Assembly: GCF_023008545.1 (NCBI RefSeq)
Contig: NZ_CP095397.1
Location: 744,001 to 808,000 of the forward strand
From: Natribaculum luteum
GTDB lineage: Archaea; Halobacteriota; Halobacteria; Halobacteriales; Natrialbaceae
Length of the DNA: 64,000 nt
Reading direction: 5' to 3'
The notes under the pieces are model-generated. The model was not told the origin of the DNA, made no database searches, and saw nothing but the letters and a program-made list of their open reading frames with translations. Position 1 is the first letter of the stretch; every line of letters begins with the position of its first letter. Position numbers and translations under genes: made by a program. This document shows, in pieces, positions 1 to 64,000 of the stretch.

Positions 1-528
1 AAATCGGAACTCGTCGCCGGTCTCTCTGGGACGAATCCGACGACGGGAAACTTCCGGGGAACCACCGTCGATGTCGAACGATACGAGTCGGACGAGTTCG
101 TCTTCGTCGACACACCCGGCATCCTGCTCGGGACGGACACCGAGACCACCCGAGCGGCGATCAGAGCCGTCGAAGAGACTGATACGGTACTACTCGTCGT
201 TCGCGCGACGAACATCGACGATGACCTCGAAGACCTGCTGCCGCTGGTGCAGGGAAAAGTCGGTGCGATCGCAGTGACGTTCTGGGACAAAGTGGCGAAC
301 CCGACCGAAGCACGTACTGAACTGGACGCGCTCGCCGACGACCTCGGAGTCCCGCTCGCTCCGGTGGACGTGCGAAACGTCTCCCGCGTCGCAACTGACG
401 GCGGCAGTACTGCAGTCGACGGAACCGATCACAGGCACCTCGTCAGCGCGCTTCACGACGTCGACGAGTTCCCGGGGCTGCTCACGCCTTCAATTCAGAG
501 AATCTCATTCGTCGAGACTTCCAGATGA
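1..528 (+). CDS. FeoB-like GTPase domain protein, 5' end cut by window edge
   Basis: The reading frame is open from the first base, so the N-terminus and most of the P-loop (only its final Lys-Ser remains) lie outside. What is seen is a TRAFAC G domain: a switch I-like GNFRGTT, a G3 motif DTPG, and a TFWDK that takes the place of the usual NKxD/NMxD. The GNFxGxTV spacing is that of FeoB G domains, but no membrane permease part follows; the frame stops after about 175 residues. The stop overlaps the next ATG. Its neighbours (P-loop ATPase, flavoproteins, CobW remnant) suggest a metal-linked GTPase; the ferrous iron role is inference. Confidence 0.55.
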   Translation, partial: KSELVAGLSGTNPTTGNFRGTTVDVERYESDEFVFVDTPGILLGTDTETTRAAIRAVEETDTVLLVVRATNIDDDLEDLLPLVQGKVGAIAVTFWDKVANPTEARTELDALADDLGVPLAPVDVRNVSRVATDGGSTAVDGTDHRHLVSALHDVDEFPGLLTPSIQRISFVETSR

Positions 529-758
529 CACCGACCACCCCGAACTTCAACCACCTTCATAACCGGTTCATGACCGAGAGACACGTTCTAGTCGGAGAGG
601 CTCCCGACCGTCCCGATTACCTTCCTCAGCATCACTGGGAGTATTTCGCCCTCGCAGACGCTGCCCGTGCTGCTGGCTGGGAGCTCGAGGACACGGAGAC
701 TACGCTACGGAACCAGTTGACCTCCTGGTTGGCACGTGTACTTAGGGGTCAAGGGTAA
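525..758 (+). CDS. Small hypothetical protein coupled to the GTPase
   Basis: 77 codons; the start ATG overlaps the stop of the upstream GTPase (ATGA), which suggests translational coupling. An internal ATG at 570 would give a 62-residue form. The body has an aromatic/His-rich stretch (HHWEYFALADAARAAG) followed by an amphipathic helix. I do not recognise a family. It could instead be the remains of a longer C-terminal part of the GTPase after a frameshift, because FeoB-like proteins normally continue beyond this point. Confidence 0.4.
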   Translation: MTPTTPNFNHLHNRFMTERHVLVGEAPDRPDYLPQHHWEYFALADAARAAGWELEDTETTLRNQLTSWLARVLRGQG

Positions 759-891
759 GAGATACCAGTAAGAGAGGACTTCTAGAAGATAAATACTCGA
801 ATAGATGAGGGCTTTCGTACAGAACTACCCCTGAAACCCAGTAAGTGACCAAGATTCATCTGAACTTCCGGAGGAATCGAATTCGGGGGCG

Positions 892-1095
892 CTAATCATC
901 GTCTGCTCCGACAAGAAGTGTTCCATCGACAGCGTCGGCCGTCGCAAGCGCATATGCATCGCCGAGTGCCATCGTATACGCTTCCTTGAGCGCGGCTGCA
1001 CCGTTCCAACACTCTCGAGCATCAAAGACTGTGACACCCAACTCTTCGAGCCGCTCGAGACTTGCCCGGACATCAGCAGGTCTATCTGGCCAATA
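892..1095 (-). pseudogene. PIN-domain (VapC-type) toxin, C-terminal remnant
   Basis: In the frame ending at the TAG at 892-894 about 65 residues read as the C-terminal half of a haloarchaeal PIN domain protein: LERLEELGVTVFDA, then ALGDAYALATA with the conserved acidic residue of the PIN active site, then the usual ending GTLLVGADDD. An in-frame stop at 1096-1098 blocks extension upstream, and the N-terminal acidic residues and any VapB partner are missing. It is a remnant of a toxin-antitoxin locus, not a working toxin. Confidence 0.65.
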
Positions 1096-1189
1096 CTAGG
1101 ACTGAGACGTGCGTTTTCGGACACGAACCACTCAGAAAACGCTACGTCTCATTCCTTCAACCTTATCTGAACACTGCCTGCTCACACAC

Positions 1190-1245
1190 GCTGCAATTAT
1201 TAAGAATAAGTAAAGAAATAATAATTTTGATTATCTTCGGGGTCG
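1190..1245 (+). promoter_or_regulatory. AT-rich promoter region of the P-loop ATPase gene
   Basis: A run of nearly pure A/T (1196-1235, with TTATTAAGAATAAG and AATAATAATTTTG) sits directly before the GTG start at 1246 in otherwise GC-rich DNA. This fits an archaeal BRE/TATA promoter, although a single TATA box cannot be fixed by eye. Confidence 0.35.
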
Positions 1246-1998
1246 GTGTTGCCAACAATCGTGTCGACAACGTCAACGGAGGTCGGAACGGTCGGGAATG
1301 AGCGCGAGACGCATCACATCGCGTTCGTCGGCGATCCAGGCGTCGGCAAGACGACGATCGCCGCGCTCGTCACGGCTCGACTCGCCGAGCGAACGCGCGT
1401 ACAGGTTACCGGTGAGGCAACGCAACTGGTGACCGACCGCGACGTTACCACCGACGGCGCACTCGGTGTCGAGTGGACAGTCGAGGACTGTCCATCGGGT
1501 ACGAAGGCGATCGGATCCCGTGCCGAACGCCTGGATACGGTGTTCGTCGTTGCAACGCCCCAGACGCTCGAGCGCGTCGTGAGGTACGAGCGGGTCGCCA
1601 GCCGACACGACGTCGACTGGTTCCTCCTGGTCAATCGGTTCCGCGAGTCGGCGAGGGATCGACTTCGAACGGTCGACGGACCGGAACTCGCCGAGTACTT
1701 CTACGACGACGAGGAGATATCGTCGGCGATCGCCGACGGACGCGTGCCTGTGCTTTCGGACTGGACCGTCGAGGCGATACTCATCGAAGCCATCCAACCC
1801 GACCGACAGGGAGCCGAGCGAGCACTCGAGGCACTCGAACGTGGCGAGCAGTCGATCGTCGACGTCGAAGTCGAGAAGCGAGGCGATGCTGCTCCGCTCA
1901 TCGACTCGTTCGAAACGGCCGGATACAGCGCGGCCTATTTCGAGTGTAACTGCCGATGCCATGACGGACACGTGCTGGCACGCCGACGACTAGACTGA
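1246..1998 (+). CDS. P-loop GTPase/ATPase with C-terminal Cys/His metal motif
   Basis: 250 residues from a GTG start. Residues 29-36 form a Walker A motif GDPGVGKT, followed by a small Ras/SIMIBI-like domain (VFVVATPQTLERVV, DWFLLVNRF). The C-terminus carries CNCRCHDGH at 234-242, a compact Cys/His cluster able to bind zinc or another metal. The combination resembles nucleotide-dependent metallochaperones (CooC, HypB, COG0523) in concept, but I do not recognise the exact family. It lies between a FeoB-like GTPase and flavoprotein genes; the next gene starts about 70 nt downstream in the same direction, so they may be cotranscribed. Function in metal handling is inferred. Confidence 0.55.
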   Translation: MLPTIVSTTSTEVGTVGNERETHHIAFVGDPGVGKTTIAALVTARLAERTRVQVTGEATQLVTDRDVTTDGALGVEWTVEDCPSGTKAIGSRAERLDTVFVVATPQTLERVVRYERVASRHDVDWFLLVNRFRESARDRLRTVDGPELAEYFYDDEEISSAIADGRVPVLSDWTVEAILIEAIQPDRQGAERALEALERGEQSIVDVEVEKRGDAAPLIDSFETAGYSAAYFECNCRCHDGHVLARRRLD

Positions 1999-2066
1999 AT
2001 GAGAGATAACGAACGTCTTTCCCCGAGCGGAGTGCGGTCCTCTCATCAGTGGATCGGCGGACGACG

Positions 2067-3311
2067 ATGACGGAGGCGGATACCGACGCGGTCGTCACAA
2101 TCGTCGGCGGGGGCGTCCACGGCGTCCATCTGGCGGTTCGTCTACTGGACGCTGAGCTATTAGAGCTGAGTGAGTTACGTATCATCGATCCGGCTGGTCT
2201 GCTTGAGGCGTTTCGCCGACAGTGTCGCCAGTGCGGGATGGTCGAGTTTCGATCACCGTTCGTCCATCACGTCGATACCGATCCGTTCTCGCTTCGGGAC
2301 TTCGCTCGAGCACACGGTCGCGAGGACGAACTCGTGCCGAGCACGGTCGGCGCGGATCGACCGACAGTGTCGCTGTTCTTCGATCACGCCGAGTGGCTCT
2401 GCGATCGGTACGACCTCGAGTCGATCTGGTTGGAGGCTCGGGTCACGGATATCGCCGATCGTCGAGGCGTCGTCGAGATCGAGACGAACCACGGTCGTAT
2501 CGACTCACGGTGGTGTCTCCTCGCTGTCGGGCACGGTGGCTCGTTCACGTACCCGGAGTGGGCAGCGGACCTGGCCTCGACGGAACCGGTGACCCACGTC
2601 TGGGATCCGGGATTCGACCCCGATGCGATTGGGGAGACATCGACCGTCGGAGTCGTCGGCGGCGGGATCACCGCCGCGCAACTCGCGACGACGCTCGCCC
2701 AACCGGGCCGTGACGTGGTGCTGTTCGCCCGAAGCCCGTTTCGCGTGGAGACGCTCGAGGCAAGCACCGACTGGATGCATTTCTCGGGTGCTATCGAGAA
2801 CCTCCACGCACACCCTCCCGGATCGCGTGCTCGCGAGGAACTGGTTTCGGACGCTCGGTACGACGGAACGATGCCCCCGTACGTGTTTCGTCGACTCCAG
2901 CGAGCGCTCGAGCGGAAGCGGGTCGAACTCGAGCAATCGGAGATCACGGTCGCGACGGAAGCCGGTGGAACGGTCGTCGTCACCTGTCGCGACGGCAGCG
3001 CGTTCTGTCTCGACGAACTGATCTGCGCGACGGGGTTCGGATCGCCGTACGATGGCGAACTGTTTCGCCACCTACGCAGAGAATCGTCGCTGCAGACTGG
3101 GTATCATGGGGCACCCGTTCTGGACGACGACACGCTCCGATGGATGCGCCAGGACGAGACGCCCTCGCGAATCGCGGTTTCGGGCGCCGCCGCAGAGCAG
3201 GTCCTCGGTCCGTTCGCTCGAAACGTCATCGGTGCCAGACGTGCGGGAGAGCTGATCGCCGGATCTCTCGAGTCCGACCTCGACGCCGAGAAACGAACAA
3301 CCAAGCTGTGA
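2067..3311 (+). CDS. FAD/NAD(P)-binding flavoprotein (paralogue 1)
   Basis: 414 residues from the ATG at 2067; a GTG at 2049 is in frame but lengthens the end before the beta strand without homology. Two Rossmann motifs are visible: IVGGGVHGVHLA near the N-terminus for FAD and VVGGGITAAQLA near residue 200 for NAD(P), plus the late ATGFGSPY motif typical of flavin monooxygenase-like and lysine/ornithine hydroxylase-like proteins. The conserved HVDTDPFSLRDFA and PPYVFRRLQ segments recur in the convergent gene at 3350-4618, so the two are paralogues. Substrate unknown. Gene context suggests a role linked to metal limitation; that part is inference. Confidence 0.65.
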   Translation: MTEADTDAVVTIVGGGVHGVHLAVRLLDAELLELSELRIIDPAGLLEAFRRQCRQCGMVEFRSPFVHHVDTDPFSLRDFARAHGREDELVPSTVGADRPTVSLFFDHAEWLCDRYDLESIWLEARVTDIADRRGVVEIETNHGRIDSRWCLLAVGHGGSFTYPEWAADLASTEPVTHVWDPGFDPDAIGETSTVGVVGGGITAAQLATTLAQPGRDVVLFARSPFRVETLEASTDWMHFSGAIENLHAHPPGSRAREELVSDARYDGTMPPYVFRRLQRALERKRVELEQSEITVATEAGGTVVVTCRDGSAFCLDELICATGFGSPYDGELFRHLRRESSLQTGYHGAPVLDDDTLRWMRQDETPSRIAVSGAAAEQVLGPFARNVIGARRAGELIAGSLESDLDAEKRTTKL

Positions 3312-3349
3312 ACTGAATCGAACCTTGTTCGTCGTCGTACCGTACTCGA

Positions 3350-4618
3350 TCAGTCGGACGCACCCATTCCGGACGCCGATTCGCTCGTGCCATCCGCCTC
3401 GGAACGGTGACGGCGGTGTTTGATGGCAGCCGTGATCCGATCGCCGGCTCGTCTGGCACCCGGAATGTTGGGCGCGTACGGGCCGACTGCCCCGAGGGCG
3501 AGCGCTCCGGAGACATACAGCGGAACGAACCAGCCGTCGTCGCGCTGCCAGGCGAGTGTGTCGTCGTCGAGAACGGGCATCCCTCGATACCCTCGAGCCA
3601 GTTCGAGTTCGTCGGCGATTCGATCGACGAACGGGTGATCGAACACGGGTTCGAATCCAGTCGCGAGAACGACGCGGTCTCCGAGCAACTGCAACCCGTG
3701 ATCCAGGGAGAGCCGAACCGACCCGTCTTCGACCGTCGCCGAGTCGACCGCACCCTGTGCGAGCGTAAGCTCGCCCTCGTTGATCCGGTTCCCCAACTCC
3801 TGATAGAGGTACGGTGGAATCGTCGCAGCGTTTCTAGCATCCGAAATCACCTCGAACCGGTCACTCGATCCCGGTGGGTGTATGTGGAGGGTTTCTTCGA
3901 CGTGTGACCAGTTGATCCACGGCGGATCCGCCTCGGAGACCTCCCACTCGAGCGGATGCCGTGATAGCAAGGTCACCGACTCTGTCTCGCTCAGTTCACA
4001 CGCGAGTTGCGCGGCCGTGATGCCGCCGCCGACGACGATCGTTCGATCGGCCGACGCGTCGGGGTCGAACCCCTCCCAGATGTGTTCGACGCCATCGAGA
4101 CCGGCGGCCCAGTCGGGCCACCGATAGTGCCCGCCGTGGCCAATCGCCAAGATGCAGTAATTGGTATCGATGGGACCTTCGGTTGTCTCGAGCCGAAGAC
4201 CCGTCCCATCGGGGAGTTCATGTATCGCATCAACGGCGGCCCGACGATGCAGCGAGCCGAGATTCTTTCGATCGATCACGTAGTCCGAGTAGTCCAAAAA
4301 GAGGTCGAGCGACGGCCTCGGTGGGTAGTCGACCGTCGGAACGAGTTCGTCCTCGCGATCGTTCGCTTCGGCGAAACTCTCGAGCCCGAACGGTTCGGTT
4401 CCGACGTGGTGAACGAACGTCGATCGAAGTGCCTCCATGCCGCAGGCCTTTGCCTTCTCACGGAATGACGCCAGCAATCGGTCGTGGGGATCGACGATGA
4501 GAACGTCAGATCTGTCGAACGGAGCGTCTTCGAGGAGACGTTGGGCGAGGTACGTGCCGTGGATCCCTCCTCCGACGATGATGCAGCCGAATTCACGGGT
4601 TGGGTTGCCTGTCGTCAT
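3350..4618 (-). CDS. FAD/NAD(P)-binding flavoprotein (paralogue 2)
   Basis: 422 residues, convergent with paralogue 1 with a gap of about 38 nt. It has the same architecture: IVGGGIHGTYLAQRL for FAD, VVGGGITAAQLA for NAD(P), and VLATGFEPVF near residue 320. The HVGTEPFGLESFA segment and PPYLYQELG match the paralogue. The C-terminus ends in a basic and Ser-rich tail after GARRAGDRI. The gene diverges from a CobW/COG0523 remnant across a 103-nt AT-rich spacer. In known haloarchaeal genomes such proteins are annotated only as FAD/NAD(P)-binding; the reaction is not known from the sequence. Confidence 0.65.
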   Translation of the reverse strand: MTTGNPTREFGCIIVGGGIHGTYLAQRLLEDAPFDRSDVLIVDPHDRLLASFREKAKACGMEALRSTFVHHVGTEPFGLESFAEANDREDELVPTVDYPPRPSLDLFLDYSDYVIDRKNLGSLHRRAAVDAIHELPDGTGLRLETTEGPIDTNYCILAIGHGGHYRWPDWAAGLDGVEHIWEGFDPDASADRTIVVGGGITAAQLACELSETESVTLLSRHPLEWEVSEADPPWINWSHVEETLHIHPPGSSDRFEVISDARNAATIPPYLYQELGNRINEGELTLAQGAVDSATVEDGSVRLSLDHGLQLLGDRVVLATGFEPVFDHPFVDRIADELELARGYRGMPVLDDDTLAWQRDDGWFVPLYVSGALALGAVGPYAPNIPGARRAGDRITAAIKHRRHRSEADGTSESASGMGASD

Positions 4619-4721
4619 ATGAGATACGTCGCGTCAGTGCTCGAAGACAACCCTCTATAGTTAATAAGAACTTGGATATTATACTAGTATGTATTATTTC
4701 GAAGAATGGTATTAGCAACGT
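4619..4721. promoter_or_regulatory. Divergent promoter spacer between flavoprotein and cobW remnant
   Basis: This AT-rich spacer contains TTAACTATAGAG on the minus strand about 45 nt upstream of the flavoprotein ATG, and TATTATACTAGTATG on the plus strand upstream of the CobW start. Both look like archaeal TATA boxes. A shared metal-responsive regulator is possible but no clear operator is seen. Confidence 0.35.
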
Positions 4722-4850
4722 ATGGAAGAGCAGACGATCCCGGTGACGGTGCTCTCCGGGACACTCGGTGCCGGCAAGACGACCACGCTCAATCACGTCT
4801 TGGGCGAGAGCGGCGACCGCGATCTCGCCGTTCTCGTCAACGATATGGAT
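4722..4850 (+). pseudogene. COG0523 (CobW-like) GTPase, N-terminal remnant
   Basis: The first 43 residues are a clear COG0523 start: IPVTVLSGTLGAGKTTTLNH (Walker A) and DLAVLVNDM. Full proteins run to 350-400 residues with a CxCC motif; here homology stops after NDMD. The frame continues through about 95 nt of sequence I do not recognise and then antisense through a nuclease remnant, stopping at 5001. The gene is therefore cut by a deletion or rearrangement. These GTPases are zinc or cobalt metallochaperones in known systems. Confidence 0.7.
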
Positions 4851-4942
4851 ATACTGCGAGCTTGCATCGCCTACGAAAACCAGCACCAACAACGCGTCCC
4901 GATTCTCCGATTGCTCGAGACGCGGACTAACGAACTCCGCTC

Positions 4943-5286
4943 ACAGGATATGGATCGCCGTTCTGCTCGAGGCGGTCAGCGTACTTTTGGGCGGGACTGG
5001 TAAACCGACCTGTCGTGACGACCATTCCGCGCTTGGGTCCGTCGAAGTCAAACGTCGCAATGGCTGAATGAAGTTTCTGTACGACTGGCCGTCCAACAGT
5101 CCCTGTATGCTTACACTCGACAACAATCGCTCGCCGAGTCCCGTCGACGACCTCTTCCATCAGAATATCTCGCCCCTTATCAGCCGTTTTTGCGGCCTGC
5201 CGGACGTTTTCGTAACCGAGATTTCGGAAGACATCCTCCATCAGGTCCCCGAATTCGAACCCAGAGAAATTATCCAAGACAGCCAT
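4943..5286 (-). pseudogene. Mrr-type restriction endonuclease, N-terminal domain only
   Basis: About 115 residues of an Mrr_cat PD-(D/E)XK domain: FEFGDLMEDVFRNLGY, then KGRDILMEE, then VVECKHTG (the E-x-K catalytic pair), then VVTTGRF and a helix. These proteins act on modified or foreign DNA. Homology ends at about DPYPV (near 4945), exactly where the unrelated 4851-4944 stretch begins; a short out-of-family tail follows. The C-terminal half normally found in this haloarchaeal family is absent, so the gene is truncated by the same rearrangement that cut the cobW gene. The start codon and upstream spacer look intact. Confidence 0.65.
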
Positions 5287-5366
5287 TTCGGAGATATTCA
5301 GAACACATCACTTAATTGCCAAATATATTCTGAGTCGCTTGAGTGTATCAAATAGTTAGGGGTAGT

Positions 5367-5414
5367 GTTGGGTATTCACCCAACGTACTTTTGATGTTGG
5401 GGAACATCCCAACA
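5367..5414. promoter_or_regulatory. Two stacked inverted repeats upstream of the toxin gene
   Basis: GTTGGGT-attc-ACCCAAC (5367-5384) and TGTTGGG-gaacat-CCCAACA (5395-5414) are two perfect 7-bp inverted repeats sharing the GTTGGG core, 10 nt apart and ending 8 nt before the toxin ATG. This layout fits an autoregulatory operator bound by the winged-helix partner encoded by the second gene. Confidence 0.6.
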
Positions 5415-5422
5415 GATGGAGG

Positions 5423-5737
5423 ATGGGCCATGAACTTACGCATCGGTATACCCACGTCGAAGCCGGACTCGTTGAAAACGTCGTCATACGACGTACGACC
5501 GATACAAACACCTACCCGTCCGGCTGGAAATACACACTCCACTTGGGCACGCTACAAGACCTGACGCTCATCCGCTACGACAACGCTCACGAAGATGCCA
5601 AAGGCCATGAACTCCACACTGCTGCTGGCGATACTGATCTCGAGTTTCCTGGAATGGAGGAACTCCTCGTTGAGTTCTGGGCCAATGCTGACGAATACTG
5701 GGACACCACTGGCGGCAATCCGCCACGTCCCTATTGA
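5423..5737 (+). CDS. TumE-like (DUF6516) toxin of a type II toxin-antitoxin pair
   Basis: 104 residues, highly charged, with a beta-rich body (WKYTLHLGTL, TLIRYDNAHEDAKGHELH) as in the DUF6516/TumE family. In known pairs the toxin is followed by a DNA-binding partner, as here: the next gene starts 24 nt downstream. A GGAGG lies immediately before the ATG, too close for ordinary use, so leaderless initiation is likely. Two inverted repeats just upstream are probable operator sites. The assignment rests on sequence look and gene order; the molecular target is not visible. Confidence 0.6.
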   Translation: MGHELTHRYTHVEAGLVENVVIRRTTDTNTYPSGWKYTLHLGTLQDLTLIRYDNAHEDAKGHELHTAAGDTDLEFPGMEELLVEFWANADEYWDTTGGNPPRPY

Positions 5738-5761
5738 AAACTGCATACACCACACCAACCG

Positions 5762-6181
5762 ATGACCACGCTTCACATCACCGTCGGCGATCGAGCACAG
5801 GTTCGTAAGGACACTCTCCAGTTCATTCAAGACGCTGAAGCTGATGAACTAGATCAGAGTGATGAGCAGGCAGTCCTCCAGTTCGGTACCTACGACGATC
5901 TCGTTGACAGTCTCACACCACTGCGTCTAACTCTCATCCAAGCAATCGCCAAAGAGCACCCCTCCAGTATGCGTGAAGCTGCACGACTCGTCGATCGCGA
6001 TGTCTCCGATGTTCATGCAGACCTGAAGCACCTCGAGGTGCTGGGTATTCTCGAGCTTGAGGAAGGTGGCCCTGGTGGCGCGATACAACCAATCGTCCCA
6101 TTCGACAAAATAGAGATGCATATCGACTACCCCCTCCTTGACGACGGCGACGCTGACAGTGCTCCTGCCAGCGCAGATTAG
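5762..6181 (+). CDS. HVO_A0114-like winged-helix DNA-binding protein, probable antitoxin
   Basis: 139 residues. The middle (about 45-105) is a MarR/ArsR-like winged helix: LTLIQAIAKEHPSSMREAAR, then DVHADLKHLEVLGILEL, followed by a short wing. The acidic C-terminus (DDGDADSAPASAD) is probably disordered. This family regularly pairs with TumE-type toxins in haloarchaea. It would neutralise the toxin and repress the operon through the inverted repeats at 5367-5414. About 280 nt of DNA with no convincing gene follow it. Confidence 0.65.
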   Translation: MTTLHITVGDRAQVRKDTLQFIQDAEADELDQSDEQAVLQFGTYDDLVDSLTPLRLTLIQAIAKEHPSSMREAARLVDRDVSDVHADLKHLEVLGILELEEGGPGGAIQPIVPFDKIEMHIDYPLLDDGDADSAPASAD

Positions 6182-6463
6182 TCTTCCGGTTTACTTATCT
6201 GTTCACCGACACGAAGCGCTCGCAGAAGTTGAATCACTGCTGATCGGGACTGCGTACGATGCATAATACATACCTAGCGTCTCCCTGAACGAGAGCGGAG
6301 CACCAGACGACGTGCCGATCAAAGTGGAGACCCCTGCGCCCACTGACTGACGACTCTCTAGCTGCTCGAGTCCGGCGTCTTTTGTGAGACCCACTGAGGG
6401 GCGGAGGTTTTCTCGAGTTCAGTCCGATTCGGTCCGATTCGACTCGAGAAGCGGTGATCGAAT

Positions 6464-7417
6464 ATGACTACGAGCAGAAGCTCCCGGGAAACGTTCGACG
6501 ATTCGGACACCCGGAACAACGAGATGCACAGCACGATCGAAACATGGATCCAGGACCTCGTCAATGAGGTCGATGACGCCGTCTCGAGCGAGCAGTTCAA
6601 AGAATGGTTGGACGTCCAGAGTCGCTTCCACGACTACTCGCACCGAAACACGCTGTTGATCACACTCCAGTGTCCACACGCGACACGCGTTGCCGGCTAT
6701 CGAACATGGCAAAACGAGTTTGACCGGCACGTCAAAGAAGGGGAGACGGCGATCTAGATCTGGGCACCCATCATCGCGAAACAGTGTCCTGACTGTGGAA
6801 ACTCGCCGTCGTATCACGAGCGCAGTGACTGTGAATACGATGAAACCCCCCCGGACAGCTGGGAAAAGGGACTCGTGAGCTTTCGGCCAGCAGCCGTCTT
6901 CGATATCTCACAGACTGACGGCGAGCCACTGCCCGACCTCGAGACAGAAGCGAAAGGTGACGCTGACGAGTTAGTTCCCGCACTCCTCGAGGCGACAGAC
7001 ACACTCGAAGTAGACGTCGAGGTTGTATCACCTCAAGACTGGTCGCATGGGAACGCCAAAGGCGTCTGCCAGTATCAGCCAGCAGAACAGCCACGCGTCG
7101 CCGTCCGTGATCGCGAGAACGACGCTGATCTCGCTATCACGCTCGTTCGCGAGTACGCACATGCGCTGTTACACAGCGGCGTAGACGACGAGGCTGAGCG
7201 ATCAAAGCGCGAACTCGAGGCCGAAGCGGTCGGCTACATCGTTGGGCGGTACTTCGAGTTGGATAACAGTGGATCAGCGTTTTACCTCGCCGCGTGGCAC
7301 GGTGACGAGCCGGAGACGATCCTTAACCGGCTTGAGTGGATCCGTTCGACTGCCCAGGAGATCATCGACGTCGTCAGCGAGGTAATCGACGATGAGCGAT
7401 CGGGTGCTTCTTTTTGA
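6464..7417 (+). pseudogene. ArdC-like antirestriction protein, broken by an in-frame stop and a lost His
   Basis: One reading frame runs through the whole span except for a TAG at 6755-6757, right after the ssDNA-binding N-terminal domain (TRVAGYRTWQNEFDRHVKEG). The rest has a CPDCG zinc pair, the linker, and the metalloprotease-like domain. The expected zinc motif HEYAHALLH reads REYAHALLH at about 7150: the first His is Arg (one base change from His). The acidic third ligand region (EAEAVGYIVGRYF) is kept. ArdC proteins protect incoming plasmid DNA. Two independent lesions indicate decay. An alternative start downstream of the stop could still yield the 180-residue C-terminal part. Confidence 0.7.
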
Positions 7418-7532
7418 GGATCTTCAGGACAGGCGTTTGTAATGGTTTTTTATATTATAAATCAGTGGAGTGAATCCCCGAACTGGATACTGATCACTCT
7501 AACAGCGGAAGTGGTGGGGTAGTGAGTATATA

Positions 7533-9478
7533 ACCCACTTTCAGTACCTCATCCAGATTGACAACGTTATTTCCTGTTGAGGAGTAGGGTGAGCTTCTTG
7601 AGGCACTCAGACAAACTCACGGTACCGTGAGTTCGTCTGTGAAAATCCTCGCACCGGGACCTCTTCCGGTCATTCGTGCTATCTGTGAGGAAAGTGGCCT
7701 CATTGAGGTTCTCAATGAGGATCTCGATTGGGACGAAGACCGCTCCCAGCTTTCGCCCGGGTTGCGGCTCATGGCGTTAATCATGAACTGTCTGACTCAA
7801 GGGCAGCCGATGTATCGGCTGCCCGAATTCTTCCGTGATACCGACACAGAGAACCTCTTTGGCGAGGATACTGAACCTGAAGATCTCAACGACCATACCC
7901 TTGGACGAGCACTCGACAAACTCTCTGAGGGCGACCCAAGCACGGTCCTCGGGACCGTGCTGGTCGAAGCCGCTGCTCGCGAAGATGTTTCTACCGACGT
8001 GCTTCACGCGGATACCACCTCTTTCTCCGTTCACGGACTCTACGAAACTGACGAAGACACAGACGAAACACTCTCTATCACGCATGGCTACAGCAAAGAT
8101 CATCGGCCGGATCTCAAGCAATTCCAAGTCGGGCTCGGTGTCAACCGAGCCGGCGTTCCCGTCGTCGGAGACATCCTCGACGGGAACACCTCTGACAGCA
8201 CCTGGAACACTGACCTCATCGCTCGGCTCCGTCAGCGGCTCGCCGCTGACGAGCCCCCCGTCTATGTCGCTGACAGCGCGGTCGTCAATCAAACATCGCT
8301 CGATCAAGCCGCTGCTGAGGGCATCTCCATCATCAGTCGACTCCCACGTACATACAGCGCGGTCGATACGCTCATCGACCGCGCGTGGGAGGCCAACGAC
8401 TGGACCAATCTTGGAACGTTTGTCGATGACGAAGACGACGAAGACGCTGCCTCCTACCAGATTCAAACCTTTCAAACTCCCATCTCTGAACACAATTTGC
8501 GGTGTGTCGTTGTCCATTCGTCCACGCTTGACGGACGCTCTGAACGACGCATCGACAACGATCTCGACAGCACCGAAGAAGATCTTGAAGACGCGGTCGG
8601 TCAGCTGACCGACCGCTCGTTCGCCTGTGAACCCGACGCTCAGGAAGCGTGGGACGCGTGGCTCGACGATCACAACAATCCCTACTTCGAATTCGAAGCA
8701 AAGGTCGTTGAAACCGAACAGAAGAAGAGCCGCGACAAACCGGGACGACCGCCGAAAGAATGGGACCCATACGAAACCGTGTTTCAGATCGCCGCCAGCG
8801 TCCAGCGGGACGCGGCGGCGATCGCCCATCGCAAGAAAAGAGCCAGCTGTTTCGTAGTCGTCACCTCGTTGGACGATGCAGAAGAGTGGCCAGCAGAGCG
8901 AGTACTGCGGGAGTACAAAGAACAGCAAGCGGTTGAGCGTCGATTCCCAGTACTCAAAGATCCGAAACGCGTCGGGCCGGTCTACCTTGACCGGCCCGAG
9001 CGTGTCGAAGCGTTAGGGTACGTGCTGCTGATGGCGTTGCTCGTCTACTCACTCATTGAACGACGCGCACGCGAGGCGCTGAAAGATGCGGATGAACCGA
9101 TGGATCTGGCCGGTGGGCCGACGAGTTTTCGGCCCACCGGCCGACGCGTCTTGGAACGCTTCGAAAACGTGCTCGTGATGCAGACTGACGGTAAACGAGA
9201 GCTTCCAGACAATGACAATCTCCCGAAACGGGTTCTTGAGTTGCTTGATCTCAGCATTGCCGCGTATGGGATCGAATCGAAGGTGTAAGCGCGGCCAGAG
9301 AGGCAAACCTCTCTGGCTCGCACGTTTGTTTCGCAATATTTTTAGTTCAATCACATGTTGAGAGGGCCGTTATAATCTATCAGATGATAACCTACTTGAT
9401 TTCTATGAAATAGACTTGCAGATCATGCCAATTTCGGAAAATAACTCGTGAAATCGGAATCAGGTACTGAAAGTGGGT
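7533..9478 (+). mobile_element. IS1634-family insertion sequence, complete copy
   Basis: The ends are inverted copies of ACCCACTTTCAGTACCT (7533-7549 and, reversed, 9462-9478). One long transposase gene fills the element. Flanks give no convincing target duplication. A second copy, cut at its 3' part, lies at 47524-48757. Confidence 0.8.
7627..9288 (+). CDS. IS1634-family DDE transposase
   Basis: 553 residues starting at GTG 7627, preceded by a short IS leader. The N-terminal part (GPLPVIRAICEESGLIEVLN) is the DUF4277-like region of this family. The catalytic core shows VLHADTTSFSVHG (first Asp), GVPVVGDILDGNTSDSTW, and YVADSAVVN (second Asp), and ends with YKEQQAVERRFPVLKDP (Glu region). 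No internal stop or frameshift is seen, so this copy may be active. An antisense frame of nearly 400 codons in the same DNA is a codon-bias shadow. The truncated second copy matches it closely over the first 381 codons. Confidence 0.85.
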   Translation: MSSSVKILAPGPLPVIRAICEESGLIEVLNEDLDWDEDRSQLSPGLRLMALIMNCLTQGQPMYRLPEFFRDTDTENLFGEDTEPEDLNDHTLGRALDKLSEGDPSTVLGTVLVEAAAREDVSTDVLHADTTSFSVHGLYETDEDTDETLSITHGYSKDHRPDLKQFQVGLGVNRAGVPVVGDILDGNTSDSTWNTDLIARLRQRLAADEPPVYVADSAVVNQTSLDQAAAEGISIISRLPRTYSAVDTLIDRAWEANDWTNLGTFVDDEDDEDAASYQIQTFQTPISEHNLRCVVVHSSTLDGRSERRIDNDLDSTEEDLEDAVGQLTDRSFACEPDAQEAWDAWLDDHNNPYFEFEAKVVETEQKKSRDKPGRPPKEWDPYETVFQIAASVQRDAAAIAHRKKRASCFVVVTSLDDAEEWPAERVLREYKEQQAVERRFPVLKDPKRVGPVYLDRPERVEALGYVLLMALLVYSLIERRAREALKDADEPMDLAGGPTSFRPTGRRVLERFENVLVMQTDGKRELPDNDNLPKRVLELLDLSIAAYGIESKV

Positions 9479-9742
9479 ATTAACGGTAGCAAGCGGGACG
9501 ACTGGCAGGGCCTGACAGACTCATGTCCAGAATGCGGGAGTTGTGAATTCAGTCATTTTAGGGTAACTGGAGGGCACTACGGAAAGCAAGGCAGCTCTGT
9601 AATTATGCGGACAGACTACTGGAGCGCAGAACGGACTCTACTCACCAAGTGCAAGTCCTGTAATGAAGAACTCTTCAAACACCCAGCTTTCGATCTGCTC
9701 TTCGACCCAGATGGTGAGAATAACGCTGTGTTCGAAATGTGA
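9479..9742 (+). pseudogene. Zinc-ribbon protein, start removed by the IS1634 insertion
   Basis: About 85 residues contain CPECGSCEF and a later CKSC, a two-knuckle zinc ribbon, with an FDLLFDPDGENNAVFEM tail. The frame opens only at a GTG inside the IS end (9473), so the native start has been separated or lost. A GTG with an AGT codon lies just left of the element at 7521-7528, and joining the flanks could restore a start, but the junction bases do not match cleanly. Function unknown. Confidence 0.5.
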
Positions 9743-9879
9743 TTACAGAGTCCAAGGCGAATGCCACCACGTTCACGCGGGAGATGAAGCCGACGTGGTG
9801 ATTGTCCCGCCCTGGCTGGCGGTTACTCCTTACCCATCTGGGCAAGTATGAAATCCTCTCGAGACGTCTCGAGATTTCG

Positions 9880-10200
9880 TATTGAGTGACTTCTACCCAA
9901 TCTCGAGTGCATCGACGGCCTCGAATGATTCGACATCGTACTCGAGGAGGCGGTCGGCGGCCAGGCGTGCTCGTCAAGTTCGTGATCGCGTCGCCTTCCG
10001 CGACGAATCGCGCATACTGCAGGTAGTCTGGCGCTGCTTCGGCGGCCCCGTTTCCGTGCCTCGTCGATCTCGCCGAGCCCAAGATACGAGAGAACCATAT
10101 CTCTTACCCCATCTCGACCACCGTCTGCAGCATCGAGTAGACGATCAGTTTTCGCTTTTTCGTCGTCGATGGCCTCGCCGATGAAGTCTCATAACATGAT
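9880..10200 (-). pseudogene. Degenerate ORF with several frameshifts
   Basis: Reading the minus strand across three frames gives one plausible protein: FIGEAIDDEKAKTDRLLDA, then MVLSYLGLGEIDEARKR, then a shift to AAPDYLQYARFVAEGDAI, then a shift to DELDEHAWP and ADRLLEYDVESFEAVDALEIG with a stop. No single frame holds it. The protein family is not recognised. The decay matches the state of the DNA around it, between an IS element and a truncated toxin-like gene. Confidence 0.45.
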
Positions 10201-10336
10201 TACATCAGTCATAATTTATAAAAATTGAATTTACAAACATGCCTTTAGCTCTTGTAGCGTCTACGCTATCGACAGTGAATAACGCCGCCACTGCTGTCAA
10301 TACTAGCAAGAGCGAAGGAAAGAACTCAGGTCATCG

Positions 10337-10984
10337 TCACCTAAAATCGAAGTACTCGCGCAGGTATTCACGCCCTTCGGTGAAGGTGTCGTAGTCGGTG
10401 GGATCAGGGCTTGCAACAAGCATAATTCCACCGTCGTCAAACTCCTGATGTTTCCAAGTCGGTGCACTCAATAACCATTCCCGACCGTACTCGTCAACCA
10501 GTTCCGGCGCAAAGAGCATCAGCCAGCTCACGTCTGCGATGCGATTGTTCGCGATGCTCTCATTGGTTACCGGCTTATCAGGCCCCCAGTTCTCGCCAAT
10601 ACTCCCAACGTGTTCCGTATCAAGTCCGTATCCATATATATAGTCATCAGACGCAGTATAAACAGTCTCTACGATGTTTAAAAGCATAGACACCCGCTCA
10701 TCAGTAGCATTGTAACCAGAAAGATCTTCAGTTTGAACTTGAAGGCCAATCGCTGACCTCGAAGGTAAAGTATACCATTCAGGATCATCATCTTCATTGG
10801 CAGTCACAGATAACCCAAATGACTGATCATTAAGTCTATGAGATATATAAATGCGTTTTTTCTCGTTTGGATACCATTCCACCAAGTATCCATCTATATC
10901 AGAAGTGTGGCTGTGAACCTTATCAAGGACGGCGCTAGCCTCGGTATCCTCTAGTATGAGATCGATTTCGATTGACTCAACCAT
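10337..10984 (-). CDS. Hypothetical protein, possible immunity protein
   Basis: 215 acidic residues with no signal peptide or membrane segment. Features are an N-terminal alpha/beta half (GYLVEWYPNEKKRIYISHRL), a central IYGYGLDTEHVGSIGE, and a C-terminal WLMLFAPELVDEYGREWLL followed by DDGGIMLVASPDPTDYD. That C-terminal pattern recalls Imm52-like immunity proteins of polymorphic toxins. The ATG overlaps the TGA of the upstream 60-residue fragment, as in toxin-immunity pairs. Codon usage is more AT-rich than that of the neighbours, which suggests transfer. The immunity role is inference. Confidence 0.5.
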   Translation of the reverse strand: MVESIEIDLILEDTEASAVLDKVHSHTSDIDGYLVEWYPNEKKRIYISHRLNDQSFGLSVTANEDDDPEWYTLPSRSAIGLQVQTEDLSGYNATDERVSMLLNIVETVYTASDDYIYGYGLDTEHVGSIGENWGPDKPVTNESIANNRIADVSWLMLFAPELVDEYGREWLLSAPTWKHQEFDDGGIMLVASPDPTDYDTFTEGREYLREYFDFR

Positions 10985-11165
10985 CAGTTATCGACCCCCC
11001 ATTCCCAAGGTTCGTGAGACGTTTCTCCAAACTCGATGCTATCCAAATAGTCCCATGCGTTGTATCGCACTTTGTCATTTGATCGAGGCAATCTTGACAC
11101 GAGATGCATCTCAGTCTGTCCAATATCGTTTCGCTGTTGTTGAAGACCTTTGAGGTATACAGCTT
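10984..11165 (-). pseudogene. C-terminal tail of a larger gene cut by IS1595 (possible toxin tail)
   Basis: The last 60 codons of a gene remain (EAVYLKGLQQQRNDIGQTEM, then RYNAWDYLDSIEFGE, ending EPWEWGVDN). The upstream part is replaced by the end of the IS1595-type element, whose terminal bases supply a chance start (MMLRLIEMS, also seen at the same end of the second copy near 29.1 kb). Its stop overlaps the start of the possible immunity gene. A polymorphic-toxin C-terminal domain would fit, but no catalytic motif can be named. Confidence 0.4.
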
Positions 11166-12109
11166 CGCTCATCTCGATAAGTCGTAACATCAATTTTCCT
11201 TACTCTCCAAGTGTCTTCCAAGATGGACGAGAAGTCTGCGCAAGTGTTCCTTCCACCACGTGAGCGGTGCTTTGAACGTCTCCGTCTCGCCCGCTTCGGC
11301 GAGACGGTGACGTGTGTCCATTGCGAGAGTGACGACGTTGTCAAGCGCGGAACAACCGGAAAAGACGCCCAGCAGTACTGGTGCAAGGGGTGTGAGACGT
11401 ACTTCAACGACCTCACAAACACGATCTTCGGCCAACATCGCTTCGAACTGGAAGAGATGTTCTATATCGTCAAGGAGATGCGATCTGAGCCGACCGCTCA
11501 GATCGCTCGTGACCTTGGCCGAGACTACGAAGCTGTTCTCAACTTCGTTCACAAAGTCCAGGATGTGAGCGGGGAGATCGATGAATTTGAGCTGTACGAT
11601 GTCTGTGAAGCTGACGAGATCTACGTAACAGCTGGTGAGAAAGGGATCGAAGACGAGGATCAGAGTCCGCGCAAGCGCGGACTCAAAAAAAGGGACGAGG
11701 ACGATTCGAATCAGACAAACCACCGGTGTTGACACTCGTCCGTCGGGATGACGGACGAGTTCGGTTTCTCGTCTGCAAGGATCTCCAAGACGCCGACGAA
11801 GACATCGCTGAATACGGTGATGGAAGCGTCATCCTCTGTACCGATGATTACACAATCTACGACGAGATCGAGGAGAAGGAGGGGGTGGACGGCCATCTGG
11901 CCGTCACCCACTCCGACACCTACGTCATCGGCGATGCCCACACGAACACCTGTGAGAACCGCCACAGCTTCCTTCGCCAGTGGCTGGCGAAGTTCAGAGG
12001 TGTCTCAAAACATCATCTCCAACGGTATCTCAATTTCCTTGAACTGAAACTCAATGAACCAGATAGCTGGTTCGAGAAACTCCTATGTTACAATGTATCG
12101 GGATGAGCG
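11166..12109 (+). mobile_element. IS1595-type element, copy 1
   Basis: 944 bp. Ends are imperfect inverted repeats of about 24 bp: CGCTCATCTCGATAAGTCGT on the left and CGCTCATCCCGATACATTGT (reversed) on the right. Copy 2 at 28179-29122 is inverted and, as far as I compared, identical. Neither copy has an 8-bp direct repeat, although the family normally makes one. Confidence 0.75.
11211..12106 (+). CDS. IS1595-type transposase in two overlapping frames with A7 slip site
   Basis: Frame one (11211-11732) encodes the zinc-binding N-terminus (CVHCESDD, then CKGCETYF) and the first part of the ISXO2-like DDE domain (YDVCEADEIYVTAGEKG). At about 11685 the codons CTC AAA AAA AGG contain seven A residues. 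A -1 slip there continues as KGRGRFESDKPPV and joins frame two (to 12106), which carries CTDDYTIYD (second Asp) and NTCENRHSFLRQWL (Glu region). The joined protein is about 298 residues, normal for the family. Copy 2 has the same arrangement, so this is either programmed frameshifting or an old shared mutation. Confidence 0.65.
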
Positions 12110-12284
12110 AAGAATTGAATAGATATCAGGTTTAACCAGCGAGTGAACTCCCCTTGGACAATGCCGACTTGGTAGCAGAATATATTCTTCGGGGGAGGGG
12201 GTATCAGAGTGTAAGTCGGTGATATCGACCAAGAGGCGGCCAGTCCGTGGAAAAGAGACTCAAGACAAAGTGTAATGAGTCGTG

Positions 12285-12800
12285 CTACTCGAATTGTTCC
12301 GTGATCTGACTCAACCGGTTGTCATCACCAACTTTGTCAATCACGAGATCAGGATCAACCGAAAGGCTGTACATATTCGTCATTCCACGTCCACGCCCAC
12401 GACCGCGGCGGTCACCCTCAAGAATATTCCCATGTGCCAAATCATTGAGTTTCTCCCTGAAAGTACCCTGCTGGTAAGTGTCGGCCCCAATCTGTTTCGT
12501 AAACCGCTTGTATCGACGATAGAGTTGTGTTGTCCCTTCAGGCGCGTCACCCGATAGCTCAGACTCAAGGACAGTTAGTAGAGCGATTTTCCGTTGGATC
12601 GTCTCACCACGAATTCCTTTTCCAATCGTCTCTTCCTGAATTTCTTCACGGGCCTCTCGGACATGAGATTCCGTGACGATATCACTACCATCGTCTAGCG
12701 CGAGATCACACGCGGTAGATAAGAGATGAATCGCCTGCCGTGCGTCGCCAGTATCTTGGCCAGCAAGCGCTGCGCAGAGCGGTATTACATCTCCAGAGAG
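12285..12800 (-). pseudogene. Orc1/Cdc6 C-terminal remnant (orc fragment 1)
   Basis: 172 residues of an Orc1/Cdc6 protein: GDVIPLCAALAGQDTGDARQ (sensor 2/lid region), then helices, then the winged-helix domain (LYRRYKRFTKQIGADTY, FREKLNDLAHGNIL, and the GRGRGRGMTNMYSL wing typical of haloarchaea). The AAA+ core with Walker A and B is gone, cut by the ISH6 element that begins at 12801. It cannot bind ATP; it might still bind DNA if expressed, but no start codon of its own is apparent. Confidence 0.75.
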
Positions 12801-14246
12801 GGGTCGTGTCCCAAACTCGTCTAGAGTCGTAACTGACTCCTGTGGAAGCAGGGTCACCTCTGGTACCTACCCCGAAGTGACCCATGCACGCCACAATTGA
12901 CGCGCAGTTCACAGTTAGTCTCGACCAAGACAAAACGCTACCGCTTGCCACTCTCGCTGAATCTCTCACTGAGATTCAGCTTGAGGCCACTATCCTCGAG
13001 GAGCTCGTTAGAAGCCTCGACGAGCGCCTCGTCGAGGCGTACTGTGGTGAGAAACATGCGCGCGGAAACGGCGACTGCCGTTTCCAGCGCGCTGGAACCT
13101 CCACACGAACCACTGTGACAACCGCAAGAGAACACGAATTCACCCTCCATCACGTCAAAGACACTGCTGCTACCGACGGCGATCCGACCTATTTCCGTCC
13201 GCTCGAGGATCTTATCGACTTCGACGGCCAGCGCATCTATCAAGAGGATATCTCGCTCCAGGCTGCCGAACTTGCTACTTCGCTCAGCTATCGTGATGCC
13301 GTCGCCCACGGCGACGGCTTCACTCCCATGCCCTCGATCACGACGGTCAACCGCCGAGTCCGTGAATACGGCAGCAAGCTCGGCGACTTCGTTCGTGATC
13401 GGCTTCCTGGGACGAATGCAGACACTGTCGTTCCTGACGGAACGAAGTGTCATAGCCAGCAGGACCATTGCACCTACCATGATGTCAACGTCACCCTCGG
13501 CCGTTTGCCCGAGGGTGACGACACAGAAACCACACTCTTAGACGTCAACGTCAACGAATCCAGGGATGAAACAGCAGAACCCCTCGAAGAGACTGAGGCG
13601 ATCACTGACGACGCCACAGTCGTCAGTGACGCCGAAAAGGCGCTTGTCGATGCGTTCGAAAGTGGAGACCGATCTCACCAGCTCGATCTCGTTCACGTCG
13701 GTCGAACGCTCGGTACAAGCTCTGGAAAGACGATGCGTTTCCGCTCCCCGAGCGGAAAGCGATCGTCTCTGGCGTTACGGATGATCTATTCCATCTGAAG
13801 AACTCTGTCGCACTCCATGCACCGAGGAATGAGCGTTTGGCGATCCGCGAGCGGATCGACCAAACGCTCGAGAATCTCGAGAAGGAAGCCTGGAGGTTAG
13901 AGCGTCAAGACTCCCCGAAAGCTACGACGTACCTCCGGGAATGGGCAGAAGCAACCGTGACGTTCGCGGAACTCGCGCTTGATCAACAGCAGGTTCCGTG
14001 GACGTCAAACGTGGTCGAACGAGCCATGGGTGAAGTTTCGAAGCGGTGTAAGAATCAATGGATGCGGTGGTCAGAAGCAGGGTTAGAGTCGCTTCTCTGG
14101 TTGAATTTGGTGCAGTATGCCGATCCCGAGCAGTTCGCGGCGTTCGCCGACGAACTGCTCGAGCGATCAGCCAAAACAGCCATCACAATGGAGGTGTCAG
14201 TTGACGCTACCAGAGGCGAACTCTAGACGAGTTTGGGACGGGACCC
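12801..14246 (+). mobile_element. ISH6-family element, no target duplication
   Basis: 1446 bp with a 27-bp imperfect inverted repeat: GGGTCGTGTCCCAAACTCGT on the left, GGGTCCCGTCCCAAACTCGT reversed on the right. The 8 bp on the left (CCAGAGAG) and right (ACATATTC) differ. Both flanking genes are cut at the IS, one missing its 5' part and the other its 3' part, so DNA was lost or exchanged here. Confidence 0.8.
12884..14226 (+). pseudogene. ISH6 transposase, frameshifted
   Basis: Two frames together give one ISH6 transposase of about 450 residues. The first (12884-13798) carries LPLATLAESLTEIQLEATIL and the central region; at about 13713 (CTCGGTACAAGC) one base appears lost. The true frame then continues as YKLWKDDAFPLPERKAIVSG and joins the second (13837-14226), which has SNVVERAMGEVSKRCKNQWM and ends within the right repeat. 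No slippery run is present at the break, so a simple inactivating deletion is more likely than recoding. Confidence 0.75.
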
Positions 14247-15379
14247 ACATATTCAATCTCTTCTCGAGAGATTATCTCCTGTGCTTCCCCGGTTAGCCTA
14301 TTATATACGACGACGGCATCGGGATACACGCGATAGACTATCGGTCTTATAGTGATCCATCCCACAAAAATTTGGAAGAAAGTACGGATGGCGATGATAG
14401 TTGCAGCACCGGCTATAGCACCGGATAGTGTCCCGCTGACTATTCCCCCTATCAACCCGCCGACGAGAACGAAAAGAACTGTAGGCATAACGAAAGAAAA
14501 GAGAATACCGCGAAATAGCGATACTATAAGTGCAGCACGCCAGTCGGTGTGAAACTCTGCAACCGTCTTGCCATCTGGGATTTTGACTGTTGGTTCTTCG
14601 CCCACTGTCTCATCAATGAACATCGTCGATTGGACGAACCTAGGTTTTCGAAATTCGAGAATATCGTACACTACTTTTGATCCGATAAGGATCAGGCTAA
14701 GCCCGACCTGAGCGACACCGACTGTTTGGACGGCACCGATGATAACCGGCGCAATGAATGCAAGGAGGAATAAAAGCGCTAGATATGTTTTGGAAATACC
14801 TCCGGTCGCAGCGACTGTTTTGTAGTTGCTTGACCGAAACCAGGACACCAACTGAATCAGTTGGTGACCCACGATAGCAAGAATCCCGAGGGCAGCCGAT
14901 GACGGTAAGACAAGTGGTTCGACAAACGAGGTAGCAATACCGGTTAATACGAGTCCCCCGAACGGCCAAAAGGCAATCAGTTGGATGACCGTCATTAGTG
15001 CATATGGGACATTGCGTGGATATATTGGCGGAAGCAAGCGAGTAAGTTGAAGGCCGCCTCGGACATCCGCTAACTCTTTGAGTGGAAATGTTGCTTTTGA
15101 TCCTGATGGGCAATATTCCTCTGATGGTGGCAATTCAGCAAACAATGACTGAATCACCTCTCGGATGACAACAATCCCTGCTTCAAACCAATAGAAGAAT
15201 AGAATAAGATGGGGGTCCCATCGAAACACAAAGACTCCAACAAACAATACCAGATTTGATAGCACCGCCGTGAATTGATCCCGCCGGCGCTCGATTTTAA
15301 TCATATTATTATGGGAGAATTTAATATCACGGGCACTAAAATCTGTTGATTTAACTAAGACTGTCGACTCCAACACCAT
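14247..15379 (-). pseudogene. DUF6498-like polytopic membrane protein, C-terminus cut by ISH6
   Basis: About 378 residues with an N-terminal cytosolic stretch and several hydrophobic segments (LSNLVLFVGVFVF, TVIQLIAFWPFGGLVLTGIA, LALLFLLAFIAPVIIGAVQT, a Gly-rich FVLVGGLIGGIVSGTLSGA). The motif LPPIYPRNVPYAL matches LPPIYPRNYPFVF in the full-length paralogue at 42654-44048. The last residues before the stop are read from the ISH6 terminus. The coding DNA is more AT-rich than the neighbours. Function unknown; the family is haloarchaeal and membrane-bound. Confidence 0.6.
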
Positions 15380-15588
15380 ATTTTAAAAAACCCACAATGA
15401 TATATGGGTCTAAAAATATAATATCACGTATTATATAACTGATATTAAAATAAAACAGCGGAAATAGCTACTAATCTCTTTCGGGATGAATTGTTACACG
15501 TGATGACCGGTTAACCGTGGTTAACATACTGACCAACCAGTCACTTCACCCCCAGCGGCACAGATATCTTTAGCATCAGGAAGGATTA

Positions 15589-15702
15589 TCAGTACTTCAC
15601 GAAGCTGGTTAGTTGAAAATCTGCTTGCGTGAAGTGTGTCTACTATCGAGCAAGCAGACAATGCAATCCACGTCTACGAGGACCAGTTTTGTGAAGTACT
15701 GA
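15589..15702. repeat. MITE-like element with 19-bp terminal inverted repeats
   Basis: Starting at 15590, CAGTACTTCACGAAGCTGG faces, at the other end and reversed, CAGTACTTCACAAAACTGG (17 of 19 match). The 113-bp unit has no coding capacity and sits alone in a 360-bp intergenic stretch. No transposase in this window has matching ends. Confidence 0.5.
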
Positions 15703-15741
15703 AACTTACTTGTCCCGTGGGTACTGAACACTAGAAAATCA

Positions 15742-16176
15742 ATGGTCGAGATTCCAGATTCCCTTCGCTCTCTGTTTAGCGCCCCAATCGAAGAGCAAAA
15801 TGGAACATACGTTGTCGAAGTTCCCTCGAGTGAAGTCGATCACGAGGCGTTGTCAGCCGACGAAACGTATCGCGTAGCGATTCTTGAGTCGCCTGCTTCG
15901 ACAGAGTCATCGGTGCAACAGAAGACACAGCAACCTCCTTCTCAGGAGACCGTGAGCCGTTCCCCATCGGGACCTCCTGTCGAGGAAGGCGAGGTGCGTA
16001 ATGTAACAATCGAGACTATCGGCGATCAGGGCGACGGAATTGCAAAAGTCGAACGCGGCTATGTCGTGATCGTCTCTGGAGCCCAACCTGGTGACGAACC
16101 TACCATCGAAATCGAGCAGGTTCAGAAGAACGTCGCATTTGCGAGCATCGTCGATAGCGATCCACGAGCACTGTGA
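15742..16176 (+). CDS. TRAM-domain RNA-binding protein
   Basis: 144 residues. The N-terminal third (to about 50) resembles small haloarchaeal TRAM proteins that begin with IPDSLRSLFSA. A low-complexity Gln/Ser/Pro linker (about 55-80) follows. The TRAM domain at about 84-140 shows VRNVTIETIGDQGDGIAKVE, GYVVIVSGAQPGDE and VAFASIV, the usual beta-barrel pattern. In archaea stand-alone TRAM proteins bind RNA and act as RNA chaperones in cold response. The start ATG follows a MITE-containing intergenic region. No operon partner is evident; the next gene starts 110 nt downstream. Confidence 0.85.
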   Translation: MVEIPDSLRSLFSAPIEEQNGTYVVEVPSSEVDHEALSADETYRVAILESPASTESSVQQKTQQPPSQETVSRSPSGPPVEEGEVRNVTIETIGDQGDGIAKVERGYVVIVSGAQPGDEPTIEIEQVQKNVAFASIVDSDPRAL

Positions 16177-16286
16177 AACACCACCCAGATAGCCGAGAGC
16201 TTGATCTGTTTCCCTAATCTGCTTATACCGGTGATTTTCTGCGCCTGAGTGGGTGAGGCGCATACTCGTGTGCCTCGAGGCCACGA

Positions 16287-16847
16287 ATGAGTACAGATCG
16301 ACCACACCAGAGCGACCAGCATCGAAATCAACTGACAGACGAGTACACGACCGACCGCGATCGCAGCTATCCAGGAGACGTTGCCCGGCTGAACGGACAC
16401 GAACTCGTCGCAATCGACGAGTGGCTGCCAGGCGCGGAACCGACACCGTACGAACTCAATCTCACAGATGGCTACGAGTATCGGACACGCTACTGGCGTT
16501 GCAGGAAGTGCGGCCAAGAACGCAACCATCGCGACGAGTTCACCACCCCCTGCAACAATCCCCAGCCGCCGACTGTCCTCGAGGCAGGTGGCTACTCGAT
16601 TGACGACCCACGAACTCGCCGTGCACTGAACGAGAAGTTGAACGTCCGCTTTGCAACAGTGGGCCCGGTCTACGAGGTCGAGAGTGAGAGCGGGAACACT
16701 TACAAGGTCGATATCGAGGCAGCGACGTGTACGTGCCCAGATTTCGAACAGCGCCAGCCAGAAAACGGCTGCAAGCATCTTCGCCGTGTCGACCTCGAGA
16801 TCCGGACGGGACTTGTTCCTGCGCCAGATGGCACGTTCAACCGCTGA
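16287..16847 (+). CDS. SWIM zinc-finger domain protein
   Basis: 186 residues. A first Cys pair (WRCRKCGQERNH, about 70-80, with a later TPCNN) looks like a zinc ribbon. The SWIM motif CTCPDFEQRQPENGCKH at about 148-164 fits CxCx(n)CxH. The N-terminal 40 residues are polar and probably flexible. SWIM domains bind DNA or protein and are often found on mobile haloarchaeal DNA, sometimes next to transposases or Rad51 paralogues. It lies just upstream of the small zinc and coiled-coil gene pair; role not known. Confidence 0.75.
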   Translation: MSTDRPHQSDQHRNQLTDEYTTDRDRSYPGDVARLNGHELVAIDEWLPGAEPTPYELNLTDGYEYRTRYWRCRKCGQERNHRDEFTTPCNNPQPPTVLEAGGYSIDDPRTRRALNEKLNVRFATVGPVYEVESESGNTYKVDIEAATCTCPDFEQRQPENGCKHLRRVDLEIRTGLVPAPDGTFNR

Positions 16848-17005
16848 CTGTCGAGTGACGAGATCACTCGAGACGGTTTGTAACCCCCGAAAGGGGTGCG
16901 GGGGCTCGAAAGGAGCCCACCGTAGTAACCCATGAGACAAAGAGAGACAACAATCACGCCGACAGCCACTGAAACAACTCGGTTCCTACATCGAGGGATC
17001 GCCAG

Positions 17006-17170
17006 ATGACTGACCGCGACGAATGCCGAATGCCGACGTGTTCGGAACCTGCCCGCGATCGGACAGGGTATTCTGGTCGGTTCTGTTCGGACAGCTGCGA
17101 GGTCCGCTACGAGCACCTCCAAGCGGACGCTCGAGATGCTGCAGTGGACGAAGCCGAGGATCGGTACTGA
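17006..17170 (+). CDS. 54-residue Cys4 zinc-finger protein
   Basis: This small gene encodes a protein with Cys7 and Cys12, then FCSDSCEVRYEHLQ with Cys27 and Cys31, so a four-Cys metal site in the first half and an acidic helix in the second (DARDAAVDEAEDRY). The TGA stop shares a base with the ATG of the next gene (TGATG), which implies coupling. The 3' third recurs at 19709-19772 in front of a second copy of the downstream gene. I know of no assigned function; the repeat flanking the replication origin makes a plasmid-maintenance role possible. Confidence 0.6.
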   Translation: MTDRDECRMPTCSEPARDRTGYSGRFCSDSCEVRYEHLQADARDAAVDEAEDRY

Positions 17171-17367
17171 TGCTCGAGCAGATCGATCACCGTGGCAAGC
17201 GCTTCACGATCGGTGACAAGGACGTTGTCGACGACGCTCGTGAACGTTGTCGGCGAGCCGAACTGCACGAACGGCAGGCTCAGCGAGAGATCCGTGAGCT
17301 CGAGCGTGCGAAGGCAGTCGCTGGATCAGACGGTGCTAATCCGAATGTCGAAGTACTTGAACGATGA
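17170..17367 (+). CDS. Small charged helical protein (copy 1 of 3)
   Basis: 65 residues. An N-terminal motif LEQIDHRGKRFTIGD is followed by a long, highly charged helix (RERCRRAELHERQAQREI, RELERAKAVAG), likely a coiled coil. It is coupled to the zinc-finger gene before it. A second copy (19773-20048) and a third, partial one (25140-25309) are in the window. Copies 1 and 2 stand on either side of the intact orc1/cdc6 gene and its iterons. The family is not recognised. Confidence 0.55.
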   Translation: MLEQIDHRGKRFTIGDKDVVDDARERCRRAELHERQAQREIRELERAKAVAGSDGANPNVEVLER

Positions 17368-17403
17368 TACCAAACATTCCCCTCGTGGTGTGACCTCGAG
17401 TGA

Positions 17404-17560
17404 TTCATTCTGCACACGGTGTGTATGGGTGTCGAAAAGCGATACGTCCGGTGGATCAAGGACAAAGATCAGCGCCGGACATGACTGAGGGGTGAGAATG
17501 ATCGGACAATGTCGCGCGTAGCGGATCACGCGACAGATGATGTACCGATGTCCTCGTTAT
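17404..17560 (+). repeat. Dispersed repeat, also at 21516-21663
   Basis: About 150 bp (CTGCACACGGTGTGT, CGTCCGGTGGAT, GATCACGCGACAG) occur here and again right after ISH3 copy A. There the frame reads HTVCLECRKAIRPVDRGRRS; here a one-base deletion breaks it. Together with the coiled-coil gene copies this shows that a block of about 500 bp was duplicated on both sides of orc1/cdc6. Confidence 0.6.
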
Positions 17561-17962
17561 CCGCATCGAACACACCCACACACCACTCTGCAAGTGTTCA
17601 TGGTCTTCCGAAAGAGTCCATGTAACAGATCAGAAGGTTTCTATTTATAAAGGAGGGTTCTAACACGGTTTTGAGGAGTGTTCTTGTTGGACTATTTCAC
17701 AGAGTTTCTCTATTCTAAGCGTTTTAGAAGCCATTTCTATGAGTTGGCAAGTATAGTAACAACAACAACATTCATATTAGTACTAGCTAGTAGTATGGCA
17801 TTCAGTTGAAATACTGGATATGACCCTCTCTACAGAATCATTGTGAGTAGTAAGATGCCGAATTTCTAGTGTTTCATGTGGTCTAATCTATTGTTTCCCT
17901 TCCTTATTCATTCTTCACCAGTATTTCATATGGAAATAGGGGGGAGGCTTTCGTGAGCGGCA
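17561..17962. other. AT-rich, non-coding replication origin region
   Basis: No convincing gene is present. The DNA is clearly more AT-rich than its surroundings, with TATTTATAAAGG and AACAACAACAACATTCATAT stretches. It lies directly before the iterons and orc1/cdc6, where archaeal origins place the DNA-unwinding element. The assignment is positional. Confidence 0.5.
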
Positions 17963-18029
17963 GAACACTTGCAAGGTGGTGTGTGTGTGTGTCCTGGTGA
18001 AGAACACTTGTAACACTTGCAGGGTGGTC
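17963..18029 (+). repeat. Origin iterons upstream of orc1/cdc6
   Basis: GAACACTTGCAAGGTGGTGT at 17963-17982 and AACACTTGCAGGGTGGTC at 18012-18029, plus a half-site GAACACTTG at 18002-18010, all in the same orientation. A GT microrepeat separates them. They match four more copies after the gene. They end 37 nt before the likely start of orc1. Confidence 0.75.
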
Positions 18030-18066
18030 AGCAAAGTTTATGTTGGATTCGCTTGACTTTCTAGGT

Positions 18067-19392
18067 ATGACTGATCTCGACGAAAATCCGTTCAATACAA
18101 CGGATCCTATATTTAAACAAAAGCAAATCCTCAAGAAGGATGAAATGCCTGACAAAATCTTTCATCGAGACGATGAAATCCAGCAGTACACAATCGCTCT
18201 CGAAGATATCATTGTTGGGCATGATCCCAACAACGTCTTCATCTACGGCCCGACTGGTGTTGGGAAAACCGCTGTCACACTCTGGATGCGGAACAAGCTC
18301 AAGGAGAAAGCTGCGGAAACCGGCGTCCCGTTGAATGTAGTCGGGCCAATCAACTGTCGGAACTACAAATCAGCATACGCGCTCGCCACAGCACTCGTCA
18401 ATGATTTTCGTCCGCCTGACGACCAATTACCGAACAGCGGATACTCCACTGACAAAGTATTCGACTTTCTATATCAGGAAATCGAGAACGCTGGGGGGAA
18501 CGTGCTTATCATTTTAGACGAGATCGATAACATTCCACCGGATGCTCGAAATGATTTCCTCTACGAGTTACCTCGCGCTGAAGCGAACGAGAATACGCCG
18601 ATCACAGACGCGAAAATCGGGTTAATCGGTATTTCAAACGATCTAAAATTCGTTGACGTGCTCGAGCCAAAAGTCAAGTCTACGCTCGGAGAACGGGAAA
18701 TTAAGTTCGGGCCGTACAACGCGAATGAGCTTAACGATATTCTGGAGTATTATGCTGATATGGCGTTCAAAGATGGTGTCCTCGAAAAAGATGTGATCCC
18801 ACTTGCAGCTGCATTCTCTGCACAAGAGCGCGGTGACGTTCGGCAAGGAAAACGGATCCTACAGAAAGCGGGTGAACTTGCCCGTATGGACGGTAAAGAA
18901 GTCGTGACTTCTGAACACACGCATGAAGCGACAGAAACTGTTGAAACAGACGAGATCTTGGATTATTTTGAGCAGGATCTCACATCGCATCAAGCGATGA
19001 CGTACTTAGCGGCCGCACTCGCAGTCATCGAACCGAAGCAGGAAGCAACGACGAAACGGATTTATAAATTATATTCGTCTGTAGCGGAATCAGTCGTGTC
19101 CCGTGTGAAGAGTGAACGGAAAATCTACGAATTCTTGGATCAGTTATCCATGCAGGGCTTAGTACGATCGGCTGAGCAGAACCTTGGACGTGAAGGTGGT
19201 CGGCGGTACGTGTACGATATTACAGACGACCCACGTGATATTATCGAGGCTGCCCGCAAGTCATCGTACAACAATGCTGTTCCGAGTAATGTAGATGAAA
19301 TGTTAGCCTATTATTTGGAAGAAGAAGCATCTGAATACGAAGCACCAGATATATCTGATCAACACCAAGAAAATCTATGGAAATTCACGTAG
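18067..19392 (+). CDS. orc: Orc1/Cdc6 family replication initiator, intact
   Basis: 441 residues from the ATG at 18067; an ATG at 18040 in frame would add nine residues. The AAA+ core is complete: IFHRDDEIQQYTIAL, Walker A GPTGVGKTA, Walker B NVLIILDEIDN, sensor 1 IGISNDLKFVD, and a lid region with ERGDVRQGKRIL. The C-terminal winged helix (LSMQGLVRSAEQNLGREGGRRY) ends the family region, and a further acidic tail follows. Such proteins bind origin repeats and load the helicase. Here direct repeats flank the gene on both sides, so it most likely controls the neighbouring origin. Its codon usage is more AT-rich than most genes in the window, suggesting a separate history. Confidence 0.9.
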   Translation: MTDLDENPFNTTDPIFKQKQILKKDEMPDKIFHRDDEIQQYTIALEDIIVGHDPNNVFIYGPTGVGKTAVTLWMRNKLKEKAAETGVPLNVVGPINCRNYKSAYALATALVNDFRPPDDQLPNSGYSTDKVFDFLYQEIENAGGNVLIILDEIDNIPPDARNDFLYELPRAEANENTPITDAKIGLIGISNDLKFVDVLEPKVKSTLGEREIKFGPYNANELNDILEYYADMAFKDGVLEKDVIPLAAAFSAQERGDVRQGKRILQKAGELARMDGKEVVTSEHTHEATETVETDEILDYFEQDLTSHQAMTYLAAALAVIEPKQEATTKRIYKLYSSVAESVVSRVKSERKIYEFLDQLSMQGLVRSAEQNLGREGGRRYVYDITDDPRDIIEAARKSSYNNAVPSNVDEMLAYYLEEEASEYEAPDISDQHQENLWKFT

Positions 19393-19422
19393 ACTATACA
19401 GACTTTATTTCGACACAATAGT

Positions 19423-19689
19423 GAACACTTGCAAGATGGTGTCCCAATGTACAGCAAGAACACTTGCAGGGTGGTGTCATAGTGAACCCAGACTCTGTAT
19501 TCTACAGATCAGGAAGGCTGAATATCCTCAAAAACTGCGTGATTTAAAATAGCCCCAAATGGGGCACTTTAGCGCGTCTTAGCAGAGAAAACACTTGCAG
19601 GGTGGTGTCTATGTTATACCGTTACTATTGTTCGATTATTGCTAAACGATCTAGGGATCCAGAGTAGAGAACACTTGCAACATGGTGTC
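19423..19689 (+). repeat. Origin iterons downstream of orc1/cdc6
   Basis: Four direct repeats with consensus GAACACTTGCARGRTGGTGT followed by C: 19423-19443, 19458-19478, 19590-19609 (first G replaced) and 19669-19689 (CAAC variant). All face the same way as the two upstream copies. A short GC hairpin (CCCCAAATGGGG) lies between the second and third. Confidence 0.8.
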
Positions 19690-19708
19690 CCCACCAAACA
19701 CGCTTTTC

Positions 19709-19772
19709 ATTACGAGCATCTCCAAGCGGACGCTCGGGATGCTGCAGTAGATGAGTCAGAGGATCGGTACTG
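19709..19772 (+). pseudogene. 3' remnant of a second zinc-finger gene copy
   Basis: The reading YEHLQADARDAAVDESEDRY plus stop matches the last 20 residues of the 17006-17170 protein with one substitution. The Cys-bearing first half is missing; sequence before it belongs to the iteron region. The stop again overlaps the next ATG. Confidence 0.6.
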
Positions 19773-20048
19773 ATGCTCGAGCAGGTCGATCACCGTGGCA
19801 AGCACTTCACGATCAGTGACGAGGACGGTGTCGACGATGTCGCTCGTGAACGGTGTCGGCGAGCCGAGCTGCTTGAGCGACAGGCTCAAAGAGAGATCCG
19901 TGAACTCGAGCGTGCGAAGGCAGTTGCTGGACCTGACAGTACAGATTCTGATATTGAAGTGCTCGACCAGCGACATGGAACGTTGGGGGACGGAAGACAC
20001 ACCGTATTTCCTGAGAAAACAGGGATGAAAATCCCCCTTCACAGATAG
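19773..20048 (+). CDS. Small charged helical protein (copy 2 of 3)
   Basis: 91 residues. The first 60 match the 17170 gene (LEQVDHRGKHFTISDEDG, RERCRRAELLERQAQREI) with an inserted codon, then the protein continues for about 30 residues (RHGTLGDGRHTVFPEKTG) instead of stopping. ISH3 copy A lies 25 bp after the stop. Function not known. The longer tail may come from loss of the stop used in copy 1. Confidence 0.5.
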   Translation: MLEQVDHRGKHFTISDEDGVDDVARERCRRAELLERQAQREIRELERAKAVAGPDSTDSDIEVLDQRHGTLGDGRHTVFPEKTGMKIPLHR

Positions 20049-20073
20049 TTGAGGCCCCACTCACACAGAGTTT

Positions 20074-21510
20074 CGGTACTTCCCGACTGGTGTGAAAGCT
20101 GGAGCTAAAGCGTTGGTCCCATGAGGAAGATGTCTGGTTGAGTGAATGTGTTCAGTATCCCTCAGCCAGACGGTGTTCTTTCGGATTCGGACGTGAAAGA
20201 TTTAGCGGAAGACGTCATCTGCCAGCTCCCCTTGCCAGGGATCGAGGGCTCGCCCCTCGATCCCGGCGATATCTGGGCTGTTGTCATTCTTGCAGCAGTC
20301 AATCAGACGTCCATCTGGGAGACGTGCAAGGACAACGACAACGCTGCCTGTGATGATACTGTCATGGACTGGCTCCATACGCTCAACCGAGAGTGGCTTG
20401 AGCGGGTTGCTAACCGCCTTCTCAGGGAGTTAGCGATGACGATCCTCGACCCTGATCGGTCGAGGATCGTCTCCATTGACTTCGTCGATAACCCCTACCA
20501 CGGAACGTACGCCGATGAAGAAGGTGAACTCTGTCGCATGCACGCGAAAGACGGAACAACGACGTGCCACCGGTACTGCACGGCGTATCTCGTCTCGAAC
20601 GGAAAGCCAGTGACGTTGGCGATGACGTACGTCCGTAGTGATGAGAAAGAGGCCGACGCGGTCGAGCGCGTCCTCGACCGCGTCGAAGCCTATCCCTTCG
20701 AGATAGAACTTCTGTTGGCAGATCGTGGCTTCTACAACGAACGTATTCTGCGCCGCTCACGGGAGATTGCTGCGACTGTCGTTCCCGTCCAAAAGAAGGG
20801 CAAGCGCATGAGGAAGAAGCTGGATACGCACTGCTCGTACATGACAACCTATCGGATGTACAAAGGCCGCGAGCGGGAACTGGAATTCCCGCTCGCGGTC
20901 GCGGTGGCATATCACGCCGGAGATCGCGGGAAAAGCGGCGAGGTCGTTCGAGGCTATGTGGCGTGCGATCTGACCGATCGCACGCCGAAACAAGTCGAAC
21001 GACTCTATCGGAAACGGTCAGCGATCGAAACGAGTTACCGTGTATTTCGCCAAGCACGAGTGGTAACGACGACACAAGACCCAATCATCCGCTTCGCGTT
21101 CGTCCTGGTTGGATTCCTGTTAGAGAACCTCTGGCTTGTGCTTCGATGGGCGGTCGTCGCCCGCCCCCAGCGGGGCGGGCGCGACCTGCCCGAGGAATTC
21201 ACGTTCAAGACGTTCTCTGACTGGATCAGACATGCATTAGAGGAAGAGCTAGAGCGGAGTTGGGAGATCGAGATGAACGGAACAGGTGTGCCAGAAGCAT
21301 ACGCGCCGGCCGCGGGCTGACGCCAGCCCGCGGCCTTGGGCAAGCTCCTGGTGAGCAACAGCATTCGCCTAGAACAGCGTATCTCAGCCTTCTTACTTCA
21401 CTTCTCCTCATCCGTAGATTCTATTTCCTGTTCACTCAGTTACCACACCGGCATTCACTCCATTTGTCATGACTCAGCACAGTTCACGAAGCGACGTTCG
21501 GGAAGTACCG
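20074..21510 (+). mobile_element. ISH3-family element, copy A
   Basis: 1437 bp. Ends begin CGGTACTTCCCGA on both sides, and AGTTT is directly repeated at 20069-20073 and 21511-21515, a 5-bp target duplication as expected for ISH3. The insertion splits the duplicated small-gene block (compare 17404-17560). Copies B and C are at 44973-46410 and 59638-61075. Confidence 0.9.
20142..21320 (+). CDS. ISH3-family transposase (copy A)
   Basis: 392 residues, intact. The DDE pattern is visible: RIVSIDFVDNPYHGTY (first Asp), IELLLADRGFYNERIL (second Asp) and YRKRSAIETSYRVFRQAR (Glu, in the conserved RxxIEtxyR context). Copy B differs at only a few residues; copy C is more diverged. Nothing suggests inactivation. 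Confidence 0.9.
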   Translation: MNVFSIPQPDGVLSDSDVKDLAEDVICQLPLPGIEGSPLDPGDIWAVVILAAVNQTSIWETCKDNDNAACDDTVMDWLHTLNREWLERVANRLLRELAMTILDPDRSRIVSIDFVDNPYHGTYADEEGELCRMHAKDGTTTCHRYCTAYLVSNGKPVTLAMTYVRSDEKEADAVERVLDRVEAYPFEIELLLADRGFYNERILRRSREIAATVVPVQKKGKRMRKKLDTHCSYMTTYRMYKGRERELEFPLAVAVAYHAGDRGKSGEVVRGYVACDLTDRTPKQVERLYRKRSAIETSYRVFRQARVVTTTQDPIIRFAFVLVGFLLENLWLVLRWAVVARPQRGGRDLPEEFTFKTFSDWIRHALEEELERSWEIEMNGTGVPEAYAPAAG

Positions 21511-21515
21511 AGTTT

Positions 21516-21663
21516 ACTCTGCACACGGTGTGTCTCGAGTGTCGAAAAGCGATTCGTCCGGTGGATCGAGGACGAAGATCAGCACCGGACGGGACTGAGG
21601 GTGGGCGATGATTGAATCCGGGCAGTGTCGCGCGCAGTGGATCACGCGACAGGTCATCTGTCC
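21516..21663 (+). repeat. Second copy of the dispersed repeat
   Basis: It matches 17404-17560. The frame HTVCLECRKAIRPVDRGRRS is open here up to a stop at about 21610. Its 5' continuation was cut off by ISH3 copy A. It may be the end of a small Cys-containing ORF. Confidence 0.5.
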
Positions 21664-21763
21664 GATGACCTCATTATCAATCTCTTCCCGATTCCCAGTT
21701 ACACGGACGCGACCGCGCATGACACGAACTCTGCCAGTCGAAAACACACTGAGAGTTCCGTTC

Positions 21764-23095
21764 TCAAATCGAATACTCTTCTGCCAGTTCAACCAGGTCG
21801 TAGACGTGAATCCCAGTTTTGAACCAGAGCACCCGCTCGCTCGTGTCACCGAAGTCATTATTTGAGCAGTCTAACTGTTCGGAGACTGCGACAAGGAGAT
21901 TCTCAGCATCTGCCTGGCATATTTTCTTCAGCTTCGACTCGAGATACTCGGGTGTCCAGAATCCGATGATCTCGAGAATCGCTCGCCGGCCATCCGGGTG
22001 CTCGATCGCGAAATCGGGGATCATCACCTCATCACCGAGGTCAAACACATCGTTTTCGCGTAGTAACTCCCAATCCGTGGTCGCTCGCTCCCATTTCTGG
22101 GCGAGTGTCTGCTCGAGATCGCTATCGAACTGCCTGCCAGTACTGTAGTGTGAATCGAGTCCGTCAGTGCCGTCTAGTCTGAGTTGCCGTGTCTCACCCG
22201 CTGTCTCATCGACAAGTACTGTGGCAGTCATCTCCCAGCGGTCACAAAGAGGCAATGCTGGCAGAAAATTCGCCAGCCGGATGCCGTACTTTTGCGATTG
22301 GGAGAACAATGACGCTGGACCATCGAGTATGGCCTCATAGCCATCAGCATGGTCAGTTCGTTCGACACGCTTGCCGTCAGAATCGATCGGATAGATCCGG
22401 TGCATCAGTCCGAAGAGTTTGACGTAGCTGAATACTGTCCCGAAATGATCCCAGACACGGATCCGCATCTCAGTTGCGTCGTAGAGGACTGCCTGGGCGA
22501 GCGCAAGATTGTAGCGAGTTACCAGCCAGTCGACCGTCAGATCAGTGTGTTCGTACTCACCGTCACTACTGCCAGTCAGTGTCGTGGTCGTAGTCGATTG
22601 CTCGCCAGTACCGGCATACTGGTCAGCGGTCCGCGTGCCGATCTGGACAAGTCGTTTGTTCTCCTCGAGGTCAGCATACATCCCGCGGTAGCACGCTTCG
22701 AGTGTGATACCCAACTCATCAGCAACTGCACTATACACCTCGATCTTCTGTGTGTCGTCACCGAGCGTAGGCTGGCGAACAACCGGATACCGCTCGTTGG
22801 CTTTCTCGAACAGGGTCTGGCGGATCTCACGAGGCTCGACTGGAGATCTGACTTCGAACTCACACTCGTCCAGAAGCAGTTTCGCCAGTCCCTGGACGAT
22901 CTTGTAGTCGGTATCCGCCACGGTGAGTTCGTCAATCGCATCCTCGAGATCGCCTTTCGGCTCACCGAGATGGGCATCGAACAGCGCAATGAGTTCGCGT
23001 GCCGTCTCTCGATAGTTCTCATCCGTCGGATCAATAAACAGCGGCTTGATTGCATCGCCGGTGGTACGAGAGCGAGCCAGATCAGCCGTCAGCAT
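21764..23095 (-). CDS. Bax1-like (DUF790) nuclease, partner of XPB
   Basis: 443 residues. The N-terminal half is helical; the C-terminal PD-(D/E)XK-like domain shows EVMIPDFAIEHPDGRRAILE (Asp and Glu), then IIGFWTPEYLESKLKKICQA and LLVAVSEQLDCSNNDF. In known archaea Bax1 binds XPB and cuts at bubble structures, giving a helicase-nuclease for repair. The start overlaps the end of the XPB gene by 14 nt, a typical xpb-bax1 operon. The stop lies close to the duplicated repeat region. Complete as far as can be seen. Confidence 0.85.
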   Translation of the reverse strand: MLTADLARSRTTGDAIKPLFIDPTDENYRETARELIALFDAHLGEPKGDLEDAIDELTVADTDYKIVQGLAKLLLDECEFEVRSPVEPREIRQTLFEKANERYPVVRQPTLGDDTQKIEVYSAVADELGITLEACYRGMYADLEENKRLVQIGTRTADQYAGTGEQSTTTTTLTGSSDGEYEHTDLTVDWLVTRYNLALAQAVLYDATEMRIRVWDHFGTVFSYVKLFGLMHRIYPIDSDGKRVERTDHADGYEAILDGPASLFSQSQKYGIRLANFLPALPLCDRWEMTATVLVDETAGETRQLRLDGTDGLDSHYSTGRQFDSDLEQTLAQKWERATTDWELLRENDVFDLGDEVMIPDFAIEHPDGRRAILEIIGFWTPEYLESKLKKICQADAENLLVAVSEQLDCSNNDFGDTSERVLWFKTGIHVYDLVELAEEYSI

Positions 23096-24494
23096 TCGTC
23101 GTCACCCCTTGTCGGCGCTGTTGGGACACGTATGTTTCCATCGTGTCTGCCGTGATAATCTCATAGAGTCGGGCCGGCTGGCGGTCATCTGTCGGCCGGA
23201 GGATGCGTCCAAGCCGCTGGGAATACTGCCGTTTCGATGCGCTTCCTGACAGGATAATCCCCACGTTCGCAGCGGGAACGTCAATCCCCTCGTCGAGCAC
23301 TTGAGACGTTGCCAGCATCGAGTATTCGCCAGTCCGAAACCGCTCGAGAATCTCCGTGCGCTCGTCCGTCTTCGTTTGATGGGTAATGCAAGGGACGATG
23401 AACTCCTGAGAGATTTGGTAGGCGAAGTCATTGTTCGCAGTGAAGATAATCGCGCGATCGTCGTGGTGACGTTTGAGCAGGTTGTCGAGCGTCTCGAGTT
23501 TTTTCTCTGCCGTTCGGGCGATGCGTTCGGCGCGCTGCTTGGCGATGAGTGCCCGCCGTCCCTTCGGATCGTAGGACGTCCGTTTGAGGAACTCCTGATA
23601 ACCCTCCTCTTTCCAGAGATCAAACTCGTGGCTATCGACGTAGTCGCGATAGAGCTGGTACTCCTCGTCGTATGTCTCCCGTTCCTCTGGCGTGAGCTCG
23701 ACAGACATGTGGATGGTTTCGTACTCGCTGAGGTACTCGCCAGCAAGTTCATTGACAGCCTCTTCATAGACAACCGGACCGATGAGATCCTCAAGGAGTT
23801 CATGCTTTCCGTCAGGCCGTTCGTAGGTAGCAGTCAGTCCCAACCGATACGGTGCAATCGTCATCTCGGGGATTTGCTGGTAGGTCGGCGCTGGCAGGTG
23901 ATGTTCCTCGTCGACGACGAGTAAGCCGAACTGGTCGCCGTATTCGTTGATGTAGCGGTAGGCACTATCGTAGGTAGTGACGGTGATTGCGGTGACCTCG
24001 TGGCTACCGCCGCCGAGAACGCCGATCGGATCTGTGAGTTGATCGCCAAAGGCGTTGGTGAGTGTGGCGTGCCACTGATTCATCAGATCAATCGTTGGTG
24101 TCACGATGAGTGTGCTCACTCCGGCATCAGCGATGGCCTGCAGTCCAAGAAAGGTCTTCCCGCTGCCAGTCGGGAGAACAACACTCCCCTGGCGGCCATG
24201 GTCGATCCAAGCGTCGAGGGCGGCCTGCTGGTAGTCACGTGGCTCGATGTGGAGTGCTGGCGTAAGATCGAGGGTAGGATAGGCCCGCGCGGTGTCTTCG
24301 AGAGCGTGAGCGAACCCGTCCTGAAGCGTTGCCTGCTCGTTTCCGTCCGACCAGGCGCCTACCCATTCGAGGAGGGATCGATATCGATATGCTTGCGTTC
24401 GGTACTCGTCGACGCGGTCGTCCAACTCCGCATAGGGGATATCGTCTGGGGCATCACGGAGTAGGAGCGTCCCGTCGTCGAATTCGACTCGCAT
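23082..24494 (-). CDS. XPB/Rad25-like DNA helicase
   Basis: 470 residues, superfamily 2. Motifs in order: RDYQQAALDAWIDHGRQG (Q-like motif), VLPTGSGKTFLGLQAI (motif I), LIVTPTIDLMNQWH (Ia), LLVVDEEHHLPAP (II, DEEH in place of DEVH), LGLTATYERPDG (III), then in the second lobe AIIFTANNDFAYQIS (IV), MLATSQVLDEGIDVPAANVG (V) and QYSQRLGRILRP (VI). A short damage-recognition-like N-terminus precedes. It overlaps the Bax1 gene downstream. The pair is found on haloarchaeal plasmids as well as chromosomes. Confidence 0.9.
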   Translation of the reverse strand: MRVEFDDGTLLLRDAPDDIPYAELDDRVDEYRTQAYRYRSLLEWVGAWSDGNEQATLQDGFAHALEDTARAYPTLDLTPALHIEPRDYQQAALDAWIDHGRQGSVVLPTGSGKTFLGLQAIADAGVSTLIVTPTIDLMNQWHATLTNAFGDQLTDPIGVLGGGSHEVTAITVTTYDSAYRYINEYGDQFGLLVVDEEHHLPAPTYQQIPEMTIAPYRLGLTATYERPDGKHELLEDLIGPVVYEEAVNELAGEYLSEYETIHMSVELTPEERETYDEEYQLYRDYVDSHEFDLWKEEGYQEFLKRTSYDPKGRRALIAKQRAERIARTAEKKLETLDNLLKRHHDDRAIIFTANNDFAYQISQEFIVPCITHQTKTDERTEILERFRTGEYSMLATSQVLDEGIDVPAANVGIILSGSASKRQYSQRLGRILRPTDDRQPARLYEIITADTMETYVSQQRRQGVTTNADG

Positions 24495-24656
24495 TCAGTG
24501 TATATACAGAGGTCCCCGACCGGATTCAATATGTGGGTTTCTTGGGTTCCATTGAGGCATTCGTCCGTCTTGTCCTTCTACAAACAGGCGAGTGCCTTGG
24601 TGCTGGACTCCGAGAGGGGTCACGGTTGTGGATAGCCCAGTCAGGAGCCACGGTTG

Positions 24657-25019
24657 TTAGCGGCCGAGCCAGTACTGCCAGTCTGCAATCGCTTGTTCTG
24701 TGTCACGACCGGCTTCGAGAGGTTCCAGTTGCTCTAGCGGCACGCCAAGTTCTCTGTCCATCCACTCTATCGTCACGAACATCTGGCTGAGAGTCGGATC
24801 TGTCGGGGACATTCCAATCACGCGTATCGTTTCGCCTTCTTTGAGGGGAGACTCCTCTCGCTCGGTGACACAACGCGCTTCAAACGGGAAGTCCATCGTA
24901 TCGTCCAGATAGGTGTACCATCCCCACGCCTGCTCTTCTGGACTGTAGGTGTCGACGATGATACGCATCTTGATGCGCTCTTCCCGCTCTTCGTCCTTCT
25001 CGGTCCATGTCATATCCAC
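24657..25019 (-). CDS. CcbP-like calcium-binding protein
   Basis: 120 acidic residues. The motif EQAWGWYTYLDDTMDFPFEARC at residues 29-50 is diagnostic of the CcbP (Calci_bind) family; only part is quoted in other entries. A small barrel follows (ETIRVIGMS, PTLSQMFVTIEWMDRELGVPL) and ends with QLEPLEAGRDTEQAIADWQY. CcbP binds calcium in cyanobacterial heterocyst control; archaeal members are uncharacterised. An internal ATG at codon 18 would also give a family-length protein. It is not linked to an operon. Confidence 0.8.
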   Translation of the reverse strand: MDMTWTEKDEEREERIKMRIIVDTYSPEEQAWGWYTYLDDTMDFPFEARCVTEREESPLKEGETIRVIGMSPTDPTLSQMFVTIEWMDRELGVPLEQLEPLEAGRDTEQAIADWQYWLGR

Positions 25020-25139
25020 CAGTACTCATTCTAGCCTCAAGATGCTCGGGTAGGGGTGGCAGAAACCACTTGCCAACCAATCCAAGAGACACTCGATCCG
25101 CCCATAGAATAGATCTGAGTCACTGGACAAGGTTAACCA

Positions 25140-25309
25140 ACGTGCACGCTATCGACGAGCTGAACTGCTCGAGCGACAGGCTCAGCGAGAGATCCGTGAG
25201 CTCGAGCGTGCGAAAGCAGTCGCTGGATCAGACAGTACCGGTTCTGATGGTGAGTGTTTGACCGATGACACGGAAGGTTGTGGAAGGAAGGACCCCACCA
25301 TGTCCGCTT
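25140..25309 (+). pseudogene. Partial third copy of the small charged helical protein
   Basis: RARYRRAELLERQAQREIRE and ELERAKAVAGSDSTGSDG match the helix of the 17170 and 19773 proteins. The LEQxDHRGK N-terminus is missing, and there is no ATG in frame. The 3' part runs to CLTDDTEGCGRKDPTMSA before a stop. It abuts the right end of the TnpB element. Confidence 0.55.
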
Positions 25310-25420
25310 GACATCCTCCACGCCGTAAACGACGTGGAATCCCGACCGCCGTTGGGATATTAGGGTTTACAGTCCACGACCTGTTCTCGCGGGGCGAAAC
25401 GGCCCTCACTCCGATCGAAC
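25300..25420 (-). ncRNA. Right end of the TnpB element, probable omega RNA region
   Basis: Beyond the tnpB stop the minus strand has CCACGTCGTTTACGGCGTGG, which folds into a hairpin, then AGGATGTCAA. This is the usual right-end structure of haloarchaeal IS200/IS605-type elements, where the 3' part of tnpB and this stem form the guide RNA scaffold. The guide would be the sequence just outside the end. Confidence 0.5.
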
Positions 25421-26619
25421 AGATGGACTGAAGGCTGTGCCAACCAGCCGTTACTCCTATCCTGAGACGGACTTGGAGTTACTTTTTGTCGGATGTTCTC
25501 TGCACCGTTCACGTCCGCATTCGCGACAGTATCGCACTCCTCGCAGACGTACAACCCACGTTCGACGCGCTGATTGCCGTCTTTCGTCCCACAGGCGGAA
25601 CACGTCTTTGAGGTATCACGTTCGGACTCAATCAGTACATCGATCCCCTCCGTTTCCGCCTTGTAGTCGAGTATCGACGTGAAGCGGTCAAACGCCCACC
25701 CGTGAAGATCGAGGTTGCCATGCGAGCCCCAGTTGCGAGACTCGCCGTTCTCGTTATCACGGATCCCTTCGAGATCACCGACTACGATGGTCCCGACACC
25801 CCTCTCTACGCACTCCGAAACGATCTGTTTCGAGAGGGTATGGAGGAAGTGGGTTCGACGTTCGGTACGTTTCCGGTCCAACCGAAGGCGCTCGTTCGAT
25901 CGGCTATCGTCACACTTCGCTTTCTGCTTCCCAAAGTAGTATTCGTCCTCTTTCAGTGCGTTACCGGGGAAGAGGATCGACTCACTCCCGAACGAAAGCG
26001 CGGCGATGTTTGAGATACCGAGATCGACCCCCGCAACACCGTCGCCCGGTGGGTCGGGGTCGATTGACTTTCGGCAGATGAACTGAAGCCGCCATTCTTC
26101 GTACGTGTAGACGGCCCGGACCTGCTGGATATCCCACTCGGTGAGGTCTACGTCGGGACGGAGCTCGTACTCGCACAGCACGAAGTCCGAACGGTGTTCC
26201 TTCAGGTTGCGGCCTTTCGAGAGGCGAACGCGAGTGAACTGTGCATCATGCTTGAAGCCAGCCGCCTTGAACGTCACAGTAGAACGTGGGTGCGAATCGC
26301 CGCGTTTGCGGTAGCCGGGCGGTCGGGCACGGCTATCGCCGTCCCGACGCTTTGCGAACCAACCAGTGAACGCTTCAGCGAGTTCTTCGAGAACGCGCTG
26401 ACTGGATTGAGAATGAAGGTCCGTATAGCGTTCGTGGCCTTTGAGTTCAGCTTTGAGTTCCCCGTCATCGGGGATCTCGCCCGTGTCGTCCCACTGTTCT
26501 TGTGCGTAGTAGCGACTGACGTTCCAGAGTTTCGATGCGGCCCATCCGAGTTGATCGAGGTCATCACTAACCTGCTGTGGGTTGGCAATTGACGCCTCGA
26601 AGGTTCGGACGGTACGCAT
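25360..26619 (-). CDS. tnpB: TnpB (IS200/IS605 OrfB, IS1341 type), RNA-guided nuclease
   Basis: 419 residues. The RuvC residues are all present: Asp199 (GVAGVDLGISNIAAL), Glu284 (VVGDLEGIRD) and Asp369 (ANADVNGAENI). The four-Cys zinc knuckle is intact: Cys340, Cys343, Cys359, Cys362 (CSACG, CEEC). The N-terminus has the helix-turn-helix-like start found in OrfB. No tnpA is nearby, so this is a solo IS1341-type element that would need TnpA from elsewhere to move. Known TnpB proteins cut DNA using an RNA from the element's right end. The gene looks functional. Confidence 0.85.
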   Translation of the reverse strand: MRTVRTFEASIANPQQVSDDLDQLGWAASKLWNVSRYYAQEQWDDTGEIPDDGELKAELKGHERYTDLHSQSSQRVLEELAEAFTGWFAKRRDGDSRARPPGYRKRGDSHPRSTVTFKAAGFKHDAQFTRVRLSKGRNLKEHRSDFVLCEYELRPDVDLTEWDIQQVRAVYTYEEWRLQFICRKSIDPDPPGDGVAGVDLGISNIAALSFGSESILFPGNALKEDEYYFGKQKAKCDDSRSNERLRLDRKRTERRTHFLHTLSKQIVSECVERGVGTIVVGDLEGIRDNENGESRNWGSHGNLDLHGWAFDRFTSILDYKAETEGIDVLIESERDTSKTCSACGTKDGNQRVERGLYVCEECDTVANADVNGAENIRQKVTPSPSQDRSNGWLAQPSVHLFDRSEGRFAPREQVVDCKP

Positions 26620-26816
26620 CTATTTCTGGCTTCATAACCAGTTATAGTCCCGGAGAAGATGATAGTACCGCTCCAGTAGAGAATATCCGGCCATGCAATA
26701 GGCGATGGATTGTTGCATCAAGTGACGGTGCGCATCCACGCCCTCAAGGACGCGGTATTGCGCCTGTTCAGCGTATAACGTGTTCTACAAGAGAGACTGG
26801 TTAAGTAGACCGGGAG
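26620..26816. other. Non-coding stretch upstream of tnpB
   Basis: No supported gene is present. TAACCAGTTATAG (26636-26648) lies shortly before the tnpB start and may be part of its left end or promoter. Confidence 0.3.
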
Positions 26817-26998
26817 CCCCATTTTCGAGTTGTAAATGGGGATGGGGAAGAGATTATATCAGATGGAAAATTAAAACTCATGAGTCTTCTCCCCCCGTTT
26901 TCGAGTTGTAAAATCCGGGTCGCCTCGGGGCCACACCCAGAGGCACGTTGCCTATCACTGTGAACCGCCTCAGGGTCAAGCCCCGAGGCACTTGCCTT
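26817..26998. repeat. Repeats forming a second candidate origin
   Basis: CCCCATTTTCGAGTTGTAAA (26817-26836) and CCCCGTTTTCGAGTTGTAAA (26893-26912) are direct repeats. Next, CCTCGGGGC (26923-26931) faces GCCCCGAGG (26980-26988), and GAGGCACGTTGCCT nearly repeats as GAGGCACTTGCCT. AT-rich DNA lies between the first two. All are next to an orc1/cdc6 gene, as in archaeal origins, but differ from the 18-kb iterons. Confidence 0.55.
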
Positions 26999-27018
26999 GC
27001 TTATCTGTAGAGTCAAGA

Positions 27019-28178
27019 TTAGCTATTGGAACGAAACTTCTTCATTCGTTCTCGAACAACAGAGCTGATAGTTGGGTCTTCGTGAGCTAAATCAGCGAAT
27101 CGAGAGTCTTCACGGATCGTCTCCATGATCGTTTCCGGGTCTTCGGAAAGAGAGAAGTACATGTGTACTCCTCTGCCACGTCCCCTCCCTCGACGCTCGA
27201 AGTCTAACACACCGTACGTACTCTGTTCAGTAACGTGATTCACGAAGGTTTCACGGCTGTATTTCTCTGCATCCATCGTGTCGGCGATAAACTGATACGT
27301 CTTAAATGCGGGACCAGCTGGAATCCACTCCAAGTTTTCTTTCGTATAGTGGGCAGTAGCCGCCACGGCATATGTGGAGAGCTTCTTCTGTGTCGAAATC
27401 CCGCTAATGTGGCGGAGTTTTCGGTTCTCAGTGTATTTCTCCTGTGCCTTGCGAACATCGGATTCAGTGACTGTATCCGCCCCCCGCCGTTCAGCTAGTT
27501 CACCAGCCCATCTGAGAAGGTCAATTGCTTTCCGTGCGTCCCCATGCGTTTGGGAACCGAACGCAGCAACAAGTGGAATGACGTCATCTGAAAGAGACTC
27601 CGGCTTGAACGCGTCGCGACGGTATTTGAGGATGCTACGCAGTTGCGTCGCATCATAGTCGTCAAAGAAGATATCATCGGGGTTGTAAGAGCTTTGAGCT
27701 CGACTATTGAGATTCTTCATGAAATCTGCATAGTTAGTAATGGTTGTAAGTGAGATCGGACCATCAAAGTCGGCGAGCTTTCGGGCCCGTGAAAGCTGGT
27801 AGATGAGAGAATTGTACTCTGCCTCCTGATACGGTCCCTCGAGCAGATCGATCTCATCGAGAATGAATATGACTCCATCGTAATGCTCTCGCATTAGTTC
27901 GTACAGGCGTTCGAGTTTTTGATCGGTTGAGACGCCGGTCTGTGGAACACCGGGATCAACACCGAGATCATCAGCGGCGGCTTTGACTAACCGATATACA
28001 GCACGATCTGCGGTCTTTGGACCCTCGCAGTTGATCGAAAGAACACCGAACACCTTTCCTTGGGACTCACACAGTTCGACGATCTGTTTACAGACTGCAT
28101 GAATAATAAGCGATTTTCCTGTTCCCGAGGGACCACTCAGAAGCATATCCGGGATGCCTTCGTCCTGGAGGACAGGTT
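27019..28178 (-). pseudogene. Orc1/Cdc6 with N-terminus cut by IS1595 copy 2 (orc fragment 2)
   Basis: Almost the whole AAA+ region is kept: Walker A LLSGPSGTGKSLIIHAV, Walker B VIFILDEIDLLEGPY, sensor 1 LTTITNYADFMKN, lid QTHGDARKAIDLLRW, and a winged helix with RRGRGRGRGVHMYFSL. About 50 residues normally ahead of Walker A (the basic start and the IIHRDEEI-type helix) are gone. The IS end gives a chance start (MLQCIGMSE), so a shortened protein of 394 residues could still be made. Candidate origin repeats lie just after its 3' end. Confidence 0.8.
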
Positions 28179-29122
28179 CGCTCATCCCGATACATTGTAA
28201 CATAGGAGTTTCTCGAACCAGCTATCTGGTTCGTTGAGTTTCAGTTCAAGGAAATTGAGATACCGTTGGAGATGATGTTTTGAGACACCTCTGAACTTCG
28301 CCAGCCACTGGCGAAGGAAGCTGTGGCGGTTCTCACAGGTGTTCGTGTGGGCATCGCCGATGACGTAGGTGTCGGAGTGGGTGACGGCCAGATGGCCGTC
28401 CACCCCCTCCTTCTCCTCGATCTCGTCGTAGATTGTGTAATCATCGGTACAGAGGATGACGCTTCCATCACCGTATTCAGCGATGTCTTCGTCGGCGTCT
28501 TGGAGATCCTTGCAGACGAGAAACCGAACTCGTCCGTCATCCCGACGGACGAGTGTCAACACCGGTGGTTTGTCTGATTCGAATCGTCCTCGTCCCTTTT
28601 TTTGAGTCCGCGCTTGCGCGGACTCTGATCCTCGTCTTCGATCCCTTTCTCACCAGCTGTTACGTAGATCTCGTCAGCTTCACAGACATCGTACAGCTCA
28701 AATTCATCGATCTCCCCGCTCACATCCTGGACTTTGTGAACGAAGTTGAGAACAGCTTCGTAGTCTCGGCCAAGGTCACGAGCGATCTGAGCGGTCGGCT
28801 CAGATCGCATCTCCTTGACGATATAGAACATCTCTTCCAGTTCGAAGCGATGTTGGCCGAAGATCGTGTTTGTGAGGTCGTTGAAGTACGTCTCACACCC
28901 CTTGCACCAGTACTGCTGGGCGTCTTTTCCGGTTGTTCCGCGCTTGACAACGTCGTCACTCTCGCAATGGACACACGTCACCGTCTCGCCGAAGCGGGCG
29001 AGACGGAGACGTTCAAAGCACCGCTCACGTGGTGGAAGGAACACTTGCGCAGACTTCTCGTCCATCTTGGAAGACACTTGGAGAGTAAGGAAAATTGATG
29101 TTACGACTTATCGAGATGAGCG
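28179..29122 (-). mobile_element. IS1595-type element, copy 2 (inverted relative to copy 1)
   Basis: 944 bp, same ends as copy 1. Flanks (GACAGGTT and ATGATCCA) are not direct repeats. One side truncates orc fragment 2; the other ends 17 bp before the arsD start codon. Confidence 0.75.
28182..29077 (-). CDS. IS1595-type transposase, copy 2, same two-frame layout
   Basis: The two frames (29077-28556 and 28562-28182) encode the same 173- and 126-residue parts as copy 1, with the same A7 run at the joint (near 28604). Retention of one identical frame break in two copies at different sites fits a working -1 recoding signal, though recent copying of a dead element would look the same. Confidence 0.65.
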
Positions 29123-29139
29123 ATGATCCATTTTCATCA

Positions 29140-29469
29140 ATGACTGAACTCACCCTGTACGAAGAGGCGATGTGTTGCTCCACCGGCGTCTGTGGTCCTG
29201 ACCCCGACGAGGAACTCGTTGAAGTCAGCGTCGCCCTCGACCAGCTCGAAGCGGAATTCGAGGACGTCGATATCTCGCGGGCGAACATGCAGCACAACAT
29301 CGACCAGTTCCTCGAGACGCAGCGCATCTACGATCTGGTCGAGGAACACGGCCCCTCGATCCTGCCGATCACCGTCGTCGACGACGAGATCGTCGCCAAG
29401 TCCGAGTACCTCTCGTACGACGAACTCGCGGCAGCACTTGAAACTGCCTCCCCGACAGAGGAGGCCTAA
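29140..29469 (+). CDS. arsD: ArsD, arsenic metallochaperone
   Basis: 109 residues from the ATG at 29140. The vicinal motif MCCSTGVCGPDPDEEL carries the Cys pair and the third Cys used by ArsD to pass As(III) or Sb(III) to ArsA. The thioredoxin-like fold follows (FEDVDISRANMQHNIDQFLE, GPSILPITVVDDEIV). The stop is 3 nt before arsA. An in-frame extension back to 29095 would be read from the IS end and is not native. The normal promoter region is missing: the IS1595 terminus is 17 bp upstream, so transcription may start within the IS. Confidence 0.9.
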   Translation: MTELTLYEEAMCCSTGVCGPDPDEELVEVSVALDQLEAEFEDVDISRANMQHNIDQFLETQRIYDLVEEHGPSILPITVVDDEIVAKSEYLSYDELAAALETASPTEEA

Positions 29470-29472
29470 CGC

Positions 29473-31404
29473 ATGAGCACAACGCCCACCGACGCGCGAG
29501 CGGTCGTCGAGCCGACGAGTGATGAGACCGAGTTCGTCTTCTTCAGCGGCAAAGGCGGCGTCGGCAAGAGCACCGTGAGCTGCGCGACGGCAACCTGGCT
29601 CGCCGACAACGACTACGAGACGCTGTTGGTGACGACCGACCCTGCGCCGAATCTCTCGGACATCTTTGGCCAGGAGATCGGCCACGAGGTCACCGCTATC
29701 GACGACATCGAGAAGCTTTCGGCCATCGAGATCGATCCGGACACCGCAGCCGAGGAGTACCGTCAAGAGACGATCGAACCGATGCGCGAACTGCTCGGCG
29801 AGGATCAGATCGAGACGGTCGAAGAACAGCTTAACAGTCCCTGTGTCGAGGAGATCGCCGCCTTCGATAACTTCGTTGACTTCATGGATAGCCCGGAGTA
29901 CGACGTCGTCGTCTTCGACACCGCCCCCACGGGACACACCATCCGCCTGATGGAATTGCCCTCCGACTGGAACGCCGAACTGGAGAAGGGCGGCTCGACC
30001 TGTATCGGGCCGGCAGCCTCGATGGAGGAGCGAAAACAGGACTACGAGCGTGCCATCGACACACTCCAGGACGATGAGCGGACTTCATTCGCGTTCGTCG
30101 GCAAGCCCAAGGACTCTTCGATCGACGAGATTGAACGCAGCGCGAGCGACCTCAGCGAGCTCGGGATCGAGTCCCAACTGCTGATCATCAACGGCTACCT
30201 GCCCGAGTCAGTGTGTGAAGATCCATTCTTCGAGGGGAAGCGTGAAGACGAGCAGGCCGTTATCGAGCGCGCACGGACGGAGCTCGACGCGAACGCGATG
30301 GCGACGTACCCACTCCAACCCGGCGAGATTGCAGGACTTGACCTGCTCGCAGACGTCGGCAGCGTCCTCTACGGTGGCAACGAGGCGGCCGTCGACGTCG
30401 GAACGGCAACCAACGTAGACGCCGAGACCGCAGTTGACTTCGATTCGATGGCTGACGCCGAGGCGGTCGCCGACCAGCTTCAACCGGGCGACGAGACGCG
30501 GTACCTTTTCTTCACCGGGAAGGGCGGCGTCGGCAAGAGTACGATCGCTTCGACGGCGGCAACGAAGCTCGCCGAAGCGGGCCACGAGACGCTCGTCATC
30601 ACCACCGACCCGGCCGCCCATCTTGAGGACATCTTCGGCGAGCCGGTCGGCCACGAGCCGACCTCGGTCAGCCAGGCGAACCTCGACGCGGCACGGATCG
30701 ACCAGGAGAAAGCGCTTGAGGAGTACCGCACGCAGGTCCTCAACCACGTCACCGAGATGTACGAGGACAAGGAGGACACCCAGATCGACGTGGACGCGGC
30801 GATCGCGAACGTTGAAGAGGAACTGGAGTCACCGTGTGCCGAAGAGATGGCTGCCCTCGAAAAGTTCGTGAGCTATTTCGACGAGGACGGGTACGATGTC
30901 GTCGTCTTCGACACCGCCCCCACAGGGCACACACTCCGACTCCTCGAACTTCCCTCCGACTGGAAGGGGTTCATGGACCTCGGTTCGCTGACGAAGGGCG
31001 CCGCACCCGCGAAAGCCGACCAGTACGACGAAGTCATCGAGACGATGAAAGATCCAAAACGGAGTACCTTCGCATTCGTGATGTACCCCGAGTACACCCC
31101 GATGATGGAGGCCTACCGGGCTGCCGCGGATCTCGAAAATCAAGTTGGGATCGAGACCTCGCTGGTGGTAGCGAACTACCTGCTCCCCGAGGAATACGGC
31201 GACAATGCCTTCTTTGAGAACCGCCGCGCCCAGCAGGAGAAGTACCTCGGCGAGATCAGCGATCGGTTCGACGTGCCGATGATGCTTGCCCCGCTGCGCC
31301 AGGACGAGCCGGTCGGACTAGACGAACTGCGCGCGTTCGGTGAGGAGATCACCGGGCTGGACGATATCACTAAGGAGACGGAACAGGAGGTGACGGCGTC
31401 GTGA
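29473..31404 (+). CDS. arsA: ArsA, arsenite-activated ATPase with two ATPase halves
   Basis: 643 residues. Both halves have a deviant Walker A (FSGKGGVGKST at about 25-34 and FTGKGGVGKST at about 348-357), a TTDPAxxLxDIFG segment and the DTAPTGHT signal. Metal-site cysteines are seen in SPCVEEIAAF (Cys124), GGSTCIGPA (Cys177) and SPCAEEMAAL (second half). The linker near 300-340 is acidic. ArsA hydrolyses ATP to drive As(III) efflux with a membrane partner; here acr3 is 5 kb away in its own unit. arsD precedes it, and the stop overlaps the GTG of the next gene, so arsD-arsA-hcsL-hcsS form an operon. Confidence 0.95.
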   Translation: MSTTPTDARAVVEPTSDETEFVFFSGKGGVGKSTVSCATATWLADNDYETLLVTTDPAPNLSDIFGQEIGHEVTAIDDIEKLSAIEIDPDTAAEEYRQETIEPMRELLGEDQIETVEEQLNSPCVEEIAAFDNFVDFMDSPEYDVVVFDTAPTGHTIRLMELPSDWNAELEKGGSTCIGPAASMEERKQDYERAIDTLQDDERTSFAFVGKPKDSSIDEIERSASDLSELGIESQLLIINGYLPESVCEDPFFEGKREDEQAVIERARTELDANAMATYPLQPGEIAGLDLLADVGSVLYGGNEAAVDVGTATNVDAETAVDFDSMADAEAVADQLQPGDETRYLFFTGKGGVGKSTIASTAATKLAEAGHETLVITTDPAAHLEDIFGEPVGHEPTSVSQANLDAARIDQEKALEEYRTQVLNHVTEMYEDKEDTQIDVDAAIANVEEELESPCAEEMAALEKFVSYFDEDGYDVVVFDTAPTGHTLRLLELPSDWKGFMDLGSLTKGAAPAKADQYDEVIETMKDPKRSTFAFVMYPEYTPMMEAYRAAADLENQVGIETSLVVANYLLPEEYGDNAFFENRRAQQEKYLGEISDRFDVPMMLAPLRQDEPVGLDELRAFGEEITGLDDITKETEQEVTAS

Positions 31405-31630
31405 GTGAAGCTGTGTCAGAAGAGCCAGCCGTCGAAGAGTCGCTGCAGGCGTTCATCGAGACGCTCTGCGACTCAGAGACCTATCAACAGTTCGTAGACG
31501 CAAGCGAGCAACTCGAAGCGGACGATGAAGCGCAGTCACTGCTCGAAGCGTACCAGCAAAAACAACAGCAGTTGCAAGGAGACGAGTTCGACCCGTCGGT
31601 TATGAGCGAACTTCAGGAACTACAGACTGA

Positions 31631-32755
31631 TAGTGATTAGTTCGAATCTTTACCGGTAAGATACGGCCAAATGCTGGGTTCGCTGATTGTTTTTACACCT
31701 CGTGAGATGTAGTCTTTCAGCGACGAGAGATCAGGGACGAGTCGATACTTGAACCACTCTTGCAGCTGGTCCCAACACCCTTCGACGGCGTTCAATTCGG
31801 GGAGTTTTGACGGGAAGTACCAGACTTCGAGATCGTCTCCGCGCACGCACGAGACCGAACTGTCTCCGACAGTTTCGGTCTCGCGCTCACCACTCACGTG
31901 CTCCCAGAGATCCCTCGCATAGAAGTAGCCCGCTCGATCCAGAAACACCACTAACTCCTCACCGAACCGCTCGGTTAACGCCTCTAACAGCCGAATCCCA
32001 TGGTTCCGTGTGAGATTCTCTTCTGGTGCAGCAGCAGAAGAAGCTGTCACCGTCGTCGGTGACAGCGCCAGCACGGTCACTGAATCCCACGACGTTGCAA
32101 CCTCTATTGTCGGATTTGAGCCAATCGGGTAGAAGCCACGTCGTTGGACAGTTCCGACGTGTTTGTGTGCTGATCGACAACAACGACGGTTTTGTCGGTT
32201 AGTTCGGGTCGTTTTTTTCGACTGTTTCTTGGAACTCGGCTTTCTCTCAGGGTCGGCTTCATGATGTTGAGGCCGTGCTGTCCGCAAGGACAGCCGGCCT
32301 CTTTCAGCAAGTCGTACGCGTAGGTTTTCGTGGTATTCGACGCCGTATCCTCTTTGGCGTCGTGATGGAGCAACAGTTTCGCTGACCACGCTTGCTGGTC
32401 GTAGCCGAGTTCGGTCGGCGGCTGTTGCAGTTGTTCGAACAGTTGCTCACGGTCTTCGCCCTCGATTTTTGCTGGACCTCCTGGTCGAGGAGCGTCGTAC
32501 GGTGCCTGCTCGATCGGTTCTTCCTCGAACCGATCGAGCCAGTTGCGAATCGTTTTCTCGACAACACCGTGGCGATCAGCTAGTGTCTCCAGTTGATCGC
32601 CCTGCTTACGCCCAATCGCCGCGAGAACACGTTCTCGCGGCTTCCCTTTGTCGATCTGGTCCTTTAGATCATAGAGTTCTTCGAGCGTGATGTCGTCGAG
32701 CCGACCCATTACCAATACCAGTGTCTCTATAGGTAAAACATTTCCCTAGACACTA
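31631..32755 (-). mobile_element. IS630-family element inserted in the hcsL-like gene
   Basis: Ends TAGTG...TTTACC face each other over about 24 bp. TGA is repeated at 31628-31630 and 32756-32758. IS630 elements usually duplicate TA, and both ends here do carry TA. Only the TGA join restores the reading frame of the target gene. Confidence 0.65.
31637..32715 (-). pseudogene. IS630 transposase, multiply frameshifted
   Basis: The N-terminal part (32715 leftward) is a helix-turn-helix region: DDITLEELYDLKDQIDKGKP, then LADRHGVVEKTIRNWLDRFE. The catalytic part (DKTVVVVDQHT, VGTVQRRGFYPIGSN, LVVFLDRAGYFYA, LPELNAVEGCWDQLQEWFK) requires at least three frame changes between about 32290 and 32150. 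This goes beyond one recoding site, so the gene is dead. Confidence 0.7.
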
Positions 32756-32887
32756 TGAGCTCTCGAACAACGAGACGATCCAACAGCATCGGGCAGCGCA
32801 AGAGGAGCTCGTCGACCTTCTCGAGCAGACGAACGATGTGATCAGCAAGCAGATCAGACGGGAGTTCGCGCAGTTACTGGGAGGTGG

Positions 32888-33079
32888 GTGCTGTTGAGCT
32901 CTTCCGACGAAGAAGTTTTGGCCGCCGCCGAAGCACTCGGTGAGGACCTCGATATGGCGCAGTCGGAGGCGACAGCGGCCGAGTTCGAGGCGTTGTTGAT
33001 CGAGTGTAATGAAGCTATCAGCGACGAGATTGGTCTCGAGTACGGTGCAGTCTGCGACGCTGGGAGCGACTGCTGCTAA
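32888..33079 (+). CDS. Small acidic protein ending in Cys-Cys (HcsS-like)
   Basis: 63 residues from GTG 32888 (a TTG at 32894 is an alternative), overlapping the stop of the hcsL-like gene. Very acidic, helical (EEVLAAAEALGEDLDMAQSE), with Cys in IECNEAI and a C-terminus VCDAGSDCC. Both this and the preceding protein end in Cys-Cys-stop after a Gly or Asp stretch, suggesting a shared terminal thiol site for a soft metal such as As(III). A short inverted repeat (GCTGCT-aac-AGCAGC, 33072-33086) spans the stop codon. Intact, but its partner gene is split, and the IS may cut off transcription from arsD. Confidence 0.6.
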   Translation: MLLSSSDEEVLAAAEALGEDLDMAQSEATAAEFEALLIECNEAISDEIGLEYGAVCDAGSDCC

Positions 33080-33310
33080 CAGCAGCTCTGATAGCCACAC
33101 CAGTATTTATCATATAGGTCATGTGTGAATATATCATCACTGCGACTATTGAAGCACAGAAACCAAAACACTGAGTCCGTGAGACGGGGCGTAGAATCGG
33201 TACTCTCGCAAGACGGGTGTAAAGTGACGGTGGGAGGATGGTATGCAGTTCTTGCACTACACTCGTGAGTTCGAGAAGTGACTTCACTGCACCAATGGGG
33301 CCTAGAGGCG
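33080..33310. other. Intergenic spacer, no gene seen
   Basis: It separates the plus-strand ars operon from the minus-strand arsR gene. No convincing ORF or repeat was found. Confidence 0.4.
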
Positions 33311-33691
33311 CTAGTCAGTCTTGTCGGTAAGCGCGTAAGAGATCTCGAGCAACTGGAGAACTGCAGTGTCTCCAATTCGATAGTAGGTCCATTTGCCTTG
33401 ACGTCGGGTTTTGACTATCCCCGCGTCTTTGAGTTCTCGAAGGTGACTTGCGACCGTGGATTGGGGTGCATCGAGAACAACCTGTAGCTCACACGCACAC
33501 AACTCGCCTTCTCTGAGAGCTTCGAGAATTCGAATGCGGTGTTCGTTTGCCAGTGCCTTGAACACCGTAAGCTGCGCGTTCACTTGCTCGTCGTCTGGCG
33601 TAAGTTCAAATAGCGACGAGAGGCGATTCTCTGGGTCCTCATAGAGCCGGTCCAGCGTCTGTCGTGCCGATTCAGGTACTGAGTCAGCCAT
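33311..33691 (-). CDS. arsR: ArsR-family repressor 1
   Basis: 126 residues. The winged helix covers about 40-115: FKALANEHRIRILEAL, then ELCACELQVVLDAPQSTVAS (recognition helix), then a wing GKWTYYRIGD. The ELCACEL segment corresponds to the ELCVCDL metal-sensing motif of ArsR/SmtB, with two cysteines two apart. It should release DNA on binding As(III). It follows a 38-residue ORF with a 6-nt gap and faces away from the permease operon. The 15-residue acidic start before the fold is common in haloarchaeal members. Confidence 0.85.
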   Translation of the reverse strand: MADSVPESARQTLDRLYEDPENRLSSLFELTPDDEQVNAQLTVFKALANEHRIRILEALREGELCACELQVVLDAPQSTVASHLRELKDAGIVKTRRQGKWTYYRIGDTAVLQLLEISYALTDKTD

Positions 33692-33697
33692 CGTTGC

Positions 33698-33814
33698 TTA
33701 CTGTTTACCGGCAACATCTTTGAGTTCGGCGTCACAATTACAGGAGGTATCAGCGACGGCCGAATTCGCTCCAGCCAGTGCGTCCACAGCCTTGCTGACC
33801 GGAGAAGCTGCCAT
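33698..33814 (-). CDS. 38-residue ORF with CxC motif upstream of arsR
   Basis: The encoded peptide begins MAASPVSKAVDALAGA and contains DTSCNCDAELK. It ends 6 nt before the arsR start on the same strand. A second tiny ORF (35146-35259) starts MADPMVNKTVDAQDG and sits in the same way ahead of another gene of the island. The shared start pattern (MA, then V, then K, VDA) makes both credible. The CxC could bind As or another thiophilic metal. No known family comes to mind. Confidence 0.5.
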   Translation of the reverse strand: MAASPVSKAVDALAGANSAVADTSCNCDAELKDVAGKQ

Positions 33815-33919
33815 ACAAATCGTTAACGGCTGGTTCGCTGCTAAAGGTTTCGGTGAATGAACTCTCTCAGACGCGAGTCTAGAGGTCTTCGCGGTATACT
33901 GAAGATATTATCAGTCGAC

Positions 33920-33956
33920 TTACGCAACGACGTCAACCTGAACGCTGGCTTCGTTG
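33920..33956 (-). pseudogene. Last codons of a lost ridA gene
   Basis: On the minus strand NEASVQVDVVA plus stop closely matches the end of the intact RidA (GGASVQLDAVAAIE region); at DNA level CGTCAACCTGAACGCTGGC here pairs with CGTCAAGCTGAACGCTGGC at 35635. It sits just past the stop of the permease gene, so a ridA copy once stood there and was deleted. Confidence 0.5.
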
Positions 33957-33970
33957 AGTCAACTACGAAT

Positions 33971-34900
33971 CTAGAGTATTAGATTGAAGAGCAATCCAAT
34001 GATCAAGATACCTGTTGCCAATGTCGTCGCGTATGCCGCGATCAGTTCCTTCTTCATCACTTTGTTCAGGATCATGAACTGTGGGAACGAGAGTGCAGCA
34101 ACCGACATCATGAACGCCAGGCCCGTCCCAACCGGTAGTCCTTTCCCGATCAGCGATTCGACGACCGGTATGACACCGAGGATGTCGGTATACATCGGGA
34201 CACCGACGGCGACCGCGCCGAAGACGCCGAGCGGCCCCGACAGGTACTGTGTCACCAGTTCGCCGGGCAGGTAGCCGTGGATAGCTGCACCCGCTCCGAC
34301 GCCGACGATAACGTATGGCACGATTTCGACGATGATGTCTTTTGCCTCGACGTACGCCTCTCTGGCACGCTCTCTTCTCGAGGGTTCATCGATTTCGACA
34401 TCCGAGTCGCCGAAATTGAACTCCTCGATGTATCTGTCGAAGCCCAGTTTATTGAGCGTGTAACCGCTGGACATCCCGATCACGATCCCGCTCACCGCAT
34501 ACAGGGCTGTCAGTTTGAATCCGACGACGCCCGGCAACACGACGAGCGCAGCCTCGTTGATCATCGGCGAGACGGCGAGGAACGTGATCGTGACCCCGAA
34601 CGGGATTCCCGCACCGACCATTCCGAGGAATATCGGGATCGTCGAACAGGAGCAAAACGGGGAGACGATTCCGAGCAACGCAGCGAGTGCGTACCCCGTT
34701 ATTGCTCGCTTCCCTTGGAGATAGTCCCGGATCTTCTCCGGCGGAAAGTACGTTCGGAGGTACGTCACGCCGAAAATCACGACGATGAGTATCGAGAGGA
34801 TCTTCAGCGTGTCGTAGATCCAGAAATGAGCCGCCGCTCTCAGCGACCCCGTGAGTCCGAGAGCCTCGACTACGTATGTGGCTATCTGTTGAAAAACCAT
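33971..34900 (-). CDS. COG0701-type permease (ArsP/DUF318 family)
   Basis: 309 residues with about eight membrane segments. The signature SPFCSCSTIPIFLGMVGAG at about residue 80 carries the Cys pair typical of this permease family, and a second half repeats the pattern with PMYTDILGVIPVVESLIGKG. A charged central loop (DEPSRRERAREAYVEAKD) separates the halves. Known relatives export organoarsenicals (ArsP) or other metal complexes. The gene follows a thioredoxin-like gene with a 6-nt gap. The substrate here is probably a thiol-bound metalloid, by context. Confidence 0.8.
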   Translation of the reverse strand: MVFQQIATYVVEALGLTGSLRAAAHFWIYDTLKILSILIVVIFGVTYLRTYFPPEKIRDYLQGKRAITGYALAALLGIVSPFCSCSTIPIFLGMVGAGIPFGVTITFLAVSPMINEAALVVLPGVVGFKLTALYAVSGIVIGMSSGYTLNKLGFDRYIEEFNFGDSDVEIDEPSRRERAREAYVEAKDIIVEIVPYVIVGVGAGAAIHGYLPGELVTQYLSGPLGVFGAVAVGVPMYTDILGVIPVVESLIGKGLPVGTGLAFMMSVAALSFPQFMILNKVMKKELIAAYATTLATGILIIGLLFNLIL

Positions 34901-34906
34901 GGGTTC

Positions 34907-35149
34907 TTACAACCGGTCCTCGATGAGCTCCTGTAACTCGTCTTCAGACGGATTCGACCCGTTGAAGACCATTTCGCCGTCGATCTCGAAGCCTGGCGTG
35001 GACATAATGCCTTTCTCCGCCAGCTTCGCCATGTCCCCTTCCTTCTCTACGTCCGCGTCGAATCCGTTTTCGTCGACGACGTTCTGAGCTTTCTCTTTGA
35101 GTTGTGAGCAGTTGCTGCAACCGTCCGGTCCGTAAACGGTGATTTTCAT
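34907..35149 (-). CDS. Small thioredoxin-like redox protein
   Basis: 80 residues with the redox motif YGPDGCSNCSQL (CxxC) at the first strand, then EKEGDMAKLAEKGIMSTPGF with the cis-Pro of thioredoxin folds, and a final helix DELQELIEDRL. Its size matches MTH895/TM0996-type mini-thioredoxins, which regularly sit next to COG0701 permeases. It may reduce or deliver a thiol-bound metalloid to the permease. Start overlaps the stop of the 37-residue ORF (ATGA), so the three genes 35259-33971 form one operon. Confidence 0.8.
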   Translation of the reverse strand: MKITVYGPDGCSNCSQLKEKAQNVVDENGFDADVEKEGDMAKLAEKGIMSTPGFEIDGEMVFNGSNPSEDELQELIEDRL

Positions 35150-35259
35150 AGGTCACCTCCGGTTTTTTCGATTTCGCCGTTCCAACGCCGGGAGTTATCT
35201 GCCGTCAAATCGGTTCCATCCTGTGCGTCCACGGTCTTGTTGACCATTGGATCTGCCAT
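35146..35259 (-). CDS. 37-residue ORF coupled to the thioredoxin-like gene
   Basis: It encodes MADPMVNKTVDAQDGTDL followed by TADNSRRWNGEIEKTGG. The stop overlaps the next ATG by 4 nt. A TTTTATCGA box lies about 35 nt upstream (35293-35302) and fits an archaeal TATA element. It is similar in the first 12 residues to the 38-residue ORF before arsR. It has no cysteine, unlike that paralogue. Role unknown; it may be a leader-type or regulatory peptide. Confidence 0.5.
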   Translation of the reverse strand: MADPMVNKTVDAQDGTDLTADNSRRWNGEIEKTGGDL

Positions 35260-35615
35260 ACATATCGATAAAGTCCGGTGCGGTATTAGTACGTTTCGAT
35301 AAAACTCGATTTGTTCGTGCGAACCTCACTCAGAGGTAGTCCTCGAGAGGGGGTATATTACCAGTTTGGAAAAGACAAATATTGTGGATGGCTGGCTTGT
35401 TCGACAGAATAAGAGGTGATACATCCGGTGAACGCAAGTATACATCTGACTCGATCGGGTTCAGATCGGGTGCGACTGGACTCAAGTCGAGTGTCGGATA
35501 AATCGGGAACCTTCGATATGAGATCAATTCAGTCTACACAGGACGACTCACTTCGATACACTGTTTCTCGGATAACATTTAGCTATCCCACGAGAACCGT
35601 TCGAGAACGAAATCC
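35260..35615. other. Intergenic region with promoter of the permease operon
   Basis: Near 35270-35302 the minus strand has TTTATCGA twice, 30 nt apart, the outer one a likely TATA box. The remaining 300 nt hold no ORF with recognisable protein and no clear repeat family. Confidence 0.4.
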
Positions 35616-36038
35616 TCACTCGATTGCCGCAACCGCGTCAAGCTGAACGCTGGCACCACCAAGTAACTCCGAAACACCGACAACGGCCCGCGCTGGGAGC
35701 TGCTCACCGAATGCCTCGCGATAGACCTCGTTAACCGCGTCGTACTGCTCAAGGTCGGTGAGATACACCGTCACCTTGAGCACGTCTTCGAGCGTTCGGC
35801 CCTGTTCTTCGAGTGCCGTCTCGAGGTTCGAGAGCGCGCGGTTCATCTGTGCCGCCGCTGGCTGATCGCCGTCGACCACACCGTCCTCAGTTGGAAGTTG
35901 CCCCTCCAGAAACAGGAGGTCAGAACTCCCAGTTTTCGTGCCGTAGCCGCCGGTGAACGCCGTCCCGGCACGCTGTTTGCGACTCGAGACGCTTGCACGA
36001 GACGGCAACTGATGCTGATTGATGTTTGACTGTTGCAT
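35616..36038 (-). CDS. RidA/YjgF-family protein
   Basis: 140 residues. The core from about residue 40 has LFLEGQLPTEDGVVDGDQPA, an ALEEQGRTLEDVLKVTVYLT stretch with the conserved helix and strand, then AFGEQLPARAVVGVSELLGG where the Arg (PARAV) binds the imine substrate's carboxylate, and a closing beta strand. RidA proteins hydrolyse reactive enamine/imine intermediates. The 38-residue N-terminal extension is unusual. The gene diverges from arsR-acr3 over 147 bp that hold a CTCAATTGA half-site next to its start, so it may be under ArsR control. A TATA-like CTATAAG lies at 36060-36066. Confidence 0.8.
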   Translation of the reverse strand: MQQSNINQHQLPSRASVSSRKQRAGTAFTGGYGTKTGSSDLLFLEGQLPTEDGVVDGDQPAAAQMNRALSNLETALEEQGRTLEDVLKVTVYLTDLEQYDAVNEVYREAFGEQLPARAVVGVSELLGGASVQLDAVAAIE

Positions 36039-36161
36039 ACCTCAATTGAAGAAATGCTCACTTATAGATTTGTTGGGCACTACGCCAAAGTCTACCATAC
36101 ACCTTAAATCAGCGGTTTAATCGAGTTTACCAGTTATCGTTCGGTATCGTTCGGAAGTATT

Positions 36162-36181
36162 AATTGAGTAGAGTCTCAATT
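36162..36181. promoter_or_regulatory. Probable ArsR operator
   Basis: AATTGAG-tagagt-CTCAATT is a perfect 7-bp inverted repeat just before the arsR2 ATG at 36186. A matching CTCAATTGA lies at 36041-36050 by the ridA start. ArsR-type repressors bind such palindromes over the promoter. Confidence 0.6.
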
Positions 36182-36185
36182 GAGG

Positions 36186-36587
36186 ATGATGTCAACAGCG
36201 ACCCAGCGTCTTCAGCGATATCTCGAGGGCGAACTCGAGGACTGTCGTCCCGAGGACGTCGATCAGCGACTCGACGAGCTCGATACGCTCGAGGCGGTGC
36301 TCTCGACCGAGCGGATTGACTCGGATCTCAACGTGCTAGCAGCGCTTGCGAACAAAACGCGGTACAAGCTCGTTCGGCTACTCGTCGCCGCTGACGGCGA
36401 GCTCTGTGTCTGTGAATTGAACGCAATGATCGATACGAGCGAGAGTGCCATCAGTCACGCACTCTCTGAGCTAACCGACGCCGGTCTGGTGACACGCCGG
36501 AAGGACGGGCGGTGGCGGAAGTATCGTGCCTCGAACAGCGCGGTTGCGATCCTGACGCTGTTGGACGGGATGATCACGGATGAGTAA
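36186..36587 (+). CDS. arsR: ArsR-family repressor 2
   Basis: 133 residues from the ATG at 36186 (ATG at 36189 also possible; the TTG at 36180 overlaps the operator). An acidic start (about 1-40) precedes the winged helix: LAALANKTRYKLVRLL, ELCVCELNAMIDTSESAISH (two Cys and the recognition helix), wing RRKDGRWRKYR. The ELCVCEL sequence is the classic As(III)-sensing site. The stop lies within the first codons of acr3 (8-nt overlap), so the two are coupled. Confidence 0.9.
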   Translation: MMSTATQRLQRYLEGELEDCRPEDVDQRLDELDTLEAVLSTERIDSDLNVLAALANKTRYKLVRLLVAADGELCVCELNAMIDTSESAISHALSELTDAGLVTRRKDGRWRKYRASNSAVAILTLLDGMITDE

Positions 36588-37746
36588 TACCGACGCGCAC
36601 GAACACGGCCCGAACTGTGGTTGCGAGAGCTGTGGCGATCCGCGGTCGATGGATTTTCTCGATAAGTATCTCACCGTCTGGATCTTCGGAGCGATGGCCA
36701 TCGGCGTGGGACTTGGTTTCGTCGCGCCGTCGGTCACACAGCCGATTCAAGAGTTCCACCTCGTCCAGATCGGTCTGATCGCGATGATGTATCCGCCGCT
36801 GGCGAAAGCGGACTACTCGCGGCTTCCAACCGTCTTTCGCAACTGGCGTGTCCTCGGATTGAGCCTCATTCAAAACTGGCTCATCGGTCCGACGCTGATG
36901 TTCGGACTCGCAGTCGTCTTCTTCAGTGGGCTCGTGCCCGGGCTTCCCGCACGCCCGGAGTACTTCCTCGGACTCGTCTTCATCGGGATGGCCCGGTGTA
37001 TCGCGATGGTGCTCGTCTGGAACGAACTCGCCGAGGGTTCGACCGAGTACGTGACTGGGCTGGTCGCCTTCAATAGTCTCTTCCAGATCGTCACCTATGG
37101 CGTCTACGTCTGGTTCTTCGGCCTGTTTCTCCCGCCGCTCCTTGGCATGGAGGCGCTCGTCGCCGGCATCGAGACGTTCAACGTAACGCCAGCGCAGGTG
37201 TTCAGAGCGATCGTCATTTTCCTCGGCATTCCCTTCGCCGGCGGCTTCCTTACCCGGTACATCGGAACGCGAACCAAAAGCGAGGAGTGGTACGAGGAGA
37301 CGTTTGTCCCGAAGATCGACCCGCTGACGCTGATTGCGTTGCTGTTTACCGTCATCGTGATGTTCGCGACTCAGGGCGAGGCCATCGTCGCATCGCCCGG
37401 TGATGTCCTCCTGATCGCCGTCCCGCTGACGATCTACTTCGTCGTCATGTTCCTCGTGAGTTTCGGGATGGGACGTGGCATCGGCGCGGACTACTCGACG
37501 ACGACCGCGATCGGGTTCACCGCCGCATCGAACAACTTCGAACTCGCAATCGCGGTTGCAGTCGCGGTGTTTGGCGTCGGTTCTGGCGTCGCTTTCACGA
37601 CCGTCGTCGGTCCGCTTATCGAGGTGCCGGTTCTACTCGCACTGGTCAACGTCGCACTGTACTTCCAGCGGCGCTTCGACTGGAGTGGTGCCACAACCGG
37701 ACAGCTCAACACACCTCCCTCCAATCCACCCGCGGAGGACGACTAA
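36580..37746 (+). CDS. acr3: Acr3-type arsenite efflux permease
   Basis: 388 residues with ten hydrophobic segments. Conserved Acr3 features are the PPLAKADYSRLP segment after TM2, the essential Cys in GMARCIAMVLVWNELAEG, and the glutamate in FTAASNNFELAIAVAVAVFG. The N-terminal cytosolic stretch HEHGPNCGCESCGDP adds three Cys and two His, a likely metal-handling extension absent from most bacterial Acr3. It exports As(OH)3 using the proton-motive force, perhaps helped by ArsA. It overlaps arsR2 and is followed after 9 nt by arsC, giving arsR-acr3-arsC. Confidence 0.95.
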   Translation: MSNTDAHEHGPNCGCESCGDPRSMDFLDKYLTVWIFGAMAIGVGLGFVAPSVTQPIQEFHLVQIGLIAMMYPPLAKADYSRLPTVFRNWRVLGLSLIQNWLIGPTLMFGLAVVFFSGLVPGLPARPEYFLGLVFIGMARCIAMVLVWNELAEGSTEYVTGLVAFNSLFQIVTYGVYVWFFGLFLPPLLGMEALVAGIETFNVTPAQVFRAIVIFLGIPFAGGFLTRYIGTRTKSEEWYEETFVPKIDPLTLIALLFTVIVMFATQGEAIVASPGDVLLIAVPLTIYFVVMFLVSFGMGRGIGADYSTTTAIGFTAASNNFELAIAVAVAVFGVGSGVAFTTVVGPLIEVPVLLALVNVALYFQRRFDWSGATTGQLNTPPSNPPAEDD

Positions 37747-37963
37747 CAACAAGACATGCCAATGGGATCACACACAGACACCCTTGACCCGCTCCGCCTT
37801 GCGTTCGTCTGCGTCGAAAACGCAGGTCGGAGCCAGATCGCTGCTGCCTTCGCCGAAACCCAAGTCCAGATCCGGAATCGAACCGACATCGAGGTCATCT
37901 CTGGTGGGACAGATCCCGCCGAAGCGATCTATCCGGCCGTCATAGAGGTGATGGGTGAAAAAG

Positions 37964-39094
37964 TGCTCTGTTGCAGCGTCGAATAGCACCAGTTTCAGCC
38001 TTGTTCTCGGCTGATTTCCGTGAGGCTTGTGGGGAATTGGACGCCGTCTTGCGATATGAGGTCGAAACGGCCGATCATACGGCAGTGTAAGAATCTTGCC
38101 AAACAGCACGTGGATAACCCTGACGAACCCGCTGCGCCGGACGGCGCCAGCGGGTTCGCCGAGTGGACTCAGATCGCGTTTATCCTCTTGCATGCGGAAC
38201 TCGACAAAGATTTCCGAGAGACTGAAGCATGGTTCAATGACTCCAGAGCCATCCGTGAAGAGCTTAACATCGACAAATCGCCGGATCACACCACGCTCTG
38301 TCGATGGGAGCAACAGGTCGACATGCGTGAACTCCGCAGCCTGCTCCGCCGCAGTGCGGAGCAGGCTGGCTGGTCGGGAACAGCAGCAATCGACGCCAGT
38401 GGCTTCCAGCGAGATCAAACCAGCTATCATTACCGGAATCGTGCTGGCTTCTCGTTTCACAAGCTGAAGACAACGATTTTGGTCGATACAGAGTCACTGG
38501 CGATCAAAGACGTTCATTTCACGACGAAGCGCAAGTGGGACGGACACATCGGCTTGCAGGTCTATCGGCGCAACGCCGAAGACCTGCAAGAGTTCCTTGC
38601 AGATGCGAACTATTCGTGGTCAGATCTCAGAGAGGAGTGTCGCGCTGGCGCGACACGACCGCTAATCAAACACAGGGAGCACAATGCGCTGAAGAAAGCG
38701 CATAACGCTCGGATGGACGAAGATCTGTACCATCAGCGGACACTGAGTGAGACTGCGTTCTCACTGCTGAAGGATGACGGTGAGAAGTTACGCTCTCGGA
38801 GCTGGCACGGCCAGTTCCGAGAGCTCACGCGCAAGTGTATCGTGCATAACCTATCGCAGGCGGCGAGTTAGGGCTCGCCGCCTGCTCTCTTTCTCTGGAC
38901 GTATCCGCCAGAGACATCGCCGTCATCCACGTACGGGTTCTCACAAAGTGACCTAATTCTGATGGTTGCAGAATCAACGAACTGTACTCCTCCCACATCA
39001 TCCAGATCTCAAAACAATCAGTACAGGAGTTCTAACGCCATCTGCCTGGATATCAAAATTTCAATACTGCCGCCGTCTTGCGTTCAACAGAGCA
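37964..39094 (+). mobile_element. IS5-family (ISH1 group) element in arsC
   Basis: 1131 bp bounded by TGCTCTGTTG and its inverse CAACAGAGCA. TGAAAAAG is repeated at 37956-37963 and 39095-39102 (8 bp, right for the ISH1 group). Confidence 0.9.
38056..38871 (+). CDS. IS5-family transposase (in arsC)
   Basis: 271 residues from the ATG at 38056, the start that matches its relatives at 58411 and 57110. DDE residues appear in TAAIDASGFQRDQTSYHY, FLADANYSWSDLREEC and the C-terminal SETAFSLLKDDGEKLRSRSW. It looks intact. Confidence 0.85.
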   Translation: MRSKRPIIRQCKNLAKQHVDNPDEPAAPDGASGFAEWTQIAFILLHAELDKDFRETEAWFNDSRAIREELNIDKSPDHTTLCRWEQQVDMRELRSLLRRSAEQAGWSGTAAIDASGFQRDQTSYHYRNRAGFSFHKLKTTILVDTESLAIKDVHFTTKRKWDGHIGLQVYRRNAEDLQEFLADANYSWSDLREECRAGATRPLIKHREHNALKKAHNARMDEDLYHQRTLSETAFSLLKDDGEKLRSRSWHGQFRELTRKCIVHNLSQAAS

Positions 39095-39363
39095 TGAAAA
39101 AGGCTACAACATGTCCGAACAGTCACCGACACAGATCACCCGTGACACGCTCGAGAAGTGTGACGTCGTAGCGTTGATGGGCTGTGCACTATCGGTTGAG
39201 GACGTGCCACCGGGGGTCGTCGTTCGTGACTGGGGGTTCGTCGACCCAGTAGACACCGATCTGGAGTCTGTCTGGGCAATCAGCACTGAAATCGAACAAC
39301 AGGTGATCGAACTTATCGACGATCTGCCAGATCAGGCGGAGCGTCGCGCACACTCTACTACAC

Positions 39364-39666
39364 ATGACTGAGAACATGGAAACTGACCCACTGAGAATTG
39401 CCTTCGTCTGCGTGCAGAACGCAGTTGGAATCGATATTTCGGGGCGGACGCCCCGGGAAGTCACGTTCGAGGAAACACAGGAGAGCGATTACGTCATCAC
39501 GATGGGTTGTTCAGCCGACGGTGTCTGTCCTGCCGGATGGGCTGGTGAGAACCGGGATTGGGAGCTTGACGATCCGGACGGGAAGTCAGCTGCTGAAGTT
39601 AGCCAGATCTGTGACGAGATCGAACGACGAGTGAACGACCTATTCGACGAGATCGAATCGGCGTAG
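39364..39666 (+). pseudogene. Second arsC with internal deletion through the active site
   Basis: 100 residues. It starts LRIAFVCVQNA, the beginning of the catalytic loop, and then jumps directly to GIDISGRTPREVTFEETQES, which normally comes about 50 residues later. The Arg of CX5R and the following helix are lost. The rest (VITMGCSADGVCPAGWAGEN, WELDDPDGKSAAEVSQICDE) is a normal C-terminal half. The frame is kept across the deletion, so a stable but inactive protein could be made. Coupled to the upstream arsC by overlap. Confidence 0.75.
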
Positions 39667-39804
39667 CAACCATCCCTACACCGATCGACATCTCGAGAGT
39701 ATCGATCTCAGCATCCACCTACCGTAGACGTGGATATAAAGCCATCCTGAACATATTATGATTCAGACTTGGGTAATGTCTTGCTCCCCGGTACAACAGG
39801 AGAG

Positions 39805-40735
39805 TGCTCTGTTGAATAGCGATCTAATCAGCCGATATCACTAGTTTAGAAGGATGAAGCCGAGGAATTCGGTTCTGTCCTATGGAACTCGATATCCTCG
39901 ACTTCGTTGAGCAGTGTCGTGACCTAGCTAAACAAGCGTTGGGGAAGCATGCGGGCGAGCCCGCCAGCGGCGGGTTCGCCCGCTGGGTCCACGTCGTTCT
40001 GCACTGCTTTCGGCTCGAAGAAGGCCACAGCTACCGTGAAACGCCGAATCGGCTGAAGTATATGACTGAGATTCGTGAAGCGCTCGGCTTAGATCGGGAC
40101 GATCTGCCGGACTACAGCACGATCTACAAATCATTCGACCGGCTGAAAATGTGGGTGTGGCGGGCGCTGCTGCGCGTTTCAGCGCAGCAGCACCCGCAAT
40201 CTGGACACGCCGCTCTCGACAGCACGTTTTTCGACCGCCGCCGTGCGTCGTCGTACTTCCGCCAGCGGTCGGGAAGTACCGTACAGACGCTGAAAGTGAC
40301 GACATTAACTGATGTGGAATCGCTTGCGGTTCTTGACGTTCACATCACAGCACGGTGGAAGCATGATACGAAGACCGGACCGCAGGTCGTCCGCCGAAAC
40401 GCGGACGACCTGCAGTCCGTCGCCGCCGACAATGGCTTCCAAGACTGGCACACCGAGTACGAAATCGCCGCATATGACGTTGAGTACCTCGTTCACTATC
40501 GTGGATCATCACCGAAAGCAGCTCTGAACAACGCGCTCAACCGGGCAAAAGGCTACTCTCAGCGGTGGATGGCCGAAACGTCGTACTCGACAACCAAGCG
40601 CTCGCTCGGCGACGCCGTGCGAGCGCTCGGCTGGTATCGGCAGTTCCGTGAAATTGTCTTGATGTTCGCTATCATTAACATAGAATCGCTGTGTGAACCG
40701 CTGTAACCGTGACTCAGCATCTATTCAACAGAGCA
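39805..40735 (+). mobile_element. IS5-family (ISH1 group) element, second type
   Basis: 931 bp with ends TGCTCTGTTGAATAG in inverted copies. CAGGAGAG is directly repeated at 39797-39804 and 40736-40743. Confidence 0.9.
39882..40706 (+). CDS. IS5-family transposase, second type
   Basis: 274 residues, distinct from the 271-residue type in arsC. Motifs: GHAALDSTFFDRRRASSYF (first Asp), VAADNGFQDWHTEYEI (second Asp) and RWMAETSYSTTKRSLGDAVR (Glu). Intact. It lies between the damaged second arsC and an ISH8 copy. Confidence 0.85.
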   Translation: MELDILDFVEQCRDLAKQALGKHAGEPASGGFARWVHVVLHCFRLEEGHSYRETPNRLKYMTEIREALGLDRDDLPDYSTIYKSFDRLKMWVWRALLRVSAQQHPQSGHAALDSTFFDRRRASSYFRQRSGSTVQTLKVTTLTDVESLAVLDVHITARWKHDTKTGPQVVRRNADDLQSVAADNGFQDWHTEYEIAAYDVEYLVHYRGSSPKAALNNALNRAKGYSQRWMAETSYSTTKRSLGDAVRALGWYRQFREIVLMFAIINIESLCEPL

Positions 40736-40949
40736 CAGGAGAGGACGATTGAGAGGCGGTCTGAAACAGTTCTTGATCGCCAATCCGTCCAGAACCACGC
40801 ATTACAGGCCCGCTAGACCTGCTTTAGTCTCAATTTCCAAATACACCCAGAAGTTGAGACTGATCTTCTCAATGCATACGGTTCCGGATTCAGATGGCCG
40901 CAGCGGCTCTGTCAAAATCCGAAGGGTCCTCTTCGGTCAGTGCAGCATC

Positions 40950-42352
40950 CATCCGTCTTTAGCTAAGCCAAGAACCGCATGACAGCGGCGGCTTATCGGA
41001 GTTGCTTTTCGGAAGGAATGAGGAGGTGACAGCTGTGCACACCGAAACCTCCTCACGTCACATTGAACGCCGTCTCACTAACCTCCTTCCCTCTGAAGCG
41101 CTCGAAGACCACGCCGATGCCGTCGGCGTGGTCGAGCGCGAGGGGAAGCTTCAGCTCCCGCCACTTGTCTGGTCGTTTGCGTTCGGCTTCGCCGCAGGCG
41201 AAAGCCGAACGCTTGCGGCCTTCAGACGTACCTACAACTCTACCGCTGACGAGTCACTTTCTCCGGGCGGCTTCTACCAGCGGTTGACTCCGACGCTCGC
41301 AGAGTACCTCCGCGACCTCGTCGAATACGGGTTCGACGAGGTCGCTGTCCCTCACACCGTCTCTGATGAGTTCGACCGGTTTCGAGACGTGATGATCGCT
41401 GATGGAACCGTCCTGCGGTTGCACGAGTTGCTCTCTGAAGCGTACAAAGCACGTCACGAGGAGCAGGCTGGAGCGAAGCTCCACCTGCTCCACAACGTCA
41501 CTGACCAGACAGTCGAACATTTCAACGTCACAGACGAGAAAACGCACGACAGCACGTTGTTTAACACAGGATCGTGGCTGGAAGGACGGCTAGCGATCTT
41601 CGACCTCGCCTATTTCAAGTACCGGCGGTTCGCGTTGATCGACGAGAACGACGGCTACTTCGTGAGCCGACTGAAAAAGAGCGCGAACCCGGTTGTAACG
41701 GAGGAATTACGGGAATGGCGCGGCCGCGCCATTCCCTTAGAAGGCGAGAAGATCTTCGACATCGTGGATGATCTCTCCCGGAAGTACATCGACGTGGAAG
41801 TCGAGGTCGAGTTTGACCGACGAGAGTACGCGGGCACGCAGTCACGTGATACGAAACGGTTCCGCGTCGTCGGCGTCCGCAACGAGGACGCCGACGACTA
41901 CCATCTGTACATCACGAACCTTTCTCGGGAAGAGTTTCTCCCGGCCGATCTAGCGACGATCTACCGATGTAGATGGGAAGTAGAGCTGTTGTTCCGTGAA
42001 CTGAAGACGCAGTACGAACTGGACGAGTTCGACACGACGAAGAAGCACATCGTAGAGATTCTGCTGTACGCAGCGTTGTTATCCTTGGTCGTGAGTCGTG
42101 ATTTACTCGGTCTGGTCATAGAGCACGCTGATGATGGGATCGTGTTTCCGCCGGAACGCTGGGCGGCGACCTTTCGGTCGCACGCCCAGCTCATCCTCCG
42201 CGAACTGAGAGAGTATCTCGCCTACTCACCGCCGCCACTGCTACAACGACTGATCGAAGACGCTCAGAAGATCCACAGGCAACGACCAATCCTGCAAGAA
42301 CAGCTCGCTACTACCATCCAACCGGCTGCTGAGGCTTAGCTAAAGACCAATG
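40950..42352 (+). mobile_element. ISH8-type IS4-family element, complete copy
   Basis: 1403 bp. Ends CATCCGTCTTTAGCTAAGCC and CATTGGTCTTTAGCTAAGCC (reversed). The 10-bp duplication GTGCAGCATC lies at 40940-40949 and 42353-42362. A second, inverted copy (44678-47523) is split. Confidence 0.9.
41002..42339 (+). CDS. ISH8-type transposase
   Basis: 445 residues (an in-frame GTG at 41026 may be the real start). The IS4-type core shows FRDVMIADGTVLRLHE (first Asp), RLAIFDLAYFKYRRF (second Asp, DLAYFKY being the Y-region marker) and CRWEVELLFRELKTQYELDE (the YREK-like Glu region). No lesion seen. The inverted second copy has the same sequence wherever compared. Confidence 0.9.
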   Translation: MLFGRNEEVTAVHTETSSRHIERRLTNLLPSEALEDHADAVGVVEREGKLQLPPLVWSFAFGFAAGESRTLAAFRRTYNSTADESLSPGGFYQRLTPTLAEYLRDLVEYGFDEVAVPHTVSDEFDRFRDVMIADGTVLRLHELLSEAYKARHEEQAGAKLHLLHNVTDQTVEHFNVTDEKTHDSTLFNTGSWLEGRLAIFDLAYFKYRRFALIDENDGYFVSRLKKSANPVVTEELREWRGRAIPLEGEKIFDIVDDLSRKYIDVEVEVEFDRREYAGTQSRDTKRFRVVGVRNEDADDYHLYITNLSREEFLPADLATIYRCRWEVELLFRELKTQYELDEFDTTKKHIVEILLYAALLSLVVSRDLLGLVIEHADDGIVFPPERWAATFRSHAQLILRELREYLAYSPPPLLQRLIEDAQKIHRQRPILQEQLATTIQPAAEA

Positions 42353-42375
42353 GTGCAGCATCTGTATTGACCACA

Positions 42376-42580
42376 ACCCAATCAGAATATATCACTTGCT
42401 GAGGATTCCAACAGAATCAGCTCAGCCGATGAGTCCTCGCTCGAGGTCTGCATGGAGGACAACATTTTCTGGACCGACATCCTGACGATCAACCCCGGAT
42501 TCGAGTTCAAAGTCGCCATCGTCAGCGACGTCCCCTTCTCGAGTCAGGGCTCGTCCGCCCCGGAGCTGTCGGAGTTCTGA
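42376..42580 (+). pseudogene. Orphan 3' end of an unidentified gene
   Basis: The plus strand is open without a start and reads ISSADESSLEVCMEDN, then FWTDILTINPGFEFKVAIVS, ending ELSEF with a stop at about 42580. Composition and codon use look coding. The 5' part was presumably lost before or with the ISH8 insertion to its left. No family is recognised. Confidence 0.35.
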
Positions 42581-42653
42581 TCCCGATACGTGGGGCGGAC
42601 GCGTCGCGGTGACGGGCTGCGACGCGCCCGCTCCGCCCTCCGTCGACGTCGGA

Positions 42654-44048
42654 TCAGGCGGCCGGGAGCGCCCACTGCCACGCCGATCTGAGGACGAGGA
42701 CGCCGAACGGGCCGCCCCACCCGGCGGCGACCGCCCCGACGGAGGGAGCGGAGTAGGCGAGGGCCGCCACGGCGGCGACGCCACAGGCTCCGACCACGGC
42801 TGCCACCCCGGCCACGCGTCGGTCGAGTGGGCCGAACGCCGTCGTCTCGACGGGGAGTTCCAACGCCTCGACAGCCCGGTCATACTCCCGGAGGTGCGCG
42901 ACGCTGAGGTCATACTCCCCCACGGAGGGGGTGAGCGAGAACGTCCGAGTATCACAGGAGCGGTCGACGAACTCTCCCTCGCACAACTCGGCGTTCCGGA
43001 TGTCGTCGACGGGGATCTCCCACTGGACAGTATCGGTAAGGTCGTCGTACGCGACCACCGTGTCGTCGCGACGCTGGTACGCCAGCGTACCGTGAGTGAG
43101 GGCGTACTCGACGGCCTTCAGCCCGCCGATGATGGCTGGCAGGAGGCCGAAACAGACCACCATGGCAGCGACCGGCCCTGTCGATCCGCTGGTGAGCCCA
43201 ATCCACGCGAAGAGGTACACCGGGCCGCTGCCGATTGCGGACTTCGCGCCCCGCCAGAACGCGGCGCCGCGGACGGCGCGCCGGTCCGGACAGACCTCAG
43301 CCGTCGGCGACGCATCCGGAGCCGCTACAGGCGGGAGCGTCCCCACCCCCTTGTCGGTGGTGGACGACTGCCCGGCGCGGTAGTCCCCCCACTCCGCGAA
43401 TAGCTTCACCGTGACGAACGCGACCAGCGCGCCGGTCGGACCACCGGCGGCCGCGAACCAGAGCAACACTATAGCTACCACAGCCTCGTTCTTCGCGCTT
43501 CTGATCACGTCTCGAGGGGTGCTCGTCTCGTGGCGCCGCTTGCGGAAGTACTCGCGGTTGATGACGCCGACTTGAGAGACAATCAGGGAGGCGGCGCTCG
43601 CCGCCACCATCGGATCGGCGAGCGTCGCCGGCACGTCGATGAAACGGCTCAGTACGGCGAGGTATATCCCGAGGAGCGCCACGGCAGCCACGAACGATCG
43701 AAAGACGAACGGGTAGTTCCGGGGGTAGATCGGCGGGAGCGAGTCGACGACCGTGACGCTCCCGCGCCGGCGGTTGAGGTCGCTCGGTCCGACGGAGACC
43801 CCGCCTAACTCGTCGCCCTTGAGCGGGTTATCCTCCTGTGGGCGCTCCAGCTCGTCGTAGTTCGGCGGGCGGCGCGCGAATAATGCCTTCAACCCGGCGA
43901 ACGGGACAGCGACGACCAGTTCCATCGCGTAGACGACAGCGAACGTCTTTGCGCTCCACCCGAGGTGAAACACGCCGACCAGCGGGACGACGTTCGCCGC
44001 GACTGTCACCAGAAACGCGGCAGACGAATCGTTTGATGGTGGCTTCAT
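42654..44048 (-). CDS. DUF6498-like polytopic membrane protein, full length
   Basis: 464 residues and about ten hydrophobic segments, starting with FLVTVAANVVPLVGVFHLGW. The marker LPPIYPRNYPFVFRS matches the truncated paralogue at 14247-15379. A cytosolic region rich in acidic residues (YDDLTDTVQWEIPVDDIRNA) lies in the second half, followed by two final membrane helices. GC content is notably higher than in the paralogue, so the two had separate histories. No enzymatic motif is seen. It is next to another membrane protein gene (44133) on the same strand. Confidence 0.65.
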   Translation of the reverse strand: MKPPSNDSSAAFLVTVAANVVPLVGVFHLGWSAKTFAVVYAMELVVAVPFAGLKALFARRPPNYDELERPQEDNPLKGDELGGVSVGPSDLNRRRGSVTVVDSLPPIYPRNYPFVFRSFVAAVALLGIYLAVLSRFIDVPATLADPMVAASAASLIVSQVGVINREYFRKRRHETSTPRDVIRSAKNEAVVAIVLLWFAAAGGPTGALVAFVTVKLFAEWGDYRAGQSSTTDKGVGTLPPVAAPDASPTAEVCPDRRAVRGAAFWRGAKSAIGSGPVYLFAWIGLTSGSTGPVAAMVVCFGLLPAIIGGLKAVEYALTHGTLAYQRRDDTVVAYDDLTDTVQWEIPVDDIRNAELCEGEFVDRSCDTRTFSLTPSVGEYDLSVAHLREYDRAVEALELPVETTAFGPLDRRVAGVAAVVGACGVAAVAALAYSAPSVGAVAAGWGGPFGVLVLRSAWQWALPAA

Positions 44049-44132
44049 AGATCCACCATCTGTAGTCTGAGCACGTCCAGTTCAATCTCGGCCATGTTCA
44101 ACCAGCTTCTCTTCTTGAGATAACATGAATGT

Positions 44133-44576
44133 CTACCTATATCTCTCGACGAAAGCGATCGCTCCAGGATACGTCCAAGTCGATCCAGATATCGCTTTTA
44201 CCGTTGCGACGATGGTGTACACCAACGTAAGAAATATTGCAATCACTAGGACGATTATCAGGAGGAATCCGACGAGCCCAAACACGAGATCGAGCGGGGC
44301 TGGGAGCAAAGAAACCTCAGTTGTTTCTCCTAGGACAGTGATCTCATCGGCGCCGAGAAAGAACATCACAAGGGCGACAATCATGAGTACGGACACGGTA
44401 ACGTGCCAATTGATGGTGTGACGGGCGTTCGTCCGTGTGAACTCATTATCTGAAACAGCGTACAGGATTAGGGGACCGAGAAATCCAGTAAACAGTCCAA
44501 GCAGGTGGACGAGGATGCCACCGATAGAGCGTTCATCGGACAGTTCAGGGTCAGATAGAGTTGCTGTGAATGTCAT
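44133..44576 (-). CDS. DUF4870-like membrane protein
   Basis: 147 residues. LVHLLGLFTGFLGPLILYAV is the first helix, NARHTINWHV the conserved loop of DUF4870 proteins, followed by two more helices (LMIVALVMFFLGA, VGFLLIIVLVIAIFLTLVYT) and a closing TVKAISGSTWTYPGAIAFVE. Function of the family is unknown. Upstream DNA (44577-44677) runs into the ISH8 copy 2 end. Complete. Confidence 0.75.
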   Translation of the reverse strand: MTFTATLSDPELSDERSIGGILVHLLGLFTGFLGPLILYAVSDNEFTRTNARHTINWHVTVSVLMIVALVMFFLGADEITVLGETTEVSLLPAPLDLVFGLVGFLLIIVLVIAIFLTLVYTIVATVKAISGSTWTYPGAIAFVERYR

Positions 44577-44972
44577 GGATGTGGTAATCTATGATCTACA
44601 GGTTGTTCAGTGTCTCTTTCATGTAGAATTTATATCATTATGGATATAAGTACCTTTGGTCTGGAAGACATGCGCCTCATTGGTCTTTAGCTAAGCCTCA
44701 GCAGCCGGTTGGATGGTAGTAGCGAGCTGTTCTTGCAGGATTGGTCGTTGCCTGTGGATCTTCTGAGCGTCTTCGATCAGTCGTTGTAGCAGTGGCGGCG
44801 GTGAGTAGGCGAGATACTCTCTCAGTTCGCGGAGGATGAGCTGGGCGTGCGACCGAAAGGTCGCCGCCCAGCGTTCCGGCGGAAACACGATCCCATCATC
44901 AGCGTGCTCTATGACCAGACCGAGTAAATCACGACTCACGACCAAGGATAACAACGCTGCGTACAGCAGAAT

Positions 44973-46410
44973 CGGTACTTCCCGACTGGTGTGAGAGCTG
45001 GAGCTAAAGCGTTGGTCTCATGAGGAAGATGTCTGGTTGAGTGAATGTGTTCAGTATCCCTCAGCCAGACGGTGTTCTTTCGGATTCGGACGTGAAAGAT
45101 TTAGCGGAAGACGTCATCTGCCAGCTCCCCTTGCCAGGGATCGAGGGCTCGCCCCTCGATCCCGGCGATATCTGGGTTGTTGTCATTCTTGCAGCAGTCA
45201 ATCAGACGTCCATCTGGGAGACGTGCAAGGACAACGACAACGCTGCCTGTGATGATACTGTCATGGACTGGCTCCATACGCTCAACCGAGAGTGGCTTGA
45301 GCGGGTTGCTAACCGCCTTCTCAGGGAGGTGGCGATGACGATCCTCGACCCTGATCGGTCGAGGATCGTCTCCATTGACTTCGTCGATAACCCCTACCAC
45401 GGAACGTACGCCGATGAAGAAGGTGAACTCTGCCGCATGCACGCGAAAGACGGAACAACGACGTGCCACCGGTACTGCACGGCGTATCTCGTCTCGAACG
45501 GAAAGCCAGTGACGCTGGCGATGACGTACGTCCGTAGTGATGAGAAAGAGGCCGACGCGGTCGAGCGCGTCCTCGACCGCGTCGAAGCCTATCCCTTCGA
45601 GATAGAGCTTCTGTTGGCTGATCGTGGCTTCTACAACGAACGTATTCTGCGCCGCTCACGGGAGATTGCTGCGACTGTCGTTCCCGTCCAAAAGAAGGGC
45701 AAGCGCATGAGGAAGAAGCTGGATACGCACTGCTCGTACATGACAACCTATCGGATGTACAAAGGCCGCGAGCGGGAACTGGAATTCCCGCTCGCGGTCG
45801 CTGTATCATATCACGCCGGAGATCGCGGGAAAAGCGGCGAGGTCGTTCGAGGCTATGTGGCGTGCGATCTGGCCGATCGCACGCCGAAACAAGTCGAACG
45901 GCTCTATCGAAAACGGTCAGCGATCGAAACGAGCTACCGTGTATTTCGCCAAGCACGAGTGGTAACGACGACACAAGACCCAATCATCCGCTTCGCGTTC
46001 GTCCTGGTTGGATTCCTGTTGGAGAACCTCTGGCTTGTGCTTCGATGGGCGGTCGTCGCCCGCCCCCAGCGGGGCGGGCGCGACCTGCCCGAGGAATTCA
46101 CGTTCAAGACCTTCTCTGACTGGATCAGACATGCATTAGAGGAAGAGCTAGAGCGGAGTTGGGAGATCGAGATGAACGGAACAGGTGTGCCAGAAGCATA
46201 CGCGCCGGCCGCGGGCTGACGCCAGCCCGCGGCCGTGGGCAAGCTCCTGGTGAGCAACAGCATTCGCCTAGAACAGCGTATCTCAGCCTTCTTACTTCAC
46301 TTCTCCTCATCCGTGGATTCTATTTCCTGTTCACTCAGTTACCACACCGGCATTCGCTCTGTTCGTCCATGACTCAGCACAGTTCACGAAGCGACGTTCG
46401 GGAAGTACCG
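44973..46410 (+). mobile_element. ISH3-family element, copy B, nested in ISH8 copy 2
   Basis: 1438 bp with CGGTACTTCCCGA ends. The 5-bp duplication AGAAT lies at 44968-44972 and 46411-46415. Confidence 0.9.
45041..46219 (+). CDS. ISH3-family transposase (copy B)
   Basis: 392 residues, nearly identical to copy A; differences include Val for Ala near residue 47 and REVAMTI for RELAMTI. DDE residues as in copy A. Apparently intact. Confidence 0.9.
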   Translation: MNVFSIPQPDGVLSDSDVKDLAEDVICQLPLPGIEGSPLDPGDIWVVVILAAVNQTSIWETCKDNDNAACDDTVMDWLHTLNREWLERVANRLLREVAMTILDPDRSRIVSIDFVDNPYHGTYADEEGELCRMHAKDGTTTCHRYCTAYLVSNGKPVTLAMTYVRSDEKEADAVERVLDRVEAYPFEIELLLADRGFYNERILRRSREIAATVVPVQKKGKRMRKKLDTHCSYMTTYRMYKGRERELEFPLAVAVSYHAGDRGKSGEVVRGYVACDLADRTPKQVERLYRKRSAIETSYRVFRQARVVTTTQDPIIRFAFVLVGFLLENLWLVLRWAVVARPQRGGRDLPEEFTFKTFSDWIRHALEEELERSWEIEMNGTGVPEAYAPAAG

Positions 46411-47523
46411 AGAATCTCTACGATGTGCTTCTTCGTCGTGTCGAACTCGTCCAGTTCGTACTGCGTCTTCAGTTCACGGAACAACAGCTCTACTTCCCAT
46501 CTACATCGGTAGATCGTCGCTAGATCGGCCGGGAGAAACTCTTCCCGAGAAAGGTTCGTGATGTACAGATGGTAGTCGTCGGCGTCCTCGTTGCGGACGC
46601 CGACGACGCGGAACCGTTTCGTATCACGTGACTGCGTGCCCGCGTACTCTCGTCGGTCAAACTCGACCTCGACTTCCACGTCGATGTACTTCCGGGAGAG
46701 ATCATCCACGATGTCGAAGATCTTCTCGCCTTCTAAGGGAATGGCGCGGCCGCGCCATTCCCGTAATTCCTCCGTTACAACCGGGTTCGCGCTCTTTTTC
46801 AGTCGGCTCACGAAGTAGCCGTCGTTCTCGTCGATCAACGCGAACCGCCGGTACTTGAAATAGGCGAGGTCGAAGATCGCTAGCCGTCCTTCCAGCCACG
46901 ATCCTGTGTTAAACAACGTGCTGTCGTGCGTTTTCTCGTCTGTGACGTTGAAATGTTCGACTGTCTGGTCAGTGACGTTGTGGAGCAGGTGGAGCTTCGC
47001 TCCAGCCTGCTCCTCGTGACGTGCTTTGTACGCTTCAGAGAGCAACTCGTGCAACCGCAGGACGGTTCCATCAGCGATCATCACGTCTCGAAACCGGTCG
47101 AACTCATCAGAGACGGTGTGAGGGACAGCGACCTCGTCGAACCCGTATTCGACGAGGTCGCGGAGGTACTCTGCGAGCGTCGGAGTCAACCGCTGGTAGA
47201 AGCCGCCCGGAGAAAGTGACTCGTCAGCGGTAGAGTTGTAGGTACGTCTGAAGGCCGCAAGCGTTCGGCTTTCGCCTGCGGCGAAGCCGAACGCAAACGA
47301 CCAGACAAGTGGCGGGAGCTGAAGCTTCCCCTCGCGCTCGACCACGCCGACGGCATCGGCGTGGTCTTCGAGCGCTTCAGAGGGAAGGAGGTTAGTGAGA
47401 CGGCGTTCAATGTGACGTGAGGAGGTTTCGGTGTGCACAGCTGTCACCTCCTCATTCCTTCCGAAAAGCAACTCCGATAAGCCGCCGCTGTCATGCGGTT
47501 CTTGGCTTAGCTAAAGACGGATG

Positions 47524-48664
47524 GGTCCCATTCTTTCGGCGGTCGTCCCGGTTTGTCGCGGCTCTTCTTCTGTTCGGTTTCAACGACCTTTGCTTCGAAT
47601 TCGAAGTAGGGATTGTTGTGATCGTCGAGCCACGCGTCCCACGCTTCCTGAGCGTCGGGTTCACAGGCGAACGAGCGGTCGGTCAGCTGACCGACCGCGT
47701 CTTCAAGATCTTCTTCGGTGCTGTCGAGATCGTTGTCGATGCGTCGTTCAGAGCGTCCGTCAAGCGTGGACGAATGGACAACGACACACCGCAAATTGTG
47801 TTCAGAGATGGGAGTTTGAAAGGTTTGAATCTGGTAGGAGGCAGCGTCTTCGTCGTCTTCGTCATCGACAAACGTTCCAAGATTGGTCCAGTCGTTGGCC
47901 TCCCACGCGCGGTCGATGAGCGTATCGACCGCGCTGTATGTACGTGGGAGTCGACTGATGATGGAGATGCCCTCAGCAGCGGCTTGATCGAGCGATGTTT
48001 GATTGACGACCGCGCTGTCAGCGACATAGACGGGGGGCTCGTCAGCGGCGAGCCGCTGACGGAGCCGAGCGATGAGGTCAGTGTTCCAGGTGCTGTCAGA
48101 GGTGTTCCCGTCGAGGATGTCTCCGACGACGGGAACGCCGGCTCGGTTGACACCGAGCCCGACTTGGAATTGCTTGAGATCCGGCCGATGATCTTTGCTG
48201 TAGCCATGCGTGATAGAGAGTGTTTCGTCTGTGTCTTCGTCAGTTTCGTAGAGTCCGTGAACGGAGAAAGAGGTGGTATCCGCGTGAAGCACGTCGGTAG
48301 AAACATCTTCGCGAGCAGCGGCTTCGACCAGCACGGTCCCGAGGACCGTGCTTGGGTCGCCCTCAGAGAGTTTGTCGAGTGCTCGTCCAAGGGTATGGTC
48401 GTTGAGATCTTCAGGTTCAGTATCCTCGCCAAAGAGGTTCTCTGTGTCGGTATCACGGAAGAATTCGGGCAGCCGATACATCGGCTGCCCTTGAGTCAGA
48501 CAGTTCATGATTAACGCCATGAGCCGCAACCCGGGCGAAAGCTGGGAGCGGTCTTCGTCCCAATCGAGATCCTCATTGAGAACCTCAATGAGGCCACTTT
48601 CCTCACAGATAGCACGAATGACCGGAAGAGGTCCCGGTGCGAGGATTTTCACAGACGAACTCAC
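47524..48664 (-). pseudogene. IS1634 transposase, C-terminus deleted
   Basis: The first 381 codons match the intact gene at 7627-9288 and end at KPGRPPKEWDP. The Glu region of the active site and the last 172 residues are missing. The frame runs a few codons into ISH8. Confidence 0.85.
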
Positions 48665-48757
48665 GGTACCGTGAGTTTGTCTGAGTGCCTCAAGAAGCTC
48701 ACCCTACTCCTCAACAGGAAATAACGTTGTCAATCTGGATGAGGTACTGAAAGTGGG
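47524..48757 (-). mobile_element. IS1634 element, copy 2, missing its 3' third
   Basis: The left end (CCCACTTTCAGTACCT, reversed at 48742-48757) is kept. The copy stops at GGGACCC inside the transposase gene (equivalent to 8767 of copy 1), where ISH8 copy 2 begins. The right end is absent. Confidence 0.85.
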
Positions 48758-49787
48758 GTTCAAAGACGTCTTTGACAAGATCGTGGAACTCATCTTCGTC
48801 CTGGACAATAATCGGAGACATTGTCCACTTCAGATGTTTCCAGACCTGTTCGATTGGGTTGAGATGAGGCGACCCAGATGGAAGAAACACGAGATCGATC
48901 CCAAGTTGATGGGCGTGCCTGCGCGTGTATTCACACGTATGAGATCCGTGCTTGTCCAAGACGAGCAGAATCCGCTTACTCGGATTCTGCTCGCGGACCT
49001 CCTCTAACACTCTACAAATCCGTTCTTTCGTCTCATCTTCGGTCCACCTTACCAGACTCTCTCCGTTGAGTGCATAGAACCCAACTGCAGAATCCTCCGT
49101 CTTCACCAATGGTCGCTCTACATGAGGATCGTCCACGTACCAGACGCGCCGCGAATTATCGTATGGCTGTGGCTGCGATGCATCAAGAAATCCAACAACA
49201 GTGCCGCCATCTGTGCAGACATCGTCGTCAACGGTCCAGCCTTCATCTTCGTCTCCCTCACGCTTGTTGTGTGGATCGTCGTCCGAGTCCTCGTCGAGCG
49301 CGTCCTCGACGCGCTCGTCGAGAATCTCTTCTGGATTCTCCGGACGATATGGACGCTTTGGCCGTGGTTTTGCGTAGGACAGCCCGAGGCCACGGAGAAA
49401 TGTTCCGAGGTAATCCGGATGGTACTCAACATCGAATTCTTCCGTGAGCAAGTGCTGGATCTCTTGGGATTTCCAGGGCTGTCCTTCCCGGAGAAGCTCG
49501 ACCAGCTCGTCTTGTTCGTCTTCGTCGAGTTTCGGGGGCCGTCCGCCCCCGAAACTCGGCATAAGTGCTTCTAAGCCACCTTCATTCCACGATTCTGCCC
49601 ATCGATCACCGGTGGCCGCCGACCGCCCTTCCCGGTCGGCGGCCTCCGGAATTGTATCTCCCTGGTAGAGGTTCTTCAGAAACCCAAGTCGTCGTAGCCG
49701 GTGTTCATCTTCAGCTTCACGATGTAACTCGTCGATTCGCTCTTCAGGAAGATGATAGGTTATGTCTTTCCGACGACTGTTTCCCAT
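48711..49787 (-). pseudogene. IS630-type transposase 2, C-terminus replaced by IS1634 end
   Basis: 358 codons. The N-terminal helix-turn-helix domain (HRLRRLGFLKNLYQGDTIPE, SFGGGRPPKLDEDEQDELVE) and the DDE domain (FLDASQPQPYDNSRRVWYV, LLVLDKHGSHTCEYTRRHA, LPSGSPHLNPIEQVWKHLKW) are intact. After LVKDVFEP the frame enters the IS1634 terminus at 48757 and ends HFQYLIQIDNVISC. The lost tail is short, so some activity cannot be excluded, but its right terminal repeat is gone. Confidence 0.75.
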
Positions 49788-49833
49788 TGTCCTATCACGA
49801 GAAGCGACTTACAAAAGATCTCTCACTCATTAA

Positions 49834-50742
49834 AACGCGAACCTCGACGACTTTGCCCAGCAGTACGCTGGGTCCAAAGCCGCGCTTGAAGCGACCAGCA
49901 ATTACTACCACATCCATGATACTCTTTCAGAGTATCTGGATGTGACCGTCGCCAATCCAGGCGAATTAAAGCTGATCTCCGACTCGGACAAGAAAACCGA
50001 CCGCGTCGACGCGAAACAACTCGCTCGGATGGTTCGGTTAGGCTCAATTCCTGAAAGCTACGTTCCAACCGACGAGGTTCGGCAAGCCCGCGCACTTGTG
50101 CGCGGGCGCCAGAAGCTCGTTGAGAATCGGACCGAGTACGCGAACAAGATCCATGGCTTGTTGAGTGATCACGGGATCACTCAGGAGGTGAAACCACTGA
50201 GTGTGAAGGGACGAGAGTTCCTGACGGAACTCTCACTCCCGGCACCGTGGGATGCGTTGCTGGAGTCGTATCTAGAGATCATTCAGACGCTCACTGAACA
50301 GATTGAGTCGTTGGAAGCAGAGATTGAGGAGCGGGCTGGGTCTCTGAAGGAGACCCAGCTCCTGATGACGATTCCTGGTGTGAGTTACTTTACGGCGTTG
50401 ACGATTTACGCGGAGTTGGGAGAGATCGACCGGTTTGACCGGGACAAGGAGGTCGTAAGTTACGTTGGATTGAACCCGATAATCCGCGAGTCTGGCGACT
50501 CGCGGTTTGAGGGGAGCATCTCGAAGCGAGGGTCAGGACGAGTCCGGTGGCTGCTCGTTCAAGCGTCGTACTCAGCGGTACATACGTGCGAAGACGAGTA
50601 CCTTAGCCGGTTCTACAACCGGTTAGCTCGAAAGAAGAACTCGAAAACAGCGATTGTCGCAACCGCCCGGAAGTTGCTGGTTTCAATGTATCACATGCTG
50701 GACCGTGAGGAGGTGTACGATCCACCAGGGGTGAGTGCCTGA
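49834..50742 (+). pseudogene. IS110-family transposase, 5' end missing
   Basis: 302 codons without a native start; a TAA precedes at 49831. The DEDD domain lacks its first catalytic residue (the N-terminal GIDVHK-type strand). What remains begins LDDFAQQYAGSKAALEATSN, contains KTDRVDAKQLARMVRLGSIP, and has the C-terminal Tnp_20 part (LMTIPGVSYFTALTIYAELG, FEGSISKRGSGRVRWLL). The left junction is with the remains of IS630 copy 2. Confidence 0.8.
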
Positions 50743-51339
50743 GCGCCGCCGAGGCGGCGCTCATTGGCCGGTTGGTGGCAGCGTGAGCGACTGCTCTCGC
50801 AAACAGGAAGTCCCCCGCCTGATGGCTGTTTCAGTAGCTATCGGTTCGCCGGTTGTCGGTTCTACGCTTGAAAACTACAGCAAGTCCTCGTCGCCCGAAG
50901 AATTATCTTAGCAAGCGTGGTTTGGTCAGTCAGCAGAATTTCCATAGGTGAATACACAGCGCAAGTCGGCCACCAGCTTTTACTCGTCTGGAGATCAGAA
51001 TGATACATTCAAGGCGTGTATTCAATAGATCAGCAGTCGAGTCATCCCTTATTCTGCATGTGTCGAGTCTATTGAAGGACTCAAGAAGGTTATAGAGATG
51101 CGAGGAGAACACCTCTGCCGTTAGGCAGAGGATGAATCCGACAACTCGGATGCAATCCACGCTGCAATACCCCCGTCAGATATTTCTAATCCATGCTTTG
51201 AAGTGGCAGACAACCAATCATAGAAAGGGTGTCATACAACGGTTCGCACACTCTCATTCGTAGCGGAGGGAATCGTTCGATACAGAGGGCATAAGGTATT
51301 CAACGAAGAGACATCAACCGGGAAAACGAACGAGATGCT
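50743..51339. other. Non-coding remnant region after IS110
   Basis: Holds a GC-rich hairpin directly after the IS110 stop (GCGCCGCCGAGGCGGCGC at 50743-50760) and the 51112 hairpin listed separately. No supported gene. Confidence 0.4.
51112..51131 (+). repeat. IS605-type right-end hairpin remnant
   Basis: CCTCTGCC-gtta-GGCAGAGG followed by ATGAA. This 8-bp perfect stem with a four-base loop and a trailing ATG(A/T) resembles the ends of haloarchaeal tnpB elements (compare 25310-25330 and 51967-51989). No tnpB gene is attached. Confidence 0.45.
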
Positions 51340-51528
51340 ATGGATGAGGACACACAACGAGCGGTAGCTGTTTGGGCCGTTTTTGCCCTCCCATTCGTAA
51401 TCCTCTGCGGGTTTCTGTACGCTCAAAACCAACTTACGATTGAGGTCGTCGCCCTCTACTGGTTCCCAGCTGTTGCCCTGGCCGTTATTGGAACAATCCC
51501 GCCGCCCTGGAAACCATTCCGTAGCTAA
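51340..51528 (+). CDS. Small two-helix membrane protein
   Basis: 62 residues. After a short acidic start (MDEDTQRAV) come two hydrophobic helices, VWAVFALPFVILCGFLYAQ and VVALYWFPAVALAVIGTI, then PPPWKPFRS. It is a haloarchaeal small hypothetical with no family I can name. A flanking AAACGAACGAGATGCT gives no clear ribosome site. Stand-alone. Confidence 0.5.
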   Translation: MDEDTQRAVAVWAVFALPFVILCGFLYAQNQLTIEVVALYWFPAVALAVIGTIPPPWKPFRS

Positions 51529-51599
51529 GCAAGCGTAGTGAGCAGGCGATTCATCCTCGACAGTCCTGAAAGCAACCACCTTGGGAACTGTTTTATGAC

Positions 51600-52005
51600 A
51601 CCCTGAATCATAGAAGTAGGAATCGGTCGGGAACGGAGCGATTCCCGCCAGTCCTACGATGGCGGCCTGCCCGCCCCAAGCAACAAGACAGTAATCGGAA
51701 CCAGTCAGGTGAACGGTCGGTTCCTATAATGAACCGATGCAGTTCCCGACCGCTGCAAGCACCACGGAAAGTAACTCCGAGTCTATTGACGCCCACTTGA
51801 CCCTCGCCGGGCAAAAACAACCACGAGGGTCGAACGCGGCACGAGGATAGGAGTACCGGGGGCCTGGCACTCCCAGCAGTCCCACCCGCCAGAGACCGCG
51901 AACCCGACACGGATTCTCACCGTGCTGGGGTTCGGTGGGACTGCAAACCTGAAATCTCCAACGCTCAGGATTCCTCCGCGTTTACGCAGAGGAGGATGTC
52001 AATTC
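51600..52005 (+). pseudogene. 3' remnant and right end of an IS200/IS605-type (tnpB) element
   Basis: The end CCTCCGCGTTTACGCAGAGG (51967-51986) plus AGGATGTCAA corresponds to the right end of the intact tnpB element. About 350 nt upstream have the biased, GC-rich look of a decayed tnpB 3' region or its RNA scaffold (SIDAHLTLAGQKQPRGSNAA), with stops. No RuvC motifs remain. Confidence 0.5.
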
Positions 52006-52074
52006 TGGTGCTAGAGCTCTACCGTAAGATGTTCTACGAAATCTATTTTTGGTAGAGATGGATAATGGCTGCAT

Positions 52075-52332
52075 ATGGGTATAAGCCTCGGTAATGGTTC
52101 AAACAAGGCAGAGATAGAGAGCCTTGAGGCGTTTGAGAGGAAAAAAGCTACTATTGAGACTATTTTCACATTGGCGATTCTATATTCCGGTACGGTGCAG
52201 ATTATTGTAGTATCTGGTATTGATCCAAATCTCTGGTTAGCGTTATCTCCTGTGGTGATTTTACTGGTATTTGCTCTTCTTCTTGGTTGGGAGAATTTGG
52301 TTGATCAGGTGGGAAAAGCTATCAGCTTGTGA
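52075..52332 (+). CDS. Small membrane protein
   Basis: 85 residues: a polar start (GNGSNKAEIESLEAFERKKA) then two hydrophobic segments (TLAILYSGTVQIIVVSGI and LWLALSPVVILLVFALLLGW) and a short tail. It begins at an ATG at 52075 in AT-rich DNA. Family not recognised. The following remnant gene (from about 52350) also encodes a membrane protein, so the pair may have worked together. Confidence 0.5.
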   Translation: MGISLGNGSNKAEIESLEAFERKKATIETIFTLAILYSGTVQIIVVSGIDPNLWLALSPVVILLVFALLLGWENLVDQVGKAISL

Positions 52333-52532
52333 GTAATCTAAACTAAGTGCCGTTATTATGAGATCCTAATCAGAAGCGCAGCCGAGCATCACAATCAGTT
52401 CTATTCCGTTGTTGGCACGTCATTAGGCGGTGTCACTGGTAGTTGGGCTTCAACAGCTTTCGGAGAAAGTGCTGCCTTTGACTTTGTATCGATCTTGCTG
52501 ATATTCGGAGTAGGTATGTTTCCCGGTACAAT

Positions 52533-53960
52533 CGGTAGTTCCCATCGAGTCAGCAGTTAGTTACGACTGATGAGGTTAGATTCTCAGAAAGCGTCTAGAT
52601 GGGTGTTGTGCAATTCCTATACCATCCAGACACCGTTCTTACGGCCTCTGACCTTGAAACCTTAGCGCTTGATCTCCTCTCTGAGGTCCCGATCCCTGGA
52701 GTCGAAGGCTGTGGCTTCGACTCCGGGATCATCCGGCAGACACTCCTCCAAGCCGCTGTCGATCAGAAATCCATCAAGGCTGTCACTGACAGCACTCTCG
52801 GAACGTACTCCGACGACTACACACTCGCTCAGCTTCATACCGTTCCTGCTGCTGAACTCGAAGCCGTCGTTAACGACCTCCTCGCTCAGCAAGCGGCGAT
52901 GATCCTCGGCCCTGGCCCGAGGATCATCTGCCTCGACTTCGTCGACATACACTACCACGGCTGTCCACACCGTGATGCCGGGGAGCTCTGTCATACGATA
53001 CCCCGCGATGGCACCTCTCAGTGCCATCGCTACCTTGTTGGGTTTGTCCTTTGCCGAGCCAAGCCGCTCGTCATCGCGGTTACTCCTGTCAGAGGTGATA
53101 AACCCAAAAGCGACGCGGTCGAGCGACTGCTCGACCACGTCGCGGCCCTTCCTTTCCCTGTCGCTGGCCTCCTCGTTGACCGCGGATTCTACGACGGAAC
53201 GTCGATCGAGCGACTGGATGCAGTCGCACCAGTCGCTCTCCCCGTCATCCGTCGTGGAAAACAGATGGCTGAGAAACTAGACACGTCGGTCTCTTACTGG
53301 ACGGAGTATGTGATGTACGAAGGAAGCGAGCGGGAACTGCGCTTCCCGCTCGCGGTCTGTGTCTCCTACCAACAGGGAAACCGTGGCAAGCACGGTTTGC
53401 TTGTCCGGGCGTATGTGGCGTGCGATCTGGCCGATCGCACGCCGAAGGAAGTCGAAGCTCTCTACCAGAAACGCTCAGCGATCGAGACAGCCTTCCGAAC
53501 GATGAGAGAAGCACGTGCGCGTACGAGTACAACCGATCCAGTCGTTCGGTTGTTGTTTGTGCTTGTGGGCTTCCTGTTGCGGAACTTATGGCTGATCGTC
53601 CGGTGGGGAGTGCTCGCCACGCCGCGGCGCGGCGGGCGAGCACTGCCGGCTTGGTTCCGCTTCGAACTGTTTCGGGAGTGGATCGACCATACCCTTGACG
53701 AATCACTGCTGCGGAAGTGGGAGACACCAACCAACGGCGTCGGAATTCCCGAGGTCTATAGTCAACTGGACGCGGGCTGATTGAGCCCGCGTCCAGCGTT
53801 AGCCCCTGCAGAGAGCGACGGCTTCGAATTGGAGGGGCAGAGCCGGCGCTCTCACTGGCGTGAGACCGCCTTCTACGTCAATCTCTTTTCGAGCGAGATG
53901 AATTCTGTCGCTCACGTTGCCGAAAATCAAGTCAATACGGAGTAACGATGGGAACTACCG
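52533..53960 (+). mobile_element. ISH3-family element of a second type
   Basis: 1428 bp with perfect 15-bp ends CGGTAGTTCCCATCG. ACAAT is duplicated at 52528-52532 and 53961-53965. Confidence 0.9.
52599..53780 (+). CDS. ISH3-family transposase, second type
   Basis: 393 residues, about half identical to copies A-C by eye. DDE positions: RIICLDFVDIHYHGCP, VAGLLVDRGFYDGTSI, YQKRSAIETAFRTMREAR. No lesion. The element has clean ends and duplication, so it may be recent. Confidence 0.9.
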   Translation: MGVVQFLYHPDTVLTASDLETLALDLLSEVPIPGVEGCGFDSGIIRQTLLQAAVDQKSIKAVTDSTLGTYSDDYTLAQLHTVPAAELEAVVNDLLAQQAAMILGPGPRIICLDFVDIHYHGCPHRDAGELCHTIPRDGTSQCHRYLVGFVLCRAKPLVIAVTPVRGDKPKSDAVERLLDHVAALPFPVAGLLVDRGFYDGTSIERLDAVAPVALPVIRRGKQMAEKLDTSVSYWTEYVMYEGSERELRFPLAVCVSYQQGNRGKHGLLVRAYVACDLADRTPKEVEALYQKRSAIETAFRTMREARARTSTTDPVVRLLFVLVGFLLRNLWLIVRWGVLATPRRGGRALPAWFRFELFREWIDHTLDESLLRKWETPTNGVGIPEVYSQLDAG

Positions 53961-54146
53961 ACAATGGCAGGGACAGGTTCCCATGGTACGATAAGGAGTT
54001 GGTTCGGTGTGAAGGCTGCAAAGCGAGTTGAATGGACAGGGAGAATCGGAGTTGCGTTTGTTGGCTTCCCAATTGCTGTAGGATTTGATGGCTTTTTTAC
54101 CGTATCTACTGGCGGTGAGCTTCGTTTTCTAGGAATTCAGAGCTAA

Positions 54147-54369
54147 TTCTAATTTTATATGTGTATGTGATAGGGTTATTGATAATTACGATCGATCTCT
54201 ATCCAGCCCTCACTTGACGGAAAGGATGTGTCAGTCGTCGTGATGACGTTCACAGTACCGACGTACCTTACTGAACAACGTTGACGGATTGTACAGCTCA
54301 TCAGTTGGTGCCGGTTGCTCGTATTTTGTCTTCGTGCAACTTCCCAGTCCCATTTCGGTCACCGGTCGA
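54147..54369. other. Intergenic, no gene supported
   Basis: A minus-strand frame of 66 codons here overlaps the start of the next gene's 3' end and lacks protein-like features. Nothing else is seen. Confidence 0.3.
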
Positions 54370-54978
54370 TCACTCGACGATCTCCCACGTGATGACAGCA
54401 CCTTGCTGGTGAACGGGATGTTGTAAGCCATCGAAGTAGGCGATGTTTCTCGTTTCTACGTGGAAATCGTACCAGTGATCGACGTCCATACAGAACTTCT
54501 CGGCGACCGCCTCGGCAGTCATCTGTTCGTATGGTTCGTCGACCTTTTCGTAGTAGAGTCCGAGCACGCCGCCGTTCGATCCAAACCCCGACTCGTAGAG
54601 TTTCTTCGTATCGGTAAGTAGTGATGAAGAACTCCGTTCGGGAAACGGCGTGAAGATCCGGGCGAAGCTGTTCGGGTCGATGTTTCCGTTATCATACCGG
54701 AACCGGAGTAGCTTGGCCTCAACTGGGAGCTGAACCCCATCGTGATCAAGAAAAAGATCACACCGTCGCGAATCCTCGAGATACGACATCTCGGTCTCGA
54801 TCGCTTCTTGGAGGGGCTGGTCTTCAAGCGCCTCGAGAACCATTTCAATCTGATTTTCTTCCTCGAATGGACCGATTCCTGGTTTCCATCGGTCGTGTTC
54901 AGCATCCGCATCGACATCCGGAATTATAGATGCAAATGAATTAGCCAGTTGAATAAGAAGGTCAGATTTGTCATTCAT
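54370..54978 (-). CDS. PD-(D/E)XK nuclease-like protein
   Basis: 202 acidic residues. A restriction-endonuclease-like core is suggested by RRCDLFLDHDGVQLPVEAKL (Asp, then Glu-x-Lys after a strand) with an upstream acidic helix ETEMSYLEDS. The C-terminal half has DTKKLYESGFGSNGGVLGLY and a long mixed region without a known domain. It may be a defence or mobile-element nuclease. It is preceded on the same strand by a very small ORF and faces away from another nuclease-like gene at 55215. The active-site reading is by eye only. Confidence 0.5.
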   Translation of the reverse strand: MNDKSDLLIQLANSFASIIPDVDADAEHDRWKPGIGPFEEENQIEMVLEALEDQPLQEAIETEMSYLEDSRRCDLFLDHDGVQLPVEAKLLRFRYDNGNIDPNSFARIFTPFPERSSSSLLTDTKKLYESGFGSNGGVLGLYYEKVDEPYEQMTAEAVAEKFCMDVDHWYDFHVETRNIAYFDGLQHPVHQQGAVITWEIVE

Positions 54979-54980
54979 GA

Positions 54981-55130
54981 CTATCTGTTAGTGTCCCATT
55001 CATATACAAATGATTCGTCATCTTCTCCCTGTTCGAGAACTGCAGTAGAGTCGGACAGGATTACCCCCGGCTGTGGCCTCGAACACCACCGAAGAATAGA
55101 TTCCCAGTTGCTCTTATCCGGAATGTGCAC
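54981..55130 (-). CDS. 49-residue ORF upstream of the nuclease-like gene
   Basis: From GTG 55128-55130 the frame reads HIPDKSNWESILRWCSRPQP, then GVILSDSTAVLEQGEDDESF, and stops 2 nt before the next ATG. The reading frame extends upstream in protein-like sequence (TKTGATIHRLRVV) but no better start is seen. It may be the end of a longer lost gene or a small antitoxin-like partner. Confidence 0.3.
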   Translation of the reverse strand: MHIPDKSNWESILRWCSRPQPGVILSDSTAVLEQGEDDESFVYEWDTNR

Positions 55131-55226
55131 AACCCGGAGGCGATGAATCGTGGCTCCTGTCTTGGTTCTAACTAATCCACAACATACATTACGACAACAA
55201 ATAACCGGAGTATAATGTATCTCTAT

Positions 55227-55742
55227 ATGCCCGATGAAATCGATAGAGAGCGCGCTCATCACCAGGCAGTCATCCAGGGTACGAACGATTTGGACGTCAA
55301 ACGAATCGGTAATCTTGGCGAACTCGCATTTGAACAATTCTGTCGAGAATATCTCCCTGTCGAGATGTGGGAGTGGGAAAACGAAGAAGCGATCCGTCGA
55401 TGCAATTCTGAGAGTTTCTCTGGACACGACTTCGAGGTTTTCGGGTACGAGATCGATGTGAAAACCTCGAGGGACGTCTCTGCGTTTCGGCCTGCAAATC
55501 TCCTCGAGAATGATCCAGACGACGACATCGTCGTGATGGTCTGGCACCGTGACAACGAAGATGCGCTCATCCTTCTTGGCTGGGAGCGGACCGAGACGCT
55601 CAAGTCGAAAGTCAAGACACAGGATGCGTATTCCGGTGAAGAGCCAGAGAAACTCGCTCATCTCGCTGCGCGACCGATGAACGAGTTACAGGAGTTAGGG
55701 CCAAACACGGCCCACATGATACTCACGGACATAAGTACGTAA
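55227..55742 (+). CDS. PD-(D/E)XK nuclease-like protein 2
   Basis: 171 residues from the ATG at 55227 (55215 is also possible). The pattern GNLGELAFEQFC (helix with Glu), then SGHDFEVFGYEIDVKTSRD (Asp, then D-x-K) is that of PD-(D/E)XK nucleases. The C-terminal ALILLGWERTETL strand-loop follows. The last codon falls within the TA border of an IS630 element, so the native tail may be lost. It diverges from the nuclease-like gene at 54370. The two may belong to one defence locus; this is inference. Confidence 0.5.
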   Translation: MPDEIDRERAHHQAVIQGTNDLDVKRIGNLGELAFEQFCREYLPVEMWEWENEEAIRRCNSESFSGHDFEVFGYEIDVKTSRDVSAFRPANLLENDPDDDIVVMVWHRDNEDALILLGWERTETLKSKVKTQDAYSGEEPEKLAHLAARPMNELQELGPNTAHMILTDIST

Positions 55743-56071
55743 AGACATCTGGCACGTTGATCTCGTCCAGTGCACAGAGAGCAGCATCACGAAGTTCGTC
55801 AAGCGTTTCGAATAGGCGGTTGCCGAGTGATTGATCGAGTTGTCGCCAGCACTCTTCCGCGGGGTTCAGCTCTGGTGAACCCCGCGGAAGGTAACACAGT
55901 TCGATCGGAGTACCTTCAACGAACTCTTGGACTCTGTTCGCCGTGAAATACGAGGCGTTGTCGAGGACAACGCAGATTTTCTCGCCGAACTCGGTCTGGA
56001 GAGCGTCCAGAAAACGAATCGTCGTGTCGCTGTTGAAGTTCTCTTCGCAGGGGAGAAAGAACGTCTCATCA

Positions 56072-57183
56072 TGCAGTGTTGAACGCAAGACAGCGCCGTC
56101 ATAGAAATTTTGACATTCACTTTTCCACCGGTAGCTACGCTCTATCGGTAGGTTCTGAGATCGGACGATTCGATTTCAGCCGACTTGTGCAGTGATCAAA
56201 ACATCAGTTTCACAAGATGCTGCACGAAGTGTGAGATGGACGATGGCGATGCCTCTCTCGAATACGTCCGGAGAAGAGGAGCAGGCGGCGAGCCTTAACT
56301 CGCCGCCTGCGCGAGGTTATGGACGATGCACTTCCGTGTGAGCTCCCGGAACTGGCCATGCCAGCTCCGGGAGCGGAGCTCGTCGCCGTCGTCCTTCAGC
56401 ATCGCAAATACGGTCTCACTCATTGACCGTTGATTGTAGACTTCGTCGTCAATTCTGGCGTTGTGAGCCTTCTTGAGTGCGTTTTGCTCACAGTGTTTGA
56501 TCACTGGTCGCGTTGACGCTTCACGGCAGGCCTCCCGTAGATTGCTCCATGAGTACATCTTGTCAGCCAGAAGTGCCTGCAGGTCTTCGGCGTTGCGCCG
56601 AAAGACCTGCAGCCCAATGTGACCGTCATAGGCTTTCTTTGTGGTGAAATGAGCGTCCATGATAGCAAGTGACTCCGTATCGACGAGCAGCGTTGTCTTC
56701 ATCGCATTGAACGAGTAGCCGACACGATTTCGGTAGTGCGAACTAGCCTGATCTTGCTGGAAGCCGCTGGCATCGATCGAGGCAGTTCCTGAGAGCCCCG
56801 CCTGCTCCGCTGACCGGCGGAGCAGGCGGCGCAACTCTTTCATCGGGAATTCTCCGTCCCACACGCTGAAAGACGTGTAATCAGGTGATTTCTCAAGGCC
56901 GAACACAGCAAGGATTCCCGGCATCTCGTTCAGATAGTCCTCGAACTGCCGGAGCGGCTTGTTGACTTCCTCTTTGAGCAAGAGCAACGCGATCTTCGTG
57001 GACTTGGCGTACCCGTCCGCGCCGTCCGGCGCGGCGGGTACGTCTGGTTCTTCTACGTGGGTCGTGGCGAACTCGTGAAACGTCTGTGCGAGGTTCCTGA
57101 GACGTCCCATATCGCCAGATGGCGTCCAAATCCCCTGAAATCAGCGATACAATCCGCAGAGGGCGTCGGCGTTCAACAGAGCA
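56072..57183 (-). mobile_element. IS5-family (ISH1 group) element nested in IS630
   Basis: 1112 bp. Ends TGCAGTGTTGAACGC and, reversed, TGCTCTGTTGAACGC. TCTCATCA repeats at 56064-56071 and 57184-57191. Confidence 0.9.
56295..57110 (-). CDS. IS5-family transposase (in IS630)
   Basis: 271 residues, same type as those at 38056 and 58411. Motifs TASIDASGFQQDQASSHY, LLADKMYSWSNLREAC (Asp kept) and SETVFAMLKDDGDELRSRSW. Intact. Confidence 0.85.
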   Translation of the reverse strand: MGRLRNLAQTFHEFATTHVEEPDVPAAPDGADGYAKSTKIALLLLKEEVNKPLRQFEDYLNEMPGILAVFGLEKSPDYTSFSVWDGEFPMKELRRLLRRSAEQAGLSGTASIDASGFQQDQASSHYRNRVGYSFNAMKTTLLVDTESLAIMDAHFTTKKAYDGHIGLQVFRRNAEDLQALLADKMYSWSNLREACREASTRPVIKHCEQNALKKAHNARIDDEVYNQRSMSETVFAMLKDDGDELRSRSWHGQFRELTRKCIVHNLAQAAS

Positions 57184-58318
57184 TCTCATCAGTATCGCTG
57201 ACTGCACCGAGAAGTTTGATGCTGTCCCACGCGCCCGTCACCGGGAGTGACGGGCGCTCACCCTTGGGAAACCATGCGTGAATCAGTGTCGAGAGAACCT
57301 GTCGCGTCTGATCAATGGCTAAGATCGTGTATTCGTCGTCCAGGTTGTCGCGCTTTTTTTGAACCCGTCTTGCCATGCTTCCTGTGCTCTCTCATCGGAT
57401 TTGTGAAACTCCGGCCGGGCTGTCTTCCAGGACAGCCCGGCCTCGGTCATCAATCGTCGAACGTGACGCTCACTGTACTCAACGTCGAATTCCTCGGCGA
57501 GATAGTGACGAGCTAGTGGAACGGACCACGCAGGCGCGTCAAGTCCAACTTCCTCTGGAGACTTGTGAAGCGCTTCAACGAACTGTTCATGTTCTTTGTC
57601 GGAGAGTTTTGAGGGCCTTCCTGAACGGTGCTCGTCGTAGACGACCTCCTCGAACGGCTCGTCGGCGAGCCGTTCGAGTCGATCAAGCCACCGCGAGAGC
57701 CAGCCAGCAGTGTATCCATAGCGTTCAGCGACCTCTTGTAGCGTTGCACCGTCTTCTTCAAGGTAATTGATCGCCGCCATGAGCCGTTGTGATGGCTTTT
57801 TTCCCTCGACCTCCGCCAAGACCTGGCGGAGGTCTTCGGTAGAGACGTTGTCGAGAGAGGTCATATCGGAGTAACGTGCTTTTCTTTGAAATATTTTTGG
57901 CTGACAGTATGAATCAAAAGCCACAGAATCCGTTCAAACCCGGCGATCGAGTAGTCAAAGCGGAAGATAGCGATGCATCGGTTGCGGTGGTCGTGGAAGT
58001 ACTTCCACCGGAACAGGACGTCAATCTCTACGGGCAGACGATAGATGGTGAGGCCGTCAGCGTCGCGTTCCCAAATATGCTCGATGACGGGCCTGGGAAC
58101 TGGCGCGAAATCCATCCAGCAAAGCTCGCCTCCTACTGTGACGACCAGGACATCAAACTCTACACGTACAAACACACGAACCTCGAGTACGCCGAAAACC
58201 CATTTACGGCGGGCGACTACGTCATCAAACCGGATTACGACGATCCGGATCTCGCAGTTGTTCTCGAGGTTTCAAACGACGGCGACCGAGATGTCACCGT
58301 TTCGTTTTGCAAACATCT

Positions 58319-59438
58319 TGCCTTGTTTTGCCGCCGATTGACGGCAACTTCAGACGTTCTCACAGGAAGGTTCCGTCAGATTAACCGGGAAATGGACGCC
58401 GTCTGGCGATATGGCATCGCTCAGACGACTAGCGCGAATGTGTCGAGACCTTGCCAAACAGCACGTTGACGATCCGGACGTACCCGCCGCGCCGGATGGC
58501 GCGGACGGGTACGCCAAGTGGACACAGATCGCGTTAATTCTGTTCCGCGTCGAACTGGAGAAGAGCCTCCGTGAGACTGAAGACTACCTCAACGAGATGC
58601 CAGGTGTTCTTGCTGTGTTCGATCTCGACGAGGCACCGCACTACAGCTCGTTCTGTCGGTGGGAGCAGGAGTATCAGATGCGTGAACTGCGCCGCCTGCT
58701 CCGCGCTTCGGCGGAGCAGGCGGGCTGGAGTGGTGAAGCTGCGATTGATGCAAGTGGCTTCCAGCGCGATCAAACCAGCTACCACTACCGCGACCGAGCG
58801 AACTACTCATTCCAGTCGATGAAGACAACGATCTTGATCGACGTGAACTCACTGGCGATCAAGGACGTTCATTTTACGACGCAGAAGGCCTGGGACGGCC
58901 ACATCGGGATGCAGGTCTTCCGCCGGAACGCGGAAGACCTGCGTGTGTTGTCTGCTGACGCGAACTACTCGTGGAGCGACCTCCGTGAGGAGTGTCGCTC
59001 CGAGTCAACGCGACCGTTGATCAAGCACAGGGAGCAGACACCGTTGCAGAAGGCCCACAACGCACGAATGAACGATGACTACAACCAGCGCTGGATGAGT
59101 GAAACCGGCTTCTCGCAGTTGAAGCAAGACGACGGCGAGAAGCTCCGCTCCCGGAGCTGGCACGGCCAGTTCCGGGAGCTAACTCGCAAGTGCATCGTGC
59201 ATAACCTAACGCAGGCGGCGAGTTAGGGCTCGCCGCCTGCTCCCCTTTTCCGGACGTATCCGGGAGAGGCATCGCCGTCGTCACCGGAACAACGGAGCAA
59301 GGTACCATAGTTTTGACTCATCAGCAATCGCTGTGACTGACAGCTACTGCATCTTCTGAGGTCGAAAAGCCGTCTCTAACGTCGTGAAATTGTAGATCAG
59401 CAACCCCACCCCGATGCCGTCTTGCGTTCAACAAGGCA
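58319..59438 (+). mobile_element. IS5-family (ISH1 group) element in the two-repeat gene
   Basis: 1120 bp. Ends TGCCTTGTT in inverted copies. AAACATCT repeats at 58311-58318 and 59439-59446. Confidence 0.9.
58411..59226 (+). CDS. IS5-family transposase (in the two-repeat gene)
   Basis: 271 residues, with EAAIDASGFQRDQTSYHY, VLSADANYSWSDLREEC and SETGFSQLKQDDGEKLRSRS. Intact; third member of its type in the window. Confidence 0.85.
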   Translation: MASLRRLARMCRDLAKQHVDDPDVPAAPDGADGYAKWTQIALILFRVELEKSLRETEDYLNEMPGVLAVFDLDEAPHYSSFCRWEQEYQMRELRRLLRASAEQAGWSGEAAIDASGFQRDQTSYHYRDRANYSFQSMKTTILIDVNSLAIKDVHFTTQKAWDGHIGMQVFRRNAEDLRVLSADANYSWSDLREECRSESTRPLIKHREQTPLQKAHNARMNDDYNQRWMSETGFSQLKQDDGEKLRSRSWHGQFRELTRKCIVHNLTQAAS

Positions 59439-59637
59439 AAACATCTCGAGAAGGAGTTCGGTGAGCAGACAGACATTCCGCCAGCAGACCTCAGTTCGCG
59501 CTGTGACGAGGCTGGTGTCAAATCGTACTCGTATGAACACGACGAGCTCAGTTTCGAACACCAATACTGATCCATTGTACCGCTGATACACCCAGCAGTG
59601 CGTATCAGTGAACTCATGATCGCCTACAGGCCAATAT

Positions 59638-61075
59638 CGGTACTTCCCGAAAGTCGCTTCGTGAACTGTGCTGAGTCATTGACGAACAGAGCGAATGCCG
59701 GTGTGGTAACCGAGTGAACAGGAAATAGAATCCACGGATGAGGAGAAGTGAAGTAAGAAGGCTGAGATACGCTGTTCTAGGCGAATGCTGTTGCTCACCA
59801 AGAGCTTGCCCAAGGCCGCGGGCTGGCGTCAGCCCGTGGCCGGCGCGTATGCTTCTGGCACACCTGTTCCGTTCATCTCGATCTCCCAACTCCGCTCTAG
59901 CTCTTCCTCTAATGCATGTCTGATCCAGTCAGAGAAGGTCTTGAACGTGAATTCCTCGGGCAGGTCGCGCCCGCCCCGACGCGGGCGGGCGACGACCGCC
60001 CACCGAAGCACGAGCCAGAGGTTCTCCAGCAAGAACCCGACCAAGACGAATGCAAAGCGGACGACTGGATCTTGTGTCGTCGTTACCACTCGTGCTTGGC
60101 GAAACACCCGGTAGCTTGTTTCAATCGCTGACCGTTTCCGGTACAGCTGTTCGACCTGCTTGGGCGTGCGATCAGCCAGATCGCACGCCACATACCCTCG
60201 CACAACCTCCCCGCTTTTCCCTCGATCTCCAGCGTGATAGGACACAGCGACCGCGAGCGGGAATTCTAGTTCCCGCTCGCGGTCTTTGTACATCCGATAG
60301 GTTGTCATGTACGAACGGTGCGTGTCCAACTTTTCCTTCATGCGTTCTCCCTTCTTTTGGACGGGAACGACAGTCGCAGCAATCTCCTGAGAACGACGCA
60401 GAATACGTTCGTTGTAGAAGCCACGATCAGCCAACAGAAGCTCTATGTCGAAGGGATAGGCTTCGACGCGGTCGAGGACGCGCTCGACCGCGTCGGCCTC
60501 TTTCTCATCGCTACGGACGTACGTCATCGCCAACGTCACTGGCTTTCCGTTCGAGACGAGATACGCTGTGCAGTACCGGTGGCACGTCGTTGTTCCGTCT
60601 TTCGCGTGCATGCGGCAGAGTTCACCTTCTTCATCGGCGTACGTTCCGTGGTAGGGATTATCGACGAAGTCAATGGAGACGATCCTCGACCGATTAGGGT
60701 CGAGGATCGTCATCGCTACCTCCCTGAGAAGGCGGTTAGCAACCTGCTCAAGCCACTCTCGGTTGAGCGTATGGAGCCAGTCCATGACAGTATCGTCACA
60801 GACAGCGTTGTCATTGTCCTTGCACGTCTCCCAGATGGAGGTCTGATTGACTGCTGCAAGAATGACGACCGCCCAGATATCGCCGGGATCGAGGGGCGAG
60901 CCCTCGATCCCTGGCAAAGGGAGCTGGCAAATGACGTCTTCCGCTAGATCTTTCACGTCTGAGTCTGAAAGAACACCGTCTGGTTGAGGGACGCTGAACA
61001 CATTCACTCAGCCAGACATCTTCCTCATGAGACCAACGCTTTAGCTTCAGCTCTCACACCAGTTGGGAAGTACCG
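59638..61075 (-). mobile_element. ISH3-family element, copy C
   Basis: 1438 bp. AATAT is repeated at 59633-59637 and 61076-61080. It lies about 70 bp before the AddB-like gene. Confidence 0.9.
59829..61007 (-). CDS. ISH3-family transposase (copy C)
   Basis: 392 residues, more diverged than copies A and B (for instance KGERMKEKLDTHRSYM). DDE residues are kept: RIVSIDFVDNPYHGTY, IELLLADRGFYNERIL, RSAIETSYRVFRQAR. Intact. Confidence 0.9.
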   Translation of the reverse strand: MNVFSVPQPDGVLSDSDVKDLAEDVICQLPLPGIEGSPLDPGDIWAVVILAAVNQTSIWETCKDNDNAVCDDTVMDWLHTLNREWLEQVANRLLREVAMTILDPNRSRIVSIDFVDNPYHGTYADEEGELCRMHAKDGTTTCHRYCTAYLVSNGKPVTLAMTYVRSDEKEADAVERVLDRVEAYPFDIELLLADRGFYNERILRRSQEIAATVVPVQKKGERMKEKLDTHRSYMTTYRMYKDRERELEFPLAVAVSYHAGDRGKSGEVVRGYVACDLADRTPKQVEQLYRKRSAIETSYRVFRQARVVTTTQDPVVRFAFVLVGFLLENLWLVLRWAVVARPRRGGRDLPEEFTFKTFSDWIRHALEEELERSWEIEMNGTGVPEAYAPATG

Positions 61076-61145
61076 AATATATGGCCCACATCGCTAGATT
61101 AGCGCGATATACAGACTTATTGTTGCATACTAGAGTCGGTATATC

Positions 61146-63773
61146 GTGTCAATCAAGCGGTCGAAACCGATCGATCGGCTATACGAGGAGGTAGCCGAGT
61201 ACGATCTCGTCATTGTCCCCGACGCTCCGTTAGCAAGTGCGCTCAATCGACGCCTCGAGCACCCTCACTTCGGCCCGTTCGCGATCACACCACGGCGACT
61301 CGCTGCCAGACGTCGAGAAACGGCAGAAGACCGGCTGGCCTTCCTCGAGGTCATCAGCCAAACCGATCTTAGCTGGAAGCAGGCTTCCTACGCGATCGGG
61401 AACGTGCTGCAGTGCTGGGAGTATCAGGGCAGTCCTGACGCAATTCTCGAGTACGATGCATTCGATACACCAGCAACGCGGGCCGTCGTCGACTGTGTCG
61501 AATCACTCGAGACAACGTCGCGAACACTCACTGACTACCAGATCGATCGCGAGGAGTACGAATCAGTTGCCGTCATCGGCGAACAACAACTGACGAATCT
61601 CGAGCGATCGGTTCTTCCCCCGGAATACGACGCTGTCAGCCGCTTTTGCGACGATGCATTCGAGTTACCGCCTGTCCGAATCTTTGACTCGCCGGCAGCA
61701 ATCGTCGATGCCGTCCTCGATACGGTCACGCCAGAGAACGCCGAGGATGTTGCTGTCGTTCTCGATGCCAGTAGTGAGTATTCGCCACTCATCGAGTCCG
61801 CGTTCGAGGCCACAGCGATCCCCTATTACGGCGGCCCATCGTTCACCGACGATCACGATCACCGAGCTGTCATCCAGCTTCTCCGCAGCACGATTGCGGG
61901 GTCCGGTACCCGTATCAAGAGCGTGAAACCGCTCCTGACCCGTCTCGGGGTGACTCTCGACGTTGATCACGACGAAAAGCGGCTCTTCGAGGTCGACGAT
62001 CCTAATCTTGAATGGCTCCGTGACTTCTGCGATCGGGCAGCAGAGCTCACGATCGGTGACGCGCTAACCGCTTACGAAAACCGCGCCGAGTGTACGCTCG
62101 AGACATTTCGCGAGGAGCTCGACCATCTCGGACTCCTCACCGAACCAATCACCGCAGAGACCATAGACCGACTCACGTTCTACCTCGAGACGTATGAGGT
62201 CCCGATCGACCGGGAGAACGACGGCGTCCTGCTGGCCGATGCGAAATCAGCGTCGTTTGTCGATCGGCCAGTCGTCTTCTACCTCGGCCTTGACGAGGGA
62301 TGGACGCACACGTCGCCAGAGCGACCATGGGTCGATCATGACGAGGAATTCGAGCGGAATCTCGACCAGTTCCAGTCGCTGCTCCAGAGTGGTGTCGACC
62401 AGTACTATCTCGTCCAGGACACCGCTGGTGGGACACCCGTAACGCCGTGTCTGTACTTCGAGGACCTCCTCGAAGCCGAGTTCGAGCGTTTCAGTGATTT
62501 CGAATCGATTCACTACGCACGGCCGTTTCGATCGACGGGCGCAGGATTCGACAAAGAACCAATCAACGTCGAGACCGAGCCAGAGACGGCACTCAGCCAA
62601 TCAAGCCTCAATTCATACGCAAACTGCCCTCGTGACTACTTCTTTGGACGGCTCGTCGATAACCCTGACAAGGATCACTTCGTCGAGGGGAACCTGTTCC
62701 ACGATTTCGCAGAGTTCGCCGTCAACCATCCCGAGTTCGTCGATGACAGCGTCATCGAGGAAGCCGTCGACGTCATGATTGAGGAGACGAAGGCGTTCCA
62801 CCGTGACGTCGATCTGGCTACCCGGCGAACAACGTATCGCGTCGGCCTCGAGACGATCGTCGACTATCTCGAGAGGAATGCGCCGTCGGATACCGACTTC
62901 CTTACGCCCACGAGTAGCGGTGACAATGTCTTCGCGACCCGCTTCGACCGGCCGGTCGACTCCCCAGCGACCGAACGATGGTTCGAGGACGACGACCGTG
63001 GGATCAAGGGAAAGATCGACCTCGTACAGTCGCCAACACAGCTGGTCGACTTCAAAAGTGGCAGCAAGAAATCACCGTCACAGGTAATCAAACGCGCAGC
63101 GATTGATCCGCCCAGCGATCAGCCGGACTTCCAGGCGTTGCTCTACCTCACCTACTATCGAAGCCAGCAGCCAGGCGAGCAGCTCGAGTTCACTTTTTTC
63201 CACTTTCTCGAGACGCTCGACGACGTCGTCACAGGCGAGGGGACTCTCGACGACTGCCTGACGACGGTCACGTACCGTCCGATCCCGTTCGACGAATTCG
63301 TTCCGTCGCGAGCCGTCTTCGAAGCACTCCGCGAAGAGGCACCGAACGATTGCAACAAGACGTTCTCGAAGACGAGTTACGATGAGTACCGAGCAGCGTT
63401 CGACGCGCACCAACCGTCCAGAACACGGGATGCAGATGAGATGGCCAATTCACCGTTCGGGAACGCACTTCTCGAGCGGATGATCGAGGCCGTCGGCGAT
63501 TACAAGTACGTCACAAATGGCTGCATGCAGGCATTTAGACACCTGTGTGGCTATCGCAAAGAGGGCTATTTCGTCGAGGATCTCGACGAATTCGAGCGGT
63601 TCGTCGATGACCAACTCGCAGAACTGAACCGATATCGCCGCGGCGAGTCCCGGTTCCCCGTTGCGGGACGAGCAGGGGAGCCGAACTACCGCTATGTGGA
63701 CAACCGCGATATGATTCTGACGACAGAGCGTACGATCGATGAACCGGCCGACGAGACGGAGGTGACCCGATGA
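61146..63773 (+). CDS. AddB-like PD-(D/E)XK nuclease, haloarchaeal helicase-nuclease subunit
   Basis: 875 residues. The N-terminal two thirds resemble an inactive UvrD-like fold (VIVPDAPLASALNRRLEHPH, AEDVAVVLDASSEYSPLIES, VFYLGLDEGWTHTSPERPW, the last like helicase motif V of AddB). The nuclease domain (about 500-840) has SQSSLNSYANCPRDYFFGRL, then GIKGKIDLVQSPTQLVDFKS (Asp, Asp-x-Lys). Cysteines in ANCPRDY and CMQAFRHLCGY could form an AddB-type iron-sulphur site. The stop overlaps the ATG of the helicase gene. The start used is GTG 61146, in AT-rich DNA 70 bp from ISH3 copy C. Recombination or anti-phage DNA degradation is the likely role. Confidence 0.8.
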   Translation: MSIKRSKPIDRLYEEVAEYDLVIVPDAPLASALNRRLEHPHFGPFAITPRRLAARRRETAEDRLAFLEVISQTDLSWKQASYAIGNVLQCWEYQGSPDAILEYDAFDTPATRAVVDCVESLETTSRTLTDYQIDREEYESVAVIGEQQLTNLERSVLPPEYDAVSRFCDDAFELPPVRIFDSPAAIVDAVLDTVTPENAEDVAVVLDASSEYSPLIESAFEATAIPYYGGPSFTDDHDHRAVIQLLRSTIAGSGTRIKSVKPLLTRLGVTLDVDHDEKRLFEVDDPNLEWLRDFCDRAAELTIGDALTAYENRAECTLETFREELDHLGLLTEPITAETIDRLTFYLETYEVPIDRENDGVLLADAKSASFVDRPVVFYLGLDEGWTHTSPERPWVDHDEEFERNLDQFQSLLQSGVDQYYLVQDTAGGTPVTPCLYFEDLLEAEFERFSDFESIHYARPFRSTGAGFDKEPINVETEPETALSQSSLNSYANCPRDYFFGRLVDNPDKDHFVEGNLFHDFAEFAVNHPEFVDDSVIEEAVDVMIEETKAFHRDVDLATRRTTYRVGLETIVDYLERNAPSDTDFLTPTSSGDNVFATRFDRPVDSPATERWFEDDDRGIKGKIDLVQSPTQLVDFKSGSKKSPSQVIKRAAIDPPSDQPDFQALLYLTYYRSQQPGEQLEFTFFHFLETLDDVVTGEGTLDDCLTTVTYRPIPFDEFVPSRAVFEALREEAPNDCNKTFSKTSYDEYRAAFDAHQPSRTRDADEMANSPFGNALLERMIEAVGDYKYVTNGCMQAFRHLCGYRKEGYFVEDLDEFERFVDDQLAELNRYRRGESRFPVAGRAGEPNYRYVDNRDMILTTERTIDEPADETEVTR

Positions 63774-64000
63774 CAGCCCCGAACCCAAAGCAGCGTGAAC
63801 TCATCGAGAGTACAGAGGGGTTGTATCTCGTTGACGCCGGTGCCGGGACCGGCAAGACGTTCACAGTCACCCGTCGCTACGCGAACATCGTCTCCCAGGG
63901 CGACGTCGAGCCGGATGACGTCCTGTTGATCGCCTTCACTCGCAACGCAGCGACGGAGATGAAAGACCGCATCGTCGCCAACTGCGACTATGACATGCGG
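63770..64000 (+). CDS. UvrD/AddA-like helicase, 3' end beyond window
   Basis: The first 77 residues are present: NPKQRELIESTEGLYLVDAG as the Q motif, AGTGKTFTVTRRYANIV (Walker A) and DVLLIAFTRNAATEMKDRIV (motif Ia). This is a superfamily 1 start as in UvrD, AddA and PcrA. The ATG overlaps the AddB-like stop (ATGA), so it is the helicase partner of that nuclease. The rest, including any nuclease domain, lies outside. Confidence 0.85.
   Translation, partial: MTAPNPKQRELIESTEGLYLVDAGAGTGKTFTVTRRYANIVSQGDVEPDDVLLIAFTRNAATEMKDRIVANCDYDMR

Follow-up and report, generated by a model that had tools for sequence, protein, structure and literature searches.

What do two very short open reading frames (ORFs) do at the head of arsenic-resistance (ars) genes, and is it their peptides or only their translation that matters? 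The question arises in an ars island of Natribaculum luteum, within a window of 64,000 nucleotides (contig NZ_CP095397.1, positions 744,001 to 808,000) to which all coordinates below refer. The initial annotation had described a 38-residue ORF with a CxC motif 6 nt before arsR and a 37-residue ORF overlapping a thioredoxin-like gene (trx), and both descriptions were confirmed. The former (33814-33698, minus strand; 38 aa, MAASPVSKAVDALAGANSAVADTSCNCDAELKDVAGKQ) contains CNC, and its TAA stop is followed by GCAACG and then by the arsR ATG at 33691, leaving a gap of exactly 6 nt. The latter (35259-35146, minus strand; 37 aa, MADPMVNKTVDAQDGTDLTADNSRRWNGEIEKTGGDL) is devoid of cysteine and terminates with a TGA that lies within ATGA. 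The suggestion that the two ORFs lead two operons stood in so far as two promoters are found, but the genes form a single minus-strand cluster, trx leader-trx-arsP-(promoter)-arsR leader-arsR, with the following features:

35260..35299, minus strand: predicted promoter/operator cassette of the trx leader, with BRE-like TCGAAACG (35299-35292), TATA-like ACTAATA, and TATCGATATGT abutting the ATG
35146..35259, minus strand: trx leader ORF (uORF), 37 codons, its stop overlapping trx as ATGA
35155..35160, minus strand: GGAGGT, Shine-Dalgarno-like, within the trx leader and 5 nt upstream of the trx ATG
34907..35149, minus strand: thioredoxin-like gene (trx), MTH895/ArsE family (TIGR00412, E 1.4e-21, above the curated cut-off; PF13192)
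33971..34900, minus strand: ArsP_1 permease (PF03773, E 1.6e-57), with two Cys only (C83, C85)
33815..33853, minus strand: predicted promoter/operator cassette of the arsR leader, with CCGAAACC, TTTAGC, and TAACGATTTGT abutting the ATG
33698..33814, minus strand: arsR leader ORF, 38 codons, apparently a divergent CC peptide of the family described below, with CNC for CC
33311..33691, minus strand: arsR, ArsR/SmtB metalloregulator (NF033788, E 2.6e-28, 97.7 bits against a cut-off of 55)

The arsR product carries the ELCxC motif of ArsR/SmtB proteins (GELCACEL). The host genome carries trx-arsP-arsR a second time (L002/L051).

The two leaders are related to one another. The common start MA..V.K.VDA, to which the initial annotation had drawn attention, is real and exceeds chance when the ORF bodies are aligned at the DNA level. 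The alignment has 59 identical columns out of 83 and a score of 42, reached by none of 2,000 base shuffles and none of 10,000 codon shuffles (best codon shuffle, 34). The 30 nt 5' of both ATGs are also similar, more weakly (p about 0.01), and the two promoters share a layout comprising a BRE-like CGAAA, a TATA-like box and, abutting the ATG, TATCGATATGT or a variant of it; the same layout is seen in CC-peptide operons. The trx-leader cassette is conserved in 24 loci, with 40 nt between the BRE-like box and the ATG wherever the ATG is present. A search of 391 haloarchaeal genomes with the trx promoter pattern returned only the trx operon and one CC-peptide/arsR operon (L139), and the reversed-pattern control returned 0 matches in the same genomes. 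The kinship of the trx leader to the CC-peptide cassette is based on the DNA match and the common promoter, not on the CC profile, against which the window's trx leader scores 1.0 bit, not above shuffles. A strongly conserved block, TATCGATATGTATG, sits on the start codon and is a putative ArsR site overlapping the leader start. Because TATCGATATGT directly abuts the ATG, the trx leader is predicted to start leaderless; transcription start and operator are both placed here from the DNA sequence.

The initial annotation had tied its proposal to conservation of the small ORFs at related loci, and for the 37-aa ORF such conservation is found. At 20 of the 24 orthologous haloarchaeal loci with the trx promoter, a leader runs from the same ATG and stops exactly in ATGA. 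Its length ranges from 25 to 38 codons, and the ATG-to-ATG distances to trx fall into six classes (74, 80, 83, 89, 110 and 113), all 2 mod 3; hence indels in the leader keep the frame to ATGA. An intact leader is missing in Halobellus (L028, L057) and Halolamina (L052, L063), so it is not indispensable. GGAGG, AGAGG or GGAG precedes the trx ATG in most loci, and GGAGGT does so in the window. The pooled pN/pS of the leader, 0.81 in group A and 0.79 in group B, equals the null obtained from shuffled alignment columns (0.88 and 0.81, respectively); in the same loci pN/pS is 0.08-0.12 in trx and arsR. The frame-shifted control readings were noisy (frame +2 yielded 0.39 in the small group A), and the column-shuffle null and group B were therefore relied on instead. 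For the permease, the group A value of 0.485 was left out, inflated as it is by a likely frameshift in L069 (Natrinema hispanicum DSM 18328). In that locus the permease (4001-4928) is apparently frameshifted and one base longer, with many extra Cys in the shifted reading, and the arsR leader overlaps arsR as ATGA in place of TAA plus 6 nt.

By these measures the trx leader appears to evolve neutrally in its amino acids but retains its start, reading frame and ATGA stop. The earlier idea of a metal-sensing peptide or small chaperone finds no support for this ORF, which has no cysteine in the window and neutral amino acids throughout the loci. In Haloferax volcanii, genes that overlap as AUGA and have a Shine-Dalgarno (SD) motif are translated only if the gene upstream is, and an SD motif does not support de novo initiation (PMC6728339). 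Translational coupling is limited to genes that overlap or lie very close together; in E. coli it already works with 15 nt of the preceding gene (PMC10666635). The trx leader and trx have the makings of such a pair, with a -4 nt ATGA overlap and an SD motif within the 3'-terminal part of the leader. Since de novo initiation at SD motifs does not occur in haloarchaea, the leader probably loads ribosomes; the 37-aa ORF is most likely a leaderless, cis-acting ORF that delivers ribosomes to trx by termination-reinitiation.

The second operon retrieved by the promoter pattern, L139, consists of the leader MANSLLGKITDTLFGSESETDGDACCGVEIEEVGDGE, arsR and a permease gene. This leader was used as a query and, subsequently, a profile built from 19 members (A3) identified CC peptides in 47 of 322 haloarchaeal genomes, at 51 places in all, with a gap between these matches and the noise. 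All 51 places were checked and have arsR directly downstream, and an ArsP permease follows at every place where the contig continues. The 14 more distant permease loci (about 32-37% identical) all have a CC peptide. The peptides are 34-47 aa long and comprise an N-terminal helix-like segment, an acidic linker and CC-x3-[IV]EE. The consensus begins M-x-S-L-x-G-R-I-x-D-R-L and, after the linker, reads CC-x3-[IV]-E-E; the only invariant residues are the M, both C and one E. Purifying selection is seen in three subgroups, with pN/pS of 0.24, 0.24 and 0.31 compared with 0.78-0.80 after shuffling (0 of 500 shuffles as low), and change in the family is biased to third positions. The distance to arsR is conserved at 5-6 nt in several subgroups and varies widely between subgroups. 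The neighbouring genes include arsD, arsA, ACR3 and arsenite methyltransferase.

No Pfam or NCBIfam model matches the CC peptides. Where listed in plasmid records they are a 'hypothetical protein' (WP_158295129.1, WP_158228723.1), and elsewhere they are absent from the gene table, which is known to be incomplete. The CC peptides are a widespread, uncatalogued haloarchaeal small-protein family. A survey of small ORFs with CC-x-[IV]E around 62 bacterial or other COG0701 loci gave a single chance-looking match, so no bacterial CC family is recognised. In L046 and L195 a long variant before arsR contains four CC units (DCCGPHIEEIG..DCCGPQTEDVG..DCCGSQTEDVE..RCCE), which looks like a repetition of the metal-binding unit. 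In L211 (Halorubrum tebenquichense, G177) an in-frame stop cuts the peptide soon after the CC motif; the same genome also has a trx-type operon. The initial proposal of a small thiol protein is thus supported for the arsR-leader family, with its conserved CC, purifying selection and invariable position before arsR, but not for the trx leader. The CC peptide would act as a dithiol carrier of trivalent arsenic, delivering it either to ArsR or to the permease.

The window's own arsR leader lies directly 5' of arsR on the same strand and is a divergent relative of this family rather than a typical member, because it has CNC in place of the vicinal CC. Its score against the CC-family profile is 13.6 bits, reached by none of 2,000 shuffles in a single-sequence test, and it was not detected in the genome-wide profile search of 322 genomes. 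A tblastn search with the 38-aa ORF alone gave chance matches only; its conservation at related loci, for which the initial annotation had proposed a homologue search, is evident through the CC family before arsR. A Natrinema leader scores 18.6 bits against the same profile. Cysteines have been lost from the arsR leader in Natrinema, Halomicrococcus and relatives, so operons of the window's type do not retain a thiol function. Among four Natrinema arsR leaders pN/pS is 0.58, which is not significant for sequences this similar. A C(P)XCG zinc-finger micro-protein was considered and rejected, as the two C(P)XCG motifs are absent and only CC(C) or CNC is present. Rfam gave no match up to E 0.1, and profile searches of the PDB returned nothing of use. 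For the trx leader, a role as a classical attenuating leader is unsupported, given the lack of an Rfam match and of conservation of the peptide sequence.

The operons are of two types. Type a consists of CC peptide-arsR-arsP with no ArsE-type thioredoxin nearby, and in about 25 of the 29 loci checked its permease has an extra loop Cys pair (CSC, CSEC or CC). Type b, that of the window, consists of trx-arsP-arsR. Its permease never has the extra pair, and every complete, unshifted copy contains only C83 and C85. The type b ArsRs fall with 26 type a ArsRs within one supported clade (98/99), in a tree of few columns whose finer branching is uncertain, and the CC-peptide layout is therefore plausibly ancestral. 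The type b permease is 40-54% identical to bacterial ones, compared with about 32% to type a permeases, and its bacterial relatives have a thioredoxin nearby in 57 of the 63 loci checked. This suggests that a bacterial-like trx-arsP pair joined a haloarchaeal arsR. In type b the dithiol role may have passed to the thioredoxin; the loss of cysteines from type b leaders would then be explained.

The reading that we favor, at a probability of roughly 0.6, is that both ORFs descend from one ancestral promoter-operator-leader cassette of haloarchaeal arsR operons, in which the CC peptide is a real small protein and the trx copy a ribosome-delivery ORF. The ancestral promoter, with the putative ArsR site TATCGATATGTATG over the start, would have produced a probably leaderless mRNA whose first cistron was a CC peptide of 34-47 aa, followed by arsR and then by the ArsP permease. 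With its vicinal thiols the peptide most likely binds trivalent arsenic or methylarsenic, which it would transfer to ArsR or to the Cys pair that the permease has in a cytosolic loop. In operons of the window's type, the bacterial-like trx-arsP pair would have been joined to this arsR. The cassette before arsR would persist there with a divergent peptide, the 38-aa ORF with its CNC kept. In the copy before trx, the peptide would have lost its cysteines and its sequence constraint, leaving an ORF open to ATGA behind GGAGG that loads ribosomes at the 5' end for termination-reinitiation at trx. We infer this direction of evolution from the ArsR clade and the permease identities. A more specific version is tentative and has clearly less than an even chance: the CC peptide would be a new arsenic micro-protein, a dithiol carrier to the matching permease Cys pair or to ArsR, made redundant by the takeover of the bacterial trx-permease pair, and its copy would have been reused as a ribosome-loading ORF for an SD-type gene.

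Three other explanations account for parts of these observations. If all leaders, CC peptides included, were ribosome-loading uORFs devoid of peptide function, the trx leader would fit fully, and so would the position of the arsR leader within 6 nt of arsR and the lost Cys part in Natrinema. However, a pure uORF has no need of amino acids under purifying selection or of an invariant CC and E, and we regard this explanation as improbable. Still less probable is a cis-acting leader that tunes arsR translation to the metalloid or thiol state, sensed by the nascent peptide or through the behaviour of a ribosome at the Cys codons. A short first cistron with Cys codons near its end, spaced a constant 5-6 nt from arsR in several subgroups, is what such a leader would look like, but some members run well past the CC motif or have several CC units (L046), the spacing differs widely between subgroups, and Rfam has no match. 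To our knowledge there is no archaeal precedent for a cis-acting peptide leader that senses metalloids or thiols.

It is very unlikely that the conservation reflects DNA elements, such as an operator reaching into the ORF, with the reading frames as by-products. The strongly conserved block on the start codon is as this explanation would have it, yet it is at odds with the frame-keeping indels of the trx leader in all six length classes and with the third-position bias of change in the CC family.

Other parts of the island contain further arsenic genes. A haloarchaeal ArsA ATPase (29473-31404, plus strand; NF041417, 1180 bits) adjoins hcsL, which is split into two parts matching NF041416 positions 1-68 and 69-113 (31401-31640 and about 32755-32898, plus strand), with an inserted minus-strand transposase-like region (about 31640-32750) between them. 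HcsS is a 63-aa ORF (32888-33079, plus strand) in the same island as arsA that ends in CC-stop and matches NF041415 with an E value of 3e-26. On the other side of the cluster, a second arsR (ELCVCEL) precedes an ACR3 arsenite efflux gene (36189-37746, plus strand) and is divergent from a RidA-family gene (35616-36038). In the Halobacterium records L226 and L229, CC-peptide operons likewise have RidA and ACR3 genes nearby.

With the CC peptides, arsenic resistance operons gain a widespread, uncatalogued small-protein family. Two related leaders at one locus with opposite selection signatures provide a natural pair that separates a protein product from the act of translation. The trx leader also suggests how bacterial SD-start genes become translatable in haloarchaea.

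The CC peptides resemble several known small proteins. ArsD is an arsenic metallochaperone, a small Cys-containing protein of ars loci with vicinal Cys, and the CC peptides share its small size, cysteines, genomic setting and vicinal Cys pair. However, they are 34-47 aa long with mostly a single CC unit, neither they nor the window leaders match a Pfam or NCBIfam ArsD model, and a separate arsD adjoins the CC peptide in Halobacterium sp. BOL4-2 and Halorubrum ezzemoulense. The Halo-CC-star proteins HcsS and HcsL (NF041415, NF041416) are likewise small haloarchaeal CC proteins in ars islands, and the CC peptides match neither model, whereas the window's HcsS, used as a control, does. Halobacterium Brz (PMC2253796) is comparable in layout, since this small Cys protein is encoded on the same strand as the gene that it regulates and immediately before it; Brz, however, is a zinc finger acting on bop. 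The trx leader shares the ATGA gene pair with the TeRe system of Haloferax volcanii (PMC6728339, PMC10666635), but here the upstream cistron is a predicted leaderless ORF of 25-38 codons with neutral sequence, not a normal gene. Closest in concept are the ribosome-'delivering' uORFs (PMC12548453), in which a short ORF is proposed to drive translation of the coupled gene; what sets the present case apart is comparative haloarchaeal evidence and a likely descent from an apparently protein-coding cassette.
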